A stretch of 64,000 nucleotides of DNA from Phycisphaerales bacterium. GTDB taxonomy: Bacteria > Planctomycetota > Phycisphaerae > Tepidisphaerales > Tepidisphaeraceae. Of the stretch, positions 1-64,000 are shown one piece after another. Numbering within the stretch: position 1 is the first letter of the stretch; each line of letters opens with the position of its first letter. Both the position numbers and the translations under genes were made by a program. The notes beneath the pieces are model-generated. The model was not told the origin of the DNA. It searched no databases and saw only the letters and a list, made by a program, of their open reading frames with translations. Where the stretch lies: contig JAQGHM010000127.1 in assembly GCA_028291615.1 (NCBI GenBank), forward strand, positions 1 through 64,000, written 5' to 3'.

Positions 1-172
1 CGACGAGTACGGCACCAACGCCGTCGAAGGCCGCATGCACACCACCGATCTCCATGCAACGCTCCTCGCCCTCATGGGCCTCGACCACGAGAAGCTGACC
101 TACCGCTACGCCGGCCGAAACTTCCGCCTCACCGACGTCGCCGGCAACGTGGTGAAGGAGATCTTCGCCTAG
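1..172 (+). CDS. DUF1501 family protein, C-terminal fragment
   Basis: The window opens inside this gene; the last 56 codons are readable in frame 2 and end with TAG at 170-172. The visible tail contains [20 protein letters not shown] and [16 protein letters not shown], the conserved end of DUF1501 proteins. These are secreted, sulfatase-like proteins found in large numbers in planctomycetes and usually paired with DUF1549/DUF1553 haem proteins, so such partners may lie to the left. Only the C-terminus is present, so the signal peptide and metal-binding residues cannot be checked. The next gene follows by about 20 bases on the same strand. Confidence 0.85.
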
Positions 173-193
173 CCTCACTTGAGAAAACGCGCA

Positions 194-433
194 ATGTCCC
201 CGCCAATACGATCGCACTTGGTCGACTTCAATCACGGTTACGACGCCGGCTACAAACAGGCCATCGAAGACCTGCGCGCCGCGCTGTTGCCGTTGTCCGA
301 GCATTTCATCGACATCCATCCGCGCCGCGCCGACGAGCTGCGCGAGTTGCTCTACCCGTTCGAAGAATATCTCGAACAACGAATCGAACGGATGACCCCC
401 GACGGCGAATTCGAAGACGGTCTCGGCATCTAA
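194..433 (+). CDS. small hypothetical protein, 79 aa
   Basis: A short soluble protein, acidic at its end, with no signal peptide or membrane segment. It reads as a helical protein (GYDAGYKQAIEDLRAALLPL, then RRADELRELLYPFEEYLEQR). The ATG at 194 is preferred to an in-frame TTG at 179, because neither has a clear ribosome-binding site and ATG is the stronger codon. It lies 21 bases after the DUF1501 gene and may be co-transcribed. A bidirectional terminator hairpin follows at 459-491. I do not recognise a family. Confidence 0.55.
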   Translation: MSPPIRSHLVDFNHGYDAGYKQAIEDLRAALLPLSEHFIDIHPRRADELRELLYPFEEYLEQRIERMTPDGEFEDGLGI

Positions 434-458
434 TCCTGTTCCATGAACGGCAAGAAAC

Positions 459-491
459 AGGCCCGGTCGGCAATCATCGCCGATCGGGCCT
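459..491. terminator. bidirectional terminator hairpin
   Basis: A 13-base stem with one G-T mismatch position (459-471 with 479-491) and a 7-base loop lies between two convergent genes (ends at 433 and 531). Read on the minus strand the stem is followed by CTGTTTCTTG, a fairly T-rich stretch; on the plus strand by TTGTC. It probably terminates the Met/Cys-rich gene and may serve both. Confidence 0.7.
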
Positions 492-530
492 TGTCACTTC
501 GCTGATCAACGCAATCGCCGTCGCCCCGCG

Positions 531-1028
531 TTACATCATCATGCAGCACATCGGCATGCCGTTCATCATCACGCAGCACGTGCACCCGGGCATCATCATG
601 CTCTTCATGCAGTCGCAGCACGCCTGAATCATTTTCTCGCAGTTCTTGTCCCCGCTGGTGCACGTGATCGTGCATCCCATATTCATCATCTCAACCTTGC
701 ACATCCCCATCATCCCCACGTTGCACAAGCACATCGGCATGCCGTTCATCATCATGCAGCACGAGCACATGCCGTTGGCCATCATGCTCATCAAGTTGGC
801 CATCATGGCTGCGCCGGTCTTGTCCTCGCTCGTGCAGGTCATCTTCATTCCGCCCGGACACTTCTCCATGGCGATCGTACAGCGCGGCGCCATCATCATG
901 GCGGGCATGTTGCCCATCATCATGCCCGGCATCATGCCGCCCATGGGCATGTTCATCATCCCCATGTTGCCCATCGGCATGCCCATCCCAGTCGTCATTC
1001 CGCGATCGGTCATCATTCCAGTGGTCAT
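531..1028 (-). CDS. Met/Cys-rich putative metal-binding protein, 165 aa
   Basis: This is an extreme composition protein: 53 methionines and 20 cysteines among 165 residues. The first 46 residues are almost only Met, Gly, Asn, Pro, Thr and Ala. From residue about 49 there are two diverged copies of a Cys unit, one containing CSCCMMMNGMPMC and the other CTCCVMMNGMPMCC, each preceded by a TCTS(E/G)DK element. There is no signal peptide. The start is secure: AAGGAG lies about 7 bases upstream of the ATG, and the hairpin at 459-491 follows the stop. Clustered thioether and thiol ligands suggest binding of soft metals such as Cu(I) or Ag(I), which is inference. The antisense reading is less likely because it lacks a start signal and is rich in hydrophobic and His residues as expected from reversed Met/Cys codons. 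I know of no named family. Confidence 0.75.
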   Translation of the reverse strand: MTTGMMTDRGMTTGMGMPMGNMGMMNMPMGGMMPGMMMGNMPAMMMAPRCTIAMEKCPGGMKMTCTSEDKTGAAMMANLMSMMANGMCSCCMMMNGMPMCLCNVGMMGMCKVEMMNMGCTITCTSGDKNCEKMIQACCDCMKSMMMPGCTCCVMMNGMPMCCMMM

Positions 1029-1204
1029 TCGTGATCTCCTTGAGATTGTTTCGAGCGGTGTTCACCAGCCCCCATGGGAGGCGCGCCGCAGGGTAAACCG
1101 CGACGGTGCATCACCTCAAGGATTGTCGCCGCATTGTCCAGCGGATCAGGCGCGGGCAAAAAGCGCATAAGCCAAGAAAAATTACAGGCTTATATTACCT
1201 ATAA

Positions 1205-1214
1205 TCCTATAGGA
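1205..1214. promoter_or_regulatory. operator-like palindrome, copy 1
   Basis: TCCTATAGGA, a perfect 10-base palindrome extended to the right by ATT. It lies upstream of the sigma70-like promoter at 1286. The same core recurs at 1333-1342 and, with one change, at 2120-2130. The copies bracket the XRE regulator gene, which suggests they are operators of the sulfonate cluster. Confidence 0.55.
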
Positions 1215-1285
1215 ATTGACGGATTAACTGCTCACTGACTCACGGTTTGTCGACTTTGCTAGACATCACTTCCGCCAAAATTGGG

Positions 1286-1313
1286 TTGACACCCCAGAAA
1301 AGCCGACTAGACT
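1286..1313 (+). promoter_or_regulatory. sigma70-like promoter of the XRE/sulfonate-transport cluster
   Basis: TTGACA at 1286-1291 and TAGACT at 1308-1313 with a 16-base spacer. A start site near 1320 would put the operator-like palindrome at 1333-1342 just downstream, a typical repressor position. Confidence 0.5.
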
Positions 1314-1332
1314 ACAAGCATCACCCCATTAC

Positions 1333-1342
1333 TCCTATAGGA
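1333..1342. promoter_or_regulatory. operator-like palindrome, copy 2
   Basis: TCCTATAGGA, identical in its 10-base core to the copy at 1205-1214, about 20 bases downstream of the predicted -10 box. A protein bound here would block the promoter at 1286. Confidence 0.55.
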
Positions 1343-1362
1343 GACATGGGAATTAAGGACTG

Positions 1363-1579
1363 GTGACCGATGACTCAACCAACCGCTCGACCGCATGTTG
1401 CCCTGCGAGCTTCGCACCGCGAAGCAACCCTCACCGCCGGGCAATGGTTTTGCTGTATGTCGGCAGCGGCAATCGCGCCGCTCGCCTGGCAGCAGGGTCT
1501 CTATCAACTCGCTTATCAACGCGCAGTCGAATCGGTGCACGCAGAGCAACTCAGCCGCCACGAGCCGAGTTGGAACTGA
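1363..1579 (+). promoter_or_regulatory. leader with tandem cysteine codons and a hairpin
   Basis: The 5' region of the transcript is about 280 bases long before the XRE start at 1597. A reading frame from ATG 1370 to 1579 has tandem Cys codons TGC-TGT at 1451-1456 (context WFCCMS). A second frame from GTG 1363, in frame with the XRE gene, has TGT-TGC at 1396-1401, directly followed by a perfect 7-base hairpin GCTTCGC-ACC-GCGAAGC (1409-1425). Cys-rich leader peptides control sulfur genes in actinobacteria by ribosome attenuation. A similar role here fits the downstream sulfonate importer but is inference, and I cannot tell which frame is translated. Confidence 0.35.
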
Positions 1580-1596
1580 AAGTCCCAGGTCAACTT

Positions 1597-2097
1597 ATGT
1601 CCGCCAAAGAAGCCCCCTATCGCGAATCGATCGATTCGATCCTCGCCAAAAACCTGGTGGCCGCACGCGTCATCGCGGGGCTGACGCAGCACGATCTGGC
1701 CACCGCCGCGGGAATTTCCCGCGCCACGGTCGCGCAACTGGAAACCGGCTCCAGCGATCCGCGGCTCTCCACCGTGGTCGACCTGGCGCGCGCATTAGGC
1801 GTAGCCCCAATGGTGCTGCTGGCCGGCATTCCCGAAGTACAAGCCCTCGCCGCGCTTGGAGACGGGCCGGGCGACCACCGCCTGCACGTTTCGCCGCGCG
1901 ACTTGGTGCGCCTTCGCGATTACGTCGCCAGCGGCATGCTCAAAGACCGCGTTCGCGCCGCTCGCCTGGGCGCAGCGGTCGCCCGCTCCGTCGCCGACGA
2001 GCATCAGGGCATCGCCATCACCGCCGGCCTCTTCTCTGCTACCCTTCCCGGCGCCGGGACCGTAGTCGGCGCGGAGTTGGGGAGACTACTCGAGTAG
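1597..2097 (+). CDS. XRE-family transcriptional regulator
   Basis: A 166-residue cytoplasmic DNA-binding protein. Residues about 18-75 form a classic XRE helix-turn-helix (RVIAGLTQHDLATAAGISRA, then VAQLETGSSDPRLSTVVDLARAL). The C-terminal half (about 95-166) is a helical region ending in a hydrophobic Gly-rich segment (SATLPGAGTVVGAELG) and could be a sensor or dimerisation domain. The ATG at 1597 is chosen; the frame is open upstream to GTG 1363, but that extension is Arg/Ser-rich and looks like non-coding leader. The gene sits between two operator-like sites and immediately ahead of an ABC importer, so it probably controls that cluster and perhaps itself. The effector is unknown. Confidence 0.85.
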   Translation: MSAKEAPYRESIDSILAKNLVAARVIAGLTQHDLATAAGISRATVAQLETGSSDPRLSTVVDLARALGVAPMVLLAGIPEVQALAALGDGPGDHRLHVSPRDLVRLRDYVASGMLKDRVRAARLGAAVARSVADEHQGIAITAGLFSATLPGAGTVVGAELGRLLE

Positions 2098-2119
2098 CAC
2101 AACCATATCGCCTACTATA

Positions 2120-2130
2120 TCTATAGGAAT
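2120..2130. promoter_or_regulatory. operator-like site, copy 3
   Basis: TCTATAGGAAT, one change from the sites at 1205 and 1333. It lies in the 88-base gap between the XRE gene and the substrate-binding protein gene, so it may control a second promoter for the transporter genes. Confidence 0.45.
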
Positions 2131-2185
2131 AATTGCATTCATAAGTCGTTTGTGCTTTAATCCGCACGAACGGGAAAGGCACCCC

Positions 2186-3250
2186 TTGTCCGAGCACACA
2201 CCCACAAAACGTCCTGGAACCGTCTACCTCGTCGGCTTTGTCGCCCTCGTGGCCGTCGCCGTTGGCCTTTGGCAGTTCTCATCCAAAGGAGGTGCGAAAA
2301 CCTCCAAGCCCGTTTCCGAAGTTCGCATTGGTTACTTCGCCAACCTAAGTCACGCCCAAGGCGTGCTCGGCGTCGCTTCGGGCGAATTCGAACAGGCCAT
2401 CTCACCAGCCAAGCTCAAGACCAAAGTCTTCAACGCCGGCCCTTCGCTCGTCGAGGCGCTCTTCGCCGGTGAGATCGACATCGGCTACGTCGGCCCCGGC
2501 CCCGCCCTCGCTGCCCATGCCCGCAGCAAGGGCCAAGGCATCCGCGTGATCGCCGGGGCGGCCTCGAACGGCGTGCTGATCGTCGCCCGCAAAGATTCCG
2601 GCATCCGCACCCTCGCCGATCTCAAGGGCAAGCGCATTGCCACGCCGCAGCACGGCAACACCCAGGACATCGCCGCCCGCCACTATCTCGCCGCCGAGCT
2701 CGGCCAGAAGGATGACAACAACATCCTGCCGATCCCCAACGCCGAGCAATCGGGCATGATGGATCGCGGCCAGATCGATGCCGCCTGGGCCCCCGAGCCC
2801 TGGGGCTCGCGCCTGGTCGCTGAGACCGGCGCCACCATCGTCGCCGAAGAAAAGGACCTCTGGCCGAGCAAGCAGTTCGCGCTGGCGATCGTCGTCACCA
2901 CGCCCGACTTCCTCCGCGACCATCCCGATGTAGTCGCCAAAGTGCTAGGCGTCCACCGCGCCTGGACGGCGCGCCTCGTGGCCAACCCCAAGACGCATCT
3001 CCCCCAACTCGGAACCGCGCTCCTCGCGCTCACCGGCAAAAAGCTCCCGCCCGGCGTCCTCGACTCCGCAATCACCCGCGTCACCTTCACCGACGACCCG
3101 CTTCCCGACACCTTCAAGACCATGGGCCAGTGGACCTACGATCTCGGCTTCGAGCAGCAACCCGCGCGACTTGAAACGCTCTTTGACTTAAGCGTGCTCA
3201 AGGAGCTGGAGAAGTCCCCGAAACAGGAGGCTGTGAATGTCCCTCGCTGA
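2186..3250 (+). CDS. ABC transporter substrate-binding protein, sulfonate/nitrate type
   Basis: A 354-residue SsuA/TauA/NrtA-like binding protein that presents an anion (sulfonate, taurine or nitrate) to the importer. The start is TTG at 2186, preceded by GGGAAAGG; an in-frame TTG at 2150 has no ribosome-binding site. An N-terminal hydrophobic segment (VYLVGFVALVAVAVGLWQF, about residues 13-31) is followed by SSKGG with no lipobox Cys, so it may be a signal anchor. The mature domain begins EVRIGYFANLSHAQGVLGVA and contains GEIDIGYVGPGPALAA and DAAWAPEPWGSRL, typical of this NMT1/SsuA-like fold. The stop overlaps the next gene by 14 bases. A sulfonate substrate is favoured by the Cys-codon leader, which is indirect evidence. 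Confidence 0.85.
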   Translation: MSEHTPTKRPGTVYLVGFVALVAVAVGLWQFSSKGGAKTSKPVSEVRIGYFANLSHAQGVLGVASGEFEQAISPAKLKTKVFNAGPSLVEALFAGEIDIGYVGPGPALAAHARSKGQGIRVIAGAASNGVLIVARKDSGIRTLADLKGKRIATPQHGNTQDIAARHYLAAELGQKDDNNILPIPNAEQSGMMDRGQIDAAWAPEPWGSRLVAETGATIVAEEKDLWPSKQFALAIVVTTPDFLRDHPDVVAKVLGVHRAWTARLVANPKTHLPQLGTALLALTGKKLPPGVLDSAITRVTFTDDPLPDTFKTMGQWTYDLGFEQQPARLETLFDLSVLKELEKSPKQEAVNVPR

Positions 3251-4130
3251 AACTTTCGCGCCGGCCCTGGCGTCATCCAACGGCGCTTCGCGCCGCGGGC
3301 GCCTGGTGCTTGAGCACATCAGCAAGGATTTCCCTGGATCAACCGTTCCCGCGCTGCGCGACGTCAGCCTCACCTGCGAGCCGGGTGAGTTTGTCGTCGT
3401 CGTCGGCCCCAGCGGCTGCGGCAAGAGCACGCTGCTCAACCTCGTCGCCGGTATGCTCACGCCCGAAGAAGGCCGCCTCACCCTCGACGGCCAGGCCGTC
3501 CGCGGCCCGCATCCCGAGCGCACCATGGTCTTCCAGGACCACGGCCTCTTCCCCTGGCTGACCGCCGCACAGAACATCGCCTTCGGCCTGAAGATGGCCG
3601 GCGTCCCCCGCGCCAAGCGCGACCAGCGCGTCGAGGCCGCACTGGAAATGGTCCACCTCCGCCGCAGCGCCGACAAACTCGTTCACGAGCTCTCCGGCGG
3701 CATGCGGCAGCGCGTCGCCATCGCCCGCGCCCTGGTCATGGACCCCGCCGTCCTGCTGATGGATGAACCGTTCGCGGCACTGGACGCACAGAACCGCACG
3801 CTCCTGCACGAGCAACTTCAGGAACTCTGGGTCGCCACGCAGAAGACGGTCCTCTTCGTGACCCACTCGGTGAACGAAGCCGTGCGCCTGGGCGATCGCG
3901 TCGTGGTGCTGCACGCCCATCCCGGACGGATCCGCCGCGAATTCCGCGTCGGCCTGCCCCACCCACGGAATTTCGACAGCCCGGAGATCGCACAGTTAGT
4001 TCGCCTGGTTCGCCGGGAGATCGAAGACGAGGTCAATCGTGTCAACGCGCAAACCGACGAAGAACTTTGGAAGCCTAAAACGCCTGCTGATCTGGATCGT
4101 CATTCTGTCGGCATGGGAGGCGGCATATAG
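3237..4130 (+). CDS. ABC transporter ATP-binding protein, SsuB/TauB type
   Basis: The ATPase subunit of the importer, 297 residues. Walker A is GPSGCGKST (about residue 57), the Q-loop is VFQDHGLFPW, the ABC signature is LSGGMRQR, Walker B is VLLMDEPFAALD, and the H-loop is VTHSVNEAV. The arrangement FQDHGLFPWLTAAQNIAFGL is characteristic of the nitrate/sulfonate/taurine class. The gene overlaps the binding-protein gene by 14 bases and the permease gene by 92 bases. The last 30 residues, encoded in the overlap, look unlike the family, so the functional domain probably ends near residue 270. Confidence 0.93.
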   Translation: MSLAETFAPALASSNGASRRGRLVLEHISKDFPGSTVPALRDVSLTCEPGEFVVVVGPSGCGKSTLLNLVAGMLTPEEGRLTLDGQAVRGPHPERTMVFQDHGLFPWLTAAQNIAFGLKMAGVPRAKRDQRVEAALEMVHLRRSADKLVHELSGGMRQRVAIARALVMDPAVLLMDEPFAALDAQNRTLLHEQLQELWVATQKTVLFVTHSVNEAVRLGDRVVVLHAHPGRIRREFRVGLPHPRNFDSPEIAQLVRLVRREIEDEVNRVNAQTDEELWKPKTPADLDRHSVGMGGGI

Positions 4131-4938
4131 GACGATCGGCTGGAAGCCATGGGAATTCCCCGCGCCCAGTCACGTCGTCGATGCCGCCGCGGGGATGCTG
4201 AACATCCCGCTCGCGCTCGGAGAGCCACTGCACAAAGGCTGGCCGCTGGTCTTGGAGGACACGGTCGGCGTCCTCATCCCCTCGGCGCGACCCGCTAACG
4301 CGCCGTCAAGACACGTCTTCACCAGCCCGCTCATCATCGCCAACCTCGTCAGCGGTGTGCGCCTTATCGTCGGTTTCGTAATCAGCATAGTGCTCGGCGG
4401 CGCACTGGGACTGGCGATGTGGCGCTGGATCGAGCTCGATCGACTACTCGGCCCGGTCTTCCTCGGCCTGCAGACGCTCCCGAGCGTCTGCTGGGTGCCG
4501 CTGGGCATTCTAACGTTCGGCATCAACGAGCGCGGCGTACTCTTCGTGCTGGTGATGGGAAGTTTCTTCGCGATCGCGATCGCGCTGCGGGATGGGCTGC
4601 GCGGGATTCCGCCGCTTTACCAGCGCGCGGGGCTGATGCTCGGAGCGCGCGGGTGGCGGCTTTATCGTTACGTCTTGATCCCCGCCAGCCTGCCCGCATT
4701 TGCCAGCAGCCTTCGCCAAGGCTTCTCATTCGCATGGCGCTCGCTGCTGGGCGCGGAACTGATCCTGGCGGTCGAGCACAAAGGCTTGGGCTTCCTTCTC
4801 GCGACCGGCCGCGATTTCTCCGATGTCGCCAAGGTGGTTGCGGTGATGATCGTGATGGTGATGATCGGCATGCTGGCGGACCGGTGGATTTTCGCGAAAC
4901 TGCAGGCAGCGGTGCATCGCCGGTTTGGGCTGGAATGA
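4039..4938 (+). CDS. ABC transporter permease, SsuC/TauC type
   Basis: The membrane subunit of the importer, 299 residues with about six membrane segments. The BPD_transp_1 features are present: the EAA loop appears as RAGLMLGARGWRLYRYVLIPASLPAF and the C-terminal helix as VAVMIVMVMIGMLADRWIFAKLQ, split here by position (about 195-220 and 268-290). The GTG at 4039 is required to keep the first helix (LKRLLIWIVILSAWEAAY), so the 92-base overlap with the ATPase gene is real. Residues about 50-85 form an extra Pro/Ala-rich stretch not usual in SsuC. Confidence 0.88.
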   Translation: MSTRKPTKNFGSLKRLLIWIVILSAWEAAYRTIGWKPWEFPAPSHVVDAAAGMLNIPLALGEPLHKGWPLVLEDTVGVLIPSARPANAPSRHVFTSPLIIANLVSGVRLIVGFVISIVLGGALGLAMWRWIELDRLLGPVFLGLQTLPSVCWVPLGILTFGINERGVLFVLVMGSFFAIAIALRDGLRGIPPLYQRAGLMLGARGWRLYRYVLIPASLPAFASSLRQGFSFAWRSLLGAELILAVEHKGLGFLLATGRDFSDVAKVVAVMIVMVMIGMLADRWIFAKLQAAVHRRFGLE

Positions 4939-4956
4939 ACGGGACCGAGGAGATGG

Positions 4957-5325
4957 ATGCCAACGACAAAAACCACAACGCTGACGACCAAGCCCGAACT
5001 TGAGATTCTTGCGGGCCGGATCGTAAAGGGGATGAGCTTTAACGAACAGGTCTGGGCCGTCTGCGCCCGCGTCCCCAAGGGGAAGGTAACGACCTACGCC
5101 TCGATCGCCCGCAAGCTCGGCACGCAAGCCTACCGCGCCGTCGGCAACGCAATGAACAAGAACCCGTATGCCCCCCGCGTCCCCTGCCACCGAGTAGTCG
5201 GCAGCGACGGCTCGCTGACCGGCTTCGCCCAGGGCCTGGAGAAAAAGAAACGCCTGCTCAAAGCCGAAGGCGTCCCCTTCGTCAACGGCAAGGTCGATCT
5301 GCAGCAGAGCGCGGCCGAACTTTAA
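4957..5325 (+). CDS. methylated-DNA-protein cysteine methyltransferase family protein
   Basis: A 122-residue MGMT/Ogt-type protein that transfers alkyl groups from O6-alkylguanine to its own Cys. The active-site motif is VPCHRVVGSDGSLTGFA near residue 75, with Cys in PCHRV, and the DNA-binding helix appears as VPKGKVTTYASIARKLG. The RNase-H-like N-terminal domain of Ada/Ogt is missing, so it consists of the catalytic domain only, like many short family members. The start at 4957 follows GAGGAG closely. It begins 18 bases after the permease gene and may be read through from it, although no functional link is evident. Confidence 0.9.
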   Translation: MPTTKTTTLTTKPELEILAGRIVKGMSFNEQVWAVCARVPKGKVTTYASIARKLGTQAYRAVGNAMNKNPYAPRVPCHRVVGSDGSLTGFAQGLEKKKRLLKAEGVPFVNGKVDLQQSAAEL

Positions 5326-5397
5326 TTACCGAGCGTTAACGCACCCAAGCTGAGCGCGCCCGGGGTTGCGCCGCCGGTCGGGATAATCGGAGGTTCC

Positions 5398-5853
5398 ATG
5401 GGCTTTTCGATCTACGGTATTGGCGTCTCCGTCCTTGGCTACTCTGCGATGGGAGCCGGCGAATACCGCATGTACCGGTGGCTGACGGTCCTGTGGATTC
5501 CGCTCGTCCCGCTATCCGCTTGGGTGGTGCGACCCAGACCCGCGGAAGAGAGCAGTCTGGATGTGGTCTTGGGCGGCGATAGCTTCGCCTATGAGATCGC
5601 CCACCGCGAGCCGATTAGCGCCAGGGAGGTTTTTCGCACCTACGTCTTGGGATGGCTCCTAGCAGCCGTGGCGGTTCTACCCTTGCTGCTTATGGGCTTC
5701 TTTCTTGAGAAGCACTGGCCCCACGGCGGCGCGCCATGGTGGCACATACTGCTGATGGTCATGTTCTGCGTGTGGCCGGTGTTCATCCTGGGGGTGCTGA
5801 ATCACCGGCAGCATCGGATTCATGACGCGGTCGGCGGCGGTCAGGGCAGCTAA
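5398..5853 (+). CDS. small membrane protein, unknown function
   Basis: A 151-residue protein preceded by GGAGGTT, six bases before the ATG. It has two clear membrane helices in its second half (about 84-100 and 115-132) and a shorter hydrophobic segment near 28-42. The N-terminus contains GFSIYGIGVSVLGYSAMGAG, the central part is polar, and the tail is basic (NHRQHRIHDA). I do not recognise a family. It is separated from the alkyltransferase gene by 72 bases. Confidence 0.7.
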   Translation: MGFSIYGIGVSVLGYSAMGAGEYRMYRWLTVLWIPLVPLSAWVVRPRPAEESSLDVVLGGDSFAYEIAHREPISAREVFRTYVLGWLLAAVAVLPLLLMGFFLEKHWPHGGAPWWHILLMVMFCVWPVFILGVLNHRQHRIHDAVGGGQGS

Positions 5854-5938
5854 CCTCCCGCTAAGGCGCATTTTTGGAAGCGCACGGGCGATCCGCAGCC
5901 GGTCTGGTTCAGGCCCGTCAACTAAGCTCAAGGCAGCG

Positions 5939-6541
5939 TCACATCTTTTTTCGCTGGAACGTGAAGTCGTGGGTGAAGGGGTTCTGGCTTGCGCGCTGGT
6001 AGGCCAGGTGCAGGCGGATGGGGGTTTGGCCTTCCCAGGTCCAGTAGGTGTTGTCGGATTCGTCGTAGTAGGTGTAGTAGCGGGGCTCGTCGTAGAAGAA
6101 GGGGTCGTAGCCTACGGCGCGGTAGCCGTAGCGGTGGGCGCGGATGCTGCTGAAGCCGACGCCCAGGCCGAAACCAATCGTCGGGCCGCTCTCGTAATAG
6201 CCGGGGCGCATGGGGGGGAGGATCAGGCGGACGTAGGTGTTGGGGGCGATCGTCTGGCTGCGGAGCGGGTGAGATTGGCCGGCGGGATCGACGACGTAGC
6301 TGCGGTCGCCCATCAGCGTGATCGGATCGGGCGTGGGGTTGAAGATGCTCATCACCAGGCGGTTCTCGTACGCGCGCAGGCGATACTCGAGCGGATCGAC
6401 CCGGACGATCTCGTCGGACTTGCTGCCGATGTGGCGGGCGAGGTCGGGTGGATTGGTCAGGTCGAATTCGTAATGGGCGCAGCCGGACAGCAGCGATAGC
6501 GCGGCGACGACTGCGGTGAAGAACGACGATCTGCGGTTCAT
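5939..6541 (-). CDS. putative lipoprotein, unknown function
   Basis: A 200-residue protein starting with a lipoprotein signal (MNRRSSFFTAVVAALSLLSG followed by Cys21, lipobox LLSGC). The mature part looks beta-rich, with NRLVMSIFNPTPDPITLMG and DRSYVVDPAGQSHPL, resembling lipoproteins that carry an immunoglobulin-like surface domain. A Tyr-rich region (residues about 145-170, with YYTYYDESDNTYW) follows. It lies just downstream of another lipoprotein gene on the same strand (gap 27 bases), so the two are probably an operon for envelope proteins. Confidence 0.75.
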   Translation of the reverse strand: MNRRSSFFTAVVAALSLLSGCAHYEFDLTNPPDLARHIGSKSDEIVRVDPLEYRLRAYENRLVMSIFNPTPDPITLMGDRSYVVDPAGQSHPLRSQTIAPNTYVRLILPPMRPGYYESGPTIGFGLGVGFSSIRAHRYGYRAVGYDPFFYDEPRYYTYYDESDNTYWTWEGQTPIRLHLAYQRASQNPFTHDFTFQRKKM

Positions 6542-6568
6542 GTCATAGCTCGGTCCGCCATCATAACA

Positions 6569-7195
6569 TCAGCGGGGTTCGTAGCGGTCGGCAGGACCGC
6601 TGTTGATTCGGTCGGATCCGCGGTCGTAGCGATCGTCAACGGAGCGGTCGGCGGCGGTGCGCGGGCGGTCCTGGTTCATGGTGCGCATGGCGCGGATGAC
6701 GTTGTCGCTGACGCCGTGGTCGCGGAGGTAGTTTTCCTGTTCGGGGCTGAGGTAGAAGACCTGGCCGGTGTCTTCGAGGCGGCGGATCATCTCGCTGTCG
6801 GAGAGATTGGCCTCGCGCAGGGCGACGACCTCGTTGAGGGTAACGTAGCCGTCGTTGTTGAGGTCGGCGGTGCGGGCGTTGCGGGCCTCGGAGGCGGTGG
6901 GCGGATTGTCGCGGTCGCGGTCGGAGGCGGCGATGGCTTCGTGCTGATGGTCGCGGTCGTTCTTGCTCATTTGTGAGCCGATGAGGTAACCGCCGCCCGC
7001 GCCCAGCGCGCCGCCGATGAGGCCGCCTAAAAGACGATTGTGACGACCGATCGCCGCGCCGGCCAGCGCCCCACCTGCCCCGCCGGCCACGGCTCCCTGC
7101 GTCGATTTGCTGCCGGGCAAGTTCTCGCAGCCGACCAGCGGCGCGAGGCTGAGCGATCCTATCAGCATTCCACACATGAAGTTACGTTTTAACAT
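6569..7195 (-). CDS. glycine-zipper lipoprotein with an EF-hand-like loop
   Basis: A 208-residue protein with a lipobox (SLSLAPLVGC, Cys about residue 23). Residues about 32-70 are a glycine-zipper region (GAVAGGAGGALAGAAIG, GGLIGGALGAGGGYLIG), which in outer-membrane lipoproteins often spans the membrane or oligomerises. After a polar linker comes DLNNDGYVTLNE, which fits the D-x-N-x-D-G calcium loop of EF-hands, and then repeated helical segments that look SHOCT-like (SDSEMIRRLEDTG, LRDHGVSDNVIRAMR). The same frame is open to 8224, but that extension runs antisense to another gene, has no signal and is rejected. Confidence 0.8.
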   Translation of the reverse strand: MLKRNFMCGMLIGSLSLAPLVGCENLPGSKSTQGAVAGGAGGALAGAAIGRHNRLLGGLIGGALGAGGGYLIGSQMSKNDRDHQHEAIAASDRDRDNPPTASEARNARTADLNNDGYVTLNEVVALREANLSDSEMIRRLEDTGQVFYLSPEQENYLRDHGVSDNVIRAMRTMNQDRPRTAADRSVDDRYDRGSDRINSGPADRYEPR

Positions 7196-7277
7196 GGTCA
7201 AGCTCACTTTCCGCGCCGCACGGGACGCCGAAGGGAAGATGCGAAGGTCGTGCCAACTTGACCGATAAAGCCTGACC

Positions 7278-7859
7278 ATGCCGATTCGAATTGAGCCGTC
7301 CGTGAAGAGTGCCCGAAGCGTTGCGCGGGGGGAGGCGGAGTTGGTGGTGGATGGGGAGCACTTCCAGCGGATCGTGCTGGAAGGAATCTGCACGGCCAAG
7401 GTGAGCGTGGACATCGCGACGGCGGATTTCAAGGCGATGCTGGTGCCGACGGGCGGGCGGGGGCGGCGCGCGGAATCGATCGTGGCGGTGCTGCGCAAGC
7501 TGGCGGACAAGGGGGTGGAGATTCGACTCTTGCACGCGGGGGTGCCGAGTTCGGCGGCGCTGATCGAGCTGAAGAAGGGGCTGCCGGCGAACCTGATCAT
7601 CCGGCGGTGCCCACGGCTGCACGCCAAGACGGTGGTGATTGATGCGCGGTCGATGTACCTGGGGAGCGCGAACCTGACAGGGGCGGGGCTGGGCGCGAAG
7701 GCGGATGGGCGACGGAATTTTGAGTGGGGCGTCTGGACGAAAGCGCCCGCCATGATCGAATCGGTGCTGGATGAATTTAATGCGCTCTGGGTGGGGCAGC
7801 ATTGCGAAGGGTGCAAGCGGCGGGATGTTTGTCCGGTGCCGCTGGAGGAGCCGGGGTAG
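7278..7859 (+). CDS. phospholipase D-like nuclease/phosphodiesterase, single HKD motif
   Basis: A 193-residue protein with one PLD-superfamily motif, LHAKTVVIDARSMYLGSANL (about residues 115-134: His, Lys, Asp, then GSAN). Single-motif members such as Nuc act as homodimers and cleave phosphodiester bonds. Upstream lies the matching beta-strand region VSVDIATADFKAML. The C-terminus has a Cys cluster (CEGCKRRDVC), which could bind a metal and is unusual for the family. There is no signal peptide, so it is probably cytoplasmic. It is divergent from the glycine-zipper lipoprotein gene (82-base gap). Confidence 0.8.
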   Translation: MPIRIEPSVKSARSVARGEAELVVDGEHFQRIVLEGICTAKVSVDIATADFKAMLVPTGGRGRRAESIVAVLRKLADKGVEIRLLHAGVPSSAALIELKKGLPANLIIRRCPRLHAKTVVIDARSMYLGSANLTGAGLGAKADGRRNFEWGVWTKAPAMIESVLDEFNALWVGQHCEGCKRRDVCPVPLEEPG

Positions 7860-8532
7860 GGGCGCGGGGGAAGACGAGGATGGAGGAGGGCGGGCGGGGG
7901 CGAAAGTGGCTTCGTTTCGCGCCGGCGCGCGAGAATGTGGCGCGGTGTGGGTTTTTGTGGCGCGGCGCAGCGAGTTTGGATCTCGGTGGGTTCGTTCTGC
8001 ACGTTTCGTGATGGGAGCGAGAAGAGATGCTCACGCGAGCGGGGGTGGGGTTGGGTGCGCGAGAGCGAGTTGGAGGCTTGCGTGAACATGGTGCCAGGCG
8101 GTGGGTTCGTTTTGCGCATTTTGCATGAGTGGGTGATGGCGCGCGTTGGCAGGGTTTGGCAGGGGATGGCGGATGTTGGCGCGCGTCGGGCCCAATCGCG
8201 GGCGGTTGCGTTGTCGTTGCGCATAGCGAATCCTCCCTGTTACTGGGGGCGGTGCGCGGCTGGGACCTCGTTGGCGCAGCAGGCCGAGAAAAGGTGAGTT
8301 TTTGGGTGAGAAAACGCGGTTAGAAATTTAATTTTCTTCTGGGTGGGGGGTGCGCGCGCAGGTGGTCAATTGGGGCGGGGCTATCCGCTGCTTGTCGTGC
8401 TTACGACGGGGCTCACGGAGGGGCAAGCACGGGCTGCAACAGACCGGCTTAGTTACACGCGAATTGGTAGAATGGGCGTCGGTCAGCGCCGCGGCGTCGG
8501 CCATTGAACCTAGTCTGTTATGCGGGCGCAGG
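7860..8532. other. long intergenic region with a 30-base direct repeat
   Basis: No convincing gene was found here; the open frames lack start signals and have skewed composition. The plus strand is strongly G/T-rich. It contains an imperfect 30-base direct repeat beginning GGTGGGTTCGTT, at 7985-8014 and 8100-8129. The last part (8310-8350) contains a short AT-rich patch that could hold the promoter of the zinc-ribbon gene. Confidence 0.6.
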
Positions 8533-8763
8533 ATGGCGACGGTCGATGAACACGATCGAGCGATGAGGCCGTGCGACGAGTGCGGCAGCGGATTCTTTGT
8601 TGACGCCTCGAAGATGATCGAGCTATGCCCGGAATGTGCTCACCACATTTATGGGTATCCGAACTGCGACCACACGTTCGTCGACGGTCGTTGCTCGCGA
8701 TGTGGGTGGGATGGAACGCAGTCGAAATTCATCCGTGATTTGATCGGCAGGCAAGGGAAGTAG
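8533..8763 (+). CDS. small zinc-ribbon-like protein
   Basis: A 76-residue protein with three Cys pairs: CDECGS, CPECAHH and CSRCGW, plus a single Cys in YPNCDH. The spacing suggests one or two zinc knuckles. The ATG at 8533 is chosen because the upstream extension to 8350 begins with GTG and reads like non-coding sequence. Three bases after the stop begins the next small gene, so the two are co-transcribed. The function is unknown; small zinc ribbons often bind nucleic acid or act as adaptors. Confidence 0.65.
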   Translation: MATVDEHDRAMRPCDECGSGFFVDASKMIELCPECAHHIYGYPNCDHTFVDGRCSRCGWDGTQSKFIRDLIGRQGK

Positions 8764-8766
8764 GCG

Positions 8767-8961
8767 ATGGGAATTATCTTGTTTGTCGTGGTGCCGTTGA
8801 CCGTATTGGCGGCCGGGGTGTACGGGCTGGTCCTGATGGGATCAGCGTTGTTTGCGATGGAGGTGCGCCAGCGGGTTTACCGCGGTGTTGGGGGATTGGT
8901 TTTGGTCGCCTGTTCAGCCGCGTATTTCGCGTACGCGTGGCAGCATGTTTTTGTCGGGTGA
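8767..8961 (+). CDS. small membrane protein, 64 aa
   Basis: This protein is nearly all hydrophobic, with two predicted helices (IILFVVVPLTVLAAGVYGL and GLVLVACSAAYFAYAW) separated by a short basic loop (VRQRVYR). It starts three bases after the zinc-ribbon gene, suggesting translational coupling and a shared role. No family is recognised. Confidence 0.6.
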   Translation: MGIILFVVVPLTVLAAGVYGLVLMGSALFAMEVRQRVYRGVGGLVLVACSAAYFAYAWQHVFVG

Positions 8962-8984
8962 GGTCTTGGAGATTCGCCGGGAGT

Positions 8985-9674
8985 TCAGCGGGGCGGGAGG
9001 GGTGCGGATGGAAGATCGCGCCCGTCGTTTTTCATGAAGCGGATCCTTGTGGGGACGTCGCGGGAGCCTTTTTCGAGCCAGGCTACTACCTGGTAGTCGG
9101 GGGTGGGGCGGGCGGCGTCTTTGTCTACGCCGTAGTAGAGGGATTGGGTGTAGGGGGCGATGTGGAGGTCGATTTTGCCGGTGGGTTTGTCGCTGGCGTC
9201 GCCACGGGTTTCTATGGTGATTGTGCGAGCGTCGGGGGAGACGGCTAGTACGCGGCCCTGGACGTCGGGGCGGTCTTCGCCTTCGCGTTTCATGAGGCGG
9301 ACGCGGGCGGCCTGGTCTTTGGAGCCGTCTTCGAGCCAGACCATGGCCATTTGGCCGGGGGCGGGTTTGGCTTCGCCTTCGGCGACGCCGAAGAAGAGGA
9401 GTTGGGTGCGGTCGGATAGGGTGACGGTGGCGGGTTCCGGGCGGGCGGCGGGTTGGTCACCGGCGGGACGGGGCGGTGGGGCGGTGATCGTGATGGTTCG
9501 GCCGTCGGGGGAGACGGTGGTGACTCGGCCCATGACGTCGGCGCGGCGTTCCTGGGCGGTGGGGGCTGTGCCGCGCGGGTCGGCGGGGCGCGGGGGCTGG
9601 TTTTGGGCGTAGGTGAAGGTGGAGGAGGCGACGAGGGTCAGCAGGGCGAGCAGTTGTTTATGGGCGGCAAGCAT
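8985..9674 (-). CDS. secreted protein with two repeated beta domains (DUF5666-like)
   Basis: A 229-residue protein with a signal peptide (LLALLTLVASSTFTYA, cleavage after Ala about residue 23). It contains two homologous units, each starting with a GRV-(T/L)-(T/A)-VSPD-(G/A)-RTITI element (GRVTTVSPDGRTITITA and GRVLAVSPDARTITIE) and ending with a segment of the type VWLEDGSKDQAARVRLMK. This resembles DUF5666 or similar OB-like export domains. It is probably periplasmic or extracellular; the partner is unknown. The Pro-rich linkers sit at both ends. Confidence 0.75.
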   Translation of the reverse strand: MLAAHKQLLALLTLVASSTFTYAQNQPPRPADPRGTAPTAQERRADVMGRVTTVSPDGRTITITAPPPRPAGDQPAARPEPATVTLSDRTQLLFFGVAEGEAKPAPGQMAMVWLEDGSKDQAARVRLMKREGEDRPDVQGRVLAVSPDARTITIETRGDASDKPTGKIDLHIAPYTQSLYYGVDKDAARPTPDYQVVAWLEKGSRDVPTRIRFMKNDGRDLPSAPLPPR

Positions 9675-9728
9675 GGCGCGAGTTCCTTTCGGGGAAGCAT
9701 GATTCTAGACAGGCGCGCGGGGGCGGGG

Positions 9729-9947
9729 TTAGTGCAAAGGGGGATTGATATCGGACTCAGCTTTGGGGTGATCTCCGGGTTTCTGGATGAGGTTGATGAC
9801 GGCGAGGATGACGATCAGGGCGGCGATGATGAGCCAGAAGATGTTGTCGGCGGTGATGCCGCCGGCGCGTTTCCATTCGAAATAGATCAGGGCGACGCCG
9901 GCGAGGAGGGCGAGAATGGACCAGAATTTTCGCAAGAAGGTTTTCAA
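9729..9947 (-). CDS. small two-helix membrane protein
   Basis: A 72-residue protein with two helices (FWSILALLAGVALIYFEW and IFWLIIAALIVILAVINLI) and a polar tail. The TTG at 9947 is taken as the start because the open frame further upstream to 10091 runs through a dispersed repeat at 10010-10046 and is Arg-rich. No good ribosome-binding site is visible, so the start is uncertain. No family is recognised. Confidence 0.5.
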   Translation of the reverse strand: MKTFLRKFWSILALLAGVALIYFEWKRAGGITADNIFWLIIAALIVILAVINLIQKPGDHPKAESDINPPLH

Positions 9948-10009
9948 GGTGGTGTGGCGAATCGTAGGTGGGAAGGTCCGGAAAGCGAAATCGAGATGCC
10001 AAAGTTGGG

Positions 10010-10046
10010 ATCCGGGTCGTCGCTTGATGCTCCGAACCCGGCGTGG
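10010..10046. repeat. 37-base dispersed repeat, copy 1
   Basis: A sequence starting ATCCGGGTCGTCGCTT and ending GAACCCGGCGTGG. A close copy occurs at 45265-45301 in the same orientation. The ends CCGGGT/ACCCGG can pair, so it is REP-like. Confidence 0.6.
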
Positions 10047-10288
10047 TGGGGTTATCCGGTGGCGTAATCGGACCTGACGAGCGGGGGCCATGTTTGCCTG
10101 GGTGGTGCAGGCGTTAGGGGTTACGCGTCTTCACAGGGTAGGGGGTCGAAAACTCGTCATTTGACAGAAAATCCGGCGACACGCACTGGCCGGTATATTC
10201 GATGTCTATACCAGTCAAACGCCCCCAACGTGGGGGACAGCCGTGTGCCTGGTCGTATACCGGGCGATTTCCTGCAGAGGAGCGCCAA

Positions 10289-11164
10289 ATGCGCGATGTA
10301 AAGCGATGGTTAAGCGTGGCCGCGTTCGGTGTCAGCGTGGGGCTGACCGGGTGCGTGTCGTCAAGCCAGTTCAAAAAGGTGGAGGCTGAACGGAATCAGC
10401 TTCGCAACGAAATTCAGTCGGCGCGGGCCGAAGCGGACGAGTTCCGGAACCAGCTCGGGGCGGTTTCGGAAGCGACCCAGGGGAAGGACGAACAGATCAC
10501 GGCGCTCTCTTCGGAGAAGAGCGAGCTGCAGGCGCAGCTTGACGAGATCAACAAGCAGTACGCCGAGGCGCTGGAGCGCGCTTCGAACCCCCTGCCCAAG
10601 GCGTTGTCGAACGAGTTGTCGGAGTTTGCTTCGAAGAACTCTGACGTGCTCGATTTCGACGCGAGCCGCGGGATGGTGAAGTTCAAGAGCGACGTGTCGT
10701 TCGCCGCGGGCAGCATCGAGCTGACCCCCAAGGCGAAGGCGGCGATCACGCACCTGTCGAAGATCCTGAACGACCAGGGCGTGAAGGGCTATGAGCTGAT
10801 GATCGCCGGGCACACGGATGCGATGCCGGTGCAGCGCGCGGCGACGATCAAGCAGGGACATCTGGACAACTGGTACCTGTCGGCGCACCGCGCGATTTCC
10901 GTTGGCAAGTGCCTGCAGAAGTGCGACGTGAGCGCGAGCCGCCTGGCGATGGTTGGCTATGCCGATCAGCGTCCGCAGGCGAGCAACGCGACGGAAGACG
11001 GCCGGGCGAAGAACCGCCGGGTCGAGCTGATCATCCTCCCGACCAAGGCCCAGGCGGCTTCGGCGGAATGGATGAGCACCGGTCGGCACACGGCTAAGAA
11101 AGCCACCCCGGCGCAGCATGACGCTACGGCCCACACGGACGGTGGGTCGGCTCTGAATAAATAG
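10289..11164 (+). CDS. OmpA-family lipoprotein, peptidoglycan-associated
   Basis: A 291-residue lipoprotein. The ATG at 10289 follows GAGGAG by seven bases, and the signal MRDVKRWLSVAAFGVSVGLTG ends before Cys22 (LTGC), an in-frame upstream extension being rejected. Residues about 30-105 form a coiled coil (repeated E/Q/L heptads such as KDEQITALSSEKSELQAQLD). The C-terminal OmpA domain (about 125-255) shows SVEL-type and peptidoglycan-binding elements: IAGHTDAMPV, LSAHRAISVGKCL and RLAMVGYADQRP, ending with GRAKNRRVELII. It anchors the envelope to peptidoglycan. A Thr/His-rich tail follows. It starts an apparent operon with the SPOR-type and PilZ-like genes. Confidence 0.9.
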   Translation: MRDVKRWLSVAAFGVSVGLTGCVSSSQFKKVEAERNQLRNEIQSARAEADEFRNQLGAVSEATQGKDEQITALSSEKSELQAQLDEINKQYAEALERASNPLPKALSNELSEFASKNSDVLDFDASRGMVKFKSDVSFAAGSIELTPKAKAAITHLSKILNDQGVKGYELMIAGHTDAMPVQRAATIKQGHLDNWYLSAHRAISVGKCLQKCDVSASRLAMVGYADQRPQASNATEDGRAKNRRVELIILPTKAQAASAEWMSTGRHTAKKATPAQHDATAHTDGGSALNK

Positions 11165-11192
11165 GGCGGCAAAGGCGAGGCAATACGGGCCT

Positions 11193-11218
11193 GCCCCGCC
11201 GGTGGAAACCGGCGGGGC
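11193..11218. terminator. strong GC hairpin between OmpA-like and SPOR-type genes
   Basis: A perfect 11-base stem (11193-11203 with 11208-11218) and GGAA loop lie 28 bases after the OmpA-like gene. There is no T-run after it, so it may be an attenuator or mRNA-stabilising element rather than a full terminator. Confidence 0.5.
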
Positions 11219-11286
11219 GACCCGGGGGCCTGAAGAGAATTACAAGGACAGTCAGGACAGTGTCAGCAGGGAATGGAGAGTGGATC

Positions 11287-12105
11287 ATGAGCGAGAAGAA
11301 ATACGAAATGGCTCCGGGCGCCGCGAAGACAGCGCCCAAGAGCGAGACGGACGCGCAGATCACTGCGGCGGCGACCACCGCCGGGCCGGCGAAGGATTCG
11401 AAGGGCCCGGGGCGGTTTGGGATGAAGGTTGGCATGGACCATCCGAACCGCGAACTGTACGTGTCTACGACCCGCGCGGTGGCGGGTGTGAGCGTGGCAT
11501 CGTTCTGCGGGTTGTTGATCGGCGTGGTGGCGCTATCGCGCAACGCGTCGCACAGCGGGCCGCAATCGGCGAAGGCGTCGGAGACGCATCCGAGCATCGT
11601 GTCGCCGGCGGATCGCGACCCGTCGCCGGTGAAGCATGTGGTGGCAACGCCCGCGGCGAAAGTGGCGACGCCCAAGCCGGTGCAGGTGGTGGTGAGCACG
11701 CCGACGAAGCCTGCGCCGCTGGTGACCTCGACGCCGGTGCGGACACCGGCCGCGGTTGCTCCGACGACGGCGCCGACGACGCCGATGGTTGCGACCGGAG
11801 CGCCGGTGGCGATCGAGACCAAGGCCCCGGAGGGGCGGATCATCGGTCAGACGTACTTCGTGTTCGGCAGCTTTCCGAAGGCTTCGGAAGCGAAGCGGGC
11901 AGCGGCTCGCCTGGCGGAGCACGGGGTGACGTGCACGGTGGAGCAGAGCCTACCGGGCTGGACGCGCAAAGGATGGTACAGCGTGGTCAGCGTGAAGGGG
12001 TTCAGCAGCAGCAAGGATGCGAGCTATCAGACGGAAATGAAGTCGCTTCAGGCGAAGGAGCTTGAACCGCACGGATATACGTGGCGCGCTGTTAAGGGCG
12101 CTTGA
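11287..12105 (+). CDS. SPOR-like domain membrane protein
   Basis: A 272-residue protein. The ATG at 11287 is preceded by GGAGAG; an in-frame ATG at 11260 has none. A cytoplasmic N-terminus (about 60 residues) is followed by one membrane helix (VSVASFCGLLIGVVALS, about 70-86), a Pro/Thr/Val-rich linker (about 95-185), and a C-terminal SPOR-like domain (IIGQTYFVFGSFPKASEAKR to YSVVSVKGFSSSKDA). SPOR domains bind denuded peptidoglycan glycans at division sites. With the adjacent OmpA-like lipoprotein this suggests a wall-linked envelope operon. A heptad repeat begins five bases after the stop. Confidence 0.75.
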   Translation: MSEKKYEMAPGAAKTAPKSETDAQITAAATTAGPAKDSKGPGRFGMKVGMDHPNRELYVSTTRAVAGVSVASFCGLLIGVVALSRNASHSGPQSAKASETHPSIVSPADRDPSPVKHVVATPAAKVATPKPVQVVVSTPTKPAPLVTSTPVRTPAAVAPTTAPTTPMVATGAPVAIETKAPEGRIIGQTYFVFGSFPKASEAKRAAARLAEHGVTCTVEQSLPGWTRKGWYSVVSVKGFSSSKDASYQTEMKSLQAKELEPHGYTWRAVKGA

Positions 12106-12109
12106 GTGA

Positions 12110-12151
12110 AACCAGAAGTCAGAAACCAGAAATCAGAAGTCAGAACTTAGA
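12110..12151 (+). repeat. heptanucleotide tandem repeat, locus A
   Basis: Six 7-base units in exact phase: AACCAGA, AGTCAGA, AACCAGA, AATCAGA, AGTCAGA, ACTTAGA. They begin five bases after the stop of the SPOR-type gene. One of seven such loci in the window. Confidence 0.85.
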
Positions 12152-12203
12152 GTCGGAAACTTAAACCCGCCCCGATTGGGGCACAAGAAAGAGAAGCATT
12201 CAC

Positions 12204-12692
12204 ATGGCACAGAACAATCTTCATGACGTGTTTGACGAGATCATCAACAGCGGCAGCAACGGTGGTGGGACCGCGGTGGCGACGCCCCCCAAGCGCATGG
12301 CGCCGACGGGCAAGGAATCGACCAAGCTGACGGCGCCGGGGACCGCGCCGGTCGGGCCGCGGCTGGCGGGGGCGAACGCCTGCCAGTCGGGTCGGGCGGA
12401 CAAGAGCCACATGCTGACGAACAACCGTCGGACGAGCCTGAAGGGTTCGTTCCTGACGCAGGCGACGCTGAGCGAAGTGGGCATTGATACGGATACGAAG
12501 GATCAGTTGAAGATCTCGGATCTGGTGCTGACGGGGCTGCGGTTTTTGTCGCCGGTGCCGCTACGGCCGGGCACGATCAAGCAGTTGCGCACGACGGGCG
12601 GGGACGATGCGAAGCTGTCGTCGGCGGTTCGGGTGGTTTCTACGAAGGTCCGCGCGGATGGGCAGTTTGACGTTAGCGCGGAGTTTTATTGA
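12204..12692 (+). CDS. PilZ-like domain protein
   Basis: A 162-residue soluble protein. Residues 1-65 are a low-complexity linker. The C-terminal 90 residues look PilZ-like: a basic NNRRTSLKG element is followed by ISDLVLTGLRFLSPVPLRPG and a final strand pair (VRVVSTKVRADGQFDVSAEF). PilZ proteins bind cyclic-di-GMP through RxxxR and (D/N)xSxxG; here the second motif appears as DLVLTG, so ligand binding is doubtful. It is the last gene before a strong terminator and follows the OmpA-like and SPOR-type genes, so it may link the envelope operon to signalling. Confidence 0.6.
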   Translation: MAQNNLHDVFDEIINSGSNGGGTAVATPPKRMAPTGKESTKLTAPGTAPVGPRLAGANACQSGRADKSHMLTNNRRTSLKGSFLTQATLSEVGIDTDTKDQLKISDLVLTGLRFLSPVPLRPGTIKQLRTTGGDDAKLSSAVRVVSTKVRADGQFDVSAEFY

Positions 12693-12721
12693 ATTCGAGT
12701 AGTCAGTAGAAATGACTTGAG

Positions 12722-12752
12722 AGCCCCGGGAATGATTCCCGGGGCTTTTTTA
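12722..12752 (+). terminator. rho-independent terminator
   Basis: A perfect 11-base stem (12722-12732 with 12736-12746), 3-base loop and a T-run (TTTTTT) directly after it. It ends the OmpA-like/SPOR/PilZ operon. Confidence 0.92.
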
Positions 12753-12784
12753 CGTTTGGGGATGGCGCGCCCATCCTCGGGGGG

Positions 12785-12813
12785 ACTCGGTCACTAAAGT
12801 GACCGAGCCTCGT
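12785..12813 (+). repeat. REP palindrome of the tyrosine transposase, left copy
   Basis: The 29-base element contains the palindrome CGGTCACTAAAGTGACCG and the tail AGCCTCGT. The same 29 bases with two changes are found at 13450-13478, flanking the transposase gene as direct repeats. Confidence 0.85.
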
Positions 12814-12827
12814 GAAGGTGTCAGGGC

Positions 12828-12850
12828 CTAGTCACTTTAGTGACTTGGTC
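12828..12850 (-). repeat. REP palindrome, inverted copy just before the transposase gene
   Basis: Contains GTCACTTTAGTGAC followed by TTGGTC; read on the minus strand this is the same palindrome as at 12785 (GACCAAGTCACTAAAGTGAC). With the left copy it forms an inverted REP pair of the BIME kind. Confidence 0.8.
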
Positions 12851-12852
12851 TT

Positions 12853-13467
12853 ATGCTTTTGGTCATGGCGTGGACTCGTAAGAGTCGTCCTTCGCAAAAG
12901 CGCATTTACGAGGGGCGTCACCGGTTTGAGCACTGGTATCGTGACAACCAGGTCTACTTCATCACGTCTCGGTGTCGTGATGGGCGCGCGATGTTCAATT
13001 CTGACGAGGCGATGAGAATCTTCTGGGATCGTTTCGACCACTATACACAGGCGCATGGGTTTACCCCATGGGTGACGACGCTTCTGAATAATCATTACCA
13101 CACGCTGGGGTACCTTCGCGTGGGGGATGAACTGGGACCGATGATGCGGAAGATTCATGGGTCGGTCGCGAAGCTTGTGAATGATCTGCATGAGGTTCGT
13201 CTCGTGCCTTTTTGGGTGGATCGGGGGCAGAAGGATTATTTCGATGGGTGCATTCGAGACGAAAAGCAGTGTCGTCGCGCTTATCGGTATACGCTGACAC
13301 AGGCGGTGCGTCATGGATTGCGGAGGGATTGGCGCGAGTACCCGCATACGCGGATGAACGTGGAACTGGAGCGCGGAGTGACGCGGGCGCTGGAGCTTAA
13401 GGCATTTTTGGGCGGGGTGCCTTATCGACAGGTATTTGCGCGGGAAAGAACTCGGTCACTGAAGTGA
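12853..13467 (+). mobile_element. REP-associated tyrosine transposase (RAYT, Y1/IS200-like)
   Basis: A 204-residue HUH/Y1 single-strand transposase. The HUH-like motif is LLNNHYHTLGYL (about residue 80; the usual form is PNHxHxL), and the catalytic Tyr probably lies in RAYRYTLTQAVRHGL (about 138-152). Family members nick at REP palindromes and are thought to spread them as domesticated elements. Copies of one palindrome lie on both sides (12785, 12828, 13450), and the right copy overlaps the stop codon of this gene. ATG 12853 is used; ATG 12865 is also possible. The element has landed between a terminator and the 3' end of guaA. It looks intact. Confidence 0.88.
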
Positions 13468-13478
13468 CCAAGCCTCGT
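13450..13478 (+). repeat. REP palindrome, right copy
   Basis: The 29-base element differs from that at 12785 at two positions. It overlaps the last codons and stop of the transposase gene (TGA 13465-13467) and touches the guaA stop codon at 13478-13480. Confidence 0.85.
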
Positions 13479-15022
13479 CATTCCCATTCGATCGTCGCGG
13501 GGGGTTTGCTACTGATGTCGTAGACGACTCGGTTGACCCCGCGCACCTCGTTGATGATTCGGTTGCTCATCGTCGCGAGGACGTCGAAGGGGATTCTTGC
13601 CCAGTCGGCGGTCATGAAGTCTTGACTCTCTACGGCGCGGATGGCGACTACGGATTCATATGAGCGGGAGTCGCCCATGACGCCTACGGTGCCGATGGGG
13701 AGCAGCACGGCGAAGACCTGGGCGGTTTTTCTGTATAGGTTGTGGGTGACCAGTTCTTCCAGGACGATCTCGTCGGCATCTCTGAGGACTCTAAGTTTTT
13801 CTGGGGTTACGTCGCCTATGACTCTTACTGCGAGGCCTGGGCCGGGGAAGGGGTGACGCCAGACGAGGTTTTCCGGGAGGCCTAAGGTTTCGCCGACCCT
13901 TCTTACTTCGTCCTTGAAGAGTTCTCGAAGCGGTTCGACCAGCTCGAAGCCTAGTTGCTCGGGGAGGCCGCCTACGTTGTGGTGGAGCTTGATGTTGGCG
14001 GCGGTGCCGGCGTAGCCGTGGCCGGATTCGATGACGTCGGGGTAGAGCGTGCCTTGGGCGAGGAATTTTGCGCCTGCGATGGATTCGGCTTCGCGCTTGA
14101 AGGCTTCTATGAATTCCTTGCCGATGATCTTGCGCTTTTCCTGAGGGTCGGAGACGCCTTTCAAGTTGGAGAGGAATTGCTCGGTGGCGTCGTTGACGAT
14201 CAGGTTGATCTTGAAGTGCTGACGGAAGGTGGCCTCGACGAGGTCGCGCTCGTTTTTCCGGAGCAGGCCGTTGTCTACGAAGATGCAGACTAGCTGCTCG
14301 CCGATTGCTTTGTGAAGGAGCGCGGCGGTGACGGAGGAATCGACGCCGCCCGAGAGGCCGCAGATGACTTTGGCGGTGCCGACCTGTTGGCGGATGCGGG
14401 CGACGGTTTGCTCGATGAAGCTTTCCATCGTCCAGGCGCCGGCGCACTTGCAGATTTCGTAGAGGAAGTTCTGGAAGATCTGTTCGCCGCGCGGGGTGTG
14501 GGTGACCTCGGGGTGGAACTGGACGCCGTAGAAGAGGCCGGATTTGTGGCGGGCGGCGGCGTAGGGGCAGGTGCTGGTGGTGGCGATGGCTTCGAACTCG
14601 GGCGGAAGGTCGCAGATCTGGTCGCCGTGGCTCATCCAGACGGTGGTGTCGTTGGGCATGCCCTTGAGGAGGGGATCGGCCTTGGAGACGTGGAGCTTGG
14701 CGCGGCCGTACTCGCGGGCCTTGGCCGGTTTGACCTGTCCGCCGAGGATTTGCGCGCCGAGCTGCATGCCGTAGCAGATGCCGAGGATGGGGACGCCCAA
14801 GTCGAAGATCTTCGGGTCGCACTTGGGCGCGCCCGCATCGTAAACGGAGGAGGGGCCGCCGGAGAGGATGATGCCTTTGGGGTTGAGCTTTTTGAGATCG
14901 GCGGCGGAGATGTCGGGGCGGACGAGCTCGGAGTAGACGCCTTTTTCGCGAACGCGGCGGGCGATGAGCTGGGCGTATTGGGACCCAAAATCGAGGATCG
15001 GAATGACTTCGTCGTGCTGCAT
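13478..15022 (-). CDS. guaA: GMP synthase (glutamine-hydrolysing)
   Basis: Converts XMP to GMP with glutamine and ATP, the last step of guanine nucleotide synthesis. The 514 residues match the normal length. The N-terminal amidotransferase domain has [16 protein letters not shown], the catalytic Cys in LGICYGMQL (about residue 85) and the HPEVTHT His/Glu. The ATP-pyrophosphatase domain carries the P-loop [10 protein letters not shown]. The C-terminal dimerisation domain ends [18 protein letters not shown]. The start ATG 15022 gives the standard N-terminus; in-frame codons upstream are rejected. It is a single gene, convergent with the transposase. Confidence 0.97.
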
Positions 15023-15079
15023 CCGGATTTGATAGCGGATTGGGGGTGACAAATCAATCGGCGGGACGCGATGGCGAAC

Positions 15080-16317
15080 TCACGGCGTTGCCGGGACGAC
15101 GTATTTCAGCCAGGTGCTGCGCGAGGCGGGGTCGCCCCAGATGGGCTGGCCGTTCCACTCGGGGTTGGCCTTGCGGATGCGCTGGTCGCCTTGGTCCCAG
15201 GGCTTTTGGACGGCCTGGGGTTTGTTGTCGGTGAGGTGGTCACGCTCCGCGACGAAGCGTGCGACTTCTTTCAGGTCGTCGCAGGCGCTCCAGTTGCCCG
15301 AGCGCAGTTCGCTGGCGAAGGCGAGGGTGCCGGCTTCGGTGAGGCCGGCGGCGGCGAAGTAGTAGGCGCCCTTCCAGCGCAGGCGGTTGTTGGCGACGTT
15401 GAAGACGACCCAGTCGCCGGGCTTGAGGTCGAGCGTGATGCGCTCGACCTGTGCGCCGTAGACCTCGGCTTCGAGCTTGCGGCTTTCGGCGGGAATGACC
15501 TTTCCGTTGTGATAGATGTCGCAGACGAAATCGTCGGCGACGATCTGGATTGAATTGGCGATTGGGTTTTGGCGTCGGTCGTGGCGACGGCGACATCGGT
15601 CGACTTGGGGAAAGGGAGGCGGACGGGTGCTTCGGCGATGCGCTTTTGCGCGGTCACGTGATTGAGGCCTTCGAGCTTGGCGACCACCTTCACATACCCT
15701 TCGGCGGCGCGGTCCTGGGCGTAGGCGCGGGGCGGGCCTTCCAGGTTGGCTGCCAGGTCCCACCATGCGTTGGCGACGGCGAACTGCATCGGCACGTCTG
15801 CGCCGGCGGCGAGGTCTTCCTGCGCGATCGCCTTGAGGCCGGAGTCGGAACCTTTGGAGAGCAGGGGCAGGCCCTTGTCCCATTCGCCGCGCCAGAAGCA
15901 GAGGAATCGGCCGGCCTCGACGTTAGCGCCGGCGTCGTCGGGCGCGATGGCAAGCTTGGCGATGGCGGGCGCGGCCTTGGCGGCTTCGGCCTGGAGCAGG
16001 CGGACGTCGGTGAGGCGCTGGGCGGCGGTGGCGGCGAGGGCGGGATCGTTGGCAGCGCGGGCGGCGGCATCGGCGGCGGTGGCGGACTTGACGGCCTGGT
16101 CGTAGTCGCCGCGGAGGATGGCCTGGTTGGTCTCCTTGATGGCGGTCTTGACGGTGGCGCGGGCCGTGGGGTCGGCGACGGTCTTGTCGGTTGCGGCGGG
16201 CGGCTTTTTGTTGCCGAAGTCGAAGATGCTCTTGTCGGGGGGCGGGTCGGCAGCGCGCAGCGGGACGGGTGAGCAGAGCAACGCGACGATGACGGCAAAC
16301 CGTTGTACGAGAGACAT
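15080..16317 (-). pseudogene. secreted repeat-like protein interrupted by a frameshift
   Basis: Two overlapping minus-strand frames make one protein of about 412 residues if one base is restored. The first part has a signal peptide (MSLVQRFAVIVALLCSPVPLRA) and an Ala-rich helical domain (about residues 50-240) that looks like tetratricopeptide-type helices. The second part reads IQIVADDFVCDIYHNGKVIPAE with further beta-rich segments (DWVVFNVANNRLRWKGAYYF). The break lies in a run of four A (minus strand) at 15567-15570; with five A the reading would be TTDAKNPIANSIQIVADDF. An assembly error, a real mutation or a -1 frameshift are all possible. The family is not recognised. Confidence 0.75.
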
Positions 16318-16459
16318 GCGAACCTCTCTGAGTCGTGACGCGGACCTCAGGATGACGATCTCTATCTGCCAGAATACCCGGTAAATGACGAGGGGCGAAA
16401 CGTTAAGTTGCAAGATTGCGAACGTGCGGGGAGCATGGGGGAATTCTGCGGAAGCGAGG

Positions 16460-18217
16460 ATGGCTATGCGTGCGACGGGTGTGATGCGGCGCGGCGTGTG
16501 GGGGGTTTTCTTCGGCCTCCTGCTGGTGGCGGGCACCAATGCGGCGGGCGCGGTGGAGGCGGCGGCGGCCCTGATACTTCACAACGGGCGAATCGTCACC
16601 GTTGATATAGCATTCTCGATCGTGCAGGCGGTCGCAGTGCGCGAGGGGCGGATCGTGGTCGTTGGATCGAATGACGCGGCGCTGGCGTTGAAAGGGGCGG
16701 GGACGGAGGTGATTGATCTCAAGGGGCGCACGATGATACCGGGGTTGATCGATTCGCACGTTCATCCTGCGGCGGCGATGACGGAATTCGATCATGCGTT
16801 GCCGGAGATGGAATCGGTCGAGGACATACTCGACTACGTGAAGAAGCGGGCGGCGGTTGTGGGGGAAGGGAAGTGGATCGCGGTGCGGCAGGTGTTTATC
16901 ACTCGGTTGCGCGAGCCGCGTTATCCGACTCGCGCTGAACTGGATGCGGCTGCGCCGAACAATCCAGTGCTGTTCGCTACGGGCCCGGATTGTTCGCTTA
17001 ATTCTCTTGCGATGAAGTTGAGCGGGATCGACCGCGACTTCAAGGTGAGCGACGGCGGGCCGGGTTACGCCGAGCGGGATGCGGCGGGTGAGTTGACGGG
17101 CATCCTGCGGTCGGCGACGCGGTACGTGAAGGTGGAGGAGAGCGGGCGGAAGGCGAGCGAAGAGGAGACTTACCGCCGGACGGTCGAGCTGTTCAGGGAT
17201 TACAATTCGGTGGGGCTGACCACCGTCGGTGATCGGTCGGCGACGCCGGCTTCGCTGGATCGCTATAAGAAGATGCTCGATCACGGCGAACTGTCGGTGC
17301 GGCTGGCGGCGTCGTATCACGTCGATCACATTGGGACGCTGGAGTCGATCCAGAACCGCGTGCGCGCGGCCGCGGCGCATCCGCTGCGCAAGCCGGATCC
17401 GATGCTGCATGTCATCGGGATCAAGATGTTCCTGGACGGCGGCATGCTCACGGGCAGCGCGTACATGCGCGAGCCGTGGGGCGTCAGCAAGACGTATGGG
17501 ATTACCGATCCTAATTATCGCGGCGTGCTGTTCATCCCGCGCGAGCGGTTGCTGCCGATCGTGCGGACGACGATCGAATCGGGGCTGCAGTTTACGGCAC
17601 ATTCGGTCGGCGACGGGGCGGTGCACACGCTGCTGAGCGTGTACGACGAAATTAACAAAACGACGCCGGTCGCGCCGGTGCGGCCTTGCATTACGCACAG
17701 CAATTTCATGAGCCGCGAGGCGATTGATGAGATCGTGCGGCTGGGCGTGGTCGTGGATATGCAGCCAGTGTGGCTTTACCTGGATACGCGGACGCTGGTG
17801 CAGCAGTTCGGTTATGACCGGCTGCGATATTTCCAGCCGCTGCACAGTTTGTTTGAGGCGGGGGCGATCGCGGGCGGCGGGTCAGATCACATGCAGAAGA
17901 TCGGCTCGCTGCGGTCGATTAACCCTTACAACCCATTCCTGGGAATGGCGACGGCAATCACGCGCACGGCGCGCTGGTATGACAAGCCCCTTCATCTTGA
18001 GGAGGCGATCTCTCGCGAGCAGGCGCTGCGGTTTTACACGATCAACAATGCGCACCTGCTGTTCAAGGAGAATGAGGTCGGCTCGATCGAGGCGGGGAAG
18101 TTTGCGGACCTGGCGGTGCTCGATCGGGATCTGCTGACTTGTCCGGTCGAGCAGATCCGGGAGACGCAGGTGCTGGCGATTTACCTGGCGGGACGGCGGG
18201 TTTTTGAGAGGCCGTAA
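16460..18217 (+). CDS. amidohydrolase family protein, YtcJ-like, secreted
   Basis: A metal-dependent hydrolase of the amidohydrolase_3 family, 585 residues from ATG 16460. The N-terminus looks like a signal peptide (GVMRRGVWGVFFGLLLVAGT, then NAAGA). The metal-binding start of the barrel is IDSHVHPAAAM (about residue 110), with later elements TAHSVGDGAVHTLLSVY, CITHSNFM and the Asp region AGGGSDHMQ. The small beta domain is formed by ILHNGRIVTVD at the front and KFADLAVLDRDLLT at the end. Substrates of these proteins are mostly unknown. The 3' end overlaps the next convergent gene by 37 bases. Confidence 0.88.
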   Translation: MAMRATGVMRRGVWGVFFGLLLVAGTNAAGAVEAAAALILHNGRIVTVDIAFSIVQAVAVREGRIVVVGSNDAALALKGAGTEVIDLKGRTMIPGLIDSHVHPAAAMTEFDHALPEMESVEDILDYVKKRAAVVGEGKWIAVRQVFITRLREPRYPTRAELDAAAPNNPVLFATGPDCSLNSLAMKLSGIDRDFKVSDGGPGYAERDAAGELTGILRSATRYVKVEESGRKASEEETYRRTVELFRDYNSVGLTTVGDRSATPASLDRYKKMLDHGELSVRLAASYHVDHIGTLESIQNRVRAAAAHPLRKPDPMLHVIGIKMFLDGGMLTGSAYMREPWGVSKTYGITDPNYRGVLFIPRERLLPIVRTTIESGLQFTAHSVGDGAVHTLLSVYDEINKTTPVAPVRPCITHSNFMSREAIDEIVRLGVVVDMQPVWLYLDTRTLVQQFGYDRLRYFQPLHSLFEAGAIAGGGSDHMQKIGSLRSINPYNPFLGMATAITRTARWYDKPLHLEEAISREQALRFYTINNAHLLFKENEVGSIEAGKFADLAVLDRDLLTCPVEQIRETQVLAIYLAGRRVFERP

Positions 18218-18753
18218 AGCCAGTAGGCGAAGACGAGCACGAACGGGTAGGCGATGCCGGGGATCGCGATGAGGACCGCGGTGGTGCGGACGTTGGAGTG
18301 ATAGGGGAGGCGCATCGCGAGGTCGCGCGAGGCAGCGGCGGCGTCAAGGGCGGTGGAGAAGCGGTGAGCGCCGATCAGCAGCACGGTCATCAGGATGAGT
18401 TGGATCGGAACGTAGAGCGCGTGAAGGCGGATCGACCAGCGGCGCGAGCGAAAGCTGGCGAAGGCTGCGACGCCGAGCAGCAGCGTTGCGGGGATTGCGG
18501 CGATTACCGCGGTGCGGACGAGCAGATAGGGATAGCGGCTGACCGGAATGGGCGGGAGGCGCACGAGCGTCTGCCAGGTCGAGAACCCTGAACTCCAGGA
18601 GGTCATGCGGAGGCACTCGTCGTTGAGTTCGTAAAGGACGGCGAGCGGAGCGGGGAGGAAGGCGAGCGCGAAGACGAGGCTGGCGATGCCCAGGCCGAGA
18701 AAGCCGCGGCGCGGGGTTGAAGCCATCGGAGGTTGGACGTCCATCGCGTTCAT
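18181..18753 (-). CDS. four-helix membrane protein, unknown function
   Basis: A 190-residue integral membrane protein. Four hydrophobic segments are visible: GLGIASLVFALAFLPAPLAV, TAVIAAIPATLLLGVAAFA, ALYVPIQLILMTVLLIGA and IAIPGIAYPFVLVFAYWL. The ATG at 18753 is chosen; the upstream extension lacks hydrophobic features. The gene overlaps the end of the amidohydrolase gene (convergent). No family is recognised. Confidence 0.65.
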   Translation of the reverse strand: MNAMDVQPPMASTPRRGFLGLGIASLVFALAFLPAPLAVLYELNDECLRMTSWSSGFSTWQTLVRLPPIPVSRYPYLLVRTAVIAAIPATLLLGVAAFASFRSRRWSIRLHALYVPIQLILMTVLLIGAHRFSTALDAAAASRDLAMRLPYHSNVRTTAVLIAIPGIAYPFVLVFAYWLYGLSKTRRPAR

Positions 18754-18990
18754 GGGCGGGGGATTGTAGGCGAAGGTGTGGGTGGGAGCACGTGCGCCTG
18801 GGACGCGCGGGTTCTTGCTGGGTGTGTGACACTTTAGGCGAGCCGGTTGGCCACGGTCTGACAACTTCGTGAAATCCGATCGGCCTCCTTGCCAGGGTTG
18901 GGCCCAATACAAATCCTACCCGGTTGGCGCGCAGCGGCCGATCGGGGGCGGGTTTTCTTTCGCGCATACACCGGGGTATCGTTGGCGGGC

Positions 18991-21114
18991 ATGCCGAACC
19001 CAACGCCTGCGACGCAGCGAATGCCCGTATCGCCGCCGCCGACCGTGTTGCCGGGGGTCTCGCGGCGCGTGCTTGTCGCGACGAAGGAATTCCCGCGGTT
19101 CAGCGAGGGGGATGTCGTTGAGCTGAGCGACGGACGCCTGCTGCTGGCGGTGGCGCGGAAGGAGGGGGCGGGGGATTTCGCGACGGGGACCATCATCGGC
19201 ATGTTCTCCCTGGACGGCGGGCTGAGTTGGGACGATGCGCCGCACGCGATTCGCAAACCGTGGGACGACGTGATCGACGTGATGAGCGTCAGTTTCGCGC
19301 GCACGCGGCGCGGGTTGCACCTGTTCTTCCTCGGCCGCGGGCGTAAGGCGACGAGCGATACGCGCGTTTACCAGATGATCTCGAGCGACGAGGGGCGGAC
19401 GTGGGGCGAGCCGGTGCGCGTGAGTGGTCGCGACGGGTATCACGTGGTGAACAACGCGCGGGTGCTGCGGAGGGCGAAGGGCCGGCTGATCGTGCCGGCG
19501 GCGTGGGTGCCGGGGGACATCGGCAAATCGTTTCAGGACCAGCGGGTGTTTTGCTATCTGTCGGATGATGACGGCGTGACCTGGCGCGAGAGCAATGAGG
19601 TGGCGCTGGCGGGGAAGGCGCTGATGGAGCCGGGGGTGGCTGAGTGCGCGGATGGCTCGATTTACATGACGATCCGGACGGGGCTGGGGCACTTGTACGA
19701 GGCGCGGTCGCGGGATGGTGGGGAAACATGGGCGGATTTTCGCGCGACGGAGTTGGCGGCGCCGGCTGCGCCGTCAACGGTGGCGCGCGAGCCGGGCGGC
19801 GGAGGCGCGCTCTGGATGTTCTGGTGCGACAACGCCAAGGGCGGGTGGAAGGGGCGAAACCGGATCATGTTCGCGGCGTCGGCGGACCACGGGCGGACGT
19901 GGGGACCGCCGCGATTTGTAGAGGAAGATCCGCGCGGGAGCTTTGGGTATACGAGCGTGACGTTCGTGAAGGGGCATGCGCTGCTGACGTATTACGATTG
20001 GCGCGATCATGGGCAGCCGGGGTTTGCGGAGACGAGTCTGCGCGAGCGGTTGATTTCGGTCGGGTGGTTCAAGGGAGAGGTGACGCCGCCGGTGTTTCGG
20101 ACGGCGGGCGAGCCGGTGCTGCGCGCGGATCGGGCGGGGGAGGGGCGGATCGTGTCGATGAACTCGGGGCTGCTGGTGGAGGAGGGGCGCTGGCGGTTGT
20201 GGTATACGAACGGGGCGCTGGGGCCGATAGGGGAGCGGCTGCGGGTGTGTTATGCGGAGTCGAAGGACGCGGGACGGACGTGGGTGAAGGCGGAAGAGAA
20301 TGTCGTGCTGCCTGCGAAGGGGGAGACGACGGATTTCTATCACGCGAGCGTGCATCGCGCATCGGACCGGCGGATCGTAATGTTCGTCTGGCGGAACGGC
20401 GGGGACGGCGAGAGCGGGATGTGGCGTTATGTATCGGAGGATAACGGCCGGACGTTTGCCGCGTCCCCGGAGCGGGCGCTGATCGCGGCGTGGTTTGCCA
20501 AAGATGCGGTGAAGGCGGCAGCGGGGGCCGGGCGCGAGAGCAATGATGCGTTCGATGTAGTGCGGAACAATGATGGATCGTACGCGTACTTCGCGGCGTG
20601 CGTGAGGAAGGCGACCGATCCGCGTCAGGTGATCAAGCATGATAACGCCGCCGGATGGGTGCGGCTGATCGGCCACGCGAGCAGCCCGGACGGCGTAACG
20701 TGGACACCGACGGAGATCGTCATCGAATCGGATCACGGCCACGGTGATCCGTGGGACGAGCAGTTTTACGGGATGCAGGTATTTCGGTATCGCGGGTTTT
20801 GGCTGGGGCTGTTGTTCACGTTTCACGCGGAGAGCCAGGTCATTCAGCCGGAGTGGGCGTGGAGTCACAACGGCGTGAACTGGGCGCGGACGCGGACGCC
20901 TTGCGCACCGCTGGGGGATGAGGGGCGGTTTGATTCGCGGATGTTGTTGTTCGGCAGCGTGGTGGTGACGGCGGAGGAGGTGGTGTGGATGTACAGCGGA
21001 TACGATTGGCGGCACAACGCGTTCAAGAAAGGCGAGGTGGGATCGGCCATCGGGCGGGCGGTGCTGCCGAGAAAAGAACTGGATAGCTGGCTCGACACGC
21101 TGGCCGCGCCGTGA
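18991..21114 (+). CDS. sialidase-like BNR/Asp-box repeat protein
   Basis: A 707-residue beta-propeller protein with at least seven Asp boxes (pattern S-x-D-x-G-x-T-W): SLDGGLSWDD, SSDEGRTWGE, SDDDGVTWRE, SRDGGETWAD, SADHGRTWGP, SKDAGRTWVK and SEDNGRTFAA. It looks like two six-bladed propellers in tandem (about 25-370 and 380-700). Exo-sialidases and related glycoside hydrolases have this fold, but catalytic Arg triad residues cannot be assigned by eye, so activity is unproven. No signal peptide is seen from ATG 18991. An adjacent convergent gene encodes a glycosidase-like protein. Confidence 0.85.
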   Translation: MPNPTPATQRMPVSPPPTVLPGVSRRVLVATKEFPRFSEGDVVELSDGRLLLAVARKEGAGDFATGTIIGMFSLDGGLSWDDAPHAIRKPWDDVIDVMSVSFARTRRGLHLFFLGRGRKATSDTRVYQMISSDEGRTWGEPVRVSGRDGYHVVNNARVLRRAKGRLIVPAAWVPGDIGKSFQDQRVFCYLSDDDGVTWRESNEVALAGKALMEPGVAECADGSIYMTIRTGLGHLYEARSRDGGETWADFRATELAAPAAPSTVAREPGGGGALWMFWCDNAKGGWKGRNRIMFAASADHGRTWGPPRFVEEDPRGSFGYTSVTFVKGHALLTYYDWRDHGQPGFAETSLRERLISVGWFKGEVTPPVFRTAGEPVLRADRAGEGRIVSMNSGLLVEEGRWRLWYTNGALGPIGERLRVCYAESKDAGRTWVKAEENVVLPAKGETTDFYHASVHRASDRRIVMFVWRNGGDGESGMWRYVSEDNGRTFAASPERALIAAWFAKDAVKAAAGAGRESNDAFDVVRNNDGSYAYFAACVRKATDPRQVIKHDNAAGWVRLIGHASSPDGVTWTPTEIVIESDHGHGDPWDEQFYGMQVFRYRGFWLGLLFTFHAESQVIQPEWAWSHNGVNWARTRTPCAPLGDEGRFDSRMLLFGSVVVTAEEVVWMYSGYDWRHNAFKKGEVGSAIGRAVLPRKELDSWLDTLAAP

Positions 21115-21126
21115 CAGGCAATGCCG

Positions 21127-22347
21127 CTATCGCCACCGCAGCAGTGCTCCGCCGCCCGCGGTCAAACTTACCTTCACTACCGGCTTGTCATCGACCCGAT
21201 CAACCTGGATCGGCTTCCAGGCTCTCTCGTGAATGTCAAACTGCTCGGCCTTGTCCCCTGCCACTGGCACCGCCACGTCCGCTGCGCCGCTGCTGCGGTC
21301 CGCATTGGCCACGAATAGCAGCGTCGCCCCATCCGCAGCCTTGAAGCGGCCGAGCGTGACGTCCACCGCCCCCTGCTTCATCTGCGTCACTGCGAGCGAC
21401 TCCGCCCGCAGCAGTTCACGCCCCAGCGCCTGCAGCTCGCCGTTAACCGTCCGCACCTCGTCGAAGTGCGGGTCGCGCTTGCCGGCCGGGTCGATCATCG
21501 CATGCCGCCATTTCGCCGTCTTGTCCGTCGCTTCCGGGGACCAGTAGGTAAACCACAGCACCCCGCGCCCACCGTACGCTAATGTCTGAAACGCCTCATA
21601 CCGCAGGTCGGCGATGGTTGGGCTGGCGTACCCAAAGTGCTGCGTGACCAATATGATCTGCCAGAATGGCGTCCGCGCTTCCAGCGACACCTTTCGCGCG
21701 ATCTCCAGGTTTTCAACCCACACCCGCCTCGGCTCCGGTTTGGGCAGTGCCGAAAAGTAGTTGTCGTAACTGAAGAACGGCGTCCGCACTTCCTTCACAT
21801 ACCGGCTCAGGTACTCCTCGTAGGTCTTCGTCCCCAGCGCGGCCAGCGGGCAGTGATTCGGCAGCAGGTTGATGAACGCGGGATGCTCGGGGTCCTTCTC
21901 CTTCAGGTATGCGACGGTCTGCCCCAGCGCGGGATACGCACCTGCGCCCGGCTCGTCCACGAGGTGATAGCCGAGGAACGCCGGGTGTTTCGCGTAATCG
22001 GCGACGATCGCGTCGATCCGCTTCTTCGCCGCGTCGTCCGGCACGCCCAGCGGCATGCGACCGTCGGCGACGAAGGCCTTGAGCCCGACCTGCTGACAGA
22101 ACCCGAGGATCTTCCGGTTCAGTTCCACGTCCGCGCCCGCGCACATGGGCATGACGAACGTGAACCCCGCCTCCTTGATCTCCCGGTACCGCTCGAGCGT
22201 CGCGAACTCCGGCATTGGCCCGCACCAGTAGCTGATGGGGAACTCGTCGATTGGAATGCCCGCGGGCCAGTCGGCCGCGAGCGAACGCGTTCCGATGAGC
22301 ATGAGGACGACGACGAATACAACGAAGCGGCTTATACGAATGATCAA
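21127..22347 (-). CDS. secreted glycosidase-like TIM-barrel protein
   Basis: A 406-residue protein with a signal peptide (MIIRISRFVVFVVVLMLIG, then TRSLAA). The main domain looks like the GH2/GH42/beta-galactosidase barrel: FPISYWCGPMPEFATLERYR, FLGYHLVDEPGAGAYPALGQ (with a candidate acid/base Glu in VDEPG), FSYDNYFS, and the strand YGGRGVLWFTYWSP. The last 90 residues form a beta-sandwich (TLLFVANADRSSGAADVAVP). Such proteins act on polysaccharides outside the cell. The 12-base gap to the sialidase-like gene is convergent. Confidence 0.75.
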   Translation of the reverse strand: MIIRISRFVVFVVVLMLIGTRSLAADWPAGIPIDEFPISYWCGPMPEFATLERYREIKEAGFTFVMPMCAGADVELNRKILGFCQQVGLKAFVADGRMPLGVPDDAAKKRIDAIVADYAKHPAFLGYHLVDEPGAGAYPALGQTVAYLKEKDPEHPAFINLLPNHCPLAALGTKTYEEYLSRYVKEVRTPFFSYDNYFSALPKPEPRRVWVENLEIARKVSLEARTPFWQIILVTQHFGYASPTIADLRYEAFQTLAYGGRGVLWFTYWSPEATDKTAKWRHAMIDPAGKRDPHFDEVRTVNGELQALGRELLRAESLAVTQMKQGAVDVTLGRFKAADGATLLFVANADRSSGAADVAVPVAGDKAEQFDIHERAWKPIQVDRVDDKPVVKVSLTAGGGALLRWR

Positions 22348-22442
22348 AACCTCTTCCTCCCGTAAATCCCACCATCACCGGAGAGCGGTACTGCACAATC
22401 GTACCCGAAATGAACTGGTGATGACGCCTGCGACACCGTCGC

Positions 22443-23015
22443 TCAGCCCTTACCCCGCTTCGTCTGCTTTTCAATGTCGTACTCGCGCGCCATCTCGCGT
22501 TGAAACTCGTCGCTTCTGAGGAACGCGGTCATGATCTTCGCCCGCCGCTTCGGATCCGATTCCTGTTCAAGTACCACTCTATTCTGCCGCGCGAGAACGC
22601 GCTGCATCCGCGCGGAATAGTTGACGTCAATGTCGGGCTCTTCAAATGCTGGCCACTCACGCAGCATTTCTCGATCGCCATCGGCGTAACACAACAGCCC
22701 CTGACGACTCATGAATTTGAACAGCGGCTTCGCCAGCACCTCGAAATTGCCATAAAAGCGAACGTCGAGGTGGCGCTCGTAAATGACGCCCTCGATGCTG
22801 ACTTCGGCACGCGCATTTTCCAGAAAAAACAATTGATCCCGCATGCCAACTCGGGCAAAACCTCGCACCGACTTCAGTTGTGCGAACAGGCTGGGACCGT
22901 CAATCGCGGCGAGGTTGGACGGGACGACCCCCGCACAGAGTTGTTTGCCGGTCTTGACGCTATCGGCGCCGGTATTGGCTTTCCAGAAGATGAGTCTCGC
23001 GGCCACCTGTGCCAT
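22443..23015 (-). CDS. hypothetical protein, 190 aa
   Basis: A soluble protein without signal or membrane segment. Readable features are an N-terminal RLIFWKANTGADSVKTGKQL and a basic C-terminus (DPKRRAKIMTAFLRSDEFQR). It lies three bases after the asd stop codon on the same strand and is very probably translated from the asd message. No family is recognised. Confidence 0.6.
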   Translation of the reverse strand: MAQVAARLIFWKANTGADSVKTGKQLCAGVVPSNLAAIDGPSLFAQLKSVRGFARVGMRDQLFFLENARAEVSIEGVIYERHLDVRFYGNFEVLAKPLFKFMSRQGLLCYADGDREMLREWPAFEEPDIDVNYSARMQRVLARQNRVVLEQESDPKRRAKIMTAFLRSDEFQREMAREYDIEKQTKRGKG

Positions 23016-23018
23016 GGC

Positions 23019-24020
23019 TCAGATCAACTTCTCCGCAATCTGCACCGCGTTGGTCGCTGCGCCTTTGCGGATCTGGTCGCCGCTGACGAAGAGTTCGATG
23101 CCACGACCGTCTTCGCGGCTGATGTCTTGGCGGATTCGGCCGACCAGCACGTTATCCTGGCCGCTTGCTTCAAGAGGCATTGGGAAATGGTTGCTCGCGG
23201 CATCGTCCACGATCGTGACACCCGGGGCCTTGCTTAGGATTCGCCGCACTTCGTCCGGCGTGATCGGGCGCTCGAACTCCAGGTTGATGCTCTCGCTGTG
23301 GGCTCTGGGTATCGGCACGCGGATGCAGGTGGCGGTGATCATGATCTTCGGGTCGTTGAAGATCTTGCGGGTCTCCTGCACCATCTTGTTCTCTTCTTCG
23401 TTGTAGCCGTTCTCGGCGATCTTCGTGTTGTGGCTGAAGATGTTGTTCGCGATCTGGTGCGGGAACTTTTCCTTCACGATCGGCTGGCCGGTCGCGTACG
23501 CCTTGAGCTGCGCCTCGAGCTCATATAAGCCCCACGCGCCGGCGCCGCTGACGGCCTGGTAGGTGCTCACGATGATCCGTTTGACCTTATTCACCTTGTG
23601 AAGAGGCCAGACGGGAACGTTCATGATGATCGTCGAGCAATTCGGGTTGGCGATCAGGCCGTTGTGCTTGTGGATGGCTTCGGGATTCACCTCGGGCACG
23701 ACCAGCGGGATCCCTTCCTTCATGCGGAAGGCGGAGGTGTTGTCAACCACGATCGCCTTGGCGGCGACGGCGGCGGGGGCGAATTCCTTGCTGATCGATC
23801 CGCCGGCGGAAAAGAAGGCGATCTGGATGTCCTTGAAGGAGTCTTTCGTCAGTTCTTCAACCGTATAAGTCTGGCCGCGAAATTCGACGGTCTTGCCGGC
23901 GCTGCGGCCCGAGGCGAGCAGGCGCAATTGCTTGATCGGGAAATTTCGCTCGGCCAAGACGGTTAAAAATTCCTGGCCGACGGCGCCGGTGGCGCCAGCA
24001 ATCGCGACGTTGACGGACAT
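23019..24020 (-). CDS. asd: aspartate-semialdehyde dehydrogenase
   Basis: Catalyses NADPH-dependent reduction of aspartyl phosphate to the semialdehyde, the branch point of Lys, Met, Thr and diaminopimelate synthesis. 333 residues, normal length. NADP-binding start VAIAGATGAVGQEFL, catalytic Cys in NPNCSTI (about residue 127), GAGAWGLYELEAQ loop and the substrate region PRAHSESINLEF (about 245, with Arg and His). The TATQA motif of some members is replaced by ISTYQAVSG-type residues. GGAG precedes the ATG by six bases. It supplies precursors for the wall proteins encoded further right. Confidence 0.97.
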   Translation of the reverse strand: MSVNVAIAGATGAVGQEFLTVLAERNFPIKQLRLLASGRSAGKTVEFRGQTYTVEELTKDSFKDIQIAFFSAGGSISKEFAPAAVAAKAIVVDNTSAFRMKEGIPLVVPEVNPEAIHKHNGLIANPNCSTIIMNVPVWPLHKVNKVKRIIVSTYQAVSGAGAWGLYELEAQLKAYATGQPIVKEKFPHQIANNIFSHNTKIAENGYNEEENKMVQETRKIFNDPKIMITATCIRVPIPRAHSESINLEFERPITPDEVRRILSKAPGVTIVDDAASNHFPMPLEASGQDNVLVGRIRQDISREDGRGIELFVSGDQIRKGAATNAVQIAEKLI

Positions 24021-24394
24021 ATGGACTCCGCGCGGAAAAGTTGGAAAGAAGAAAAATTAAAATGCAAAGGCCGCCGGGTGAACCGTGTTTCATGCCAGTA
24101 CCGCGGGTCGGACAGCCTTAAATAAAGGCTGCGTCGCACGCGGGAACTAGCACGTTGTGGGTTTCATCGGCGGCCTGCTGACTTTTATCGTATATCGAAC
24201 TCGTGAGATATTGTCGCATAAGCGCGGCATGCTTTCAAGATCGCGAGGGAGGGGCGCGGCGCGCGGGCCTGTGCGTTGAGGGCGGGAACAATTGCCTTAG
24301 GTTGAAAGTTATCTTACTGTTCGGCTTCACGGGAGAGGGACCTTCGAATCCATTTGTATCGGAGCCGGCGGTTTAACGCCGGGGAGGCGGTCTC
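24021..24394. other. intergenic region between divergent asd and XylR genes
   Basis: This 374-base region must hold the promoters of asd (minus) and of the regulator (plus). A 6-base GC hairpin (24365-24370 with 24377-24382) sits just ahead of the ribosome-binding site GGGAGGCGG of the regulator. No further gene or RNA is recognised. Confidence 0.4.
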
Positions 24395-25513
24395 ATGCGT
24401 TCTCACCGGGCCGGACACGACCGTAAGCGGGTGCTGCTGCTCCTGCAGTATTATGACTACCGCCATCACCTCGGCGTCGCGCGCTACGCGCTGGAGGCTG
24501 GCTGGGCGCTGGAAGACGCCTATACGCAGGTGCGCAGCCTTCCCGAAAGCTGGGAAGGAGACGGGGTGATCTCATTTCACGGCCCGAGTCAGCAATTCGT
24601 CGATTGGCTGCAGCAAACGAAAGTGCCGGTGGTGGACATGGGGGAAGATTGCGGGATCAGCGACTTTCCGCGCGTGCAGACGGACAACCAGCGGATCGCG
24701 GAACTGGCAGTCGCGCACTTTGCGGAGCGGGGGTACAAGAAGGTCGGTTTCGCCTGGGCGTTTGATACGATCATCAAGCACCGCCGGCAGGAGGCGATGG
24801 AAGCCGCCGCCAAGGCGCGGGGGCTGAAGTTTTACGACGTGCCGCTGGAGCGGATCGCGCTCCTGGGGGCGGAGGGGGCGTTTCCGATCGGCTTGCTGAC
24901 GCCGCACGATGCGATCGCGGTGCGGGCGCTTCGGGCGTGTGAAGACGCGGGGGTGCTGGTTCCCGAGCAGGCGGCGCTGATCGGGGTGGATAACTTTGAA
25001 TACCGCTGTGAGCCGGCTTCGGTGCCGCTGTCGAGCATCGATCCGGACCAGGAGCGCGTCGGTTACGAGGCGGCGGCGATGCTGGACAAGCTGATGTCGG
25101 GCAAGACGCTCGAGCAGCGCGCGATCCGCGTGCCGCCGATCGGGATCGTGCAGCGCGATTCGACGGACATGGCGGCGGTGGCGGACGTGGAGGTGGCGCG
25201 GGCGCTGCGGTTCATCGTGCAGAATTTTCGCACGCGCCTGGGGCTGCGCGACGTGGCGCGGGCAACGGACATCTCGCTGCGGCGGCTGCAGACGCGCTTC
25301 AAGGAACACCTCGACCGCACGATCCTCCAGGAAATCAACGGCCGGCGCGTGAAGCACGCGCAAGGATTGCTGGCGGCAACGCGCAAGAAAATTCACGTGG
25401 TCGCAGGCGAGTGCGGCTTTGGCAGTTCGGTCAAACTCATTCGCGTTTTCCGCCAATATGTGGGCACGAGCCCCAAGCGCTATCGCAAGCAGGTCAAAGA
25501 AATCAAAGGATGA
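24395..25513 (+). CDS. XylR-type regulator: sugar-binding domain plus AraC HTH, paralogue 1
   Basis: A 372-residue transcription factor. The first 265 residues are a periplasmic-binding-protein-like (LacI/GalR class) domain: KRVLLLLQYYDYRHHLGVAR, GVISFHGPSQQFVDWL, PIGLLTPHDAIAVRALRACE and GVDNFEYRCEPASVPLSSID. The last 100 residues are an AraC-type double HTH: LRDVARATDISLRRLQTRFK and IHVVAGECGFGSSVKLIRVF. ATG 24395 has GGAGGCGG upstream. XylR proteins activate pentose-use genes in Proteobacteria and were greatly expanded in Phycisphaerae; the ligand is not readable. The next gene is a close paralogue. Confidence 0.92.
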   Translation: MRSHRAGHDRKRVLLLLQYYDYRHHLGVARYALEAGWALEDAYTQVRSLPESWEGDGVISFHGPSQQFVDWLQQTKVPVVDMGEDCGISDFPRVQTDNQRIAELAVAHFAERGYKKVGFAWAFDTIIKHRRQEAMEAAAKARGLKFYDVPLERIALLGAEGAFPIGLLTPHDAIAVRALRACEDAGVLVPEQAALIGVDNFEYRCEPASVPLSSIDPDQERVGYEAAAMLDKLMSGKTLEQRAIRVPPIGIVQRDSTDMAAVADVEVARALRFIVQNFRTRLGLRDVARATDISLRRLQTRFKEHLDRTILQEINGRRVKHAQGLLAATRKKIHVVAGECGFGSSVKLIRVFRQYVGTSPKRYRKQVKEIKG

Positions 25514-25574
25514 AAGATGACGGCCAGATGATGGAATGGAGGCATCGTTCCGATTCATCCTTTCGCTTTCATCC
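25507..25574 (+). repeat. heptad repeat with inverted arms, locus G
   Basis: The left arm is AGGATGA-AAGATGA (25507-25520) and overlaps the regulator's stop codon (TGA 25511-25513). The right arm is TTCATCC-TTTCGCT-TTCATCC (25554-25574), the reverse orientation. The arms can pair through GGATGAAAG/CTTTCATCC across a 33-base gap, so it may act as a 3' hairpin. Confidence 0.75.
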
Positions 25575-25663
25575 TTCTTAGATTCTCCTCATTTACGAAA
25601 CCACATCGGCGTGTACAATCCCAACCGCTCGAAACGAAACTCACCACCGGGGAGTCGGCGACG

Positions 25664-26848
25664 ATGCTCAATGACCGCAACATAGACGTGCAGGTGCCGG
25701 GGCGTCGCGCGGGGGTGCGACGGTCGGGCAATCGCAAGCGGGTGCTGTTGGTCCTGCAGTATTACGATTACCGCCACCACAGCGGCGTCGCGAAGTACGC
25801 CGCCAAGGCGGGGTGGGCGCTGGAAGATGCTTACACGATGATTCGAAGTCTGCCGGAGACGTGGGACGGCGACGGCATCATCTCCATGCACGGGCCGAGC
25901 GAACATTTCGTCGATTGGCTCAAGCAGGCGAAGGCGCCGGTGGTGGACATCGGGGAATATGAATCCCTCTCCGACTTCCCGCGCGTCAGCACCGATTCGC
26001 AGCGGATCGCGCAGATGGCGATAGACCATTACGTCGGGCACGGCTACAAGAACGACGTGTTTGCCTGGCTGAACGACAACGTGATCAAGTCCAAGCGGAT
26101 GGCGGCGGCGCAGCGCGCCGCCGAGGCGGGCGGGCTGGCCTTCTGGGACGTGCACCTCGATCAGATTCCGTCGCTGCCGGAGCGTGGGGCGCTGCCGCTG
26201 GGGCTTCTCGCAGCTAATGACGGGATCGCGATCCGGGCTTTGCGCGCGTGCGAAGACGCGGGAATCCTGGTGCCCGAAGAGGTGGCGATCCTGGGGATCG
26301 ACAACTTCGAGTACCGCTGCGTGCCGGCCTCGGTGCCGATCTCGAGCATCGATGCGGACCAGGAACGATTGGGGTATGAGGCGGCGGCGCTGCTGGATCG
26401 ATTGATGGCGGGTGCGCCGCGGCCGGAGCGGATCATCGAGATTCCGCCGGTGGGGATCGTGCAGCGGGATTCGACGGACATGCTGGCGGTGGAGGACGTT
26501 GAGGTGGCCAAGGCGCTGCGGTTCGTGATCGCGCACTTCAAGGAGCATGTGGGGCTGCGCGACGTGGCGCGGGCGACTTCGCTGTCGCTGCGGCGGTTGC
26601 AGACGCGCTTCAAGGAGCACCTGGGGCGCACGATCCTGCAGGAGATCAACGGGCGGCGGGTTACGCACGCGCAGATGCTGCTGAAGACGACGAACAAGAA
26701 GATCCACGTGATCGCGGCTGAGTGCGGGTTTGGGGGGTCTGTGAAGATGATCCGGGTGTTCAATCAGTACGTCGGCACGAGCCCTAAGCGCTATCGCAAG
26801 GAGCTGCGGCGGACGGAGTTGCAGGACGTCAGCGCAGCGGGCGAGTAG
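25664..26848 (+). CDS. XylR-type regulator, paralogue 2
   Basis: A 394-residue protein with the same architecture as its upstream neighbour and long identical blocks in both domains (for example LPESW/LPETW and RLQTRFKEHLGRTILQEING). The HTH part is RGLRDVARATSLSLRRLQTR-like and ends NQYVGTSPKRYRKELRR. Differences cluster in the effector domain (about residues 125-165), which suggests different ligands. The ATG 25664 follows CGGGGAG. The 150-base gap between the paralogues contains the locus-G repeat. Confidence 0.92.
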   Translation: MLNDRNIDVQVPGRRAGVRRSGNRKRVLLVLQYYDYRHHSGVAKYAAKAGWALEDAYTMIRSLPETWDGDGIISMHGPSEHFVDWLKQAKAPVVDIGEYESLSDFPRVSTDSQRIAQMAIDHYVGHGYKNDVFAWLNDNVIKSKRMAAAQRAAEAGGLAFWDVHLDQIPSLPERGALPLGLLAANDGIAIRALRACEDAGILVPEEVAILGIDNFEYRCVPASVPISSIDADQERLGYEAAALLDRLMAGAPRPERIIEIPPVGIVQRDSTDMLAVEDVEVAKALRFVIAHFKEHVGLRDVARATSLSLRRLQTRFKEHLGRTILQEINGRRVTHAQMLLKTTNKKIHVIAAECGFGGSVKMIRVFNQYVGTSPKRYRKELRRTELQDVSAAGE

Positions 26849-26849
26849 T

Positions 26850-27281
26850 TCAGGGGACGATGACGCTGCCGTCTTCGCGGAACTGGAATGCGCCGTGGGC
26901 GATTTCCCAGAGGTAGCCGTCGGGGTCTGAGAAGTAGCCGCTGTAGCCGCCCCAGAAGGTGTTCTGCGCGGGCTTTTCAATCTTGGCGCCTGCGGCTTCG
27001 GCTAGCTTTAGAATCTCGTCCACTTCTTCCTTCTGGCGGACGTTGTGGGCGAGGGCGATGCCGGAGAACTTGGCGCGCTCGATGCCTTCGAAGGCTGGGG
27101 AAACGTCTTTGGCGAGTTCTTCGTAGGGGTAGAGGGCGAGGCAGAGGCCGCGCGTCTGGAAGAAGATGACGCCTTTGTCTGGGGTCCAGGTGGTGGGGAA
27201 GCCGAGGCCGTCGCGGTAGAACTTGAGCGAGCGCTCGAGATCTTTGACGCCCAGGGTGATGAGGCTGACGCGCGGTTCCAT
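26850..27281 (-). CDS. VOC/glyoxalase superfamily protein
   Basis: A 143-residue protein of the vicinal oxygen chelate fold. It shows the paired beta-alpha-beta units: RVSLITLGVKDLERSLKFYR, GIALAHNVRQKEEVDEILKL and YSGYFSDPDGYLWEIAHGAF, the last containing the typical DPDG(Y/N)xWE end with a candidate metal-binding Glu. Start ATG 27281 is used rather than 27305. Family reactions include glyoxalase, dioxygenase and resistance functions; the substrate is unknown. It is convergent with the XylR-type gene (1-base gap). Confidence 0.85.
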   Translation of the reverse strand: MEPRVSLITLGVKDLERSLKFYRDGLGFPTTWTPDKGVIFFQTRGLCLALYPYEELAKDVSPAFEGIERAKFSGIALAHNVRQKEEVDEILKLAEAAGAKIEKPAQNTFWGGYSGYFSDPDGYLWEIAHGAFQFREDGSVIVP

Positions 27282-27332
27282 GACGTTGGCCCTTTGGTAC
27301 ATCACACGGCCCGCAAGCGGGCCGGCTAAACT

Positions 27333-28016
27333 TTAATCGGGGAGGACTTTGACGCGGATGTTACGGAACCAGCATTTGCTGACGGGGTCGTGGGCCTGGA
27401 GGGCGAACGTGCCGCTGGAGATGACGCGGCCTTCGCGGCCTTTTTTGCGGTTGGGGGGCGTGGGCTCGGTGTAGTCGATCGTGGTCTTGCCGTTGACGAT
27501 CAGGACGATGTGCTTGCCCTCGACGCGGATCACGTAGGTGCTCCATTCGTTGTCCTTGGCGGCGGATTCCTTGACGTCTTCGACGTCGTAGAGGGAGCCG
27601 GTTTTCTTGGGGTCCTTGGTGAAGGAGTCGCCGCAGATCTGGCACTCGTAACCCTTTTCGACTTTCTTTTTGGCGCCGGGGTTTTCGGTGTGGAAGAAGA
27701 TGCCTGAGTTGGAGGTGGGGCCCATCTTGAACTCGGCGCGGAGCTCGAAGTTTTTGAATTTGGCGTCGTTGACTGGGCCGGAGTAGAAGAGGTGGGTGAA
27801 GGCGCCGTGGGTGAGGATGCAGCCGTCATCGATGGTGAAGGCGTCGGCCATGGATTTGTCTTGCGGGGTCCAGCCGTCGAGGGTTTTGCCGTCGAAGAGG
27901 GAGACGAAGCCTTCTTCTTTGTCAACGGCTGCCGGCTTGTCGGCGGCGAGGGTGAGGGTGGCGAGCGTGAGGGTGGCGAGGGAGAGGGCGATGAGGAAGG
28001 TCAGGTGGTGGCGCAT
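27333..28016 (-). CDS. DUF1080 (3-keto-disaccharide hydrolase) family secreted protein
   Basis: A 227-residue protein with a signal peptide (LTFLIALSLATLTLATLTLA, then AD). The DUF1080 concanavalin-like domain starts with GFVSLFDGKTLDGWT and shows FELRAEFKMGPTSNSGIFFH and EWSTYVIRVEGKHIVLIVNG, ending GTFALQAHDPVSKCWFRNIR. These are hallmarks of the DUF1080 family, which is hugely expanded in planctomycetes; some members hydrolyse 3-keto-disaccharides. GAAAGG precedes the start. It is 51 bases from the VOC gene and on the same strand. Confidence 0.92.
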   Translation of the reverse strand: MRHHLTFLIALSLATLTLATLTLAADKPAAVDKEEGFVSLFDGKTLDGWTPQDKSMADAFTIDDGCILTHGAFTHLFYSGPVNDAKFKNFELRAEFKMGPTSNSGIFFHTENPGAKKKVEKGYECQICGDSFTKDPKKTGSLYDVEDVKESAAKDNEWSTYVIRVEGKHIVLIVNGKTTIDYTEPTPPNRKKGREGRVISSGTFALQAHDPVSKCWFRNIRVKVLPD

Positions 28017-28733
28017 GGGGGTTCCTTTCGATGGAGGGGTATCATGGGGTGGCGGGGTTGCGGCTGCAAGCGGAATTGGGGTGGGGGTGGGGTTAAGATG
28101 GGCGGGTGGAATTTCGCGTTTTGCGTATACGTCGCATTTGGTCGCATTTGGTCGCATCGGGTTTGGGGAAGGCGGCTTGGGTTTGGTTGGGTTTGATTGT
28201 CGAATTGAGCGGGGGTTGGGGGCAGGATCTTGGTTTTTTGAGTGGGAATGGGGTTGGTTGGGTTTGTTTGGTAATGCGCGATGGGGTTGGGGTTGACGTT
28301 CCGATGAGTGCTGCCGCACAACTCAGGCGCGCAAGGCGCAACGTGGGCGCGGGGGGCGGCGTGATCGTGCGGGTTGGAGATGGTCATGACCTAAACCCCC
28401 TTTTGTTGAACCGACGGTATCTTAACAGAGCCCGAACGGAAAGTCCAGACGAAAAATGACACCCAAAATGGCTGGAATTTTGGGAGGGCGTAGCGGGGTT
28501 GGGGCGGGCGCGGGGTTTTGGATAGATTTTATAGGAAGTTCCCTTGTGCAAGGGCGGACCTCGGTGGGCTGCTTTACGTCGGAGTACCGACTACAGCCCA
28601 CTGCGGGAGGGAGAGGCGGGAGGTGGTTAACTCACAGGGAAAATTGACAGCTCCCGTCCCTTTCGATCGCTCCACGTCTGGGCAGTTTTCCGTGAATAAG
28701 CCTAGGCGGCGCTCATGTCGTCGACGCCGTCTT
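28017..28733. other. intergenic region, about 700 bases, with a 10-base triple repeat
   Basis: No convincing gene. The plus strand is G/T-rich. At 28131-28160 there are three tandem 10-base units: GTCGCATTTG twice and GTCGCATCGG. The right third (28560-28733) is less GC-rich and continues into the 3' side of the DUF4365 gene. Confidence 0.5.
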
Positions 28734-30773
28734 TCACACCGATTTTGGGCTTCGGTCCGGACAGTCACTGCAATAATGACCTTTGAACTCCGCCGTAACC
28801 CCGATGTAATCGGGCATCTCGAAGACTGAGCGCCATCCATGCTTTTTGCACAAGCAAACGCGGTTGGGGTCCCGCCTATACGCCGTTTCGGAGTTGGCGA
28901 GGTGAGTAAGGTCTTGCTGAAGTTGCAGATGCTGGCACCACTCGATTCGTTCGCGTGCGGCGTATCTCGTCGCGAAGTAATCTCGTTCGATCGCAGGGAG
29001 GCGCTCGGGTCCCAAGCCACGTGCTTCTAAAAGACCTCGAGCACGCATTCTCAACTCATTGTCCGATGTACCAATCCAATCCTTATCCGGATCCGCTGTT
29101 TTCGCTTCCGCTTCCGTGCGTTTCGCTTCCGATAGGATAGTTGTTCCATCGAGAAGATTCTGAGCGCGTTGTGAGACCTCCGTGAAGCCCAGCGCAGCAG
29201 CGCGGGGGACGATCTCATTGGCCAGCGATTTGGCGTCATCGAGCCGATTCGACAGCTCAAGGAGATCGGCAAGCGCCATTTTGGTTCGCAGCAATCCTTC
29301 CTCGGAGCCTGATCGGTGATAGATATCTGATGTTACCCTGAGTTCCGATTCCACGAAGGAGATCCATGCAGACGAGGTGGGACTCTGGCAACCCGTGTAG
29401 TAATCAATAAGTCGGGTCGTCATCAGCTTAGAAATGCATATAGCTGCCCGTGTGAACATCGCTTGCGCGATGACGAGCGGATGCCGAAGTTTAACGGCTT
29501 CGGCAACCGTGGCGTCGGCCGCGTTTGCCCAAGCCTGCTGGCGCCGCTGCAACTCTATTGGGCTATCGGTCGTGTTTTGGTGAACGCCGATAAATTGCTT
29601 GCGCATCTCGGTTCGAAAGTACTGATGGATTGTCTCCAGCGTCTGCTCAGTCCCTTCGCTGTGCAGCAATTCGATTCGCGCATGCAGCTTCATCGGTTGT
29701 GAGGAGTGGGGATTACGCAGGATTTCCTCTACCGTCTCCTTCAATTCGCGGGCGACGCGACTTCGCTCGGCCGGGTCCGCGACGCCAAGGACAGACCTGC
29801 GAAGCCTTTCCAAGCGGTTGAACGATCGAATCGGTTCGGTTGCGTTTTGTTCGCGCAAGTAGGCGCGGCGTTCGAAGTCGTCGGCGCTTAAAGTGCCCAG
29901 ACGAAACTCACAGATGTCTGTGATCCCGTCCAGGAAGCCGCGATCAGACTCTGATAATGCACTCGCACCGGCCCCCGCTGATGCCGCATAAGCCCGGGCA
30001 TGAAAGTACTGCCCCAATTCGAGATATGCATAGGCGGCGACGAGAGCGATATGAGCATCTTGATTCTTGGTAGTGTTCAGCAGCCCCATTAGTCTCAACG
30101 CTTCGCGTGGATAACCACTCGCCACAATCGTTACGCCGTCTTTGAAAAGGATGTCGTATGCGCCAATACTATCCACCGATTCAAGGGTACGTGGGTCGAT
30201 CGAGATACTTACGCTCTCGGTGATCGACCCACTCGCGAGGCTGTCTTGCGTTCTCCGACCAAGCTTGGCTTCTCGCATGATTCGATCGCGCATCGCTGGA
30301 ACGGCTTGGAGATCAAGCGCCGCGCGGAACCGAAGCGTAACCGACTTCTGCTCGCGCCAACTGGGGTTTTCCTGAGCAAGCCTCCGTGATTCATCATGGG
30401 CCCAGGTGTACCAGAACTGGTCGCCCAACGCGTCGTAGAGAATGTAAATCGGACACGTACCGTTAAGAAGGTGATTGAAGTTTGAGGCTTGCACCGACAG
30501 CGAAATGCTGCCATCAGCATTTCTGTCCACAGAATCCTTAGACCTTAGCTGCACCTGGCTGCGCATGTTGGTGTAGCCCTGCGGCAATTTGACCTCGAAT
30601 GAACCGTCCACTCCGCGGTCCTCCGTTGGCTCTTCGCGTAGCAACAGCTCATCTTGATTCGCGAGCAAGCCGGCAAGCTTTTTGAAACTAAGTCGCTGCA
30701 ATTCAGCTTGTCGATCGGATTGGGGTAACGGTCCCAGGTTATCTTGGTTGGGAAAATCCGTCATGGCCGCCAT
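28734..30773 (-). CDS. DUF4365-domain protein with TPR-like middle and Cys motif, probably acquired
   Basis: A 679-residue protein from the MAAM start at 30773 (MTDF start at 30764 also possible). Residues about 20-160 match DUF4365, a nuclease-like PD-(D/E)xK fold: LLREEPTEDRGVDGSFEVKL and RSQVQLRSKDSV (acidic residues and a Q-x-K region), then ASNFNHLLNGTCPIYILYD. The middle (about 200-560) is helical and repetitive, like TPRs. The C-terminus has CLCKKHG and CSDCPD, a possible zinc site. Base composition is visibly less GC-rich than the neighbours, suggesting transfer. DUF4365 proteins are found as lone genes near defence islands, so a nuclease role is possible. Confidence 0.75.
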   Translation of the reverse strand: MAAMTDFPNQDNLGPLPQSDRQAELQRLSFKKLAGLLANQDELLLREEPTEDRGVDGSFEVKLPQGYTNMRSQVQLRSKDSVDRNADGSISLSVQASNFNHLLNGTCPIYILYDALGDQFWYTWAHDESRRLAQENPSWREQKSVTLRFRAALDLQAVPAMRDRIMREAKLGRRTQDSLASGSITESVSISIDPRTLESVDSIGAYDILFKDGVTIVASGYPREALRLMGLLNTTKNQDAHIALVAAYAYLELGQYFHARAYAASAGAGASALSESDRGFLDGITDICEFRLGTLSADDFERRAYLREQNATEPIRSFNRLERLRRSVLGVADPAERSRVARELKETVEEILRNPHSSQPMKLHARIELLHSEGTEQTLETIHQYFRTEMRKQFIGVHQNTTDSPIELQRRQQAWANAADATVAEAVKLRHPLVIAQAMFTRAAICISKLMTTRLIDYYTGCQSPTSSAWISFVESELRVTSDIYHRSGSEEGLLRTKMALADLLELSNRLDDAKSLANEIVPRAAALGFTEVSQRAQNLLDGTTILSEAKRTEAEAKTADPDKDWIGTSDNELRMRARGLLEARGLGPERLPAIERDYFATRYAARERIEWCQHLQLQQDLTHLANSETAYRRDPNRVCLCKKHGWRSVFEMPDYIGVTAEFKGHYCSDCPDRSPKSV

Positions 30774-30891
30774 GATAGCAGACAAGCACGCAAGCAGGCG
30801 ATGAGCGGTAGGAAGTGGGGCGCGAGAAAAGGCGCCACGACCCGCTGATATGCTATCGCCATTTCGAGGACTCACGATAGGATGAGCCCGC

Positions 30892-32073
30892 ATGAACACA
30901 TCCCGATTCATGAAACCCACGCTTACTCATCTCCTGCTCACGCTAACTCTGATCCTCTCCGGCCGCTCCACCGCCGCGGCCCAACCGGACCCGCCGCCCA
31001 GCCCGGAAGTTACTTCAGCCCTACAACCCTACCTCGATCAATACAAACTCGCTGGTTACATCGCCATCATCGCCGATAAGACCGGAAAAGTGCATTACCA
31101 GAACCTCGCTGGTTACGCCGATGTTGAAGCGAAGAAACCGATTAGCCAGGACAACGTTTTCTGGATGGCTTCGATGTCGAAAATGTTTGTCGGGGCGTCG
31201 ATTATGATGCTGGTGGATGAGGGGAAGGTCAGCCTGGACGACCCGGTTAGCAAATTCATTCCGCAGCTTGGCAAGTGGATGGTGGCTGAAGAAAGGGACA
31301 GCTCGCATGTCCTGCTTAAACCCGTTCTGCACGCCGTGACGATCCGGCAGATCCTGAGCCACACCAGTGGGCTGACCGGCTTGTCGGAGCTTCAGCAGAT
31401 TACGGGGGCGGACGGGACGTCGCTCAAGGCTCGCGCGATCAGTTCGGTCACGGGCCCGCTGCAATGGCAGCCGGGGGAGAAATACCAGTATGGCAACCAG
31501 GGGATGAACATCGCGGCGCGGATCGTCGAGATCGTCAGCCAGATGCCGTACGAGGAATTCCTGCAGAAGCGATTTTTCGATCCGCTGGGAATGACGGAGA
31601 CCACGTTCTGGCCGAGCGAGGCGCAGGTGGCGCGGCTGGCCGGCACTTATAGCCTTAATAAAGAAAAGACCGGCTACGTTCATGGCGGCATTGGGTTTCT
31701 GACCAAGCCGCTCAGCGACCGCGTTCACCGTTACCCTGAGGCCGGGGGCGGACTGTTCTCGACCACACACGATATTTTCCGGTACGGGCTGCTGCTGGCG
31801 AACGATGGGGAACTTGATGGGAAGCGATATCTGTCACATGCCGCCATGGAAGAACTGCAGAGGGAACAAACTGGGAAGACGAAGGTGAATTACAGCCTGG
31901 GCTACCACCTTCGCAACGGGATGTTCGGGCATGACGGGGCGTATGGGACGGATCTGTCGGTTAATCCGAAGACGGGGATGGTGGCCGTGTTTATGGTGCA
32001 ATGCGGGAGCGGGGATCAGTGGGGTGCGCGGGATTTGTTTCTGAAGACGGCTGGGGAGGGGTTTCCAAAATAA
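30892..32073 (+). CDS. serine hydrolase, beta-lactamase class C/esterase family
   Basis: A 393-residue secreted protein with a signal peptide (LTHLLLTLTLILSGRSTAAA). Catalytic Ser94 is in SMSK (Ser94, Lys97); the second motif is Y200-G-N202; the third is His347-Asp-Gly in FGHDGAYG, as in class C-like esterases and EstB rather than true AmpC (KTG). The sequence matches the family SHTSGLTGL and PGEKYQYGNQGMNIAARIVE. It probably hydrolyses esters or peptides rather than lactams. A hairpin at 32108-32142 follows. Confidence 0.93.
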   Translation: MNTSRFMKPTLTHLLLTLTLILSGRSTAAAQPDPPPSPEVTSALQPYLDQYKLAGYIAIIADKTGKVHYQNLAGYADVEAKKPISQDNVFWMASMSKMFVGASIMMLVDEGKVSLDDPVSKFIPQLGKWMVAEERDSSHVLLKPVLHAVTIRQILSHTSGLTGLSELQQITGADGTSLKARAISSVTGPLQWQPGEKYQYGNQGMNIAARIVEIVSQMPYEEFLQKRFFDPLGMTETTFWPSEAQVARLAGTYSLNKEKTGYVHGGIGFLTKPLSDRVHRYPEAGGGLFSTTHDIFRYGLLLANDGELDGKRYLSHAAMEELQREQTGKTKVNYSLGYHLRNGMFGHDGAYGTDLSVNPKTGMVAVFMVQCGSGDQWGARDLFLKTAGEGFPK

Positions 32074-32107
32074 TGCACCCAAAGTGAAGTTGAAAAAGGG
32101 TTCTTAA

Positions 32108-32142
32108 GGTCATAAACCATTTCTTAAAGATGGCTTATGACC
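32108..32142. terminator. stem-loop after the serine hydrolase gene
   Basis: An 8-base stem GGTCATAA/TTATGACC plus CCAT/ATGG (one unpaired base on each side) with a 9-base loop, and outer AAAGGG/CCCTTT pairing (32095-32100, 32143-32148). It could end transcription in either direction. Confidence 0.55.
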
Positions 32143-32241
32143 CCCTTTGTTCGTCCCCCTTCGCTCGGAGTTCGAAGACTGACAGTGCTCCGGCCGCGGT
32201 ACGCGAACGAAGGGCTGGGTGAGAGGAAGCTTGCGCGGCTG

Positions 32242-32275
32242 TTTGGAGAATCGTCCAAAGTTTGGAGAATTGTCC
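32242..32275 (+). repeat. 15-base direct repeat ahead of DUF4259 gene
   Basis: TTTGGAGAATCGTCC (32242-32256) and TTTGGAGAATTGTCC (32261-32275), one difference, 19 bases apart. They lie in the 5' region of the next gene. No function is known. Confidence 0.5.
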
Positions 32276-32307
32276 CCGTCCTGATTCTCAGGCTTGAAGG
32301 AGATGCA

Positions 32308-32715
32308 ATGGGTGCTTGGGGCGTATTGGCATTTGACAACGACGAAGCGTGCGACTGGGCCTCGGACTTGGACGACGTTGACGATTTGTCACTTGTCGAG
32401 GCGGCCTTCAAGGTGGTGGAGGATTCGGGCGGGGATTGCCTCGATGCGCACGACGCGACGGACGCGCTGGCCGCGTGTGAGGTTCTGGCGCGACTCCGAG
32501 GCGAGCCCGGGTACAACAACGCTTACACCGAAGGTGTGGACGCATGGGTGGCGGCGCACCCGATTGATCCGCAGCCGCGCATGCTGGCGCGGGCGGAGGC
32601 AGTCATCGCGCGGGTGTTGGGAAAGAAGTCGGAATTGCGCGAACTGTGGGACGATGGCGTTGGGGCCGAGTGGCGCGAGGCCGTCGATGACCTGCGGCGC
32701 CGGCTGCGGGCATAA
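32308..32715 (+). CDS. DUF4259 family protein
   Basis: A 135-residue soluble acidic protein. The N-terminus MGAWGVLAFDNDEACDWASD is the diagnostic DUF4259 start, and the helical remainder (DATDALAACEVLARLRGE, VIARVLGKKSELRELWDD) fits. Family members are uncharacterised and widespread. The ATG 32308 is preceded by GAAGGAGA; an upstream in-frame region to 32137 is not conserved. Its role is unknown. Confidence 0.85.
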   Translation: MGAWGVLAFDNDEACDWASDLDDVDDLSLVEAAFKVVEDSGGDCLDAHDATDALAACEVLARLRGEPGYNNAYTEGVDAWVAAHPIDPQPRMLARAEAVIARVLGKKSELRELWDDGVGAEWREAVDDLRRRLRA

Positions 32716-32824
32716 CCTTTTTCGCCGGGGCGAGCCAGCTCTGTGGCGGCCGATGAACAGCCTGTGCTTGCAGAGGGAGTGCAATGATCATCTGCCGCCC
32801 CTCCGGGGCTTTGTATTGTGATTG

Positions 32825-32857
32825 TTGTAGACCCATGGCTTGCGCCATGGGCTACAA
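32825..32857. repeat. REP-like palindrome
   Basis: Arms TTGTAG-(A)-CCCATGGC and GCCATGGG-CTACAA around a TTGC loop; an almost perfect 14-base stem with one bulged A. It differs from the REP of the transposase at 12853. Confidence 0.75.
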
Positions 32858-32941
32858 TCTGGTCGCCGCTCCGCGGCTGGATTTGGGCCGCGAGGCTATT
32901 CGCGCGTCGCGCCACTTTTGTCGGACGGCCCTCGCCCCGCG

Positions 32942-33004
32942 CCCTCTCCCACACGCGGGGGACGTTGGCGCGCCGAATGCGCTGCGGGTGCGTGCGGGAG
33001 AGGG
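32942..33004. repeat. imperfect inverted repeat
   Basis: CCCTCTCCC-ACACGC (32942-32957 with a G start) is matched by GCGTG-CGGGAGAGGG (32989-33004). It is likely a REP-like element; no coding content. Confidence 0.55.
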
Positions 33005-33090
33005 AGACGGGCGTGGGCGCGCTGTGGGCGCAGCGCGATTGGTGGGTTCAGGCTGAAGCAACCCAGCCAACTTTGGATTTGTGCGCGGGG

Positions 33091-34614
33091 TTAGCGGCGT
33101 TTGCGGTGGCGGCGGGTTATGGGGATTCTTGCGCCCAGGCTGCGCGGGGGGGCGAGGGGGACTGTGGGGTGGTTGGCGACTTCGGCGGTGGTTTCGCTGG
33201 TGGGTTTTTGGGTGGAGGGGCCTGGGGTGGGGCCGCCGAAGCCTGGCTTGGCGTCGGTCCAGTCCTGGGGCTGGGGGTTGGGTTTGAAGTTTTCGAGGAT
33301 GGCTTGCGGGATCATCATGTTGATGAGGTTTTCGACTTTCGTCAGCAGTTCGCCCTGGTCGCGGCTGACGAAGGTGAAGGCTTTGCCCTCCTTGCCCATA
33401 CGTGCGGTGCGGCCTACGCGGTGGACGTAGGCTTCGGGGTCGTCGGGGATGTCGTAGTTGATGATGTGGGTGATGTCGGCGACGTCGATGCCGCGGGAGG
33501 CGAGGTCGGTGGCGACGAGGACGTCGAACTTGCCGCCGCGGAAGCTCTTCATGACGCGGTCGCGTTTGTTTTGGGCGAGGTTTCCGTGGATCTCGCGGCA
33601 CTCGATGCCGTCCTGGTGGAGCTTGTGTGCGAGCTTTTGCGCGCCGTGCTTGGTGCGGCAGAAGATGATGGCGATCTCGGGGTTTTCCTGTTCGAGGAGG
33701 GCTTTGAGGAGGCGGTATTTGTCCCAGGGGTTGGCGCTTAAAAAATACTGTTCGACACTCTCGACCGTCGGTTTGTCGTCTGCGCCTGGGGCGATTAATT
33801 TCTCGACCGGTTCGCGCATGTACGTGCGGGCCAGGCGTTCGATCTCGTCGCTGATGGTGGCGGAGACGAACATCGTCTGGTGGGAGCGGGAGGAAGAGTC
33901 CTGAGTGCTGAGTCCTGAGTCCTGAGATTCAGAGTCTCCGTCACCTCGGCGCTCGTTGTCGTTGGCGCCGGCGCTTTGGCGCTGTCCTTTTACCTTGGAG
34001 AGGATTCGGCGGATGTCGTCGCGGAAGCCTATGTCTAGCATGCGATCCACTTCATCGAGGACTACGAAGCGGATGTTGTTGAAGTTGATGATGCGGCGTT
34101 CGAGGAGGTCCATGACGCGGCCTGGGGTGCCGACGAGGATCTCGGGGCCGTGTTTTAGGAACTTCATCTGGGCCATGATCTTTTGGCCGCCGTAGACGGG
34201 GACCATGCGGATGGGGGTGTGCTGGCCGAGGCGTTTGAGCTCGGCATCGACCTGCACGCAAAGCTCGCGGGTGGGGACGAGGATGATGGCTTGCGTGGCG
34301 ATGCCCTTGGTGACGCGCTGGAGGATGGGGATGCCGAAGGCGGCGGTTTTGCCGGTGCCGGTGCGGGCTTGGCCGAGGATATCTACGCCTGCGAGGGCGC
34401 GGGGGATGAGGAGCGCCTGGATTTCGGAGGGGGTTACGAATTGCGCGTCGGCGAGTCCGCGGAGGAGCGAGGGGCGCACGCCCAGCGCGGCGAAGGCCTG
34501 GGGCAGTTCGGGGAGCGCGCTTTCGGTGGGCGCGGCGGCGGCGGCGGCGGCGGGTTGCGGGTCTTGAGCGGCGGATTGGTCTGGCGCCGGAGCGTCCTGG
34601 AGTCTGTCGGTCAT
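33091..34614 (-). CDS. DEAD-box ATP-dependent RNA helicase
   Basis: A 507-residue RNA helicase. Motifs in order: Q motif (PSEIQALLIPRAL), I ARTGTGKT, Ia PTREL, Ib TPGR, II DEVD (a Val variant of DEAD), III SAT, IV IIFCRT, V ATDLASRGID, VI HRVGRTARMG. The N-terminus has an Ala/Pro tract and the C-terminus a basic tail. Between motifs II and III, where about 25 residues are usual, there is an extra Gly/Ser/Asp-rich segment of about 35 residues (GQRQSAGANDNERR on) that carries the heptad repeat of locus B in frame. It acts in RNA remodelling. Confidence 0.94.
   Translation of the reverse strand: MTDRLQDAPAPDQSAAQDPQPAAAAAAAPTESALPELPQAFAALGVRPSLLRGLADAQFVTPSEIQALLIPRALAGVDILGQARTGTGKTAAFGIPILQRVTKGIATQAIILVPTRELCVQVDAELKRLGQHTPIRMVPVYGGQKIMAQMKFLKHGPEILVGTPGRVMDLLERRIINFNNIRFVVLDEVDRMLDIGFRDDIRRILSKVKGQRQSAGANDNERRGDGDSESQDSGLSTQDSSSRSHQTMFVSATISDEIERLARTYMREPVEKLIAPGADDKPTVESVEQYFLSANPWDKYRLLKALLEQENPEIAIIFCRTKHGAQKLAHKLHQDGIECREIHGNLAQNKRDRVMKSFRGGKFDVLVATDLASRGIDVADITHIINYDIPDDPEAYVHRVGRTARMGKEGKAFTFVSRDQGELLTKVENLINMMIPQAILENFKPNPQPQDWTDAKPGFGGPTPGPSTQKPTSETTAEVANHPTVPLAPPRSLGARIPITRRHRKRR
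33897..33924. repeat. heptad tandem repeat inside the helicase gene, locus B
   Basis: Four 7-base units: AGTCCTG, AGTGCTG, AGTCCTG, AGTCCTG. On the gene strand they read CAGGACT/CAGCACT. They lie within a coding insertion between helicase motifs II and III; the reading frame is kept. Confidence 0.85.
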
Positions 34615-34799
34615 CGTTTCCTTGGGTGCTGGGGGTGAGCAGTAGCGGGGGATTTTAGCGGGGATCGGGGGAAATGGAAGATTTGGGGATCTGCGGTTTG
34701 AGAAAACGTGGTTGCGTGCGAGGTAACGTGCGAAACCGCGACTCGACTGAGCTCGTCGAAGTCAAGCGACTTTTAGCGGGTTGTGCCAGCGGGGGCGGG
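34615..34799. other. intergenic region between rodA and the helicase gene
   Basis: No gene. It contains CTGAGCTCGTCGAAG (34747-34761), a variant of a sequence seen as a short repeat in many bacterial genomes. Nothing else is evident. Confidence 0.4.
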
Positions 34800-35990
34800 T
34801 CAGTCGAACTCGAAGGCGTCTTTTGCCATAACGATGGGGCGGGATTGACCGATGTTCAGGAGGAGGCCGGCGGCCATGAAGCTGGTTACCAGGGAGCTGC
34901 CACCGTAGCTGAGGAAGGGGAGGGTGACGCCGGTCACGGGGAAGATGCGCAGGCAGACCATGATGTTGAGGAAGGCTTGTCCGGCCATGAGGGTGATGAC
35001 GCCGATGGCGACGAGCTTGCCGAAGGGTTCGCGCGTGGAGGCGGCGATTTCGATGCCGGCGGTGAAGAAGGCGAAATAAGCCCCGAGGACGACGGCGACG
35101 CCCCAGAAGCCGAACTGTTCGCCTACGAGCGCAAAGATCATGTCATTGTGGGCTTCGGGGACGAGGCGGCCGATCGGGATGTTGCCCATGCCTTTACCGC
35201 TGAAGCCGCCTGAGCCGAAGGCGATGACGGCGTGTTCCTGCTGATAGCCGACGCCCTGGAGGATGGAGGGGTCGTCGGAGAACATCGCGTAGACGCGCTC
35301 GCGCTGGTAGTGCTTGACGAACTGGGGCATGTGTTTCATCACGGGGACGTGGGGGCAGATCATGCAGCCTTTGTCCTTGCAGGTTCCACTGAACCAGAGG
35401 ATGGGTGCGAAGGCGAGGCCGAGGCCGATGATGGCCATGAGATGCCAGAGCTTTGCGCCGGCGACGAAGAGGATGACGAAGAGGGCGGGGATGAAGGTGA
35501 GGGCGGTGCCGAGGTCGGGCTGCTTCATGATCAGGGCCATGGGCCCGAGGCAGAGGGCGAAGGGGACGAAGAGGCCGGCGAAGGTGCGGTAATTGGAGCG
35601 GAAGCGGAGGTAGCGGGCCATGACGGCGCAGAAGCCAAGTTTGACGAGCTCGGCGGGTTGGACGGAAAAGCCAGGGAGGTTGATCCAGTTGGAGGCTCCG
35701 TTAATCACCTTGACGCCCGGCACGTGGACGATCGTGCCGACGACGGTGTAGAGGACCAGCAAGTTGGCGAGGATATAAAAGCCCCAGGCGAAGCGGCCTA
35801 GAACCTGATAATTGACGGCCTGGAAGGCGATCATGCAGCCGATGCCGATGAACATGAAGACGAGTTGTTTGTGACCGTCTTCGGGGGCGTCGCCCCAGAT
35901 GCTGATGACGCCGGTGAGGGAGAGGACCAGCACCGCCACGAGGACGGGCCAGTTGGTGGCGATGGAGAGTTGTTCCCAGAATTTTCGCAT
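34800..35990 (-). CDS. rodA: rod-shape peptidoglycan polymerase RodA
   Basis: SEDS-family glycosyltransferase that polymerises lipid II with PBP2 in the elongasome; 396 residues with about ten membrane helices. Diagnostic elements: SNWINLPGFSVQPAELVKLG, MKQPDLGTALTFIPAL (the DLGT region), EAHNDMIFALVGEQFGFWG and the C-terminal GVTLPFLSYGGSSLVTSF. A Cys-containing insert (CKDKGCMICPHVPV, about residues 207-220) in the large extracytoplasmic loop is unusual. It is the last gene of the mreB-rodA operon, following the DUF3592-like gene by 67 bases. Confidence 0.96.
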   Translation of the reverse strand: MRKFWEQLSIATNWPVLVAVLVLSLTGVISIWGDAPEDGHKQLVFMFIGIGCMIAFQAVNYQVLGRFAWGFYILANLLVLYTVVGTIVHVPGVKVINGASNWINLPGFSVQPAELVKLGFCAVMARYLRFRSNYRTFAGLFVPFALCLGPMALIMKQPDLGTALTFIPALFVILFVAGAKLWHLMAIIGLGLAFAPILWFSGTCKDKGCMICPHVPVMKHMPQFVKHYQRERVYAMFSDDPSILQGVGYQQEHAVIAFGSGGFSGKGMGNIPIGRLVPEAHNDMIFALVGEQFGFWGVAVVLGAYFAFFTAGIEIAASTREPFGKLVAIGVITLMAGQAFLNIMVCLRIFPVTGVTLPFLSYGGSSLVTSFMAAGLLLNIGQSRPIVMAKDAFEFD

Positions 35991-36057
35991 CCGTGCGCCG
36001 GGGGGAGGGGTACCGAGGGGGCGCCTCCTTTAGCATCGGGGATTGTGACTTGTTTCT

Positions 36058-36846
36058 TTATTCAAACAAGGCCGCAGGAATTGCCTGCTCGGCGCGGTTG
36101 GGTGGGGCAATCAACCATAGGGGCTGGCTGATGTCTGGGGCTTTATGGGCGGGTAACAGGATCTTGATGACGCGGACTTGCTGGCCGACATGGACGGCGC
36201 AGCGCAGGAGGCGCGAGAATGGGGCGGCGGCGGAATGATGCACGCCGACGACTTCGGCAAGGACGGGCTCGCCGTCGCGGTAAATGGCCAGGACCTGGCG
36301 GCGGCGGATCAGGGCGAGGGCGAAGAGGACGACGGCGAAGGGGAGCAGGATCATGGCGGAGAGCATCTCGTGGATGAGCGAGGCGGGCTGGGTGCGGGCG
36401 GTCCAGCGGGCGGGGTTCTTGGGGTCGATGAAGATGGGGACCGTGGAGCGGGTGACGATTTGATCGGTGCGGCCGTCGAGGACGCTGAAGGAGCGATAGG
36501 TCTGGCCTTTGTAGGTGTACTGGATATCGACGGGGTCTGTGGCGCTGACGACTTTGCCTCTGGGGGCGTCCAGGCCGGGGGCCCAGCCCATGATCTCGGC
36601 TTGGATCTTCTCGCCGTGCTGGATCAGGCCGGTTTCTCCGGACCAGGAATAATAACGGGAGAGGGCGTAGTAGGCGGCGATGGCGGTCATGGCGAAGGCG
36701 AGGAGCCACCAGATGCGGACGTGGCGCTCGGTCCAGGATCGGCGGCGGACGGCGGGGGTTAACTCGCGCGGGGCGGGGGGTGGGGCAGGAGGGAGAGGAT
36801 CGGCATGAGCCGCGGCAGGATCCTGGGGCTCGGGGAAACTACTCAT
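36058..36846 (-). CDS. DUF3592-like membrane protein within the rod-shape operon
   Basis: A 262-residue protein with a Pro-rich cytoplasmic N-terminus, membrane helices near 45-65 and 160-185, and an extracytoplasmic beta-rich segment (VDIQYTYKGQTYRSFSVLDG, TVPIFIDPKNPARW) typical of DUF3592. A cytoplasmic C-terminal part repeats this pattern weakly (VLAEVVGVHHSAAAP). It sits between PBP2 and rodA in the elongasome operon, an unusual place, so a role in regulating or bracing the RodA-PBP2 complex can be suggested by position only. Confidence 0.7.
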   Translation of the reverse strand: MSSFPEPQDPAAAHADPLPPAPPPAPRELTPAVRRRSWTERHVRIWWLLAFAMTAIAAYYALSRYYSWSGETGLIQHGEKIQAEIMGWAPGLDAPRGKVVSATDPVDIQYTYKGQTYRSFSVLDGRTDQIVTRSTVPIFIDPKNPARWTARTQPASLIHEMLSAMILLPFAVVLFALALIRRRQVLAIYRDGEPVLAEVVGVHHSAAAPFSRLLRCAVHVGQQVRVIKILLPAHKAPDISQPLWLIAPPNRAEQAIPAALFE

Positions 36847-36881
36847 TCCACTCCAAACGGATGCGCCTCGCGAGGGCGGGT

Positions 36882-39173
36882 TTATTTTGCCGCGGAGGTG
36901 GAAAGGTAGCCGTGTTCGACGCAGGCTTCAAGGATGGCGGAGGCGACGGGGCCGGCGTCTTTGCCGCCCGCGCCGCCGTACTCGACGAGGACGGCGAAGG
37001 CGAGGGTGGGGTTGTGGGCGGGTGCGAAGCCGATGAACCATGCGTGGCCGAGGTCGGTGCCGGAGTTTCCGCTGCCGCGATACCAGGGCATGTCGGGGTT
37101 GGGGGCTTCGGGGGTGCTGGGCTCGAAATAATCTCGCGCCCACTTGTTATCTTCGGTCTTGTAGGGCTGTCCCTTGTCGTCGAGTTTGCGGATGGTGAAG
37201 CGGGCGGCCTGGGCGGTGCCGGTCTTACCGGCGACCTGCAGGCCGGCGGGGACCCTGATCTTACCGGTGCCGGCGGGGCCGGTGACGACGTTGATCATGC
37301 CTTCGACGGCTTCGTCGAGGGCCTGTGGGTGGAGGTGGAGATCACGGCGCTCGACGTCGGGGGATTCGGTGGCGAGGAGGTGGGGGCGGACCCAGACGCC
37401 GCGGCGGGCGATGGTAGCGGCGACGTTGGCCATTTGGAGCGGGGTCGCGAGCACCTGGGCCTGACCGATGCCACTGAACCAGGTCGTGGAGCGCGCGTAC
37501 TGTACGGGCACATCGCCGGGGACGCGGCCTTCGCGTTCAGCGATGCCGATGCCGGTGATTCGCCCGAGGCCGAACTCGTGCATCCAGTGGTTGAGGCCGT
37601 CGATCTTGAGGCGGTCGGCCATGGTTTCGAAGAAGACGTTGCAGGAGCGTTCGAGGGCGTCGGCGAAGGTGAGGAAGCCGGTGGGGTGTGCGGCGCTGGA
37701 TGGGATCGGATGGTGGGCGACGCCGGCCTCGCCGAGGATTTTGCCGAACTTGGAGGCGACCCAGCAGCGGCCCTCGCGGCGGACGCGGCCGTCGATGACG
37801 AGGTATCCGGTGCACTCGACGGTGTCGTCGGGTCGGGCGAGGCCGGCGGTGATGGCGGAGAGGCCAACGAGCGGCTTGACCGTTGAGCCGGGCTCGAGGG
37901 TGGATTGGGTGGCGCGGTTGAGCAGAGGTTGGTTCTTAGCGTCGCGGAGGAGTTGGGCGTAGATCGAGTCGAACTGGTTGAGGTCGTAGGTGGGGTAGGA
38001 GACCATGGCGCGGACCTGGCCGGTGGCGACGTCGATGACGACGGCTGCGCCGTGCATCTCGTGGATCTTCATCTGCTGGACGCGGAGGTCATGGCCGGGG
38101 TTGGTCTTGTCGCCGGTCTCCTCGTAGCGCATGAAGGCTTCCTGGATGCGCATCTGGAGGTCCATGTCGAGCGTGATGGTGAGGTCGTCGCCGGGCTTGG
38201 CTGGGGTGGACTCGCGGACGGCGTCGCTGCCGACCTGTCGGATCTGCGTGCCGCGCGAGCCGCGGAGCATGCGCTCGCCGAGGCGCTCGATGCCACTGCG
38301 GCCGATGTAGTCGTTGTAGAAATATTTTTTCGATTCGTCCTTGTCGAGGTTGGGGTCCTTCTCGAGGTCCTCGCGCATGACGGGGGAGAGTTGGCCGATG
38401 ACGTGGCAGGCGACGTCCTGGAAGGGGTAGTTTCTGCGGATTCCCTTTTTCAGCTCTAGGCCGGGGCAGCGTTCGCGCAGCTTGTCGAGGGCGACGTAGG
38501 TGTCGTTGTCGATCGCGTGGAGGATGGCGTGGGTTTCGGTTTGCTCGGCGACGAGGACGTTGAAGCTGTCGACCTGGGGGCCGGTGGTTTGCGTGTCATC
38601 GACCAGCCACTTGTACCAGGCGGGGGAGGGTTCGCGTTTCTCGTTGTCGTGGCGCGCCTTGGCGGCCTCGTATTTTTTGTAGGAGATGTAGCGCTGGCGC
38701 ATGCGGACGCGGCGCTTGATCGATTCCTTGACCTGCTCGATGTCGTCGAGCTTTTGATTGGAGACGCGGGCCATCGCGGTCCACATGAATTGCAGATCGG
38801 CTTTGACGCGCTCGATCTCGCCGTCGATGAGGCGGGCGCGATCGTTGCGGTCGCCCTTGAGGATTCCGCGATCAACGAGGCGTTTGCGGGCCTGGATGGC
38901 GAGCCACTCCTGGCTCTCCTTGGCGTCGGGGTCGATGGCGCGGTAGTCGACGGCGGCGTCGATGCAGGGGGCGTCTTCGGCGACGACGCGGCCTTTGAAA
39001 TCCAAGATGCGGCCGCGAAAGGTTTCGAGGTAGGAGGGGCGGCGGCCGGCGTCGGCGGCCTTGCGGTCATAGTCGGAGCCTTGCACGATCTGCAGCCAGC
39101 CGGCGCGCATGATGAGCATGAGGGTGAAGCCGGCCAGGATGCCCAGGAGGATCTTGATTCGCCGTTCGAACAT
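36882..39173 (-). CDS. mrdA: penicillin-binding protein 2, elongasome transpeptidase
   Basis: Class B PBP that crosslinks glycan made by RodA; 763 residues, about 130 longer than E. coli PBP2. One N-terminal membrane helix (IKILLGILAGFTLMLIMRAG). The pedestal carries an extra charged helical segment (about residues 100-185). Transpeptidase motifs are all present: Ser430-T-V-K433 in LEPGSTVKP, S510-C-N, and K650-T-G in VAGKTGTAQ. The context HAWFIGFAPAHNPTLAFAVL follows KTG as in PBP2. It lies 21 bases after mreD and 35 bases before the DUF3592-like gene. Confidence 0.96.
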   Translation of the reverse strand: MFERRIKILLGILAGFTLMLIMRAGWLQIVQGSDYDRKAADAGRRPSYLETFRGRILDFKGRVVAEDAPCIDAAVDYRAIDPDAKESQEWLAIQARKRLVDRGILKGDRNDRARLIDGEIERVKADLQFMWTAMARVSNQKLDDIEQVKESIKRRVRMRQRYISYKKYEAAKARHDNEKREPSPAWYKWLVDDTQTTGPQVDSFNVLVAEQTETHAILHAIDNDTYVALDKLRERCPGLELKKGIRRNYPFQDVACHVIGQLSPVMREDLEKDPNLDKDESKKYFYNDYIGRSGIERLGERMLRGSRGTQIRQVGSDAVRESTPAKPGDDLTITLDMDLQMRIQEAFMRYEETGDKTNPGHDLRVQQMKIHEMHGAAVVIDVATGQVRAMVSYPTYDLNQFDSIYAQLLRDAKNQPLLNRATQSTLEPGSTVKPLVGLSAITAGLARPDDTVECTGYLVIDGRVRREGRCWVASKFGKILGEAGVAHHPIPSSAAHPTGFLTFADALERSCNVFFETMADRLKIDGLNHWMHEFGLGRITGIGIAEREGRVPGDVPVQYARSTTWFSGIGQAQVLATPLQMANVAATIARRGVWVRPHLLATESPDVERRDLHLHPQALDEAVEGMINVVTGPAGTGKIRVPAGLQVAGKTGTAQAARFTIRKLDDKGQPYKTEDNKWARDYFEPSTPEAPNPDMPWYRGSGNSGTDLGHAWFIGFAPAHNPTLAFAVLVEYGGAGGKDAGPVASAILEACVEHGYLSTSAAK

Positions 39174-39194
39174 CGGGCACCATCCCTGGTGAAG

Positions 39195-39707
39195 TTACTG
39201 CGCGCCGCCGCGGCGGCGGAAGCCGAAGGTGGTTTTCATGCGCTGGAGTATTCCGAGCACGATCGGGGCGAGGACTGCGGTGTAGAGCGCGCCGGCGAAG
39301 AGGCTGACGGCACCCCCCTGCCCGGCGCCTTTGCCGTGGAGCAAGGGATAAACCCACTCGTGAAACGTTAATACCACGCCGCACAAAATCCCGCCCAAGA
39401 GGGCGAGGGAAAAATGCGTGAGCGGGTGGTCGCGATAGACCACCTCCTGCATCGAGACGACGAACATCGCGACCAGTCCGTAGGCAACGGCCCAGGTGCC
39501 GATGGGGTGGAGCGTGAGCATGTCCTGCATGAGGCCGAGGAGAAATGCGCCCAGGAGGGCCTGCTCGCGCGGGGCGTTGACGGCGAGGAAGATGACGACG
39601 AGGAGGATCAGATTGGGGGCTGCACCGCCGATCTCGACGTAACCGCTGAGCGCGAGTTGAACGCCGAGGGCGAGGTAGGCGAGGATGAGGTAGGCGAGCC
39701 AGCGCAT
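39195..39707 (-). CDS. mreD: rod shape-determining protein MreD
   Basis: A 170-residue membrane protein with about five helices (LAYLILAYLALGVQLALSGY, NLILLVVIFLAVNA, and others). MreD is poorly conserved, so the call rests on size, topology and its position between mreC and the PBP2 gene. The MPL-type loop LHPIGTWAVAYGLVAMFV fits. It scaffolds the elongasome in the membrane. The heptad repeat at 39714 lies between this gene and the mreC stop. Confidence 0.85.
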   Translation of the reverse strand: MRWLAYLILAYLALGVQLALSGYVEIGGAAPNLILLVVIFLAVNAPREQALLGAFLLGLMQDMLTLHPIGTWAVAYGLVAMFVVSMQEVVYRDHPLTHFSLALLGGILCGVVLTFHEWVYPLLHGKGAGQGGAVSLFAGALYTAVLAPIVLGILQRMKTTFGFRRRGGAQ

Positions 39708-39713
39708 GGTTGG

Positions 39714-39748
39714 GGAGTTGGGAGTTGCTAGTTGTTAGTTGCCAGTTT
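39714..39748. repeat. heptad tandem repeat, locus C, overlapping the mreC stop codon
   Basis: Five units of 7: GGAGTTG twice, CTAGTTG, TTAGTTG, CCAGTTT. On the gene strand they read CAACTAA, CAACTAG, CAACTCC, and supply the mreC stop (TAA at 39737-39735) and its last codons (KTGN). Confidence 0.85.
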
Positions 39749-40574
39749 TCCTCATCAGCAACACTTCTTTTAGGGTTCGCAGGTCGGTTCTGGGTTTTAC
39801 GATGATTTCGGCGAAGAGGGGTTTGGAGGTCATGGCGCGGATGCTGTCGATCTGGCCGATCTGTCGTTCCTGCATGATGGGCGGATAGTCGGTGGTGTCG
39901 GCGACGACGACCCAGTCGCCGGCGCGCAGGCCTTTGGCGTCTTCGTTGGTCAGGTTGTCGATGCGCATCTGGCCGTTGCCGATGCCGCGGACGGAGGGCT
40001 TGGGCGTGGCGAGGGATTGCCACTGGCCGTTTTCCCAACGGCCGAAATGGCCGGTGACGGTGAAGTCCTTGTCGGTGATGAGGCGCACGCGACGCCCGTC
40101 GGCCATGCGACCGACCAAGCCATCGGCGCCCATGACTGGCGAGCCGGGGGAGACGTCCACGCCTGAAGAGGGGAGGATGGTCAGCGACTCGCGGCCGGGG
40201 GAGGCGTCGCCGGCGATGACGGAGACGGGCTTGAAGTATTCGAGGAGTTTGCCCAGGTGCTTGCGTTCGGATTCGACGAGTTGGAGGTCTTCGAGCTGGC
40301 GGGTGAGGAAGACGATCTGCTGGCGGAGGTCGGAGTTTTCGGCGGCTAATTCTGGGTCTTTACGGACGGTGGTTTCGCCGGGCGGGAATTCTTTGTGGCC
40401 GTATTTGGAACGGAGCATCGAGGCGATGACGCGGACGGGCTTGATGATGGGATAGAGGAGGAGTTCCTCCTTGCCTTTGGCGCGGCCGGTGACTGCTGGC
40501 GAGATGAAGAGGGAGCCGACGAGCCCCAGGAGCATCATGGCGACGAAGAGTTGATTGAACCGAGTCTTCGACAT
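39735..40574 (-). CDS. mreC: rod shape-determining protein MreC
   Basis: A 279-residue bitopic protein that organises RodA and PBP2 in the periplasm. One membrane helix at residues about 8-28 (LFVAMMLLGLVGSLFISPAV), a coiled coil (about 80-110, ENSDLRQQIVFLTRQLEDLQ), and two beta domains with the conserved SxxxDSGxxxGSPV-type region (LPSSGVDVSPGSPVMGADGL and GNGQMRIDNLTNEDAKGLRA). The C-terminal residues are encoded by the heptad repeat of locus C, so the original C-terminus may have been replaced. Confidence 0.93.
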   Translation of the reverse strand: MSKTRFNQLFVAMMLLGLVGSLFISPAVTGRAKGKEELLLYPIIKPVRVIASMLRSKYGHKEFPPGETTVRKDPELAAENSDLRQQIVFLTRQLEDLQLVESERKHLGKLLEYFKPVSVIAGDASPGRESLTILPSSGVDVSPGSPVMGADGLVGRMADGRRVRLITDKDFTVTGHFGRWENGQWQSLATPKPSVRGIGNGQMRIDNLTNEDAKGLRAGDWVVVADTTDYPPIMQERQIGQIDSIRAMTSKPLFAEIIVKPRTDLRTLKEVLLMRKTGN

Positions 40575-40587
40575 CCGTGTCTCGAAA

Positions 40588-40678
40588 CAGTAGGCGGTAG
40601 GCAGAAGGCAGTAGGCAGAAGGCAGTAGGCAGAAAAGAGCGGAGGCGATCGGGCGTTTACTGGCTACTGCCTACTTCT
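40588..40678. repeat. heptad repeat with inverted arms, locus D, between mreB and mreC
   Basis: Left arm: seven units from 40588 to 40636 (CAGTAGG, CGGTAGG, CAGAAGG, CAGTAGG, CAGAAGG, CAGTAGG, CAGAAAA). Right arm, inverted: TACTGGC, TACTGCC, TACTTCT at 40658-40678. Transcribed from mreB toward mreC, the arms can fold on each other, so the element could tune how much mreC and downstream genes are read. Confidence 0.85.
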
Positions 40679-40680
40679 CG

Positions 40681-41736
40681 TCACATCCCGTCGGCGTCGC
40701 TTTCCATGGTGTCTTTCCAGAGTTCCAGGTTCTCCAGGTAGACGCTGGTGCCCCTGGCGACGCAGGTTAGCGGATCCTCCGCTAGTTTTACGTCGAGGCC
40801 TGTGGCGTTTGAGATTACCGTGGTCAGGCCGCGAAGCAAGCTAGAACCGCCGGCCATCGTGATGCCGTTATCGACGAGGTCGGCGGCGAGTTCGGGGGCG
40901 GCTTGTTCGAGGGTTTGGGTGACCGCCTGGACGATCTGGGTGACGGGCTCCTGGAGGGCCTCGCGGATTTCCTCGGCGGTGACGATCGTCTTGCGGGGGA
41001 GGCCGGAGATCATGTCGCGGCCGCGGACTTCCATGCTGGGCTCGTCATCGCCCCAGGGGGCGGCCGAGCCGATTTCGATTTTGATTCGCTCGGCCATTTG
41101 CTCGCCGATGGCCATATTGTAAGTCTTACGCATGTGGCCGACGATCGCCTCGTCGAAGTCGTCGCCGGCGACGCGTTCGCTGCGGCAGACGGAGATGTCG
41201 GCGAGGGAGATGATGGCGACCTCGGTGGTGCCGCCACCGATGTCGACGATCATGGACGCGGTGGGTTCGGTGACGGGGAGTCCGGCGCCGATGGCGGCGG
41301 CCATGGGTTCTTCGACGAGGAAGACGCGGCGTGCGCCGGCGCGCTCGGCGCTGTCGAGGACGGCGCGTTTTTCAACGGCGGTAATGCCGGAGGGGATTGC
41401 GATAACGACGCGGGGGCCGATGAAATGCTTGCGGCCGTGGACGCGGCGGATGAAGTAGCTGAGCATCGCCTCGGTGATCTCGAAGTCGGAGATCACGCCG
41501 TCCTTGAGGGGGCGGATGGCGGTGATGCTGCCGGGGGTTTTGCCGAGCATCTCCTTGGCGACGAGGCCGACGGCGTTGCCGTTTTGGAGGACGCGGTTGG
41601 TCCCCTTCTTGACGGCCACGACGGAGGGTTCGTTTAGGACGATGCCCTGTCCCTTGACGCATACCAGGGTGTTACAGGTCCCCAGATCGATCCCCATGTC
41701 GATGCTGAACAGGCCCATTAGGCGGTCAAAGATCAC
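40681..41736 (-). CDS. mreB: rod shape-determining protein MreB
   Basis: Bacterial actin that guides the elongasome; 351 residues from GTG 41736, which is preceded by AGGAG seven bases upstream and gives the usual FDRLMGLFSIDMGIDLGT N-terminus. Nucleotide-binding motifs: GIDLGTCNTLV (phosphate 1), MIVDIGGGTTEVAIISL (phosphate 2) and GITMAGGSSLLRGL (adenosine), as expected. Cys in CNTLVC is a minor variant of TANTLV. It is the first gene of an operon that runs to rodA. An upstream extension to 41787 is not supported. Confidence 0.97.
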   Translation of the reverse strand: MIFDRLMGLFSIDMGIDLGTCNTLVCVKGQGIVLNEPSVVAVKKGTNRVLQNGNAVGLVAKEMLGKTPGSITAIRPLKDGVISDFEITEAMLSYFIRRVHGRKHFIGPRVVIAIPSGITAVEKRAVLDSAERAGARRVFLVEEPMAAAIGAGLPVTEPTASMIVDIGGGTTEVAIISLADISVCRSERVAGDDFDEAIVGHMRKTYNMAIGEQMAERIKIEIGSAAPWGDDEPSMEVRGRDMISGLPRKTIVTAEEIREALQEPVTQIVQAVTQTLEQAAPELAADLVDNGITMAGGSSLLRGLTTVISNATGLDVKLAEDPLTCVARGTSVYLENLELWKDTMESDADGM

Positions 41737-42070
41737 GTGACGACTCCTGAAAACGCTCGAAAACAGCGGGATGTGCGCAACAATCACGCACTAAGACAGG
41801 GTATCGACCAAAAAAGGGGACAACACTAGAAGAGGGCGAGACGAAAAGGAGCGGACACAATCAGGCGGCACCGGCAGAATCTGCGCGACGTGCGGCCTTC
41901 GGGTGTCCGGGCCGTTCTTCCAGAACCCCGTTCTCGGATTCAGTTCCACACTCCGGTGGGACCGACGGCAAATCCAAAAACACTGCCCGGTACGCCGCAG
42001 TAGGGTACAGGCTGATCCATTTCACTGCAAATGAGTTGCCTAATCCCCCTGAACTTCCCAAGCGGCACAT

Positions 42071-42619
42071 TTAAGCGAGATTGACGGGAAGCTCGGTTTT
42101 CTGAAGGGTGAAAGAGCCTTTGAAGGCCCCACGGCGGGTGTAGGACTGGAGGAGGCCTTGGAATTCGGGGGTCTCGCGGTTGGTGGTAACCAGGGTCCCG
42201 GAGAATTTAACGACCAGCTTGGGGGAGACGACGAAGAGGGCGAATTGGCCGGTGGCGCTGGTGTAGGTCAGTTGGGCAGAGCCTTGGAATGGAATTGCGC
42301 CGGTAAAAGAGGCTTTTGCGAATAGTTCGCCGGTTCGGGACTGGGAAACCGTGACCTCAAGGGAATCGGTAGACCAGTTGCCCAGAAGGAGCGGGACGAG
42401 GGCGACGAGCGGTTGCGCGCCGGCTGCGGCACGATGGTGGCGATGTTTTGGGACGGTAGCCGGGGGTGTGGGAGTCGGGGGTGGCGGCGGCGGGGGTTGG
42501 GTTTGACCAGGCGTGGACGGCCTGCCCGGGGGGAGGCAGAGGCCGCCTGAAGTGAGAACTGTGGACATCAGTTGTCGCGATTCCAAGCCTTCCATCAATG
42601 CGAGACCGTTACAACCCAT
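42071..42619 (-). CDS. LEPR-motif protein, small
   Basis: A 182-residue protein whose N-terminus has a planctomycete LEPR-type element, GLESRQLMS (about residues 11-19), which marks certain planctomycete secreted proteins and may be a sorting signal. It is followed by a run of prolines and TPTPP, then a His-rich basic patch (KHRHHRA). The last 110 residues look beta-rich (LEVTVSQSRTGELFAKASFT, FALFVVSPKLVVKFSG). The gene lies alone and is divergent from the LuxR-type gene. Confidence 0.7.
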   Translation of the reverse strand: MGCNGLALMEGLESRQLMSTVLTSGGLCLPPGRPSTPGQTQPPPPPPPTPTPPATVPKHRHHRAAAGAQPLVALVPLLLGNWSTDSLEVTVSQSRTGELFAKASFTGAIPFQGSAQLTYTSATGQFALFVVSPKLVVKFSGTLVTTNRETPEFQGLLQSYTRRGAFKGSFTLQKTELPVNLA

Positions 42620-42811
42620 TCTGGCGCGCTCCTCTCCACTTCAATCTGGCGTCCCTTCATTCATAGGGTCGGTCAATCCCATATCCGACGTTATCAACCG
42701 TCCGCCCAGCACTCCCAGACGCAATAATCGTAAAAGGGCGGGAGTTATGAGGGGTCATTTCCGGCAAAAAGCGATTGAGGCGTGGCGCGCTTGCGGTAGA
42801 GTAGCGGCATC

Positions 42812-43627
42812 ATGTCGCACTCACGCCCCTTGCGTCTGCGGGACGTCCGCAATGTCTTTCGGTTGATCGGCGAAGTCCGGGAACTGGGGGAGGACCCCAA
42901 GATCTGGCGGCCTCACATGGTGAGGCGTTTGCGGAAGCTTTTCTCGGCGGAGATTGTGGTTTCGTCGGAAGTGCATGCGCAGACGACGCGCGTGCCGGGG
43001 AAGCTGCGGATCATCGACATCGGATGGAGCTGCGACAGCGAGGGGAACCTGTGGGATATTCACAGCGAGCGGGATGACGAGACTCTTGAGGCGTGGCGGC
43101 TGGCGGCGGGGCAGGTGCCTGAAGCGCCGGAGGACGCGGAGGTGGAGATCCCGGTGCGGCCGATTCAACCGGTTTATGGGGGGCGGTCGTTTGTGCTTTC
43201 GCAGTATTGCCTGCCGCACATTAATGCGGTGGATCAGCTTGGGTTGCACCGGTCGTTTGGGGACGAGCATTTCAGCGCGGGGGAGCATCGGTTGATCCGG
43301 TTGTTCCACGTGGAGCTGGGGCGGCTTTGGAAGAAGGATGCGCTGCGCAAGGTGACGAATCCGACGCAGGATCTGCCGCCGCGGTTGTCGCAGACGTTGA
43401 GCGAGCTGCTGGCGGGGCGGAGCGAGAAGGAAGTGGCGGCGCGGCTGGACCTGTCGCGGCATACGATTCACAATTACGTGAAGGCGCTGCACCAGCGGTT
43501 TGAGGTTTCGAGCCGTGGCGAGTTGCTGGCGAAGGCGGGGGCGGCGAATAAGCCGGACTTTACGCCTAAGCTGAGTATTACGCTTCCGCGCGGGGATGAG
43601 GCGCTGGTGCGGCGGGACGACGATTGA
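42812..43627 (+). CDS. LuxR-type HTH transcriptional regulator
   Basis: A 271-residue protein. Residues about 20-180 are a sensory region without obvious motifs, containing IDIGWSCDSEGNLWDIHSER and GGRSFVLSQYCLPHI. The C-terminal GerE domain is LPPRLSQTLSELLAGRSEKE, then VAARLDLSRHTIHNYVKALH (about 195-240), as in NarL/FixJ-class proteins. There is no receiver Asp, so control is by ligand or level. A hairpin terminator follows at 43642-43671. Confidence 0.85.
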   Translation: MSHSRPLRLRDVRNVFRLIGEVRELGEDPKIWRPHMVRRLRKLFSAEIVVSSEVHAQTTRVPGKLRIIDIGWSCDSEGNLWDIHSERDDETLEAWRLAAGQVPEAPEDAEVEIPVRPIQPVYGGRSFVLSQYCLPHINAVDQLGLHRSFGDEHFSAGEHRLIRLFHVELGRLWKKDALRKVTNPTQDLPPRLSQTLSELLAGRSEKEVAARLDLSRHTIHNYVKALHQRFEVSSRGELLAKAGAANKPDFTPKLSITLPRGDEALVRRDDD

Positions 43628-43641
43628 TGCACAAAAGAAAA

Positions 43642-43671
43642 ACGTCCCGCGCCACCCACTGCGCGAGACGT
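43642..43671. terminator. bidirectional terminator hairpin
   Basis: ACGTC-C-CGCGC (43642-43652) pairs with GCGCG-A-GACGT (43661-43671) with a short loop; the minus-strand side is followed by TTTTTCTTTTG (reverse complement of CAAAAGAAAAA). It separates the LuxR-type gene from the convergent carboxypeptidase-like gene. Confidence 0.7.
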
Positions 43672-43771
43672 CTTGAGGTTTTCGTTTCACGCTGACGACT
43701 TACTCGTCTGGCGGAGCAGAGTTTTATGCGAGGGGCAAAACTCGAACAATTGCCCTGAATGGGGCATCTGT

Positions 43772-45166
43772 CTACTTCTTGACGGTGACCTCGACGGTTT
43801 TTCCAGAGGTGACGGTGATTTGCTGGGCGGTGGGGTCGGGCTTCATGCCGGGGTAGCTGGGGCGGGTGGAGATGGTGTAGGGGCCGGGGGGGACGTTCTT
43901 GAATTCGAAGGCGCCGTCGGGCTCGACGTTCATGGAGCCGCCCCACTTGCCGACGGGGTCGCCGGGTGGGGAGGCGTGGATGGTTCCGCCGGTGCTGGGT
44001 TTGCCCTTGGCATCGACGACCTTTCCCTTGATGCCGCCGGTGGTGACCATCTGGATCGCGATCGTGTTGGTTTCGGGGACGGGGAAGAGCTTGAAGGGAT
44101 CGATTTGGAAGCGGCCCTCGGTCGTGGCCCAGATCTGGGCGAAGCCGGTGGGAACGTCGATGAGGGTGAATTGTCCCTTGTCGTCGGTTTTGACCTCGAC
44201 GCGGTTGGGGGCGGGGTAGCCGCGGCCGTCGATGCCCATGTTGTTGCCCGTACTGATGGTTGCACCGGCGATGGGGTGGCCGTCAGCGGGGTCGGTGATC
44301 GTGCCTGTAAGCTTGGCGGCGGTGGAGAGTTCGATCACGCGCTTTTGCGCGGTGCCGTTTTTGATTTCTTCGTAGCCGAGCATGCGCGGGGCGTAACCGG
44401 CTGCGGAGACGGTGAGGCGGTAATGGCCTGCGGGGATCTTCTCGACTTCGAAGCGGCCATTGGCGTTGGAGATGGCGGAGGCGGCGGTTTCCCAGGTGTT
44501 GGGTTTGGCCCCCTGCTTCTCCAGTTGGATGGTGACGCCGTTGATGGGCTTGGCGGTGGCCATGTCGAAGACGTCGCCGCGGATGACGCCGCCGGAGGCG
44601 GGCTTAGCGCCGGCGGCTTTGCGCTCGTCGATGAGTTGGACGCCTTCGGGGAGGGTGATTTTTTTCCAGTCGATGCGCTCGGTGAGGTAGACGTCGAGTC
44701 TTGGCGGATCGACGGGTTTGCGGAAGTTGGGTTGGTCGGCGGTGAAGGTGCTGCGCGGGTCGTTGTAAAGTTGATGCCAACTGCGCGGGTTCCAGACGGT
44801 GAAGGACCAGTCGTAGTGGGTGTCGGCCTTGGGGTCGCTGGGGTCGGAAAGGAACTGGCTGTTTTGCGGACCCTCGTGGAGGAAGAGTTGGAGGGCGGGG
44901 GCGCGGATGCCGGCGAAGTTCTTGATTGCTTCTTCGAGGGCGGCGGTGTCGCCGCGGTAGAGGAAGCACCATTCGCCACCGCCGAAGGGCGGGCCTTCCC
45001 ACCAGCCGAGGCGGGTTTTGAGATTGGCGACGGCGAGCGCGCCGGCGGGCCAGCCGGAATCGTTCACCGGGGCGTTGCCTTTGCCGACCATAATCATGGC
45101 GCTGGCGGGGGTGGTGAGCAGGAGGAGAAGCAGTGACGTGGCAGCGAGGGAACGAAACGGATTCAT
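43772..45166 (-). CDS. secreted protein with carboxypeptidase-like regulatory domains
   Basis: A 464-residue protein with a signal peptide (SLAATSLLLLLLTTPASA, ending about residue 21). The first 170 residues form a globular domain (RLGWWEGPPFGGGEWCFLYR, DWSFTVWNPRSWHQLYNDPR) resembling the DUF4159-type region of planctomycete proteins. Then come three or four Ig-like carboxypeptidase regulatory repeats, such as SGGVIRGDVFDMATAKPING, TGTITDPADGHPIAGATIST and KGKVVDAKGKPSTGGTIHAS. Such repeats act as adhesion or binding modules. The start ATG 45166 is used. Confidence 0.75.
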   Translation of the reverse strand: MNPFRSLAATSLLLLLLTTPASAMIMVGKGNAPVNDSGWPAGALAVANLKTRLGWWEGPPFGGGEWCFLYRGDTAALEEAIKNFAGIRAPALQLFLHEGPQNSQFLSDPSDPKADTHYDWSFTVWNPRSWHQLYNDPRSTFTADQPNFRKPVDPPRLDVYLTERIDWKKITLPEGVQLIDERKAAGAKPASGGVIRGDVFDMATAKPINGVTIQLEKQGAKPNTWETAASAISNANGRFEVEKIPAGHYRLTVSAAGYAPRMLGYEEIKNGTAQKRVIELSTAAKLTGTITDPADGHPIAGATISTGNNMGIDGRGYPAPNRVEVKTDDKGQFTLIDVPTGFAQIWATTEGRFQIDPFKLFPVPETNTIAIQMVTTGGIKGKVVDAKGKPSTGGTIHASPPGDPVGKWGGSMNVEPDGAFEFKNVPPGPYTISTRPSYPGMKPDPTAQQITVTSGKTVEVTVKK

Positions 45167-45264
45167 TGGTTGGCTCCGCGGGAGGTGAGGCGGTTGAAGA
45201 CCCACGGATATAGACGCGCGAGGGGCGTTGTGGTTCCCGGTAAAATTGGCGCGCGGCGCGAAGA

Positions 45265-45301
45265 ATCCGGGTCGTCGCTTTCAGCTTCGAGCCCGGCGTG
45301 G
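45265..45301. repeat. 37-base dispersed repeat, copy 2
   Basis: ATCCGGGTCGTCGCTT at the start and GAGCCCGGCGTGG at the end, matching the element at 10010-10046 with few changes. It is REP-like, in the 5' region upstream of the carboxypeptidase-like gene. Confidence 0.6.
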
Positions 45302-45317
45302 GGGAAAGAAACGCAGG

Positions 45318-47615
45318 TCACGGGCCTTGCACGATGAGGTTTCCGTCGGCGTCGATCCAGGCGAGGGCGTTGGCGTTGTAGCCGGTTGCGTGGCCTTTGC
45401 GGTAGGGGCGGGTGACGGCGGTGGCGAACGTGCCGCCGGTGTTACCGGAGACGCGGACGTTGACGATCGAATCGACCAGTTCGCCGTCGCCGGCGAAGGC
45501 GGCGTTGAGGCGGTTGTCGGTGGAGGAGTAGAAGATGAATTCGGATGCGGCGCCGAAGCCGAAGTTTGCCTCGGCGTCGGGGGAGCCGAAGAGGATGTTG
45601 GAGAACATTCCACCGCCGGCGGCGATGGGCTGGGAATACCAGTGCTCCTTGCGGCTGATGCCGGCGAGGGCGAGGCTGTTCTCATGGAGATCGTAGTAGC
45701 TGATGGCGGGGTGGCCATTGCCGTCGTAGGCGAGGGAGAGGTATTGGGCGCGGGATTGGGTGTCGGCGGCGACGTTCTGCTCCCACGTGCCGCGGAGGCG
45801 TTGGCGGGCGTAGCGGACCTGGCCGGTGGAGGATTGTTCGTAGGCGATGGCCCAGCGGCGGGTGTTGGGGTCAATGGCGAGGTTGGAGTAGCGGCCGACG
45901 TCGCCGGCGGCGTCGATGGTCGCGAGGGACCAACGCTTGCCGCGCGCGACAGCGAGGCGGAGGTCGCCGTGGGTTTTGTCGTAGTAGCTGATGCCGGGGG
46001 CGCCGCTGCGGTCGAAGGCGAGGGAGGTCCAGAGGCCGGTATTGCCGGAGGTGTCGATCGATTGGCGGACCCAGCGGCGGCCGTTGAAGTGGGCGTATTT
46101 GAGGTCGGCGTTGGCGGAGTCCTGGTAGGCGACGGAGGGCATGCCCTGGGCGTCGAGGGCGATCGAGACGAACTTGCCGACGTCGGGGGAATCGGCGTCG
46201 ATGATCTGGGTGTCGGACCAGATGCCGGTCTTGTCGCGGACGGCGTATTTGAGCGACTTGGCGGCAGTGTCGTACCAGGCAGCGTAGACGCGGCCGGCGG
46301 TGTCCATGGCGAGGTCGTTGTAACTGGCGGGGCCGAAGAGGTGCTCGGCGGTGGATTGGCCTTCGTAGCGCGAGAGGCGGATGTAATGGAAGGATTTGAC
46401 GAAATCTTCGGTGCCCTCAACGATCTGGATTTCCTCGAGGAAGAGGATCTTGCCGTCGGGCTGGAGCGCCGAGGCAAAGCCGCCAATGTCGGGCCCGCCG
46501 GGGCTGGCCAGGAGCGCACCGTTGGGGGAGAGGAGACACAGGCCGGCGTAGAAGTTGCCGTCGGGGCGAACAAGGATTTGACCGACCGATGCGCCGACGG
46601 CGACGGGGTTGGAGGGGGCGAGGGCCATGGCGCCTTCGGCCGTGAAGCGCGTGAGGGTTAATTGCCAGGTGTCGGGGGCATAGTCGTCGTTGAGGTTGGC
46701 GGCGAAGACGTATTGGCCGTCGTCGCGCTGGGCGAAGCCGCCGATGTACGCCTGGACGGTGTCGGGGAGAACGACGTAGGCGGTTCCGTTGACCGATGCG
46801 CCGGCGCCGAAGCTGGTATCTGCCGTGCCATTTGCGTTGAGGCGCAGCAGTTCTGCGCGGACCTCGTGGGCACCGTAGGCGCCGCTGGCGACGTCGTAGA
46901 GGTCGGACTCGGCGGCGAGGACGATCTTGCCGGCGGGGGTGATGACTACGCCCAGGAAGCGATCGAACGTTGAGCCTGAGCCAGTGGCGTTGGCGCCGAG
47001 GTCGATCAGCTTTTTTCCGTCGCCGTCGAAGGAGGTGTCGAGCGAGCCGTTGGCGTGGTAGACGGCGACGGCGATGTGTTGTGGGCTGTCAATGTTGGTG
47101 TCGAGAGTGCTGCCAGCGACGACGATGCGGCCACCGGGGCCTATGGACAGATCATATGGGATCACCTGGCGCGGGAAGGGTGTGGTGACGATGCCGTTGA
47201 CGCCGAACGACGTGTCGATGGTGAGGTCGGCGTTGAAGCGGGCGATGGCGAATGAGATCTGGGCGGGGGAATCATTGCTGACGGAGTCGCCTATGACCAG
47301 GATCTTGCCGTCGTCCTGGAGCGCGAGGGATCGGGCGGAAACGCCTACTGGAAACGGCGCTTCGCCCAGGCCGGTGGACTCGCCGCCGGGGGCGAAGCGG
47401 AAGACCTGCAGGTTCTGGTCGGACCCCGCCGCGACGAGGATTGATCCGTCGGGCTGGACGAGGAGGTTGGCGGGGAACTGGTGCTCGTCGCCGATGGACC
47501 AGACGCGGCCGTGGTCGCCGAAGGAGAAATCGAGATCGCCGATCGAGGGGCCGCCGGCGAAAAGGAGGCGGGGTTCGAGGGATTGCATGAGCGATGGGTT
47601 TGATCGAGTGGGCAT
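45318..47615 (-). CDS. LEPR-motif secreted protein with delta-60 repeats
   Basis: A 765-residue protein from ATG 47615. The N-terminus carries a clean LEPR motif, LMQSLEPRLLFAG (residues 9-21), used by planctomycete secreted proteins. Then follow delta-60 type repeats: LDFSFGDHGRV, IDTSFGVNGIV, LDTSFDGDGKK and ADTSFGAGASV, each near a strand of the type DGKILV. The second half (about 400-765) repeats strand pairs such as GRRWVRQSIDTSGNTGLWTS and YSNLAIDPNTRRWAIAYEQS, resembling a beta-propeller. It is probably a large surface protein. Confidence 0.85.
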   Translation of the reverse strand: MPTRSNPSLMQSLEPRLLFAGGPSIGDLDFSFGDHGRVWSIGDEHQFPANLLVQPDGSILVAAGSDQNLQVFRFAPGGESTGLGEAPFPVGVSARSLALQDDGKILVIGDSVSNDSPAQISFAIARFNADLTIDTSFGVNGIVTTPFPRQVIPYDLSIGPGGRIVVAGSTLDTNIDSPQHIAVAVYHANGSLDTSFDGDGKKLIDLGANATGSGSTFDRFLGVVITPAGKIVLAAESDLYDVASGAYGAHEVRAELLRLNANGTADTSFGAGASVNGTAYVVLPDTVQAYIGGFAQRDDGQYVFAANLNDDYAPDTWQLTLTRFTAEGAMALAPSNPVAVGASVGQILVRPDGNFYAGLCLLSPNGALLASPGGPDIGGFASALQPDGKILFLEEIQIVEGTEDFVKSFHYIRLSRYEGQSTAEHLFGPASYNDLAMDTAGRVYAAWYDTAAKSLKYAVRDKTGIWSDTQIIDADSPDVGKFVSIALDAQGMPSVAYQDSANADLKYAHFNGRRWVRQSIDTSGNTGLWTSLAFDRSGAPGISYYDKTHGDLRLAVARGKRWSLATIDAAGDVGRYSNLAIDPNTRRWAIAYEQSSTGQVRYARQRLRGTWEQNVAADTQSRAQYLSLAYDGNGHPAISYYDLHENSLALAGISRKEHWYSQPIAAGGGMFSNILFGSPDAEANFGFGAASEFIFYSSTDNRLNAAFAGDGELVDSIVNVRVSGNTGGTFATAVTRPYRKGHATGYNANALAWIDADGNLIVQGP

Positions 47616-47683
47616 CCGTCCCTTTCGCGAGCGTTGCCTGATCCTAACATTCCGGACCGGCGGTGGACAATCTATTTTCAGTC

Positions 47684-48199
47684 TCAACGGCGATGGGTGA
47701 GGGCGGGCATTGCGAGATCAGCGCGGATGCGGTTGGCTGCGACCCAGAAGATGGGTTCTTCTTCGAGCAATTTGACGATGGCGCTGGTGGAGACGCCGAG
47801 GTTTATCGCGACGGCGGCAGGGTTTCCGCGGAGGGCTTGGAGGAGATCGAGGATGAGGCCGAGGGCGGGGGCGAAGAGGGGATGGCGGTAAGAAACCTCG
47901 ACACGCGTCTGGCGGCGGAGGGTGAGGAACCAATCGGGGGGTTCGAAGTGGGCGAGGTCGATGGGCTCGCGCAGGTCGGCGGCGAGTTTGAAACGCAGGC
48001 GGCGGACGGCGCGCTTCTTGTTTTCAGCGAGAGAGCGGGACTCTGTGGCGGTGACGTGGATGGCGGTGGGGAGGTGGGTGAGGCGGACGGCGTTGGAGGT
48101 CTTGTTGCGCTTTTGTCCACCGGGGCCGGAGCCGCGGGAGATGTCGAAGCGGCAATCGGGGAGGAGGGCGTCGTCGGGGAGGAGGCGCACGGAGGTCAC
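47684..48199 (-). CDS. RF-1 domain peptide-chain-release-factor-like protein
   Basis: A 171-residue member of the class-I release-factor-related group that includes ArfB/ICT1 and PrfH. The GGQ motif is in SRGSGPGGQKRNKTSNAVRL (about residues 21-40), the catalytic peptidyl-tRNA hydrolysis loop, followed by a basic region (ENKKRAVRRLRFKL). The stop-codon recognition domain of RF1/RF2 is absent. The C-terminal half is helical and unlike ArfB. It probably rescues stalled ribosomes, which is inference. Its start overlaps the mqnC stop by four bases, so the two are translationally coupled. Confidence 0.8.
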   Translation of the reverse strand: MTSVRLLPDDALLPDCRFDISRGSGPGGQKRNKTSNAVRLTHLPTAIHVTATESRSLAENKKRAVRRLRFKLAADLREPIDLAHFEPPDWFLTLRRQTRVEVSYRHPLFAPALGLILDLLQALRGNPAAVAINLGVSTSAIVKLLEEEPIFWVAANRIRADLAMPALTHRR

Positions 48200-49647
48200 C
48201 GGTCACCGAGCAGGGGCAACTGAACCTTCATGCTGCGGTCTGCGCCGTCGTCCAAGCCCGGCGCTGCGCCGATGAAGGTTTTGTCGATCTTCTTCACGTC
48301 GCGCACCGGAGGGTTGGGGCGCGGGAGGAGGTCGGGGGAATCAGGGCCGTCGTATCTGCGGAGGACGTTGTAGTACTGGTCGCGCTGGGCGGGGGTCCAT
48401 CCGGCATCGCGGATGAGGCGGCAGATCTCGCGTTCTTCTAACTTGTAGGTTGCGCCGGCGGCGCTGACTACGTTTTCTTCCATCATGACGCTGCCCATGT
48501 CGTTGGCGCCGAAGAAGAGGGCTAGTTGGCCGACCTTGGGGCCCATGGTGACCCAGCTTGATTGGAGGGAGGGGATGTTGTCGAGGAAGAGACGGGCGAT
48601 GGCGAGGGTGCGGAGGTATTCGTCGGCGCCGGCCATGCGGACGACTCTTCCTCTCAGGATGTCTTCGTTGGTGCTGTCGTCGTAGGGGCCGTAGATCTCT
48701 GCGTCCCATTCTTTGGCGCGGCCGAGGGGGGTGTTTTCGCGTTGGAAGGGCCAGTGGATGAAGGCGGTATAATTGCCGATTGCGGATTGCGGATTGCGGA
48801 TTGAATTGAGATCCGAAGATGACTTTGCAAAGACGCCGGGTTGACGTTGGCTGACGCGGTTAATCACCTGCTCGCGCGTCTCGCTTGATCCAATCGGCAA
48901 TTCGCAATCGGCAATCGGCAATGCCAGCGCATAGTCCTGCATGTCGCGCAGCGCGGACATGTGCTCGATGCGCTCTCTCACGAACTCGATGTGGCCGATC
49001 AACATCGTGCAGCTTGTGTTCATTCCTTCTTCGTGGGCGACGCGCATGACTCTTAGCCAGTCGTCGCCGGTGCATTTGCCGATGCCGATTCTTCTGCGGA
49101 CTCGGGGGGCGAAGATTTCTCCACCGCCGCCGGGGATGGTGTCTAGGCCGGCGGCTTTGAAGCGGCGGATGACCTGGCGGACGTCCATGTTGAAGAAGCG
49201 TTCGAACTCGATGAACTCGGGCGGGCTGAAGGCGTGGATGTGGACGGTGGGGAAGTTTTGCTTGATGTAGCGGAGGAGGTTTTCGTACCACTCGATGGGG
49301 AGTTGATCGTTCATGCCGCCTTGCATGAGGATCTGGGTGCCGCGGATGGCGACTAGCTCGCGGATCTTCTCGCCGATCTTTTCGTAGGTGAGCGTGTAGG
49401 CGTCGGCGTCCTCGTGGTCGCGGCGGAAGGCGCAGAACGTGCACTTGGCGGTGCAGACGTTGGTGTAGTTGATGTTGCGGTCGATAACGTAAGTGCGGTA
49501 ATCCTCGGGGTGCATGTGCAGGGTTCGAGCGTGGGCCCATGCGCCCAGGTCGTGGAGGGAGGCGGATTGGTAAAGCTCCAGGGCCTGCGCGTCCGTGAGG
49601 CGGGAATTGCCTTCGATGACAGCGTCGATGTTGAAGGTGAGCTTCAT
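48196..49647 (-). CDS. mqnC: cyclic dehypoxanthinyl futalosine synthase, with an in-frame repeat insertion
   Basis: Radical SAM enzyme of the futalosine menaquinone route that closes the spiro ring of DHFL. It has 483 residues, against fewer than 400 for typical members. The radical SAM Cys triad is in VCTAKCTFCAF (CxxxCxxC, near residue 65-72), with GTQILMQGGMNDQLPIEWYE, HAFSPPEFIEFERFF and GLDTIPGGGGEIFAPRVRRR strongly conserved. Between SALRDMQD and YTAFIHWPFQRENTPLGRA an extra 55 or so residues (LPIADCELPIG on, ending NPQSAIGN) are encoded by two inverted heptad arms (locus E) and the spacer. Conserved residues continue on both sides, so the gene may remain functional. Confidence 0.92.
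   Translation of the reverse strand: MKLTFNIDAVIEGNSRLTDAQALELYQSASLHDLGAWAHARTLHMHPEDYRTYVIDRNINYTNVCTAKCTFCAFRRDHEDADAYTLTYEKIGEKIRELVAIRGTQILMQGGMNDQLPIEWYENLLRYIKQNFPTVHIHAFSPPEFIEFERFFNMDVRQVIRRFKAAGLDTIPGGGGEIFAPRVRRRIGIGKCTGDDWLRVMRVAHEEGMNTSCTMLIGHIEFVRERIEHMSALRDMQDYALALPIADCELPIGSSETREQVINRVSQRQPGVFAKSSSDLNSIRNPQSAIGNYTAFIHWPFQRENTPLGRAKEWDAEIYGPYDDSTNEDILRGRVVRMAGADEYLRTLAIARLFLDNIPSLQSSWVTMGPKVGQLALFFGANDMGSVMMEENVVSAAGATYKLEEREICRLIRDAGWTPAQRDQYYNVLRRYDGPDSPDLLPRPNPPVRDVKKIDKTFIGAAPGLDDGADRSMKVQLPLLGDR
48771..48805. repeat. heptad tandem repeat inside mqnC, locus E, arm 1
   Basis: Five units of 7: AATTGCC, GATTGCG three times, GATTGAA. The reverse complement reads CAATCCG/CAATCGG, matching arm 2 at 48891-48925. 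It lies at one end of the mqnC insertion. Confidence 0.88.
48891..48925. repeat. heptad tandem repeat inside mqnC, locus E, arm 2
   Basis: Five units of 7: CAATCGG, CAATTCG, CAATCGG, CAATCGG, CAATGCC. It is inverted relative to the arm at 48771, with an 85-base spacer, so the mqnC message can fold into a long hairpin here. Confidence 0.88.
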
Positions 49648-49669
49648 GCGTGTTGTTTAGTGTATGAGG

Positions 49670-49700
49670 CCGCGGGCGGCGCGTGAAGCGCCGCCCGCGG
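49670..49700. terminator. perfect GC hairpin downstream of the BlaR1-like gene
   Basis: A 13-base perfect stem (49670-49682 with 49688-49700) and GTGAA loop lie between the BlaR1-like stop (49745) and the mqnC start. There is no T-run. It may end transcription of the BlaR1-like gene or insulate mqnC. Confidence 0.5.
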
Positions 49701-49744
49701 TGAGGGACTTATTTCAGGGGTTTTGAAACGGTTGGCGCGACGTC

Positions 49745-51778
49745 CTACTTCGGCCGCTCTGCGGTAGTGGGCTTCGGTTTTTCGCGCAGCATTTCGAGGA
49801 GGTTGGCGACCTCCTTGTGGATCGGCTCGGTCGTCTTGATGACCAGTTTGCTCTTGAAGAACGCGATGGCGCCGAGGTCACCGCCGGCCTCGCGCCAGGT
49901 TTCAGGGGAGGCGGTGGACATGATCAGCTTGATGAGTTGGTCGACCTCGGTCGCGGCCGGGGGGGGCGGACCTTCTCCGCCTATGCCGACGCCGGCGCTC
50001 CCGCCGAACGCGCCGGGCTGCGGCGGCGGGGGTGACGCGACGAGGTCGGTGACGTCGTACACGCGCGTGATCACAGCGCCGCGCGCGGACGAGTGGCCGA
50101 TCACTACCACACCCTTTTCAATTTCGTACCGCAGGGGCAGGGCGGCGGATTTGAAGATCATCGTGAGCACGCCGTCGGCGGCGATGGGCTCGTGCAATCG
50201 CAGGGTGATCGGCACGTCGCGGGCGACGCCGGCTTCGTCCAACGCCGGCCACTGCACGAGGAGGTCGGCGCCGGTGGCGTCTCGGATGTAGTCGAGGACG
50301 TCGCGCAGGGGGACCTCATTGAAATCGATTTTATCGAGCGGTTTGCGCAGCTTTTCGGCAGTGCGTGCGTTGGCCTTCTCGTCCTCTGGCGAAGCGGGCT
50401 CGGGCGAGAGCGTGATTGCGCCGAGTTGGTAGGTGACTGTGCCCGAGTTGGCGCGGGGCGTTCCCGGCGCTGCGCCGGGTGCGGGTGCGACCGGCGCACC
50501 GATTGGTTTGGACTCAACCGCCTTGGTCGTCTTCTGTACTTTCGGCTTGGTCGCCGAGGTCGTGGGATCTGCTGTGGGCGGGTCCGCCGCCCGCGTTGCG
50601 CCGGAGAGCGCCAAAGCGCCGACGACCAGTGCCACTGTTGCCGCTACCGCCGGCCAGCGCCGGCCCGTCGTTGCATCGAATTTCGCGATCATGAGCAATC
50701 TCCTTTGGATTTGCGCCTTGCCTTCGAGAATTCTAACCGCGCCGGCGGGGAGGGCTTGTGCGGCGGCGGCGGCGGCGGCGGCGGGCACGCGCCCGCTCGA
50801 TGCGCTGCTCGCCACGGACGCCGACGATGACATTGCCTCCACCAGTCCGACGATCGTGCGCGCGTATGCCGCGCCGGAGCCGTCCTGCCGCCGGAGCACC
50901 AGCTCGTCGCACGCCAGTTCGCGCTCGGCGCGCATGCGCCACAAAACGCACCAGGAGACGGGGTTGGGCCAGTGCAGCACGGCGACCAGCGTGCCGAGCC
51001 AGTTCACGAGCACGTCGCGGCGCTTCACGTGCGCTAACTCGTGCATCAGTATCAGACGCAACTGTTCGTCCGGCATCTGCGCGATCAGGTGCGCCGGCAG
51101 AAGCACCGTGGGGCGTCGGAAACCGACCAGCGCCGGCGCTCCGCCACCTATCGGCAACTCCCGCGCCAGCGGTGGCCGTCGGATGCTCAGCTCCTGGCAA
51201 CAGGCTTCGAGCACCTGGGTGACCCGCGGGTCGACGATCACGCGCATGCGACGAACCGCCCGCGCGAGGCGAATGCTTGACCAGCCGACGCGTATCCCAA
51301 GCAACACCATGCCGGTCAACCAGACCCCGATGACGTATCGCTTGGAGTTCTGCCAAACGGCCATGATCGTTGCGATCGCGCGCGGTTCGCTGTCGGTGGA
51401 GGCAACGGACGGAACGATGTTCATATCCGCTTCCGCAAGCGCTGCGGCGAGTTCTCCTTCCTTCCATTCTGGCGACGGGTTTGGTGAAGCGGCCGGGGTC
51501 CCCGTTTTCGCCTGCGCCGGCACGGCCATCGCATGTCCCTTCTCGCTGGTCGCCACTCGCTTTTCGTTTCTCCCCAGATCCACCTCGACCACCGCAGGCA
51601 TCGCGAGCCTGAGGAGGACCAGTCCCCAAAGGCCGAACCGCCAACCTGGGGAGATGCGCTTGCCGACGGCCCAGAGCAGGAGGGCGACGACCGCTGCCAG
51701 CGCCGCCCCCTGCCAGCTTGCCCGCCATGCCCATGCGCCGAACGTTTCCGCCAATCCCCAGGCCGCTTCGCCGTTCAT
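49745..51778 (-). CDS. BlaR1/MecR1-type M56 metallopeptidase with STN-like C-terminal domain
   Basis: A 677-residue membrane protein. The first half has four membrane helices and the M56 zinc-protease motif HELAHVKRRD (about residue 246) with ERELACDELVL downstream, the same arrangement as in BlaR1, where it cleaves the repressor after signal. Residues about 305-385 form an Ala-rich linker and a further helix (AVAATVALVVGALALSG). The beta-lactam sensor is missing; instead there is a Pro/Thr-rich linker and an STN-like domain (about 475-560: IDFNEVPLRDVLDYIRDATG, then PITLRLHEPIAADGVLTMIF). It starts within the BlaI-like stop (ATGA overlap). Confidence 0.88.
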   Translation of the reverse strand: MNGEAAWGLAETFGAWAWRASWQGAALAAVVALLLWAVGKRISPGWRFGLWGLVLLRLAMPAVVEVDLGRNEKRVATSEKGHAMAVPAQAKTGTPAASPNPSPEWKEGELAAALAEADMNIVPSVASTDSEPRAIATIMAVWQNSKRYVIGVWLTGMVLLGIRVGWSSIRLARAVRRMRVIVDPRVTQVLEACCQELSIRRPPLARELPIGGGAPALVGFRRPTVLLPAHLIAQMPDEQLRLILMHELAHVKRRDVLVNWLGTLVAVLHWPNPVSWCVLWRMRAERELACDELVLRRQDGSGAAYARTIVGLVEAMSSSASVASSASSGRVPAAAAAAAAQALPAGAVRILEGKAQIQRRLLMIAKFDATTGRRWPAVAATVALVVGALALSGATRAADPPTADPTTSATKPKVQKTTKAVESKPIGAPVAPAPGAAPGTPRANSGTVTYQLGAITLSPEPASPEDEKANARTAEKLRKPLDKIDFNEVPLRDVLDYIRDATGADLLVQWPALDEAGVARDVPITLRLHEPIAADGVLTMIFKSAALPLRYEIEKGVVVIGHSSARGAVITRVYDVTDLVASPPPPQPGAFGGSAGVGIGGEGPPPPAATEVDQLIKLIMSTASPETWREAGGDLGAIAFFKSKLVIKTTEPIHKEVANLLEMLREKPKPTTAERPK

Positions 51779-52161
51779 GGTTTGGTCTCCCGATCGAGCG
51801 TTCGCTTCAGTTCCTCGATGTCCGCCTTGCTCAAGTTCCCCAGCTTCATGAAGTGCACCAGCGCGGGCGTGACCGCGCCGTCGAAGACGCGCGAGAGGAA
51901 CGACCGGCTTTCCGCCCGCGCCACGGCGTCGCGCGAGACCTTGGGGCGATAGATGAATCGCCGCCCGTCCTCGACGTATGCCACCGCGCCCTTCTTAACG
52001 AGGCGATTCAGCAGCGTCTTGACGGTCTGCGGCCGCCAGTTGCGGCCGACCGCCAGCGCCTCGGTGACCTCTTGCGCGCCGGCCTCACCGCGGTCCCACA
52101 GGACCTTGATCACGTCCCACTCGGCGTCTGAGATTTGCGGCAACTTCGGCATCCGGTGCAC
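51775..52161 (-). CDS. BlaI/MecI-family repressor
   Basis: A 128-residue winged-helix repressor: ISDAEWDVIKVLWDRGEAGA, EVTEALAVGRNWRPQTVKTL and LVKKGAVAYVEDGRRFIYRP (the wing), then a C-terminal dimerisation helix. BlaI-type proteins bind TACA-nn-TGTA and are cleaved by the partner BlaR1. Two such operators lie just upstream (52169-52184 and 52192-52205), so autorepression is expected. The stop overlaps the BlaR1-like start by four bases. Confidence 0.93.
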   Translation of the reverse strand: MHRMPKLPQISDAEWDVIKVLWDRGEAGAQEVTEALAVGRNWRPQTVKTLLNRLVKKGAVAYVEDGRRFIYRPKVSRDAVARAESRSFLSRVFDGAVTPALVHFMKLGNLSKADIEELKRTLDRETKP

Positions 52162-52168
52162 GCTCCTT

Positions 52169-52184
52169 GTTTACAACTGTAAAC
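52169..52184. promoter_or_regulatory. BlaI-type operator 1
   Basis: GTTTACA-AC-TGTAAAC, a 7-base inverted repeat with 2-base spacer matching the TACA-nn-TGTA consensus. It lies just downstream of the predicted -10 of the minus-strand promoter. Confidence 0.82.
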
Positions 52185-52185
52185 G

Positions 52186-52215
52186 AGAGTAACTACACTT
52201 GTAGTCGGTAGTCAA
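52186..52215 (-). promoter_or_regulatory. promoter of the BlaI-like gene
   Basis: On the minus strand -35 TTGACT (complement of 52210-52215) and -10 TACTCT (complement of 52186-52191) with an 18-base spacer. Operator 2 lies inside the spacer. Confidence 0.55.
52192..52205. promoter_or_regulatory. BlaI-type operator 2
   Basis: ACTACA-CT-TGTAGT, a 6-base inverted repeat with 2-base spacer; centre 22 bases from operator 1, two helical turns, so dimers could bind side by side. It is also within 65 bases of the divergent HEAT-like gene start. Confidence 0.8.
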
Positions 52216-52255
52216 GAAAAAAATTGATAACCTTGGGGCGGACGCTGGCGGTATC

Positions 52256-53962
52256 ATGGAACTTGCGATGAACCACCGCATCCACCTGCTCCTCGTGGCG
52301 GCCCTTGTTTCGCTTTTCGTTCAGTTTCAGTCGCGCGCCGCCGATCCGGTCGAGATCCTGCTCGATCCGCACGCCGGCAGCGCCGACAAATTCGACGCTG
52401 TTACGCAGATCGCCCGCACGGCGAAGATCACGACCGAGACCGCTCCTGCGCTGGCACGGCAATCGAAGTACGATCAACCGCATATCCGGGCGCTGGCGCT
52501 GCAAACCCTTGTACGGCTCGTCGGTGAAAAGGAAGCCGAGCGTCTCCGCGACCAGGTTACGCGCGACGATGCCGTGGTCGCCGCGGATTTCCTTGGCAAG
52601 TGGCTCGACTCCGCCAAAACGTGGGAGGAGATGCCGCGTGCCGCGTTCTTCTTCCATGAAGCCCGCCCCGAATTTCAGCGTGCCGCCGTTTTCGCCGCCC
52701 TGAGGATTTGGGACAAGACGCATCAGCCTCCACCCAAGAGCATGGGCTTTGATGAATGGGCCCGGCGCGACTTCCTCGCCGTCCTTTCGAACCTCACACC
52801 CAGTCTTAGTCCCCGTGACATGCGCAGTGCCGCGGAGCTCGTGCGCGCCATGTCGGTCGATGACGGCGAGGCCGTCCCCCTACTGCTCGCCGCACTCGCC
52901 AGTGAAAACGCTGGGATCAGAGCCCTCGCAGCGGAATCGGCAGCCCGCGTTTTTATTCCTGATGCCAAAGACACCCAGATGTTCAAGAAGATCGTCTCAG
53001 GGATTGTCCAGTCGCTGGTCCAGCCCGAGCCCTCGGTGCGCCTGACGATCACCGCGATGGATCGACTCGCCGCCATGGGCCCCGCCGCCAGGGAGATCGC
53101 CGTCTATGTCGCTCTCCGTCACGTGATGCAGGGGAACAGCCGCGCCAGGCCGCTGCTCGAATGCTGGGGCCAGGACCAGACGCCTCTCGCCAAGGCCGTC
53201 ATCGCGATATCTCCCGACGCCAAGCCGTTCGACCGCACCCAACTCTCCTTTTTCCTTGAAGGTTTGACCATCGCCCCAACCGAAGCGCGCGATCGCGCCA
53301 TTCAGCTTTTAAGCGCTGATGGCGAGCCGCTGCGTGACAACGCCGCCGCGCTGATTGGCGTGACCGATCCCACCCGCGTCGACCGCTATGCCGTGCTCAA
53401 TGGGATCATCATGTTGGGGAACTCACCATCGCCCAGAGTGCTAAAGCTGCTGAATATCGATCCGGATGTCATCACTCCGCGTCTCGTGCAATGGTTGAAG
53501 AGCCAGCAATCTCCCGTCCGCCAGGCCGCATTGAACGTACTCAAGATCACAAGGCTCCAGGGAGGGCAGATCCGCCCGGCGCTCGAGCCTCTCCTGGAAG
53601 ATCCTGACGATAACATTCGCGCCGCCGCCGCCACGCTGCTCGATCGGAAGGACGTCCTCGCACGGATGCGCGTGCCGGCGATCCTCCGCGACCTGCGCAG
53701 CGACATCATCGATCGGCGGATGATCGCGGCTCGGCAGCTTGACGATCTGGGGATCGAGCCGAAAGAAGTTACCGCCGCGCTGCGGCGGGCGGTGGATCGC
53801 CGGGATATGCCTGCGCGGGAGGGTTTAATCGCGGCGCTGGAAGCCGCCCACGCCAGTCACCAGAAGACGCTAGAGGTTCTGCAGCGCATGGCTGACGAAT
53901 CCGACGCCGCCCCGCGAGCGTATGCCCGCGCCGCGCTGCGCGAGATCGCGTCCGTGAAATGA
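52256..53962 (+). CDS. secreted HEAT-repeat-like protein 1, divergent from the BlaI-like gene
   Basis: A 568-residue protein with a signal peptide (MNHRIHLLLVAALVSLFVQF, then QSRAA); ATG 52256 or 52268. The rest is helical and repetitive like HEAT repeats (LLDPHAGSADKFDAVTQIAR, AALASENAGIRALAAESAAR, QALNVLKITR-type blocks). The C-terminal 80 residues (ARQLDDLGIEPKEVTAALRR, then RAYARAALREI) are nearly identical to the next protein. Its start lies within 65 bases of the BlaI-type operators, so it is probably part of that regulon. Function unknown. Confidence 0.75.
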   Translation: MELAMNHRIHLLLVAALVSLFVQFQSRAADPVEILLDPHAGSADKFDAVTQIARTAKITTETAPALARQSKYDQPHIRALALQTLVRLVGEKEAERLRDQVTRDDAVVAADFLGKWLDSAKTWEEMPRAAFFFHEARPEFQRAAVFAALRIWDKTHQPPPKSMGFDEWARRDFLAVLSNLTPSLSPRDMRSAAELVRAMSVDDGEAVPLLLAALASENAGIRALAAESAARVFIPDAKDTQMFKKIVSGIVQSLVQPEPSVRLTITAMDRLAAMGPAAREIAVYVALRHVMQGNSRARPLLECWGQDQTPLAKAVIAISPDAKPFDRTQLSFFLEGLTIAPTEARDRAIQLLSADGEPLRDNAAALIGVTDPTRVDRYAVLNGIIMLGNSPSPRVLKLLNIDPDVITPRLVQWLKSQQSPVRQAALNVLKITRLQGGQIRPALEPLLEDPDDNIRAAAATLLDRKDVLARMRVPAILRDLRSDIIDRRMIAARQLDDLGIEPKEVTAALRRAVDRRDMPAREGLIAALEAAHASHQKTLEVLQRMADESDAAPRAYARAALREIASVK

Positions 53963-53980
53963 AAGCTCTCGAATCCCGCC

Positions 53981-55696
53981 ATGAACCGACGATGGCTCAT
54001 CTACCTGGGACTCGTGTTCATCGTCGCGACGGCGACGCCTGCCCGCGGCACGGCTGCTGAGCGGCTGAGGGTGCTCCCGGCTGCGTTGGTCCTGCTGGAC
54101 CCCCATGCCGCGAGCGCGGATAAGTTTGATGCCTGCATCCGACTGCGCAATCTCGGCGACGCGGCCATTCTTGCGATCCCGGCGCTGGCCCGCCAATCAA
54201 AGTACGATCAGCCGCACATTCGCGAAATGGCGTTCGGGACGTTAATCCGACTCGTCGGCTATTCGGAGGCGGTATGCCTGCGCGGAAATATTGAGGATTC
54301 GAGCTTCGATGAAGGCCGCATGCGCCTCAGGACGTGGATTTTGTCAGTCGAAATCTGGGAGGATGGGACCCGCGCCGGTAGTCCGCGCTTTTACACGGAT
54401 GGGGAGTGGCACCGGGCGGGCGTTAAGGCCGCCCTGCTCTTGTGGAACAAGACGCACGCCTGCCCGACCGATGAAATCATCGGCATCGATCGCGCGACGA
54501 AGTCGGATCTCCTGAACGCGCTGGCAGCAGGTCTTTCGACCTTCAAGCCCGAGCGGCGAACGCTGGCGCTGCGGCTTGGCGATGCGCTCGGACTTGAAGG
54601 GCCGGCGTCCGTGCCTTTGGTGCTCGCCGGGATCGCCGACGAAGATGCCGATGCCCGCGCCATCATGCAAAAGCACGCCAACGAGCTGTTCCGCCCCAAC
54701 AGCAATGACCCCGGAGTCGTCGAGGGCCTGGTCCGGGCAGTAACCCTGCCAAAGCAGCTTCCACATGTGAGCGCGGCCGCCGATCGATGCCTGGAGACAA
54801 TGGGCCCGCGGGCGCGGTCAATCGCAATCGACCTGACACTTGCCCGGCTGATCCAGGGATATCCCGAGGCGATGTTCACGCTGGTTGCGTGGTCCGCGAA
54901 CAGGTCTCCCCTCGCTGAGGCGGTGATGGCGCTGGGCGCGGTTCCGACGGGTCAGCGGGCGCAACTTGCCCAACTGTTGACCGCCCTGGCCAAGTCGCCG
55001 GACGATGCGCGGAATGAGGCGGTCGGCCTGCTGTGCGCGGACGATCGGAGCCTGCGCGACCGCACCGCGGGGTTGATTGCTGCCGACGTGGCCCGTTTCG
55101 ATCGTCATGCCGTCCTCAAGGAGACGGTTCAGGCGGGCGTCAGTCAGTCGCCGCAGTTGCTGGCGCGTCTCGAGCTCGATCCGAAGATCATCAACCCGCA
55201 GATCGTGCCGCTATTGGAGGCGAGGGAGGTCCGGGTTCGTTTCGCGGCCTGCTCCGTGCTGAAGGTGACGGGCATCACGGGCGACGGCGTGAGCCCGGCG
55301 CTTGAGGCGCTGCTGGCGGACACCGACGACTCGGTCTGTTATGCCGCCGCCGAATTGCTGGGCCGTAGCGATATTTTGATCAGATTGCAGATCCCGCCGC
55401 TGTTGAGGGAGCTTCGCAACGAGGTGTTGATCCGGCGGATGGTCGCTGCGCGGCAGCTTGAAGAGCTGGGCGTGGAGCCGAAGGAGATTACCGCTGCGCT
55501 GCGGCGCGCGGTGGATCGTCGGGATATGGCGGTCCGCGAGGGATTGGTCGCGGCGCTGGAGTCGGGGTACGTGAAGCGCAAACCAACGTTGGAGATGCTG
55601 GATGAGGCGGCGGGCCAGCAGTCGGATGCGGCGTCCCGCGCTTATGCGCGTGCGGCGCTGCGGGAGTTGGAGGCGGCCCGCAAGCGAGCGGGCTAG
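53981..55696 (+). CDS. secreted HEAT-repeat-like protein 2, tandem paralogue
   Basis: A 571-residue protein, 18 bases after its paralogue. A signal peptide is visible (MNRRWLIYLGLVFIVATATPARG). Shared blocks include LARQSKYDQPHIREMAFGTL and RRMVAARQLEELGVEPKEIT, but the middle third has diverged. The HEAT-like pattern predicts a curved helical scaffold for protein binding outside the cytoplasm. The pair probably forms one operon with the first gene and shares its regulation. Confidence 0.75.
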   Translation: MNRRWLIYLGLVFIVATATPARGTAAERLRVLPAALVLLDPHAASADKFDACIRLRNLGDAAILAIPALARQSKYDQPHIREMAFGTLIRLVGYSEAVCLRGNIEDSSFDEGRMRLRTWILSVEIWEDGTRAGSPRFYTDGEWHRAGVKAALLLWNKTHACPTDEIIGIDRATKSDLLNALAAGLSTFKPERRTLALRLGDALGLEGPASVPLVLAGIADEDADARAIMQKHANELFRPNSNDPGVVEGLVRAVTLPKQLPHVSAAADRCLETMGPRARSIAIDLTLARLIQGYPEAMFTLVAWSANRSPLAEAVMALGAVPTGQRAQLAQLLTALAKSPDDARNEAVGLLCADDRSLRDRTAGLIAADVARFDRHAVLKETVQAGVSQSPQLLARLELDPKIINPQIVPLLEAREVRVRFAACSVLKVTGITGDGVSPALEALLADTDDSVCYAAAELLGRSDILIRLQIPPLLRELRNEVLIRRMVAARQLEELGVEPKEITAALRRAVDRRDMAVREGLVAALESGYVKRKPTLEMLDEAAGQQSDAASRAYARAALRELEAARKRAG

Positions 55697-55702
55697 AGGA
55701 AA

Positions 55703-56653
55703 TTAGAAGCCCATCGCGGCGACGACTTGCTTGATCTGCTCGGCGCTATTCTGCAGGCCTGCGAGTTCGGCGGGGTTGAGGGGCACAGGGAGCGGCGGTT
55801 CTACGCCGGCGCGGTTGACGATGCAGGGGAGCGACAGGCAGACGTTGTCGATCTCGTGGTATTTGGTAAGCAGCGAGCTGACGGGGAGGACGCGGCTTTC
55901 ATCATGCAGGATGGCTTCCAGGATTCGCGCGGTCGCCAGGCCGATGGCGTAGTTGGTGGCGCCCTTGCCTTCGATTACCTGGTAGGCGGCGGTTTTGACA
56001 TTTTGGAAGATCTCGGTGCGGTCGCGGACGGTGAGCTTGCCGTGGCCGGGGACGGCCCACTCGTGGAGCGGGATGTTGCCAACGTGGGCGCTGGACCAGA
56101 GGGGGATCTCACTGTCACCGTGCTCGCCGGCGATGTAGGCGTGGACGTTCTGCACGGCGACCTTGAGCCGCTGGGCGATCAGGAAGCGGAAGCGCGAGGA
56201 ATCGAGCACGGTGCCGGAGCCGAGCACGCGGTTGCGCGGCAGGCCGGAGATTTTCAGCGTTACATAGGTGATGACGTCAACCGGGTTGGTCACCATTAGC
56301 AGGATTGCGTTGGGGGCAACGGCGAGGAGTTTGGGAATGAGCTGTTTGCAGATGGCGGTGTTGGCGGAGGCGAGATCCATGCGCGTCTGCCCGGGCTTTT
56401 GTTTTGCGCCGGCGGTGATGACGAGGACGTCGGCGTCGCGGCAGATTTCGAGGTCGGTTGAGCCTTCCAGGGTGGCCATGGGGACGAACTGCAGGCCGTG
56501 GTTGAGGTCGAGCACCTCAGCATTGACCTTGGCGGCGTTAGTGTCGTAGAGGGCGATCGATTTTCCGACGCCGCGGATGAGGCAGGCGTAGGCGATGGTT
56601 GCGCCGACCGAGCCTGCGCCAATGATTGCGATTTTGGAGGGTTTGTCGGGCAT
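55703..56653 (-). CDS. ldh: L-lactate dehydrogenase-type NAD enzyme
   Basis: 316 residues, normal length. NAD-binding GAGSVGATIA at residues 12-21. The substrate loop reads TAGAKQKPGQTR, with Gln at the position that selects lactate rather than malate (Arg). The catalytic His is in GEHGDSE (about residue 178), and TNPVDVITY fits. It interconverts pyruvate and lactate during fermentation. The gene is convergent with the HEAT-like pair (6-base gap). No fructose-bisphosphate site could be confirmed. The locus-F repeat separates it from the next gene. Confidence 0.92.
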   Translation of the reverse strand: MPDKPSKIAIIGAGSVGATIAYACLIRGVGKSIALYDTNAAKVNAEVLDLNHGLQFVPMATLEGSTDLEICRDADVLVITAGAKQKPGQTRMDLASANTAICKQLIPKLLAVAPNAILLMVTNPVDVITYVTLKISGLPRNRVLGSGTVLDSSRFRFLIAQRLKVAVQNVHAYIAGEHGDSEIPLWSSAHVGNIPLHEWAVPGHGKLTVRDRTEIFQNVKTAAYQVIEGKGATNYAIGLATARILEAILHDESRVLPVSSLLTKYHEIDNVCLSLPCIVNRAGVEPPLPVPLNPAELAGLQNSAEQIKQVVAAMGF

Positions 56654-56658
56654 GGGTA

Positions 56659-56698
56659 TTAGTTGAGTTTTAGTTGCTGGTTGCTAGTTGTTGGTTGT
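56659..56698. repeat. heptad tandem repeat, locus F, at the end of the epimerase gene
   Basis: Four clear 7-base units (TAGTTGC, TGGTTGC, TAGTTGT, TGGTTGT at 56671-56698) plus a degenerate lead TTAGTTGAGTTT. On the gene strand: CAACTAG, CAACCAG, CAACTAA. They provide the stop codon (56661-56659) and the last residues of the gene. Confidence 0.85.
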
Positions 56699-57585
56699 GG
56701 TTTCAATAGGACTTGCAGCGCGTTCTCAAGCGTTGGGTGATCGAACGTGAAGCCGGTGGCTAGGAGTATTGTGGGGACGACGTTTTGGTTGGCGAGGATG
56801 GTTTCGACGGCCATTTGGCCGAAGGCGGCTTTGACCATGGGGGCGGGGATGCGCAGGAGGGCGGGACGGTGGAGCACTTTGGCGAGCGTCTTTGTGAACT
56901 GGCGATTGGTGACGGGGTGGGGGCTGGCGAGATTGACGGGGCCGGTGAGGGCGGGGGTTTTGAGGATGTGGGTGATGGCGCTGAGCATGTCGGGCAGTGC
57001 GATCCAGCTCATGATCTGTTGGCCAGTGCCCATGACCGCGCCCATGCCGAAGCGGAACGGTGGGAGGAGTTTGGCGAGTGCGCCGCCGTCCATAGCAAGG
57101 ACGGCGGCAATGCGCATGTGGACGACGCGGGTGGTTGGGGGGAGCGCGGCGGATGCCGCTTCCCATTGGCGGCAGACTTCGGCGAGGAAGCCGTCGCCGG
57201 GGGAGGAGTTTTCGGTGAGCGGATCGTCGCGGCGGTATCCGTAGTAGTGGACGCCGGACGCGGAGAGGAAGTGCGCGGGCGGGTTATCGGTGCGCGCCAG
57301 GGCGCGACAGAGGGCGGCGGTGAAGTCGGCTCGGCTGGAGAGGATCGACGCGCGCCGTTTTCGGGTCCAGCGCTGCGCGACATTTTCGCCGGCGAGGTGG
57401 ATGACGGCGTCGAATTGATCGAGGAGCGCGAGGTCGGGCCTGGCGAGATCGGTGTAGAGGGCGTGGGGGTGGAAATCGGTTGGCGGGTGGCGGAGCAATC
57501 CAATCACCTGATGTCCCTGGGCGCGAAGGACCGGCTGGAGGTGGCGGCCGATCAGGCCTGATGATCCGGTGAGCAGGATTCGCAC
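56659..57585 (-). CDS. TIGR01777-family NAD-dependent epimerase
   Basis: A 308-residue SDR protein from GTG 57585 (RILLTGSSGLIGRHLQPVLR, the NAD-binding GxxGxxG). Family markers: DAVIHLAGENVAQRWT, FLSASGVHYYGYR (with catalytic Ser/Tyr) and NLASPHPVTNRQFTKTLAKV. The substrate of these proteins (YfcH/SulA-like) is not known. The last residues (PQPTTSNQQLKLN) are encoded by the locus-F repeat, so the original C-terminus may have been changed. It is followed in five bases by the ldh start. Confidence 0.88.
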   Translation of the reverse strand: MRILLTGSSGLIGRHLQPVLRAQGHQVIGLLRHPPTDFHPHALYTDLARPDLALLDQFDAVIHLAGENVAQRWTRKRRASILSSRADFTAALCRALARTDNPPAHFLSASGVHYYGYRRDDPLTENSSPGDGFLAEVCRQWEAASAALPPTTRVVHMRIAAVLAMDGGALAKLLPPFRFGMGAVMGTGQQIMSWIALPDMLSAITHILKTPALTGPVNLASPHPVTNRQFTKTLAKVLHRPALLRIPAPMVKAAFGQMAVETILANQNVVPTILLATGFTFDHPTLENALQVLLKPQPTTSNQQLKLN

Positions 57586-57691
57586 GCGGGCGAGGGTATG
57601 AGGAAACTGCCGATCGCGAAAGGTTTTAATTGACGCGCTTCGGGCCGCGTGGCATGCTGGCCGCACATTCGGGGGGAGAAAGGCGCGACAT

Positions 57692-57754
57692 ATGAGCACG
57701 CTCGCATCACAATCGACCGCCGTGTCTCCGCGCCTCGGGGCGACCGCGGCCTGA
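57692..57754 (+). CDS. possible leader peptide 1, 20 aa
   Basis: ATG 57692 is preceded by GGAGAAAGG. The peptide MSTLASQSTAVSPRLGATAA has no known pattern. It lies in the 340-base 5' region of the RIO kinase gene. It is reported only because the ribosome-binding site is good. Confidence 0.25.
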   Translation: MSTLASQSTAVSPRLGATAA

Positions 57755-57863
57755 TCGCCGCACTCGCGCTTTCCCAACTTTTTTGCTGACACGCATTCTC
57801 ACGCAACGCGCGTCTTCGCGCGCGCTCGCGTTTCGCAACCCGCAGCTGAAAGGAGTTTGAACT

Positions 57864-57995
57864 ATGAAAGTCCGAATCTGCACATTTCGTGAGGTTGTTT
57901 TGATGAAGATGAACTTATTTGAGGATATTCAATGTCTCCTGAAGAACAGGAACTTTTGCTGTCGTCGCTTGACGGCTTTCTGGATCAGAACGTGA
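57864..57995 (+). CDS. possible leader peptide 2, 43 aa, overlapping the RIO kinase start
   Basis: ATG 57864 is preceded by AAAGGAG nine bases away, the best ribosome-binding site in this gap. The peptide reads MKVRICTFREVVLMKMNLFE then QCLLKNRNFCCRRL and ends with TGA at 57993-57995, 64 bases into the kinase gene in another frame. It may couple translation of the kinase; a real product is uncertain. Confidence 0.35.
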   Translation: MKVRICTFREVVLMKMNLFEDIQCLLKNRNFCCRRLTAFWIRT

Positions 57996-58699
57996 TCGGT
58001 GAGGTGATGGAGGTGGTGCGCGGCGGGAAGGAGGCCACCGTGTTCCGCTGCCGTGCGGGGTCGTCGTCGCGTAAGGGCCCGGGGTTTTATGCGGCGAAGG
58101 TTTACCGCGCGGCGGAGCGGCGGAGCTTTCGCAACGACCAGGCTTACCAGGATGGCCGGGTGATCGGCAGTGCGCGGGTCCGCCGGGCGGTGGCGAACCG
58201 CTCGGAGTTCGGACGCGAGGTGCAGCAGCACTTGTGGATCGCGGCGGAGTACGCGACGCAGCGGCTGCTGTTCGATGCCGGCGTGTCGGTGCCGCGGCCG
58301 GTCGCGTGCAACGGCAGCGCGATCCTGATGGAGTGGATCGGCGACGAGGCGGGCGGCGCGCCGCAGCTCCGGCACGCGGCGCTTCCTCCGGCGGCGGCGG
58401 CCGCGGCGCTGCGCGCGGTGTTGGCGGAGGTCGAGCGGATGCTGGACTTCCACCGCATCCACGGCGATCTCTCGCCGTTCAACATCCTGTATTGGGATGC
58501 TCGGCCGCGGATCATCGACCTGCCGCAGGCCGTGGACGCGCGGATGAACGCGAACAGCTACGCGCTGCTCTGCCGCGACGTCGAGAACGTCTGCCGCTTC
58601 TTCGCCAAACAGGGCGTGGCGACGCCTGACCCATGGCAAACGGCGACGCGGCTTTGGGATCGCTATGTTCATGGCGAGTTAGGAGCCCGTTCGATCTGA
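57932..58699 (+). CDS. RIO-family serine/threonine protein kinase
   Basis: A 255-residue atypical kinase. GGKEATVFRC corresponds to the P-loop region, FYAAKVYR carries the ATP-binding Lys, HGDLSPFNILYWD the catalytic loop Asp and IIDLPQAVD the metal-binding DLPQ/DFG-like segment, the order and motifs of RIO1. In archaea and eukaryotes RIO kinases mature the small ribosomal subunit; bacterial ones are uncommon and less known. The start follows GAGGA by eight bases. An upstream ORF overlaps it. Confidence 0.9.
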   Translation: MSPEEQELLLSSLDGFLDQNVIGEVMEVVRGGKEATVFRCRAGSSSRKGPGFYAAKVYRAAERRSFRNDQAYQDGRVIGSARVRRAVANRSEFGREVQQHLWIAAEYATQRLLFDAGVSVPRPVACNGSAILMEWIGDEAGGAPQLRHAALPPAAAAAALRAVLAEVERMLDFHRIHGDLSPFNILYWDARPRIIDLPQAVDARMNANSYALLCRDVENVCRFFAKQGVATPDPWQTATRLWDRYVHGELGARSI

Positions 58700-58792
58700 G
58701 GATAACGCGACTCGTTTGCGGTTATACTGACGCCTCGCTTGTCCGATGGCGGCGGGAGCAGTGCGCGCGTTTTTTCGCAACAGGAAATCAGC

Positions 58793-60025
58793 ATGAAGAG
58801 ACATCGATGGGTGATCGTGGCGGCGGCGATTTGTGGCGGGGCGGCGGCGACATGGGCGGCGGTGCCGGGCGGCGGGTTGCCGATTCCGCCTTCGGTGCTG
58901 AAGGAAGTGGCGGAGGGGAAGCCGGCGGCCGGCGCGGCGGGGAAGAAGGATCAGGAACATATCGCGGCGCTGAAGGAGCGGGCGTTGACGGCCGATTCGG
59001 CGGTGGCGCTGCCGGCGATTCGCGAGCTTAAAGGAATGGGGAACGTTGCGCGGCCTACGCTGATCGGCGTATTGAAGACCGTGCTGTCGCGCGATCAGGA
59101 ATTGATCCAGTCGGCGGTGGCGGGGATCGGGGATGGGAAGGAGGCGGCGGACTTCGAGGCGCGGATCGATACGCTGCGCGCCGAGGCGCGGGCGAATGTC
59201 GCTGTCTTGGATAAGGCCAAGCCGGAGACGATCAAGAAGGCGCACGAGTATTACGACCAGCTCATCCCGATGACGGCGAGGATGAACCAGGCGTGGGGGA
59301 TGCGGATGGCGATCGTGGAGGGAATGGGGCGGCGCGGGGAACTGGTGCGGATCTGGCGCGAGGTTGCGCCGGCGAACGATAAGAGCTTTACTGTGGACGC
59401 TGAGACGAAGCTGAAGCAGGCGGCAGTGAAGGCGGTGGGGGCGTTCGTGGACCAGGCGGCGGGGATGGAATGGGGGAAACCGCCGCGGGATGAGTCGCTT
59501 AAGCCGCTGTGGTTCTTCGGGGTGTCGCGCAAGATCGAGGCGTGGAACAACCGGCACATGGAGCAGTTCATGGACGCCGAGGAGATCAAGGATTTCAACT
59601 TCGTGAACGTCTATCGGGAGGCGATTGGGCTGCTGCCGTATGAGGCGGACCCGCGGCTGGTGCAGGCGGCGCGGCGGCACAGCAAGGAGATGGTGGAGAA
59701 GAATTATTTTTCGCACGAGTCGCCTACTGCGTCGGAGAAGGATTTTGGCATGCGGAGCAAGAACGCCGGTTACGCGGGCGGGGCGGGGGAGAACATCGCG
59801 TCGGGCACGGGGACGGGCGAGGCGACGTTCTGGCTGTGGTTCGATTCGCCGGGGCATCACAAGAATTTTGCGGGCGGGCAGAACGCGCTTGGCGTCGGGC
59901 GGTGGCGGGACCGCTGGACGCAGAACTTCGGCGGCGCGCCGCGGGTGATGCAGATGAGCGAGGAGGAGCAGTCGCGGGTGAAGGTGGAGGGGGACGTGCT
60001 GGGGCCGGATAGCGGGCGGAAGTAA
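58793..60025 (+). CDS. secreted CAP/SCP-domain protein
   Basis: A 410-residue protein with a signal peptide (VIVAAAICGGAAATWA). Residues about 40-260 are helical and of unknown family (EYYDQLIPMTARMNQAWGMR). The C-terminal CAP domain (about 275-395) has HSKEMVEKNYFSHESP (His motif), GGAGENIASGTGTGEA and WFDSPGHHKNF, the standard residues. CAP proteins are secreted and take part in varied binding or protease roles. It precedes the large dehydrogenase gene by 16 bases, so the two are probably co-transcribed. Confidence 0.88.
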   Translation: MKRHRWVIVAAAICGGAAATWAAVPGGGLPIPPSVLKEVAEGKPAAGAAGKKDQEHIAALKERALTADSAVALPAIRELKGMGNVARPTLIGVLKTVLSRDQELIQSAVAGIGDGKEAADFEARIDTLRAEARANVAVLDKAKPETIKKAHEYYDQLIPMTARMNQAWGMRMAIVEGMGRRGELVRIWREVAPANDKSFTVDAETKLKQAAVKAVGAFVDQAAGMEWGKPPRDESLKPLWFFGVSRKIEAWNNRHMEQFMDAEEIKDFNFVNVYREAIGLLPYEADPRLVQAARRHSKEMVEKNYFSHESPTASEKDFGMRSKNAGYAGGAGENIASGTGTGEATFWLWFDSPGHHKNFAGGQNALGVGRWRDRWTQNFGGAPRVMQMSEEEQSRVKVEGDVLGPDSGRK

Positions 60026-60041
60026 CTCCAGGAGTCTGACA

Positions 60042-63029
60042 ATGGCGCAGGATTGGGATCGGCGATGCTCCGTCGTCCGGTGGATAATTGCCCTTGTGTT
60101 TGTCGCGGGACACGCGGCGGCGCTGGGTGAACCTCAACGCGTCCCGTGGAATTCGAGCAATGTCACGGGCGCGCCCGGTGCGCCGCCGGCTTACGAGCTT
60201 AAGCGGGTTTATCCTAAGCTGAAGTTCAGCCATCCGGTGGATGTTGCGTTTGCGCCGGGGATGGATCGGATCTTTGTCGCGGATCAATCGGCTAAGGTGG
60301 TGTCGTTTCGCAAGGATCCTGAGCTGGTTAAGCCGGATCTTTTTGTCAACCTGCACGAGATCGTTACGGATTGGAAGTCTGTGCCCGGCGCGCGCGGGGT
60401 CGAGGCGGTTTATGGGGTGGCGTTTCATCCGCGGTTCGCTGAGAACCATTTCGTCTACCTTTGTTATACGCTGGCGATGTCGAAGCGACCGAGCGAGCCG
60501 GTGGGCTCGCGGGTGTCGCGCTTCAAGGTGGTGATGGAGGGGGATGTGCCGCGCGTAGAGCCGGGGAGCGAAACGCGGCTCATCGAGTGGCAGCAAGGCG
60601 GGCATAATGGCGGGTGCATCAAGTTCGGGCCGGACGGAATGCTCTACATTTCCAGCGGCGATCAGGCGGACCCGTATCCGCCTGACGTTTACCAGACCGG
60701 ACAGGACATCAGCGACCTGCGGGCGTCGATCCTGCGGATCGACGTTGACCACGCCGATGCGGGCAAGACGTACGCCATTCCGCGGGATAATCCGTTCGTG
60801 CGGCTGGCTGGGGCGCGGGGCGAAGTGTGGTGTTATGGCCTGCGCAATCCGTGGCGAATGAGCTTTGATCGCGCGACGGGCCAGCTCTGGGTCGGTGACG
60901 TCGGGTGGGAGCTTTGGGAGATGATCGACGCGGCGAAGTCGGGGGGAAATTTCGGCTGGAGCATTACTGAAGGTCCGAATCCGATCTATCCGCAGGGGAA
61001 GCGCGGGCCGACGCCGATTTTACCGCCGGCGCTGGCGCTGACGCATGCGGAGGCGATGTCGATCACCGGGGGATTCGTCTATCGCGGCAAGCGTCTGCCG
61101 GAGCTCGTGGGGCATTACATCTTTGGTGACTGGGACACGCGGCGGGTCTGGGCGGCCAAGCTTAGCCGCGACGATAAGCTCGAGCCGCATCGGCTCATTG
61201 CCATCACCGATCAGCGCATCGTGGCGTTTGGCGAAGATTCGGATGGTGAGTTGTACATCGCCGATTATGAGGGCGGCGGGCTTTACGAGCTGTCGCCCAA
61301 CCCGGCTGCCAAGACTGGGTCGACCTTTCCGAAAACGCTTGGCGCCAGCGGCATTTTCAAGGACGTTGCGCGGCAGGAGCCCGCGGCGGGCGTGGTTCCT
61401 TATTCGGTTAAAGCGCCGCAGTGGGTCGATGGGGCGACCGCGCAGCGCTTCGTCGCGGTGCCACAGGATAAAGCCGTGCGCTGGCAGACGGATGACGTCT
61501 TTGAGCGGCTTTACCCGGGCTTCCCGAAGGACAGCGTTTTGGTCCGCACCTTCTCGATGGTGAGGAAAGCGAGCGCGCCTGATTCGATGCGGAAGCTCGA
61601 GACGCAGCTCCTGCACTTCGACGGGCGGCAGTGGCACGGGTACAGCTATCGCTGGCGGGAAGATCAATCCGACGCGGATCTTGTGGATGAAGGGGGCGCG
61701 GAGATGCCGCTGACGGTGCAGGACGAATCTGTTCTCGGCGGCAAGCGTCAGCAGACTTGGCACTTCAATTCGCGGACGCAATGCCTCACCTGTCACGGCA
61801 TCCACGCTGGTTATGTCGTGGGTTATCATGAGCCTCAGCTCGATCGAACGTGCAGTTACGACGGGGGCGCGCCGGAAAACCAGGTGACGGCGCTGCGGCG
61901 CATGGGGTTGCTCCCGCCGAAGTACGATACGAAGGCCAAGGGTCCGCCGCCGCCGGCGTTGTTTTCAATGGTCGATCCGTTGGACGAATCGGCCAGCCTT
62001 GGCGAACGCGCCCGATCATACCTGCATGCCAACTGCGCGCACTGCCATCGCCAGCATGGGGGTGGATCGGCTTCGATCGACTTGCGCAAAGAGCGTGCGC
62101 CGGCGGAGACTCGGGCGATCGACCAGCCTCCGCTGCTGGGCGCGTTTGGCATTGAAGATCCGCGCATTGTCGCGCCGGGCGACCCGGCGCGATCGGTGCT
62201 GCTTTATCGGATGGCCAAGAACGGCACGGGGCGCATGCCGCACATCGGCTCGGATGTGGTCGATGCCCGGGGCGTTTCGCTGGTCGGGCGGTGGATTGCG
62301 GAGATGGACTCCGCCAAAGCGCAGGGCCGCCGCGATTTGGTCGCTCACGCCGTCGGCGCTGCGGCCAAACCGTCGGCCGACAGTGCGGAGTTGGAAAAGC
62401 TTCTCAACTCGACCAGCGGCGCGCTTGCTGCGCTTTACGGGATCGAGAGCGGCGACGTTCCGCCTGCGATGCGGTCGCGCGTGATTGACCGCGCTTTGGC
62501 CAGTTCCGTTCCGGCTACGCGCGACCTCTTCGATCGATTTACTGGCCGCGACATGGCCCGGCCGCACACGCTGGGCGCTACCATCGATCGCAGGAAACTT
62601 CTGGCGATGGCGGGTGATGCGCGGCGCGGGCGCGACGTCTTTCTCAATGTCGCGCAGTGCGCCACCTGTCATGCCGCTGGGGACGTGCCGGGGCGCGAGT
62701 TCGGGCCCAACCTCAGCAAGATCGCCGCTAAATATGACAAAGCGCAGTTGCTGGAAAACATTGTCGAGCCGTCGAAATCCATCGTTGATGGCTTTACTTC
62801 CTACACGGTCGTCAAGACCGATGGGGACGTGCTCAGCGGCTTCCTGGTCAGCCGCAGCGACGCGGAGATCGTGATTAAGGATGCAGCGCTGGAGGTGATC
62901 CGCACGCCGATGTCGGAGGTTAAGAGTTTCCATATCCAGGGGGTCTCGACGATGCCGGAGGGTCTTCTCGGTAATCTGGAGGCGCAGCAGGCGGCGGATT
63001 TGCTCGAGTGGCTTTCGACGTTGAAGTGA
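60042..63029 (+). CDS. secreted glucose/sorbosone-type dehydrogenase fused to c-type cytochrome domains
   Basis: A 995-residue protein. The signal is near VVRWIIALVFVAGHAAALG. Residues about 40-430 are a GSDH/PQQ-type beta-propeller (HPVDVAFAPGMDRIFVADQS, WQQGGHNGGCIKFGPDGMLY with the catalytic His, WCYGLRNPWRMSFDRATGQL). A middle region follows. There are three CxxCH haem sites: CLTCH, CAHCH and CATCH. The last 130 residues match the planctomycete haem-binding domain (FLNVAQCATCHAAGDVPGRE, VEPSKSIVDGFTSYTVVKTD). It probably oxidises a sugar and passes electrons to haem. Other CAP-dehydrogenase links are not known to me. Confidence 0.9.
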   Translation: MAQDWDRRCSVVRWIIALVFVAGHAAALGEPQRVPWNSSNVTGAPGAPPAYELKRVYPKLKFSHPVDVAFAPGMDRIFVADQSAKVVSFRKDPELVKPDLFVNLHEIVTDWKSVPGARGVEAVYGVAFHPRFAENHFVYLCYTLAMSKRPSEPVGSRVSRFKVVMEGDVPRVEPGSETRLIEWQQGGHNGGCIKFGPDGMLYISSGDQADPYPPDVYQTGQDISDLRASILRIDVDHADAGKTYAIPRDNPFVRLAGARGEVWCYGLRNPWRMSFDRATGQLWVGDVGWELWEMIDAAKSGGNFGWSITEGPNPIYPQGKRGPTPILPPALALTHAEAMSITGGFVYRGKRLPELVGHYIFGDWDTRRVWAAKLSRDDKLEPHRLIAITDQRIVAFGEDSDGELYIADYEGGGLYELSPNPAAKTGSTFPKTLGASGIFKDVARQEPAAGVVPYSVKAPQWVDGATAQRFVAVPQDKAVRWQTDDVFERLYPGFPKDSVLVRTFSMVRKASAPDSMRKLETQLLHFDGRQWHGYSYRWREDQSDADLVDEGGAEMPLTVQDESVLGGKRQQTWHFNSRTQCLTCHGIHAGYVVGYHEPQLDRTCSYDGGAPENQVTALRRMGLLPPKYDTKAKGPPPPALFSMVDPLDESASLGERARSYLHANCAHCHRQHGGGSASIDLRKERAPAETRAIDQPPLLGAFGIEDPRIVAPGDPARSVLLYRMAKNGTGRMPHIGSDVVDARGVSLVGRWIAEMDSAKAQGRRDLVAHAVGAAAKPSADSAELEKLLNSTSGALAALYGIESGDVPPAMRSRVIDRALASSVPATRDLFDRFTGRDMARPHTLGATIDRRKLLAMAGDARRGRDVFLNVAQCATCHAAGDVPGREFGPNLSKIAAKYDKAQLLENIVEPSKSIVDGFTSYTVVKTDGDVLSGFLVSRSDAEIVIKDAALEVIRTPMSEVKSFHIQGVSTMPEGLLGNLEAQQAADLLEWLSTLK

Positions 63030-63042
63030 TGCGCGTCAATTC

Positions 63043-64000
63043 CTACGAGGCGTCAGCGACCGGCGTCGCCTCCAGCGCTTTGGCGCGCCGCGGGCGATCG
63101 CGTAGTCGGAGGATTGGCGCTTCGAAGCAGTAGTACACCCCCGCCGCGACCGCGAAGCATCCCACCAGCGCCACGATTCCCCGGGTCGCCTCTCCCCAAT
63201 TCGTCCGTTCCGCAAGCGTGATCACCGCCACGTGGCAGAGGTAGAGCGAATACGACCAGAGGCTGATCCGCAGCGTGATCCAACCCAATACGCCCGAGGG
63301 CCGCTGAAGCACGGAGCAGAGCGGCAGCGCCAGCGCGCAGCCGATGTTGATCAACGGCAGGATGAACAGGTGGATCCGCCGCGCCAGAAAATCGCCCGAT
63401 CCATCGGCGAATTCAACCCGCTTCATCAGAAATGCCGCCGACAGCAGCACGATCGAAATGCCAAGCAACGCGACCCACCACCGCGTCAGGCGCCCAAACA
63501 GATCCGCCCGATACCGCTCCAGCGCCGCCACGAGCACGCCCCACATCAGCGAATCCAGGCGCAGCACCACGATCTTCCGCGCGTACATGTCCCAGGGCCG
63601 TCCGGGCGTGAAGGAAAGCCGCAGCACCATCGGCACCAGCAGCAGAAACCCCACCGACATCAGGAACCCATAGCGCACCCGCCCCGTCAGGCGATAGAGC
63701 ACCAGGATCAGCACTGGCAGCGTGATGTAAAACCACTCCTCGACCGTCAGGCTCCACGAGACGATGAAGAACTGCGGGTGGGATGGCATCGGCCACGCCA
63801 GGTTCTGCGTGAAGACTAAGTAAGACGCCAGCCGCCGCAGGCCGACGGGCCCCTCGATCAAACGGTAAACGATGACGAACAGCACGTAGTTCGGCACCGT
63901 CCGCATCCATCGCCGATACCAGAACGTCGCGATCAGCCCCGGCGTCACCACGTTCTGGTTCGCCCGGATCGAGTTGAGCAGGATGCCGCCGATCAGGTAA
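63043..64000 (-). CDS. acyltransferase 3 family membrane protein, N-terminus beyond the window
   Basis: The gene continues past 64000. The readable 319 residues start LIGGILLNSIRANQNVVTPG and belong to the OafA-like acyltransferase 3 family: FYRRWxxR-like WYRRWMRTVPNYVLFV, FIVSWSLTVEEWFYITLPVL and many helices with a C-terminal SLYLCHVAVITLAE. These proteins O-acetylate surface glycans. The N-terminal active-site His and Asp are outside the window. It is convergent with the dehydrogenase gene (13 bases). Confidence 0.9.
   Translation of the reverse strand, partial: YLIGGILLNSIRANQNVVTPGLIATFWYRRWMRTVPNYVLFVIVYRLIEGPVGLRRLASYLVFTQNLAWPMPSHPQFFIVSWSLTVEEWFYITLPVLILVLYRLTGRVRYGFLMSVGFLLLVPMVLRLSFTPGRPWDMYARKIVVLRLDSLMWGVLVAALERYRADLFGRLTRWWVALLGISIVLLSAAFLMKRVEFADGSGDFLARRIHLFILPLINIGCALALPLCSVLQRPSGVLGWITLRISLWSYSLYLCHVAVITLAERTNWGEATRGIVALVGCFAVAAGVYYCFEAPILRLRDRPRRAKALEATPVADAS

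Follow-up and report, generated by a model that had tools for sequence, protein, structure and literature searches.

A 165-residue protein built to an extreme degree from methionine and cysteine, encoded near the start of the window (the whole 64,000-nucleotide stretch of Phycisphaerales DNA analysed here), is, to judge from the alignment of its homologues, a member of a real protein family with conserved cysteine positions under purifying selection, and the genes found beside its relatives provide good support for placing the family in sulfur metabolism. The function favoured here, tentatively and at somewhat less than an even chance, is that of a cytosolic reserve or sink for sulfur amino acids, since this reading explains the methionine load, the trade-off between cysteine and methionine, and the sulfur genes in the neighbourhood. 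The gene and the structure at its 3′ end are:

531 to 1028, minus strand: gene for the Met/Cys-rich protein (165 aa), the sole open reading frame to fit the original prediction (which named no strand), with 26 complete family members and dN below dS
455 to 495, minus strand: strong RNA hairpin 3′ of the stop codon, a possible terminator (fold −31.7 kcal/mol, z = −4.2)

Of the residues in the translation, 53 are Met and 20 Cys; Phe, Trp, Tyr and His are all absent. Its Met+Cys fraction (0.442) is the highest among the window's 206 open reading frames with a length of 100 aa or greater, where the runner-up reaches 0.156 and the median is 0.032, bearing out the original prediction of a composition far beyond the normal. 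The good ribosome-binding site that had also been predicted is present as AAGGAG immediately 5′ of the ATG, with AAGGAGATCACGA preceding the start codon. The predicted terminator is upheld in part: minus-strand positions 505-445, 3′ of the stop codon, form the hairpin listed above followed by a U-rich stretch, whereas a simple terminator pattern scan returned nothing after the gene. No signal peptide is visible, and the location of the protein is presumably cytosolic.

A scan of contigs, at one genome per species, with the window protein returned 17 loci, 16 in records whose titles name Planctomycetota or a group within it (Singulisphaera acidiphila, Paludisphaera, Aquisphaera, Isosphaeraceae, Phycisphaerales and other MAGs) and one in a Verrucomicrobiota MAG. 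Whole-genome searches identified the family in 4 of 61 closely related genomes (with the window's own counted), in 5 of 392 genomes across the phylum, in 10 of 150 for one family (one of them, L048, merely a weak match to a different protein) and in 4 of 26 for the window's own family, low counts that mark the protein as rare and patchily distributed. The loci total 28, comprising 26 complete members (25 Planctomycetota and the Verrucomicrobiota MAG) and the partial copies L012 and L017, with repeat contigs counted once (L002, L010 and L011 from three close-relative genomes, recognised by the length of the contig and the position on it; L018 by BLAST identity in the phylum search); record names indicate two copies per genome in two cases (L013 with L014; L009 with L012).

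The homologue search proposed in the original prediction has thus yielded 26 complete members whose cysteine positions align, and the core evolves under constraint, with dN/dS values for five close pairs of 0.004/0.257, 0.030/0.235, 0.039/0.402, 0.049/0.227 and 0.047/1.11 (ratios of 0.016 to 0.22); the L004/L015 pair is less clear (dN 0.103, dS 0.161). An absence of homologues with conserved positions, together with an absence of coding constraint, had been named as the outcome that would overturn the prediction; the conserved cysteines and a dN far below dS are clearly the reverse. The existence of homologues and a dN well below dS also identify the frame as the coding one, and an artefact of frame is ruled out, as had been argued. 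At E ≤ 1, neither Pfam nor NCBIfam contains a family that matches the window protein or the relatives L038 and L043. Origins as a plasmid gene or a defence system were considered and rejected, a search with the L038 protein giving no match on plasmids and PADLOC giving none for the 26 members; the accessible portions of the Planctopirus limnophila expression literature (PMC10632474, PMC12785394) hold nothing on a gene of the family.

An AlphaFold model built with the 26-row alignment (pTM 0.66) divides the protein into three parts:

894 to 1028, minus strand: disordered Met-rich N-terminal tail, residues 1-45, with 20 Met and no Cys (pLDDT <50 for residues 1-26 and 28-41)
717 to 893, minus strand: unit 1, approximately residues 46-104, predicted ββαββ (strands 51-57 and 60-66, helix 70-82, strands 88-94 and 97-102; pLDDT about 87-95)
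534 to 716, minus strand: unit 2, approximately residues 105-165, predicted ββαββ (strands 109-115 and 118-124, helix 128-144, strands 149-155 and 158-164), a duplicate of unit 1

The core is accordingly predicted to fold as two ββαββ units joined by a short linker, with a mean pLDDT of about 87-95 over residues 51-165 and, in both alignment and model, a conserved Asn-Gly between strands three and four of either unit. The proposal that the two cysteine units are diverged duplicates is confirmed by a comparison of their profiles (E = 3.4e-13, probability 97.9). Foldseek returned no solved structure in the PDB at E ≤ 0.001 for the core model, the best VIA-align superposition having Z 5.4 over 88 residues at an rmsd of 3.5; the best PDB sequence match (E 0.087), to a coronavirus papain-like protease, is driven by cysteines and was taken as chance. 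Among members the tail can be as short as 24 or as long as 94 residues, the longest belonging to L011 (744-1385), where it is Met-rich with repeated NPMMGM units.

A remote relationship is suggested, though suggested only, to a separate family of two-repeat Planctomycetota proteins (L048, 2556-3293, minus strand, and L052-L057), which could be an ancestor or relative of the Met/Cys core. The two families share a β-hairpin-helix module, a G...TS-D...Q motif and a colinear profile match (probability 44, E 2e-4, against 0-0.1 for column-shuffled controls), while another profile comparison gave a probability of 32 and E 5e-4, and a single sequence just 3.5. In contrast to the Met/Cys family, the L048-type proteins show no enrichment in Met or Cys, and the confident AlphaFold model of L048 has β-hairpin-helix modules with different surrounding elements, the second hairpin of each unit being missing; it has no PDB match at E ≤ 0.001. 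Proteins of this hairpin-helix family were matched in 8 of 199 genomes, one of them weakly, and in L053 the repeats are fused to a DsrE domain.

Across all 26 members of the Met/Cys family, Cys and Met together make up 26-48% of the core, ranging from Met-rich members (35-39 Met, 17-21 Cys) to Cys-rich members (1-9 Met, 30-34 Cys). The two counts run opposite to each other (r = −0.91 across the 26 members, whose common ancestry makes them non-independent), and the commonest exchange is that between Cys and Met (1519 pairwise differences, 9.2%). Cysteine is found in at least 22 of the 26 at 16 positions (50, 57, 65, 80, 100, 102, 110, 123, 130, 137, 138, 149, 151, 152, 161 and 162), spaced as CC, CxC and CxxC, and in every member at six of these (65, 123, 138, 151, 161 and 162); many Met positions of the Met-rich members are occupied by Leu, Val, Ile, Thr or Gln in Met-poor ones. 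The fixed cysteines and the replaceable methionines together indicate a conserved Cys scaffold carrying a lineage-specific Met load.

Within the window, a small open reading frame, a regulator and an ABC importer are arranged divergently from the gene:

1202 to 1217, no strand: CTATAGGA-type palindromic site in the interval separating the Met/Cys gene from the small open reading frame, from a motif search
1330 to 1345, no strand: CTATAGGA-type palindromic site 5′ of the small open reading frame, from the same search
1370 to 1579, plus strand: small divergent open reading frame (69 aa) with C-terminal Y-x-x-A-Y and terminal Asn; counterpart at 16 of the 28 loci of the family, one of them doubtful
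1597 to 2097, plus strand: XRE-type (HTH_3) regulator (PF01381, 1.7e-13), with homologues adjoining the relatives L002 and L010
2116 to 2131, no strand: third CTATAGGA site, 5′ of the importer operon, from the motif search
2150 to 3250, plus strand: aliphatic-sulfonate-type ABC substrate-binding protein (possible TTG start at 2186)
3237 to 4130, plus strand: importer ABC ATPase; best model a taurine ABC ATPase, under its equivalog cut-off
4039 to 4938, plus strand: importer ABC permease (PF00528, 4.1e-15)

The adjacent sulfur-import cluster of the original prediction is borne out by the substrate-binding protein, which passes the cut-off of the TIGR01728 SsuA_fam model (207.4 bits against 163.5). 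The importer operon is followed by a gene for a protein with a methylguanine-DNA methyltransferase DNA-binding domain (4957-5325, plus strand; PF01035). CTATAGGA alone has 5 matches, distributed over three places of the window, where 0.14 would be expected, and TAHWYCTATAGGA has exactly three in the 6.9-Mb assembly, all of them here, two in the gap that separates the small open reading frame from the Met/Cys gene and one before the importer; this pattern was derived from the same three places, so that only its absence elsewhere is informative. With up to one mismatch allowed the motif has 10 genome matches against 18 for a reversed control, and only the exact motif is therefore telling. The Met/Cys gene, the small open reading frame and the importer may be co-regulated through the shared motif, whose presence before a sulfonate importer suggests that the Met/Cys gene is switched on under the same circumstances. 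One other palindromic near-match to CTATAGGA (L069, 6773; G000:C113:14772) lies before genes that by eye resemble those for a porin, ArsR and PstS, and as the sole such site beyond the window it gives a wider sulfur regulon no support.

The small open reading frame represents an unannotated family, found in the window and at 15 other loci, in which the stretch Y-x-x-A-[YF] is conserved and Asn mostly terminal (15 of 16 relatives end in Asn; the doubtful case is L016). It has no Pfam or NCBIfam match and evolves faster than the main gene, with dN still below dS; at L038, L044 and L046 it lies downstream of the main gene and convergent with it. A profile of the family (A2) matched 1 of 392 genomes yet missed G424, whose counterpart (L039) was recognised afterwards by eye, so that the small open reading frame need not be confined to Met/Cys loci.

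Sulfur genes recur beside the relatives. Cysteine synthase exceeds its NCBIfam cut-off at L038, L039, L041 and L044 and was identified at L046 in a search of its genome (G518), and a cystathionine beta-synthase at L014 falls just under its cut-off (505.5 bits against 510.25); CysA including its C-terminal domain is present at L041, and OscA-like genes, below cut-off and with the stop codon counted in two of the matches, occur at L039, L041, L042 and L047. Cysteine dioxygenase (PF05995) adjoins L008, L009 and L013, where its partner, separate or fused, is an FAD-NAD(P)-binding protein (L008 4549-6549, L009 5343-7668, L013 5361-7303; the partner assigned by PF13454 at L008 and L013 and by BLAST grouping at L009). 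Rrf2 regulators lie at 9 of 28 loci (L004, L007, L008, L009, L014, L015, L038, L044 and L046), those at L007, L008, L009 and L015 assigned by BLAST grouping alone; the neighbouring Rrf2 proteins pass the superfamily cut-off, and their best equivalog is CymR (NF047409), at 91.6 and 78.1 bits against a cut-off of 195.

A sulfur enzyme, importer or OscA-like gene is thus found at 12 of 28 loci, the window included, or at 15 of 28 when Rrf2 is counted; the remaining 13 (L002, L003, L005, L006, L010, L011, L012, L016, L017, L018, L040, L043 and L045) show neither in the DNA covered, several of them being on short contigs, with family libraries run on part of the neighbours. Within 10 kb, in 15 genomes, cysKM was found in 5 (0.13 expected), OscA-like genes in 4 (0.03) and Rrf2 in 3 (0.15), although G372, G499 and G518 belong to one genus, so that the independent count is smaller than these figures.

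A protein constructed from Met and Cys beside genes for sulfur import and cysteine synthesis might therefore be a sulfur reserve, or alternatively a holder of metal. As a reserve or sink, the protein would be a compact body of two ββαββ units, with many positions given to Met or Cys and usually a disordered Met-rich tail, at loci whose genes would take up sulfur and would produce, interconvert or degrade cysteine; surplus cysteine and methionine would be parked in it, which would also hold free cysteine low, and proteolysis would return both when sulfur is short. The sulfur reserve raised in the original prediction is strengthened as to its link with sulfur, for which the neighbours of the relatives speak strongly, although such a link is no proof of storage. 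The 16 near-invariant cysteines, six of them in 26 of 26, argue against a reserve, because selection on composition only should allow them to drift. A further difficulty is that, if the motif serves to repress the gene when sulfur is plentiful, the gene would be switched on when sulfur is scarce, against a simple store; were it expressed with the sulfonate importer at a time of sulfur shortage, it would be a paradox to build a store out of sulfur. Weighing the support for sulfur against the rivals and this paradox leads to the tentative grade given at the outset.

Bacterial stores are known for carbon, phosphate, nitrogen and iron, and the seeds of plants hold sulfur amino acids in 2S albumins and delta-zein. 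These Met-rich seed proteins are eukaryotic, and no Pfam match connects the Met/Cys protein with them. A sulfur-amino-acid reserve would fill a gap among the bacterial stores, as a sulfur counterpart of cyanophycin. More tentatively still, it may be the first dedicated bacterial protein reserve for sulfur amino acids, a ββαββ scaffold loaded to capacity with Cys or Met and working in concert with sulfur import and the synthesis of cysteine; the literature search found, in the portions of the sources available, no bacterial protein described as such a reserve. The Pyrococcus iron-sulfur storage protein IssA is a sulfur-responsive store (PMC5524996); unlike the Met/Cys protein, it has one Cys per monomer, stores thioferrate and is formed of another domain. 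Cys-rich planctomycete wall proteins with YTV domains have also been described (PMC10632474); Pfam gave no match of any kind to the window protein, though its models may not include one for YTV.

The strongest competitor, unlikely but a serious one, is a soft-metal store, in which the lattice of Cys and Met in a pre-folded scaffold would bind many Cu(I) (or Ag, Hg) ions, and the cysteine genes nearby would be present because the protein needs much cysteine. The 16 near-invariant cysteines with their CC, CxC and CxxC spacing speak for this reading, and a Cu(I)-type store accounts for them better than a reserve or sink does; Cu(I) would tolerate the exchange of Cys for Met, and the lack of aromatic and His residues in the window protein agrees with it. 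Met-rich members are a poor fit for Zn or Cd, and Met-rich segments lacking both His and a visible signal peptide are an unusual style for a copper protein. No copper, silver or other metal-handling gene was recognised in the part of the neighbours that was scanned, as the original prediction had observed for copper and silver, and sulfur genes stand there instead.

The sulfur context is nevertheless compatible with a role in metal binding, since the loss of the Rrf2 regulator CymR, which with CysK represses cysteine-forming genes in Bacillus and Staphylococcus, raised copper sensitivity in S. aureus (PMC2869319). The copper storage proteins Csp1 and Csp3 (the latter cytosolic; PMC7558416) resemble the Met/Cys protein in being small, Cys-dense and pre-folded, and are stores, as it would be on this reading. 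They are four-helix bundles lined with Cys, whereas the core here is predicted as ββαββ twice (pLDDT about 87-95), uses Met heavily and has no recognised copper genes nearby. The bacterial metallothioneins SmtA and MymT are likewise high in Cys with CC/CxC spacing; the Met/Cys protein differs in being Met-rich and in having two folded units predicted without metal, and it matches no curated metallothionein family in Pfam or NCBIfam at E ≤ 1. If it is a metal store, its fold would be a new one for binding metal densely through thiols and thioethers, with ligands switching between Cys and Met.

An improbable alternative is a thiol or persulfide buffer, in which reactive sulfur would be evened out by paired cysteines bearing sulfane sulfur or disulfides. 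The conserved CC pairs, the cysteine dioxygenase adjoining three members, the CysK nearby and the DsrE domain in L053 of the possible remote relatives are all in keeping with this, but the enrichment in Met is left unexplained and the remote relationship is weak (probability 32-44). Least probable by far is low-complexity drift of a Cys-rich protein, with its Met excess arising by slippage in ATG repeats and with no function of its own: the variable tail, repetitive in L011, could have arisen in this way, while for the core the purifying selection, alignability across classes and confident predicted fold rule it out.

Follow-up and report, generated by a model that had tools for sequence, protein, structure and literature searches.

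Inverted heptad arms in mqnC of a Phycisphaerales bacterium as probable copies of a dispersed short repeat module

Repeats of seven nucleotides have been known from bacteria for decades; we know of no explanation of their origin and mode of spread. In the 64,000-nucleotide stretch of Phycisphaerales DNA analysed here (the window), two arrays of such repeats, inverted to each other, lie within mqnC, the gene for cyclic dehypoxanthinyl futalosine synthase. A preliminary description regarded these arms and the 85 bases between them as one in-frame insert of about 55 residues, left by a mobile or expanding repeat unit. The question is which part of this locus is foreign to the enzyme, and by what process it came to be there. 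The reading preferred here, with a probability of roughly 0.7, is that the arms are copies of a short non-autonomous heptad repeat module, the GATTGC family, one of several such families in this taxonomic family of Phycisphaerae.

The enzyme is otherwise intact, as had been claimed: the uninterrupted reading frame encodes 483 residues, the product scores 438.5 bits against TIGR03699 (curated equivalog cut-off, 428.1), and in a structure comparison its fold matches that of MqnE (PDB 6xig/6xi9). An inverted-repeat search delimits the arms as two segments of 35 nt, 89% complementary and 81 nt apart (Table 1); TRF gives each a period of 7 and 4.6 copies. Ungapped inverted matching scores at best 23 in this region; 500 dinucleotide-shuffled versions average 7.3 and never exceed 12, so the inverted arms are real and well above chance. 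Both are stop-free and in frame. Folding of the transcript, proposed earlier as a check, is upheld by prediction; the mRNA-sense strand forms a long stem with a predicted fold of -67 kcal/mol (z = -4.7). Comparison of the hairpin with Rfam gave no family at E <= 0.5.

Table 1. Features of the window by position, followed by the arms of mqnC in relatives (arm heptads in sense orientation; genomes, contigs and loci by number)
Feature	Position	Strand	Sequence or remarks
mqnC	48196..49647	-	arms GATTGCC
mqnC 5' (sense) arm	48888..48922	-	heptads ATTGCCG/ATTGCGA; encodes LPIADCELPIG
mqnC 3' (sense) arm	48772..48806	-	heptad CAATCCG; encodes IRNPQSAIGN
Spacer between arms	48807..48887	-	ancestral MqnC loop core
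Predicted helix in core	~48844-48876	-	TREQVINRVSQ, residues 258-268
Conserved motif in core	48820-48846	-	RxPGVFAKS
Single heptad array	12108..12145		GAAATCA; apparently intergenic
Perfect 10-bp tandem	28131-28157		GTCGCATTTG, 2.7 copies, G/T-rich; apparently intergenic
Single heptad arm	33896..33926	-	GAGTCCT; in frame in DEAD-box helicase (ORF 33094-34761), peptide SQDSGLSTQD
Single degenerate heptad array	39709..39747		AGTTGCT
Paired heptad element	40588..40675	+	GGCRGWA arm 40590-40632, shorter inverted arm 40658-40675
Single heptad array	56671..56702		GTTGCTG; 3' end of an ORF
C325 mqnC, second in the window's assembly			arms GTCCGTT
G021 mqnC			arms GGACTGA
G012 mqnC			arms CGGGTAT
G003 mqnC			arms GGATGAA
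G011 and G025 mqnC			octad arms AGCGACGR
G017 mqnC			left GGGTCAG, right AAAATCA
G016 mqnC			left GGCACGGA, right CAACTGG
G009 mqnC			AAATCCA, right side only
G024 mqnC			AGACGAAG, left side only
G004 mqnC (L111)			non-heptad inverted repeat AGCCGTCGGCTTGCCGGTGGTCTT, wholly left of core

Between MQDYA and YTAFIHW, MqnC of the window has a stretch of 63 residues (QDYA to IHW). Loops of 50-67 residues are found in all family members, and the figure of about 55 inserted residues does not hold. The gene was recovered from the 15 closest relatives in the genome collection and from 21 of 25 other family genomes (in one case in pieces); wherever the loop was readable whole, it was long and contained the RxPGVFAKS core. 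In many outgroup proteins, only 18-22 residues separate QD from the W of FIxW. The supposed spacer encodes this core, which is present in all 22 family sequences, so that arms and spacer do not form a single inserted unit. Since all family members keep the core, whether they have arms or not, it is older than the present arms; ten of the 22 sequences have the core and no arms, as do the basal members of the family tree. This tree was midpoint rooted without outgroup rows, and 11 of its 19 inner branches are under 80%; because it is poorly resolved, the number of independent arm gains rests more on the heptad sequences than on topology. The foreign-looking part of mqnC is the arms alone, about 2 x 33 nt. 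Arm-bearing loops (51-66 residues) are not clearly longer than arm-free ones (50-62 residues), and the arms have therefore replaced sequence, not only added to it.

Codon differences in the core are mostly synonymous (pN/pS 0.31 over the 22 family sequences). Purifying selection thus acts on the core as protein, and neither arm breaks the frame or brings in a stop codon; splicing or translational bypass of the mqnC insert is therefore unlikely. The idea of a tolerated loop is supported. On a structure model with a mean pLDDT of 80.7, for which 25 sequences of the family and of outgroups were used, the arms occupy linkers of low confidence (63-65), but a confidently predicted core helix (pLDDT ~92) stands between them.

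At least nine types of heptad or octad arm occur around the mqnC core within this one family. In seven of nine two-armed sequences, a single repeat family flanks the core, with its arms inverted in every case. Left and right arms of the same gene are complementary with a score of at least 14 in seven mqnC sequences (permutation p about 5e-5; one sequence, L022 and L123, was entered twice, which does not favour the result). Among between-species arm combinations, this score is reached by 2 of 506, both involving the two octad-sharing genomes. Five of the 22 family sequences have arms that do not match, stand on one side only or are placed differently. Octads and other palindromes also occur in the MqnC loop of further Phycisphaerae (L065, L067, L069, L071, L082); L069, from another Phycisphaerales lineage, has the in-frame palindromes CCCTCTCCCCCTGGGAGAGGGTG and GGGTGAGGG.

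The nearest comparison is offered by contig C325 (L203, C325:1-3011) of the window's own assembly, which holds a partial second mqnC. It is syntenic with the window, its mqnC being followed by the same release-factor-like gene, and is 81-82% identical at the nucleotide level; C325 probably derives from a co-binned close relative of the window's species. The flanks of the two mqnC loops are 86-89% identical, the arms 44%. The left arms agree in length and heptad phase, which leaves room for concerted change in situ. A second element on C325, with arms AACCCGA/TCGGGTT, lies 1.3 kb downstream of mqnC.

The arms of the window's mqnC have close copies elsewhere in this assembly (87% complete, 5% contamination), in which copies were counted by pattern searches and in a sample of contigs of about 0.67 Mb. 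Positions 48891-48922 of the window match an arm on contig C59 exactly over 32 nt, and the 3' sense arm differs by one mismatch over about 38 nt from an arm in a peptidase M19 gene on contig C374. A degenerate 21-mer for the GATTGC family finds 48 matches with at most three mismatches, at about 30 loci, and three exact 21-mers; the reversed control finds 0. Typical modules are ~33 nt long (4-5 heptads) and occur singly or in pairs. The seven distinct pairs have the same polarity, with gaps of 1-24 nt, compared with 87 nt in mqnC, where the core lies in between.

The preliminary description was right to see a repeat unit, and one that has entered many genes. The repeat occurs in at least a dozen other protein genes of the assembly, and the Pfam-confirmed hosts, in which a GATTGC arm is in frame, are unrelated: PSD1, PSCyt2, peptidase M19, ABC ATPase, Tex, UbiA and four DUF1501 proteins. 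The arms there encode peptides such as NPQSAIGNP. In single-arm hosts, the C-rich strand is the sense strand and yields a polar peptide, not the cysteine-bearing LPIADC version, a bias that suggests selection. For the M19 arm, the peptide SAIRSPQSAID comes from the strand opposite the ORF that was scanned. In the four DUF1501 paralogues (L242, L266, L271, L273), the arm is at the same place, between an N-terminal signal-like region and the domain, through either recurrent insertion or duplication after insertion. Within Tex, the arm is found in the window's assembly only, and six relatives have the site without it; relative to five of these six, the net gain is 27 nt for an arm of ~33 nt. No target-site duplication is visible at Tex, the one clean empty site and the one site examined closely.

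Other heptad families behave in a similar way. The 21-mer GGATGAAGGCGGAAGGATGAA of the GGATGAA family has 8 copies in the window's assembly, 9 in G003, 5 in G005 and one in each of two more genomes (reversed, 0). It was not found in 391 other genomes drawn from the phylum, which speaks against wide horizontal transfer of this family. A complete element consists of AAGGATGAAGGCGGAAGGATGAAGGATGAATC, a variable loop of 16-36 nt and GATTCATCCTTCATCCTTCATCATTCATCCTT, and the 5' arm of mqnC in G003 is exactly that of this family. One loop of a class I/II aminotransferase repeats the situation in mqnC: it carries GGATGAA in the window's assembly (a full hairpin, in frame, at L104:812-892), GGACTGA in G021, G022 and G015, and a different heptad in G007, and in many other relatives it is short and has no arm. 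The variant heptad GGACTCAG is common to the mqnC and aminotransferase arms of G021.

Arrays of period 7 reach 45 per Mb, with other periods from 4 to 14 at most 24 per Mb (period 14), an enrichment like that of STRRs. In a larger sample, 0.67 Mb of the window's assembly, an inverted partner lies no more than 200 nt away for 19 of 34 heptad arrays (reversed control, 0/34); the corresponding figure for 0.4 Mb of G005 is 9 of 15, where the reversed control is not clean (3/15). Pair polarity is constant (22/22). Like REPINs, the elements are dispersed, many-copy inverted pairs of a fixed arm. At unlinked loci, the variant heptads follow one another in a constant order, and simple microsatellite slippage is rejected for this reason. 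G005 also contains very long paired arrays, AGTAGTC/GACTACT, with arms of 60-70 nt and a gap of 63 nt (L180:15390-15586), and an 80-nt GACAAGT array (L180:1888-1967). For an intergenic element of G005, the congeneric G006 offered no orthologous site, only further dispersed arms.

A search of the window's assembly for a trans-acting enzyme of the heptad modules found none. It has one full, good Y1 transposase gene, which is RAYT-like (contig C209, L202:15500-16900). This gene is flanked by palindromes of GTAGCCCAGG type, that is GTAG type (CCCGAAGGGGCGACA...GTAGCCCAGGTC), not by heptads; they are a separate, REP-type family. Mobilisation of the heptads by a RAYT was rejected, as the only clear Y1 transposase is linked to other palindromes.

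Because the same repeat occurs in many genes, and different repeats occur at the same spot in related species, the overall picture looks like short hairpin DNA repeatedly invading proteins at tolerant sites. The best reading is that these are short palindromic modules with heptad arms, a class particular to this lineage, with dispersal like that of MITEs or REPINs and entry into proteins like that of Rickettsia palindromic elements (RPEs). The modules, single or in inverted pairs of fixed polarity that would form hairpins, would have widespread landing sites; of the copies that land in genes, only those that keep the frame, bring in no stop codon and lie in disordered linkers would survive, their peptides merely tolerated. 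The ancestral inserted loop of MqnC would carry a helix core on two floppy linkers, which here hold the two arms of one element. The same linkers hold other arm families in relatives, and therefore the arms turn over fast while the core is kept. Copying may proceed via a hairpin or single-strand intermediate, either by a trans-acting enzyme, as for REPINs and MITEs, or by template switching at the fork, and the paired arms around the core may stem from one coordinated event. As for the straddled core in seven sequences, a full element could have entered one linker and its partner arm been re-copied across the core by template switching; alternatively, an older element there could have been overwritten arm by arm.

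Several observations count against module copying: no enzyme was found, Tex has no visible duplication, arm-bearing MqnC loops are not clearly longer, the left arms of C325 and the window share length and phase, and the G005 control gave 3/15. Some of these favour a process of concerted evolution in place, whereby an old mqnC heptad hairpin changes by slippage and quasi-palindrome (template-switch) correction, with nothing imported. Left arms alike in length and phase and a loop that does not grow with arms fit this idea; PMC8794818 describes template switching as making and maintaining hairpins, and stems of the Nostoc trnL intron repeatedly change heptad class (PMC4476775). It is unlikely nevertheless, given exact arms with variant heptads in the same order at unrelated loci, basal family members that have the core and no arms, and family-specific mismatches between left and right arms (GGCGGAA vs TGATGAA) that correction would erase. 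Somewhat less probable is a cellular or element-encoded activity that writes matched heptad arms around existing host DNA, the loop being host sequence, with many heptad alphabets per genome; stems whose heptads are specific to the lineage would thus be placed again and again around conserved segments of proteins. If real, this activity would copy DNA in a novel way, distinct from transposition of a complete element.

Chance landing of two same-family single arms in the two linkers is improbable: solo arms are common, and G017 and G016 carry different families left and right, but the same-family inverted arrangement in 7/9 two-armed sequences, with many families among the genera, argues otherwise (p about 5e-5). 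Selection for a hairpin that works as RNA or DNA, in mqnC as in the other genes (e.g. for translation pausing or mRNA stability), could account for the strong predicted fold and for arms that match within the gene. It is very improbable in view of the ten arm-free and five unmatched, single-sided or otherwise placed cases among 22 sequences, the lack of an Rfam match and the same elements in unrelated genes. The preliminary description would have conceded an ordinary protein extension if all relatives shared the insertion and heptad phasing were absent. The loop is indeed common to all relatives; the arms are not, and phasing is found, nearly every lineage having a heptad of its own. A low-complexity extension with no cause at the DNA level is barely credible, because the family-wide loop is its one point in favour, while the repeat length of seven is no multiple of a codon, the match holds on both strands, and the identical DNA is found within other genes and at further sites of the genome. 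Between module copying and in-situ correction, a direct test is afforded by the mqnC arm types, the donor copies, the aminotransferase parallel and the filled and empty sites.

With REP/REPIN sequences and MITEs, the heptad modules share dispersal as short hairpins, single or as inverted pairs with a spacer, and a lack of coding capacity of their own. Terminal inverted arms are present as in MITEs; the modules differ in that neither a GTAG signature nor a linked transposase was found with the heptads and no target duplication was seen, Tex being the one site concerned. Dispersed heptamers, TAACTGA in Beggiatoaceae and GGGNATC in Xanthomonas and Nostoc, form short arrays genome-wide, sometimes inside ORFs (PMC4679880, PMC4692102). 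These have been described as direct repeats with one or two heptad sequences, whereas the present families are many and form inverted pairs of fixed polarity. In the P6b stem of the Nostoc trnL intron, heptads TDNGATT or NNTGAGT stand on both sides and the whole stem repeatedly switches class (PMC4476775). There the stem belongs to a group I intron RNA and falls into two classes, in contrast to the at least nine heptad or octad types in protein genes and intergenic sites found here; by analogy, it may be the same phenomenon in RNA. We know of no cause for the Nostoc switching. Closest in their effect on proteins are the RPEs, short palindromes in frame in unrelated metabolic genes, with several families per genome common to several species, as related in PMC10969869 on Ogata 2000 and 2002. 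The GATTGC arm has likewise entered many unrelated protein genes in frame. The likeness is one of description: RPEs measure about 150 bp, and the unit in this planctomycete lineage is an arm of ~33 nt, alone or in a pair, for which many heptad sequences occur. Outside Rickettsia, it provides a clear example of short palindromes that keep adding peptide to housekeeping enzymes.
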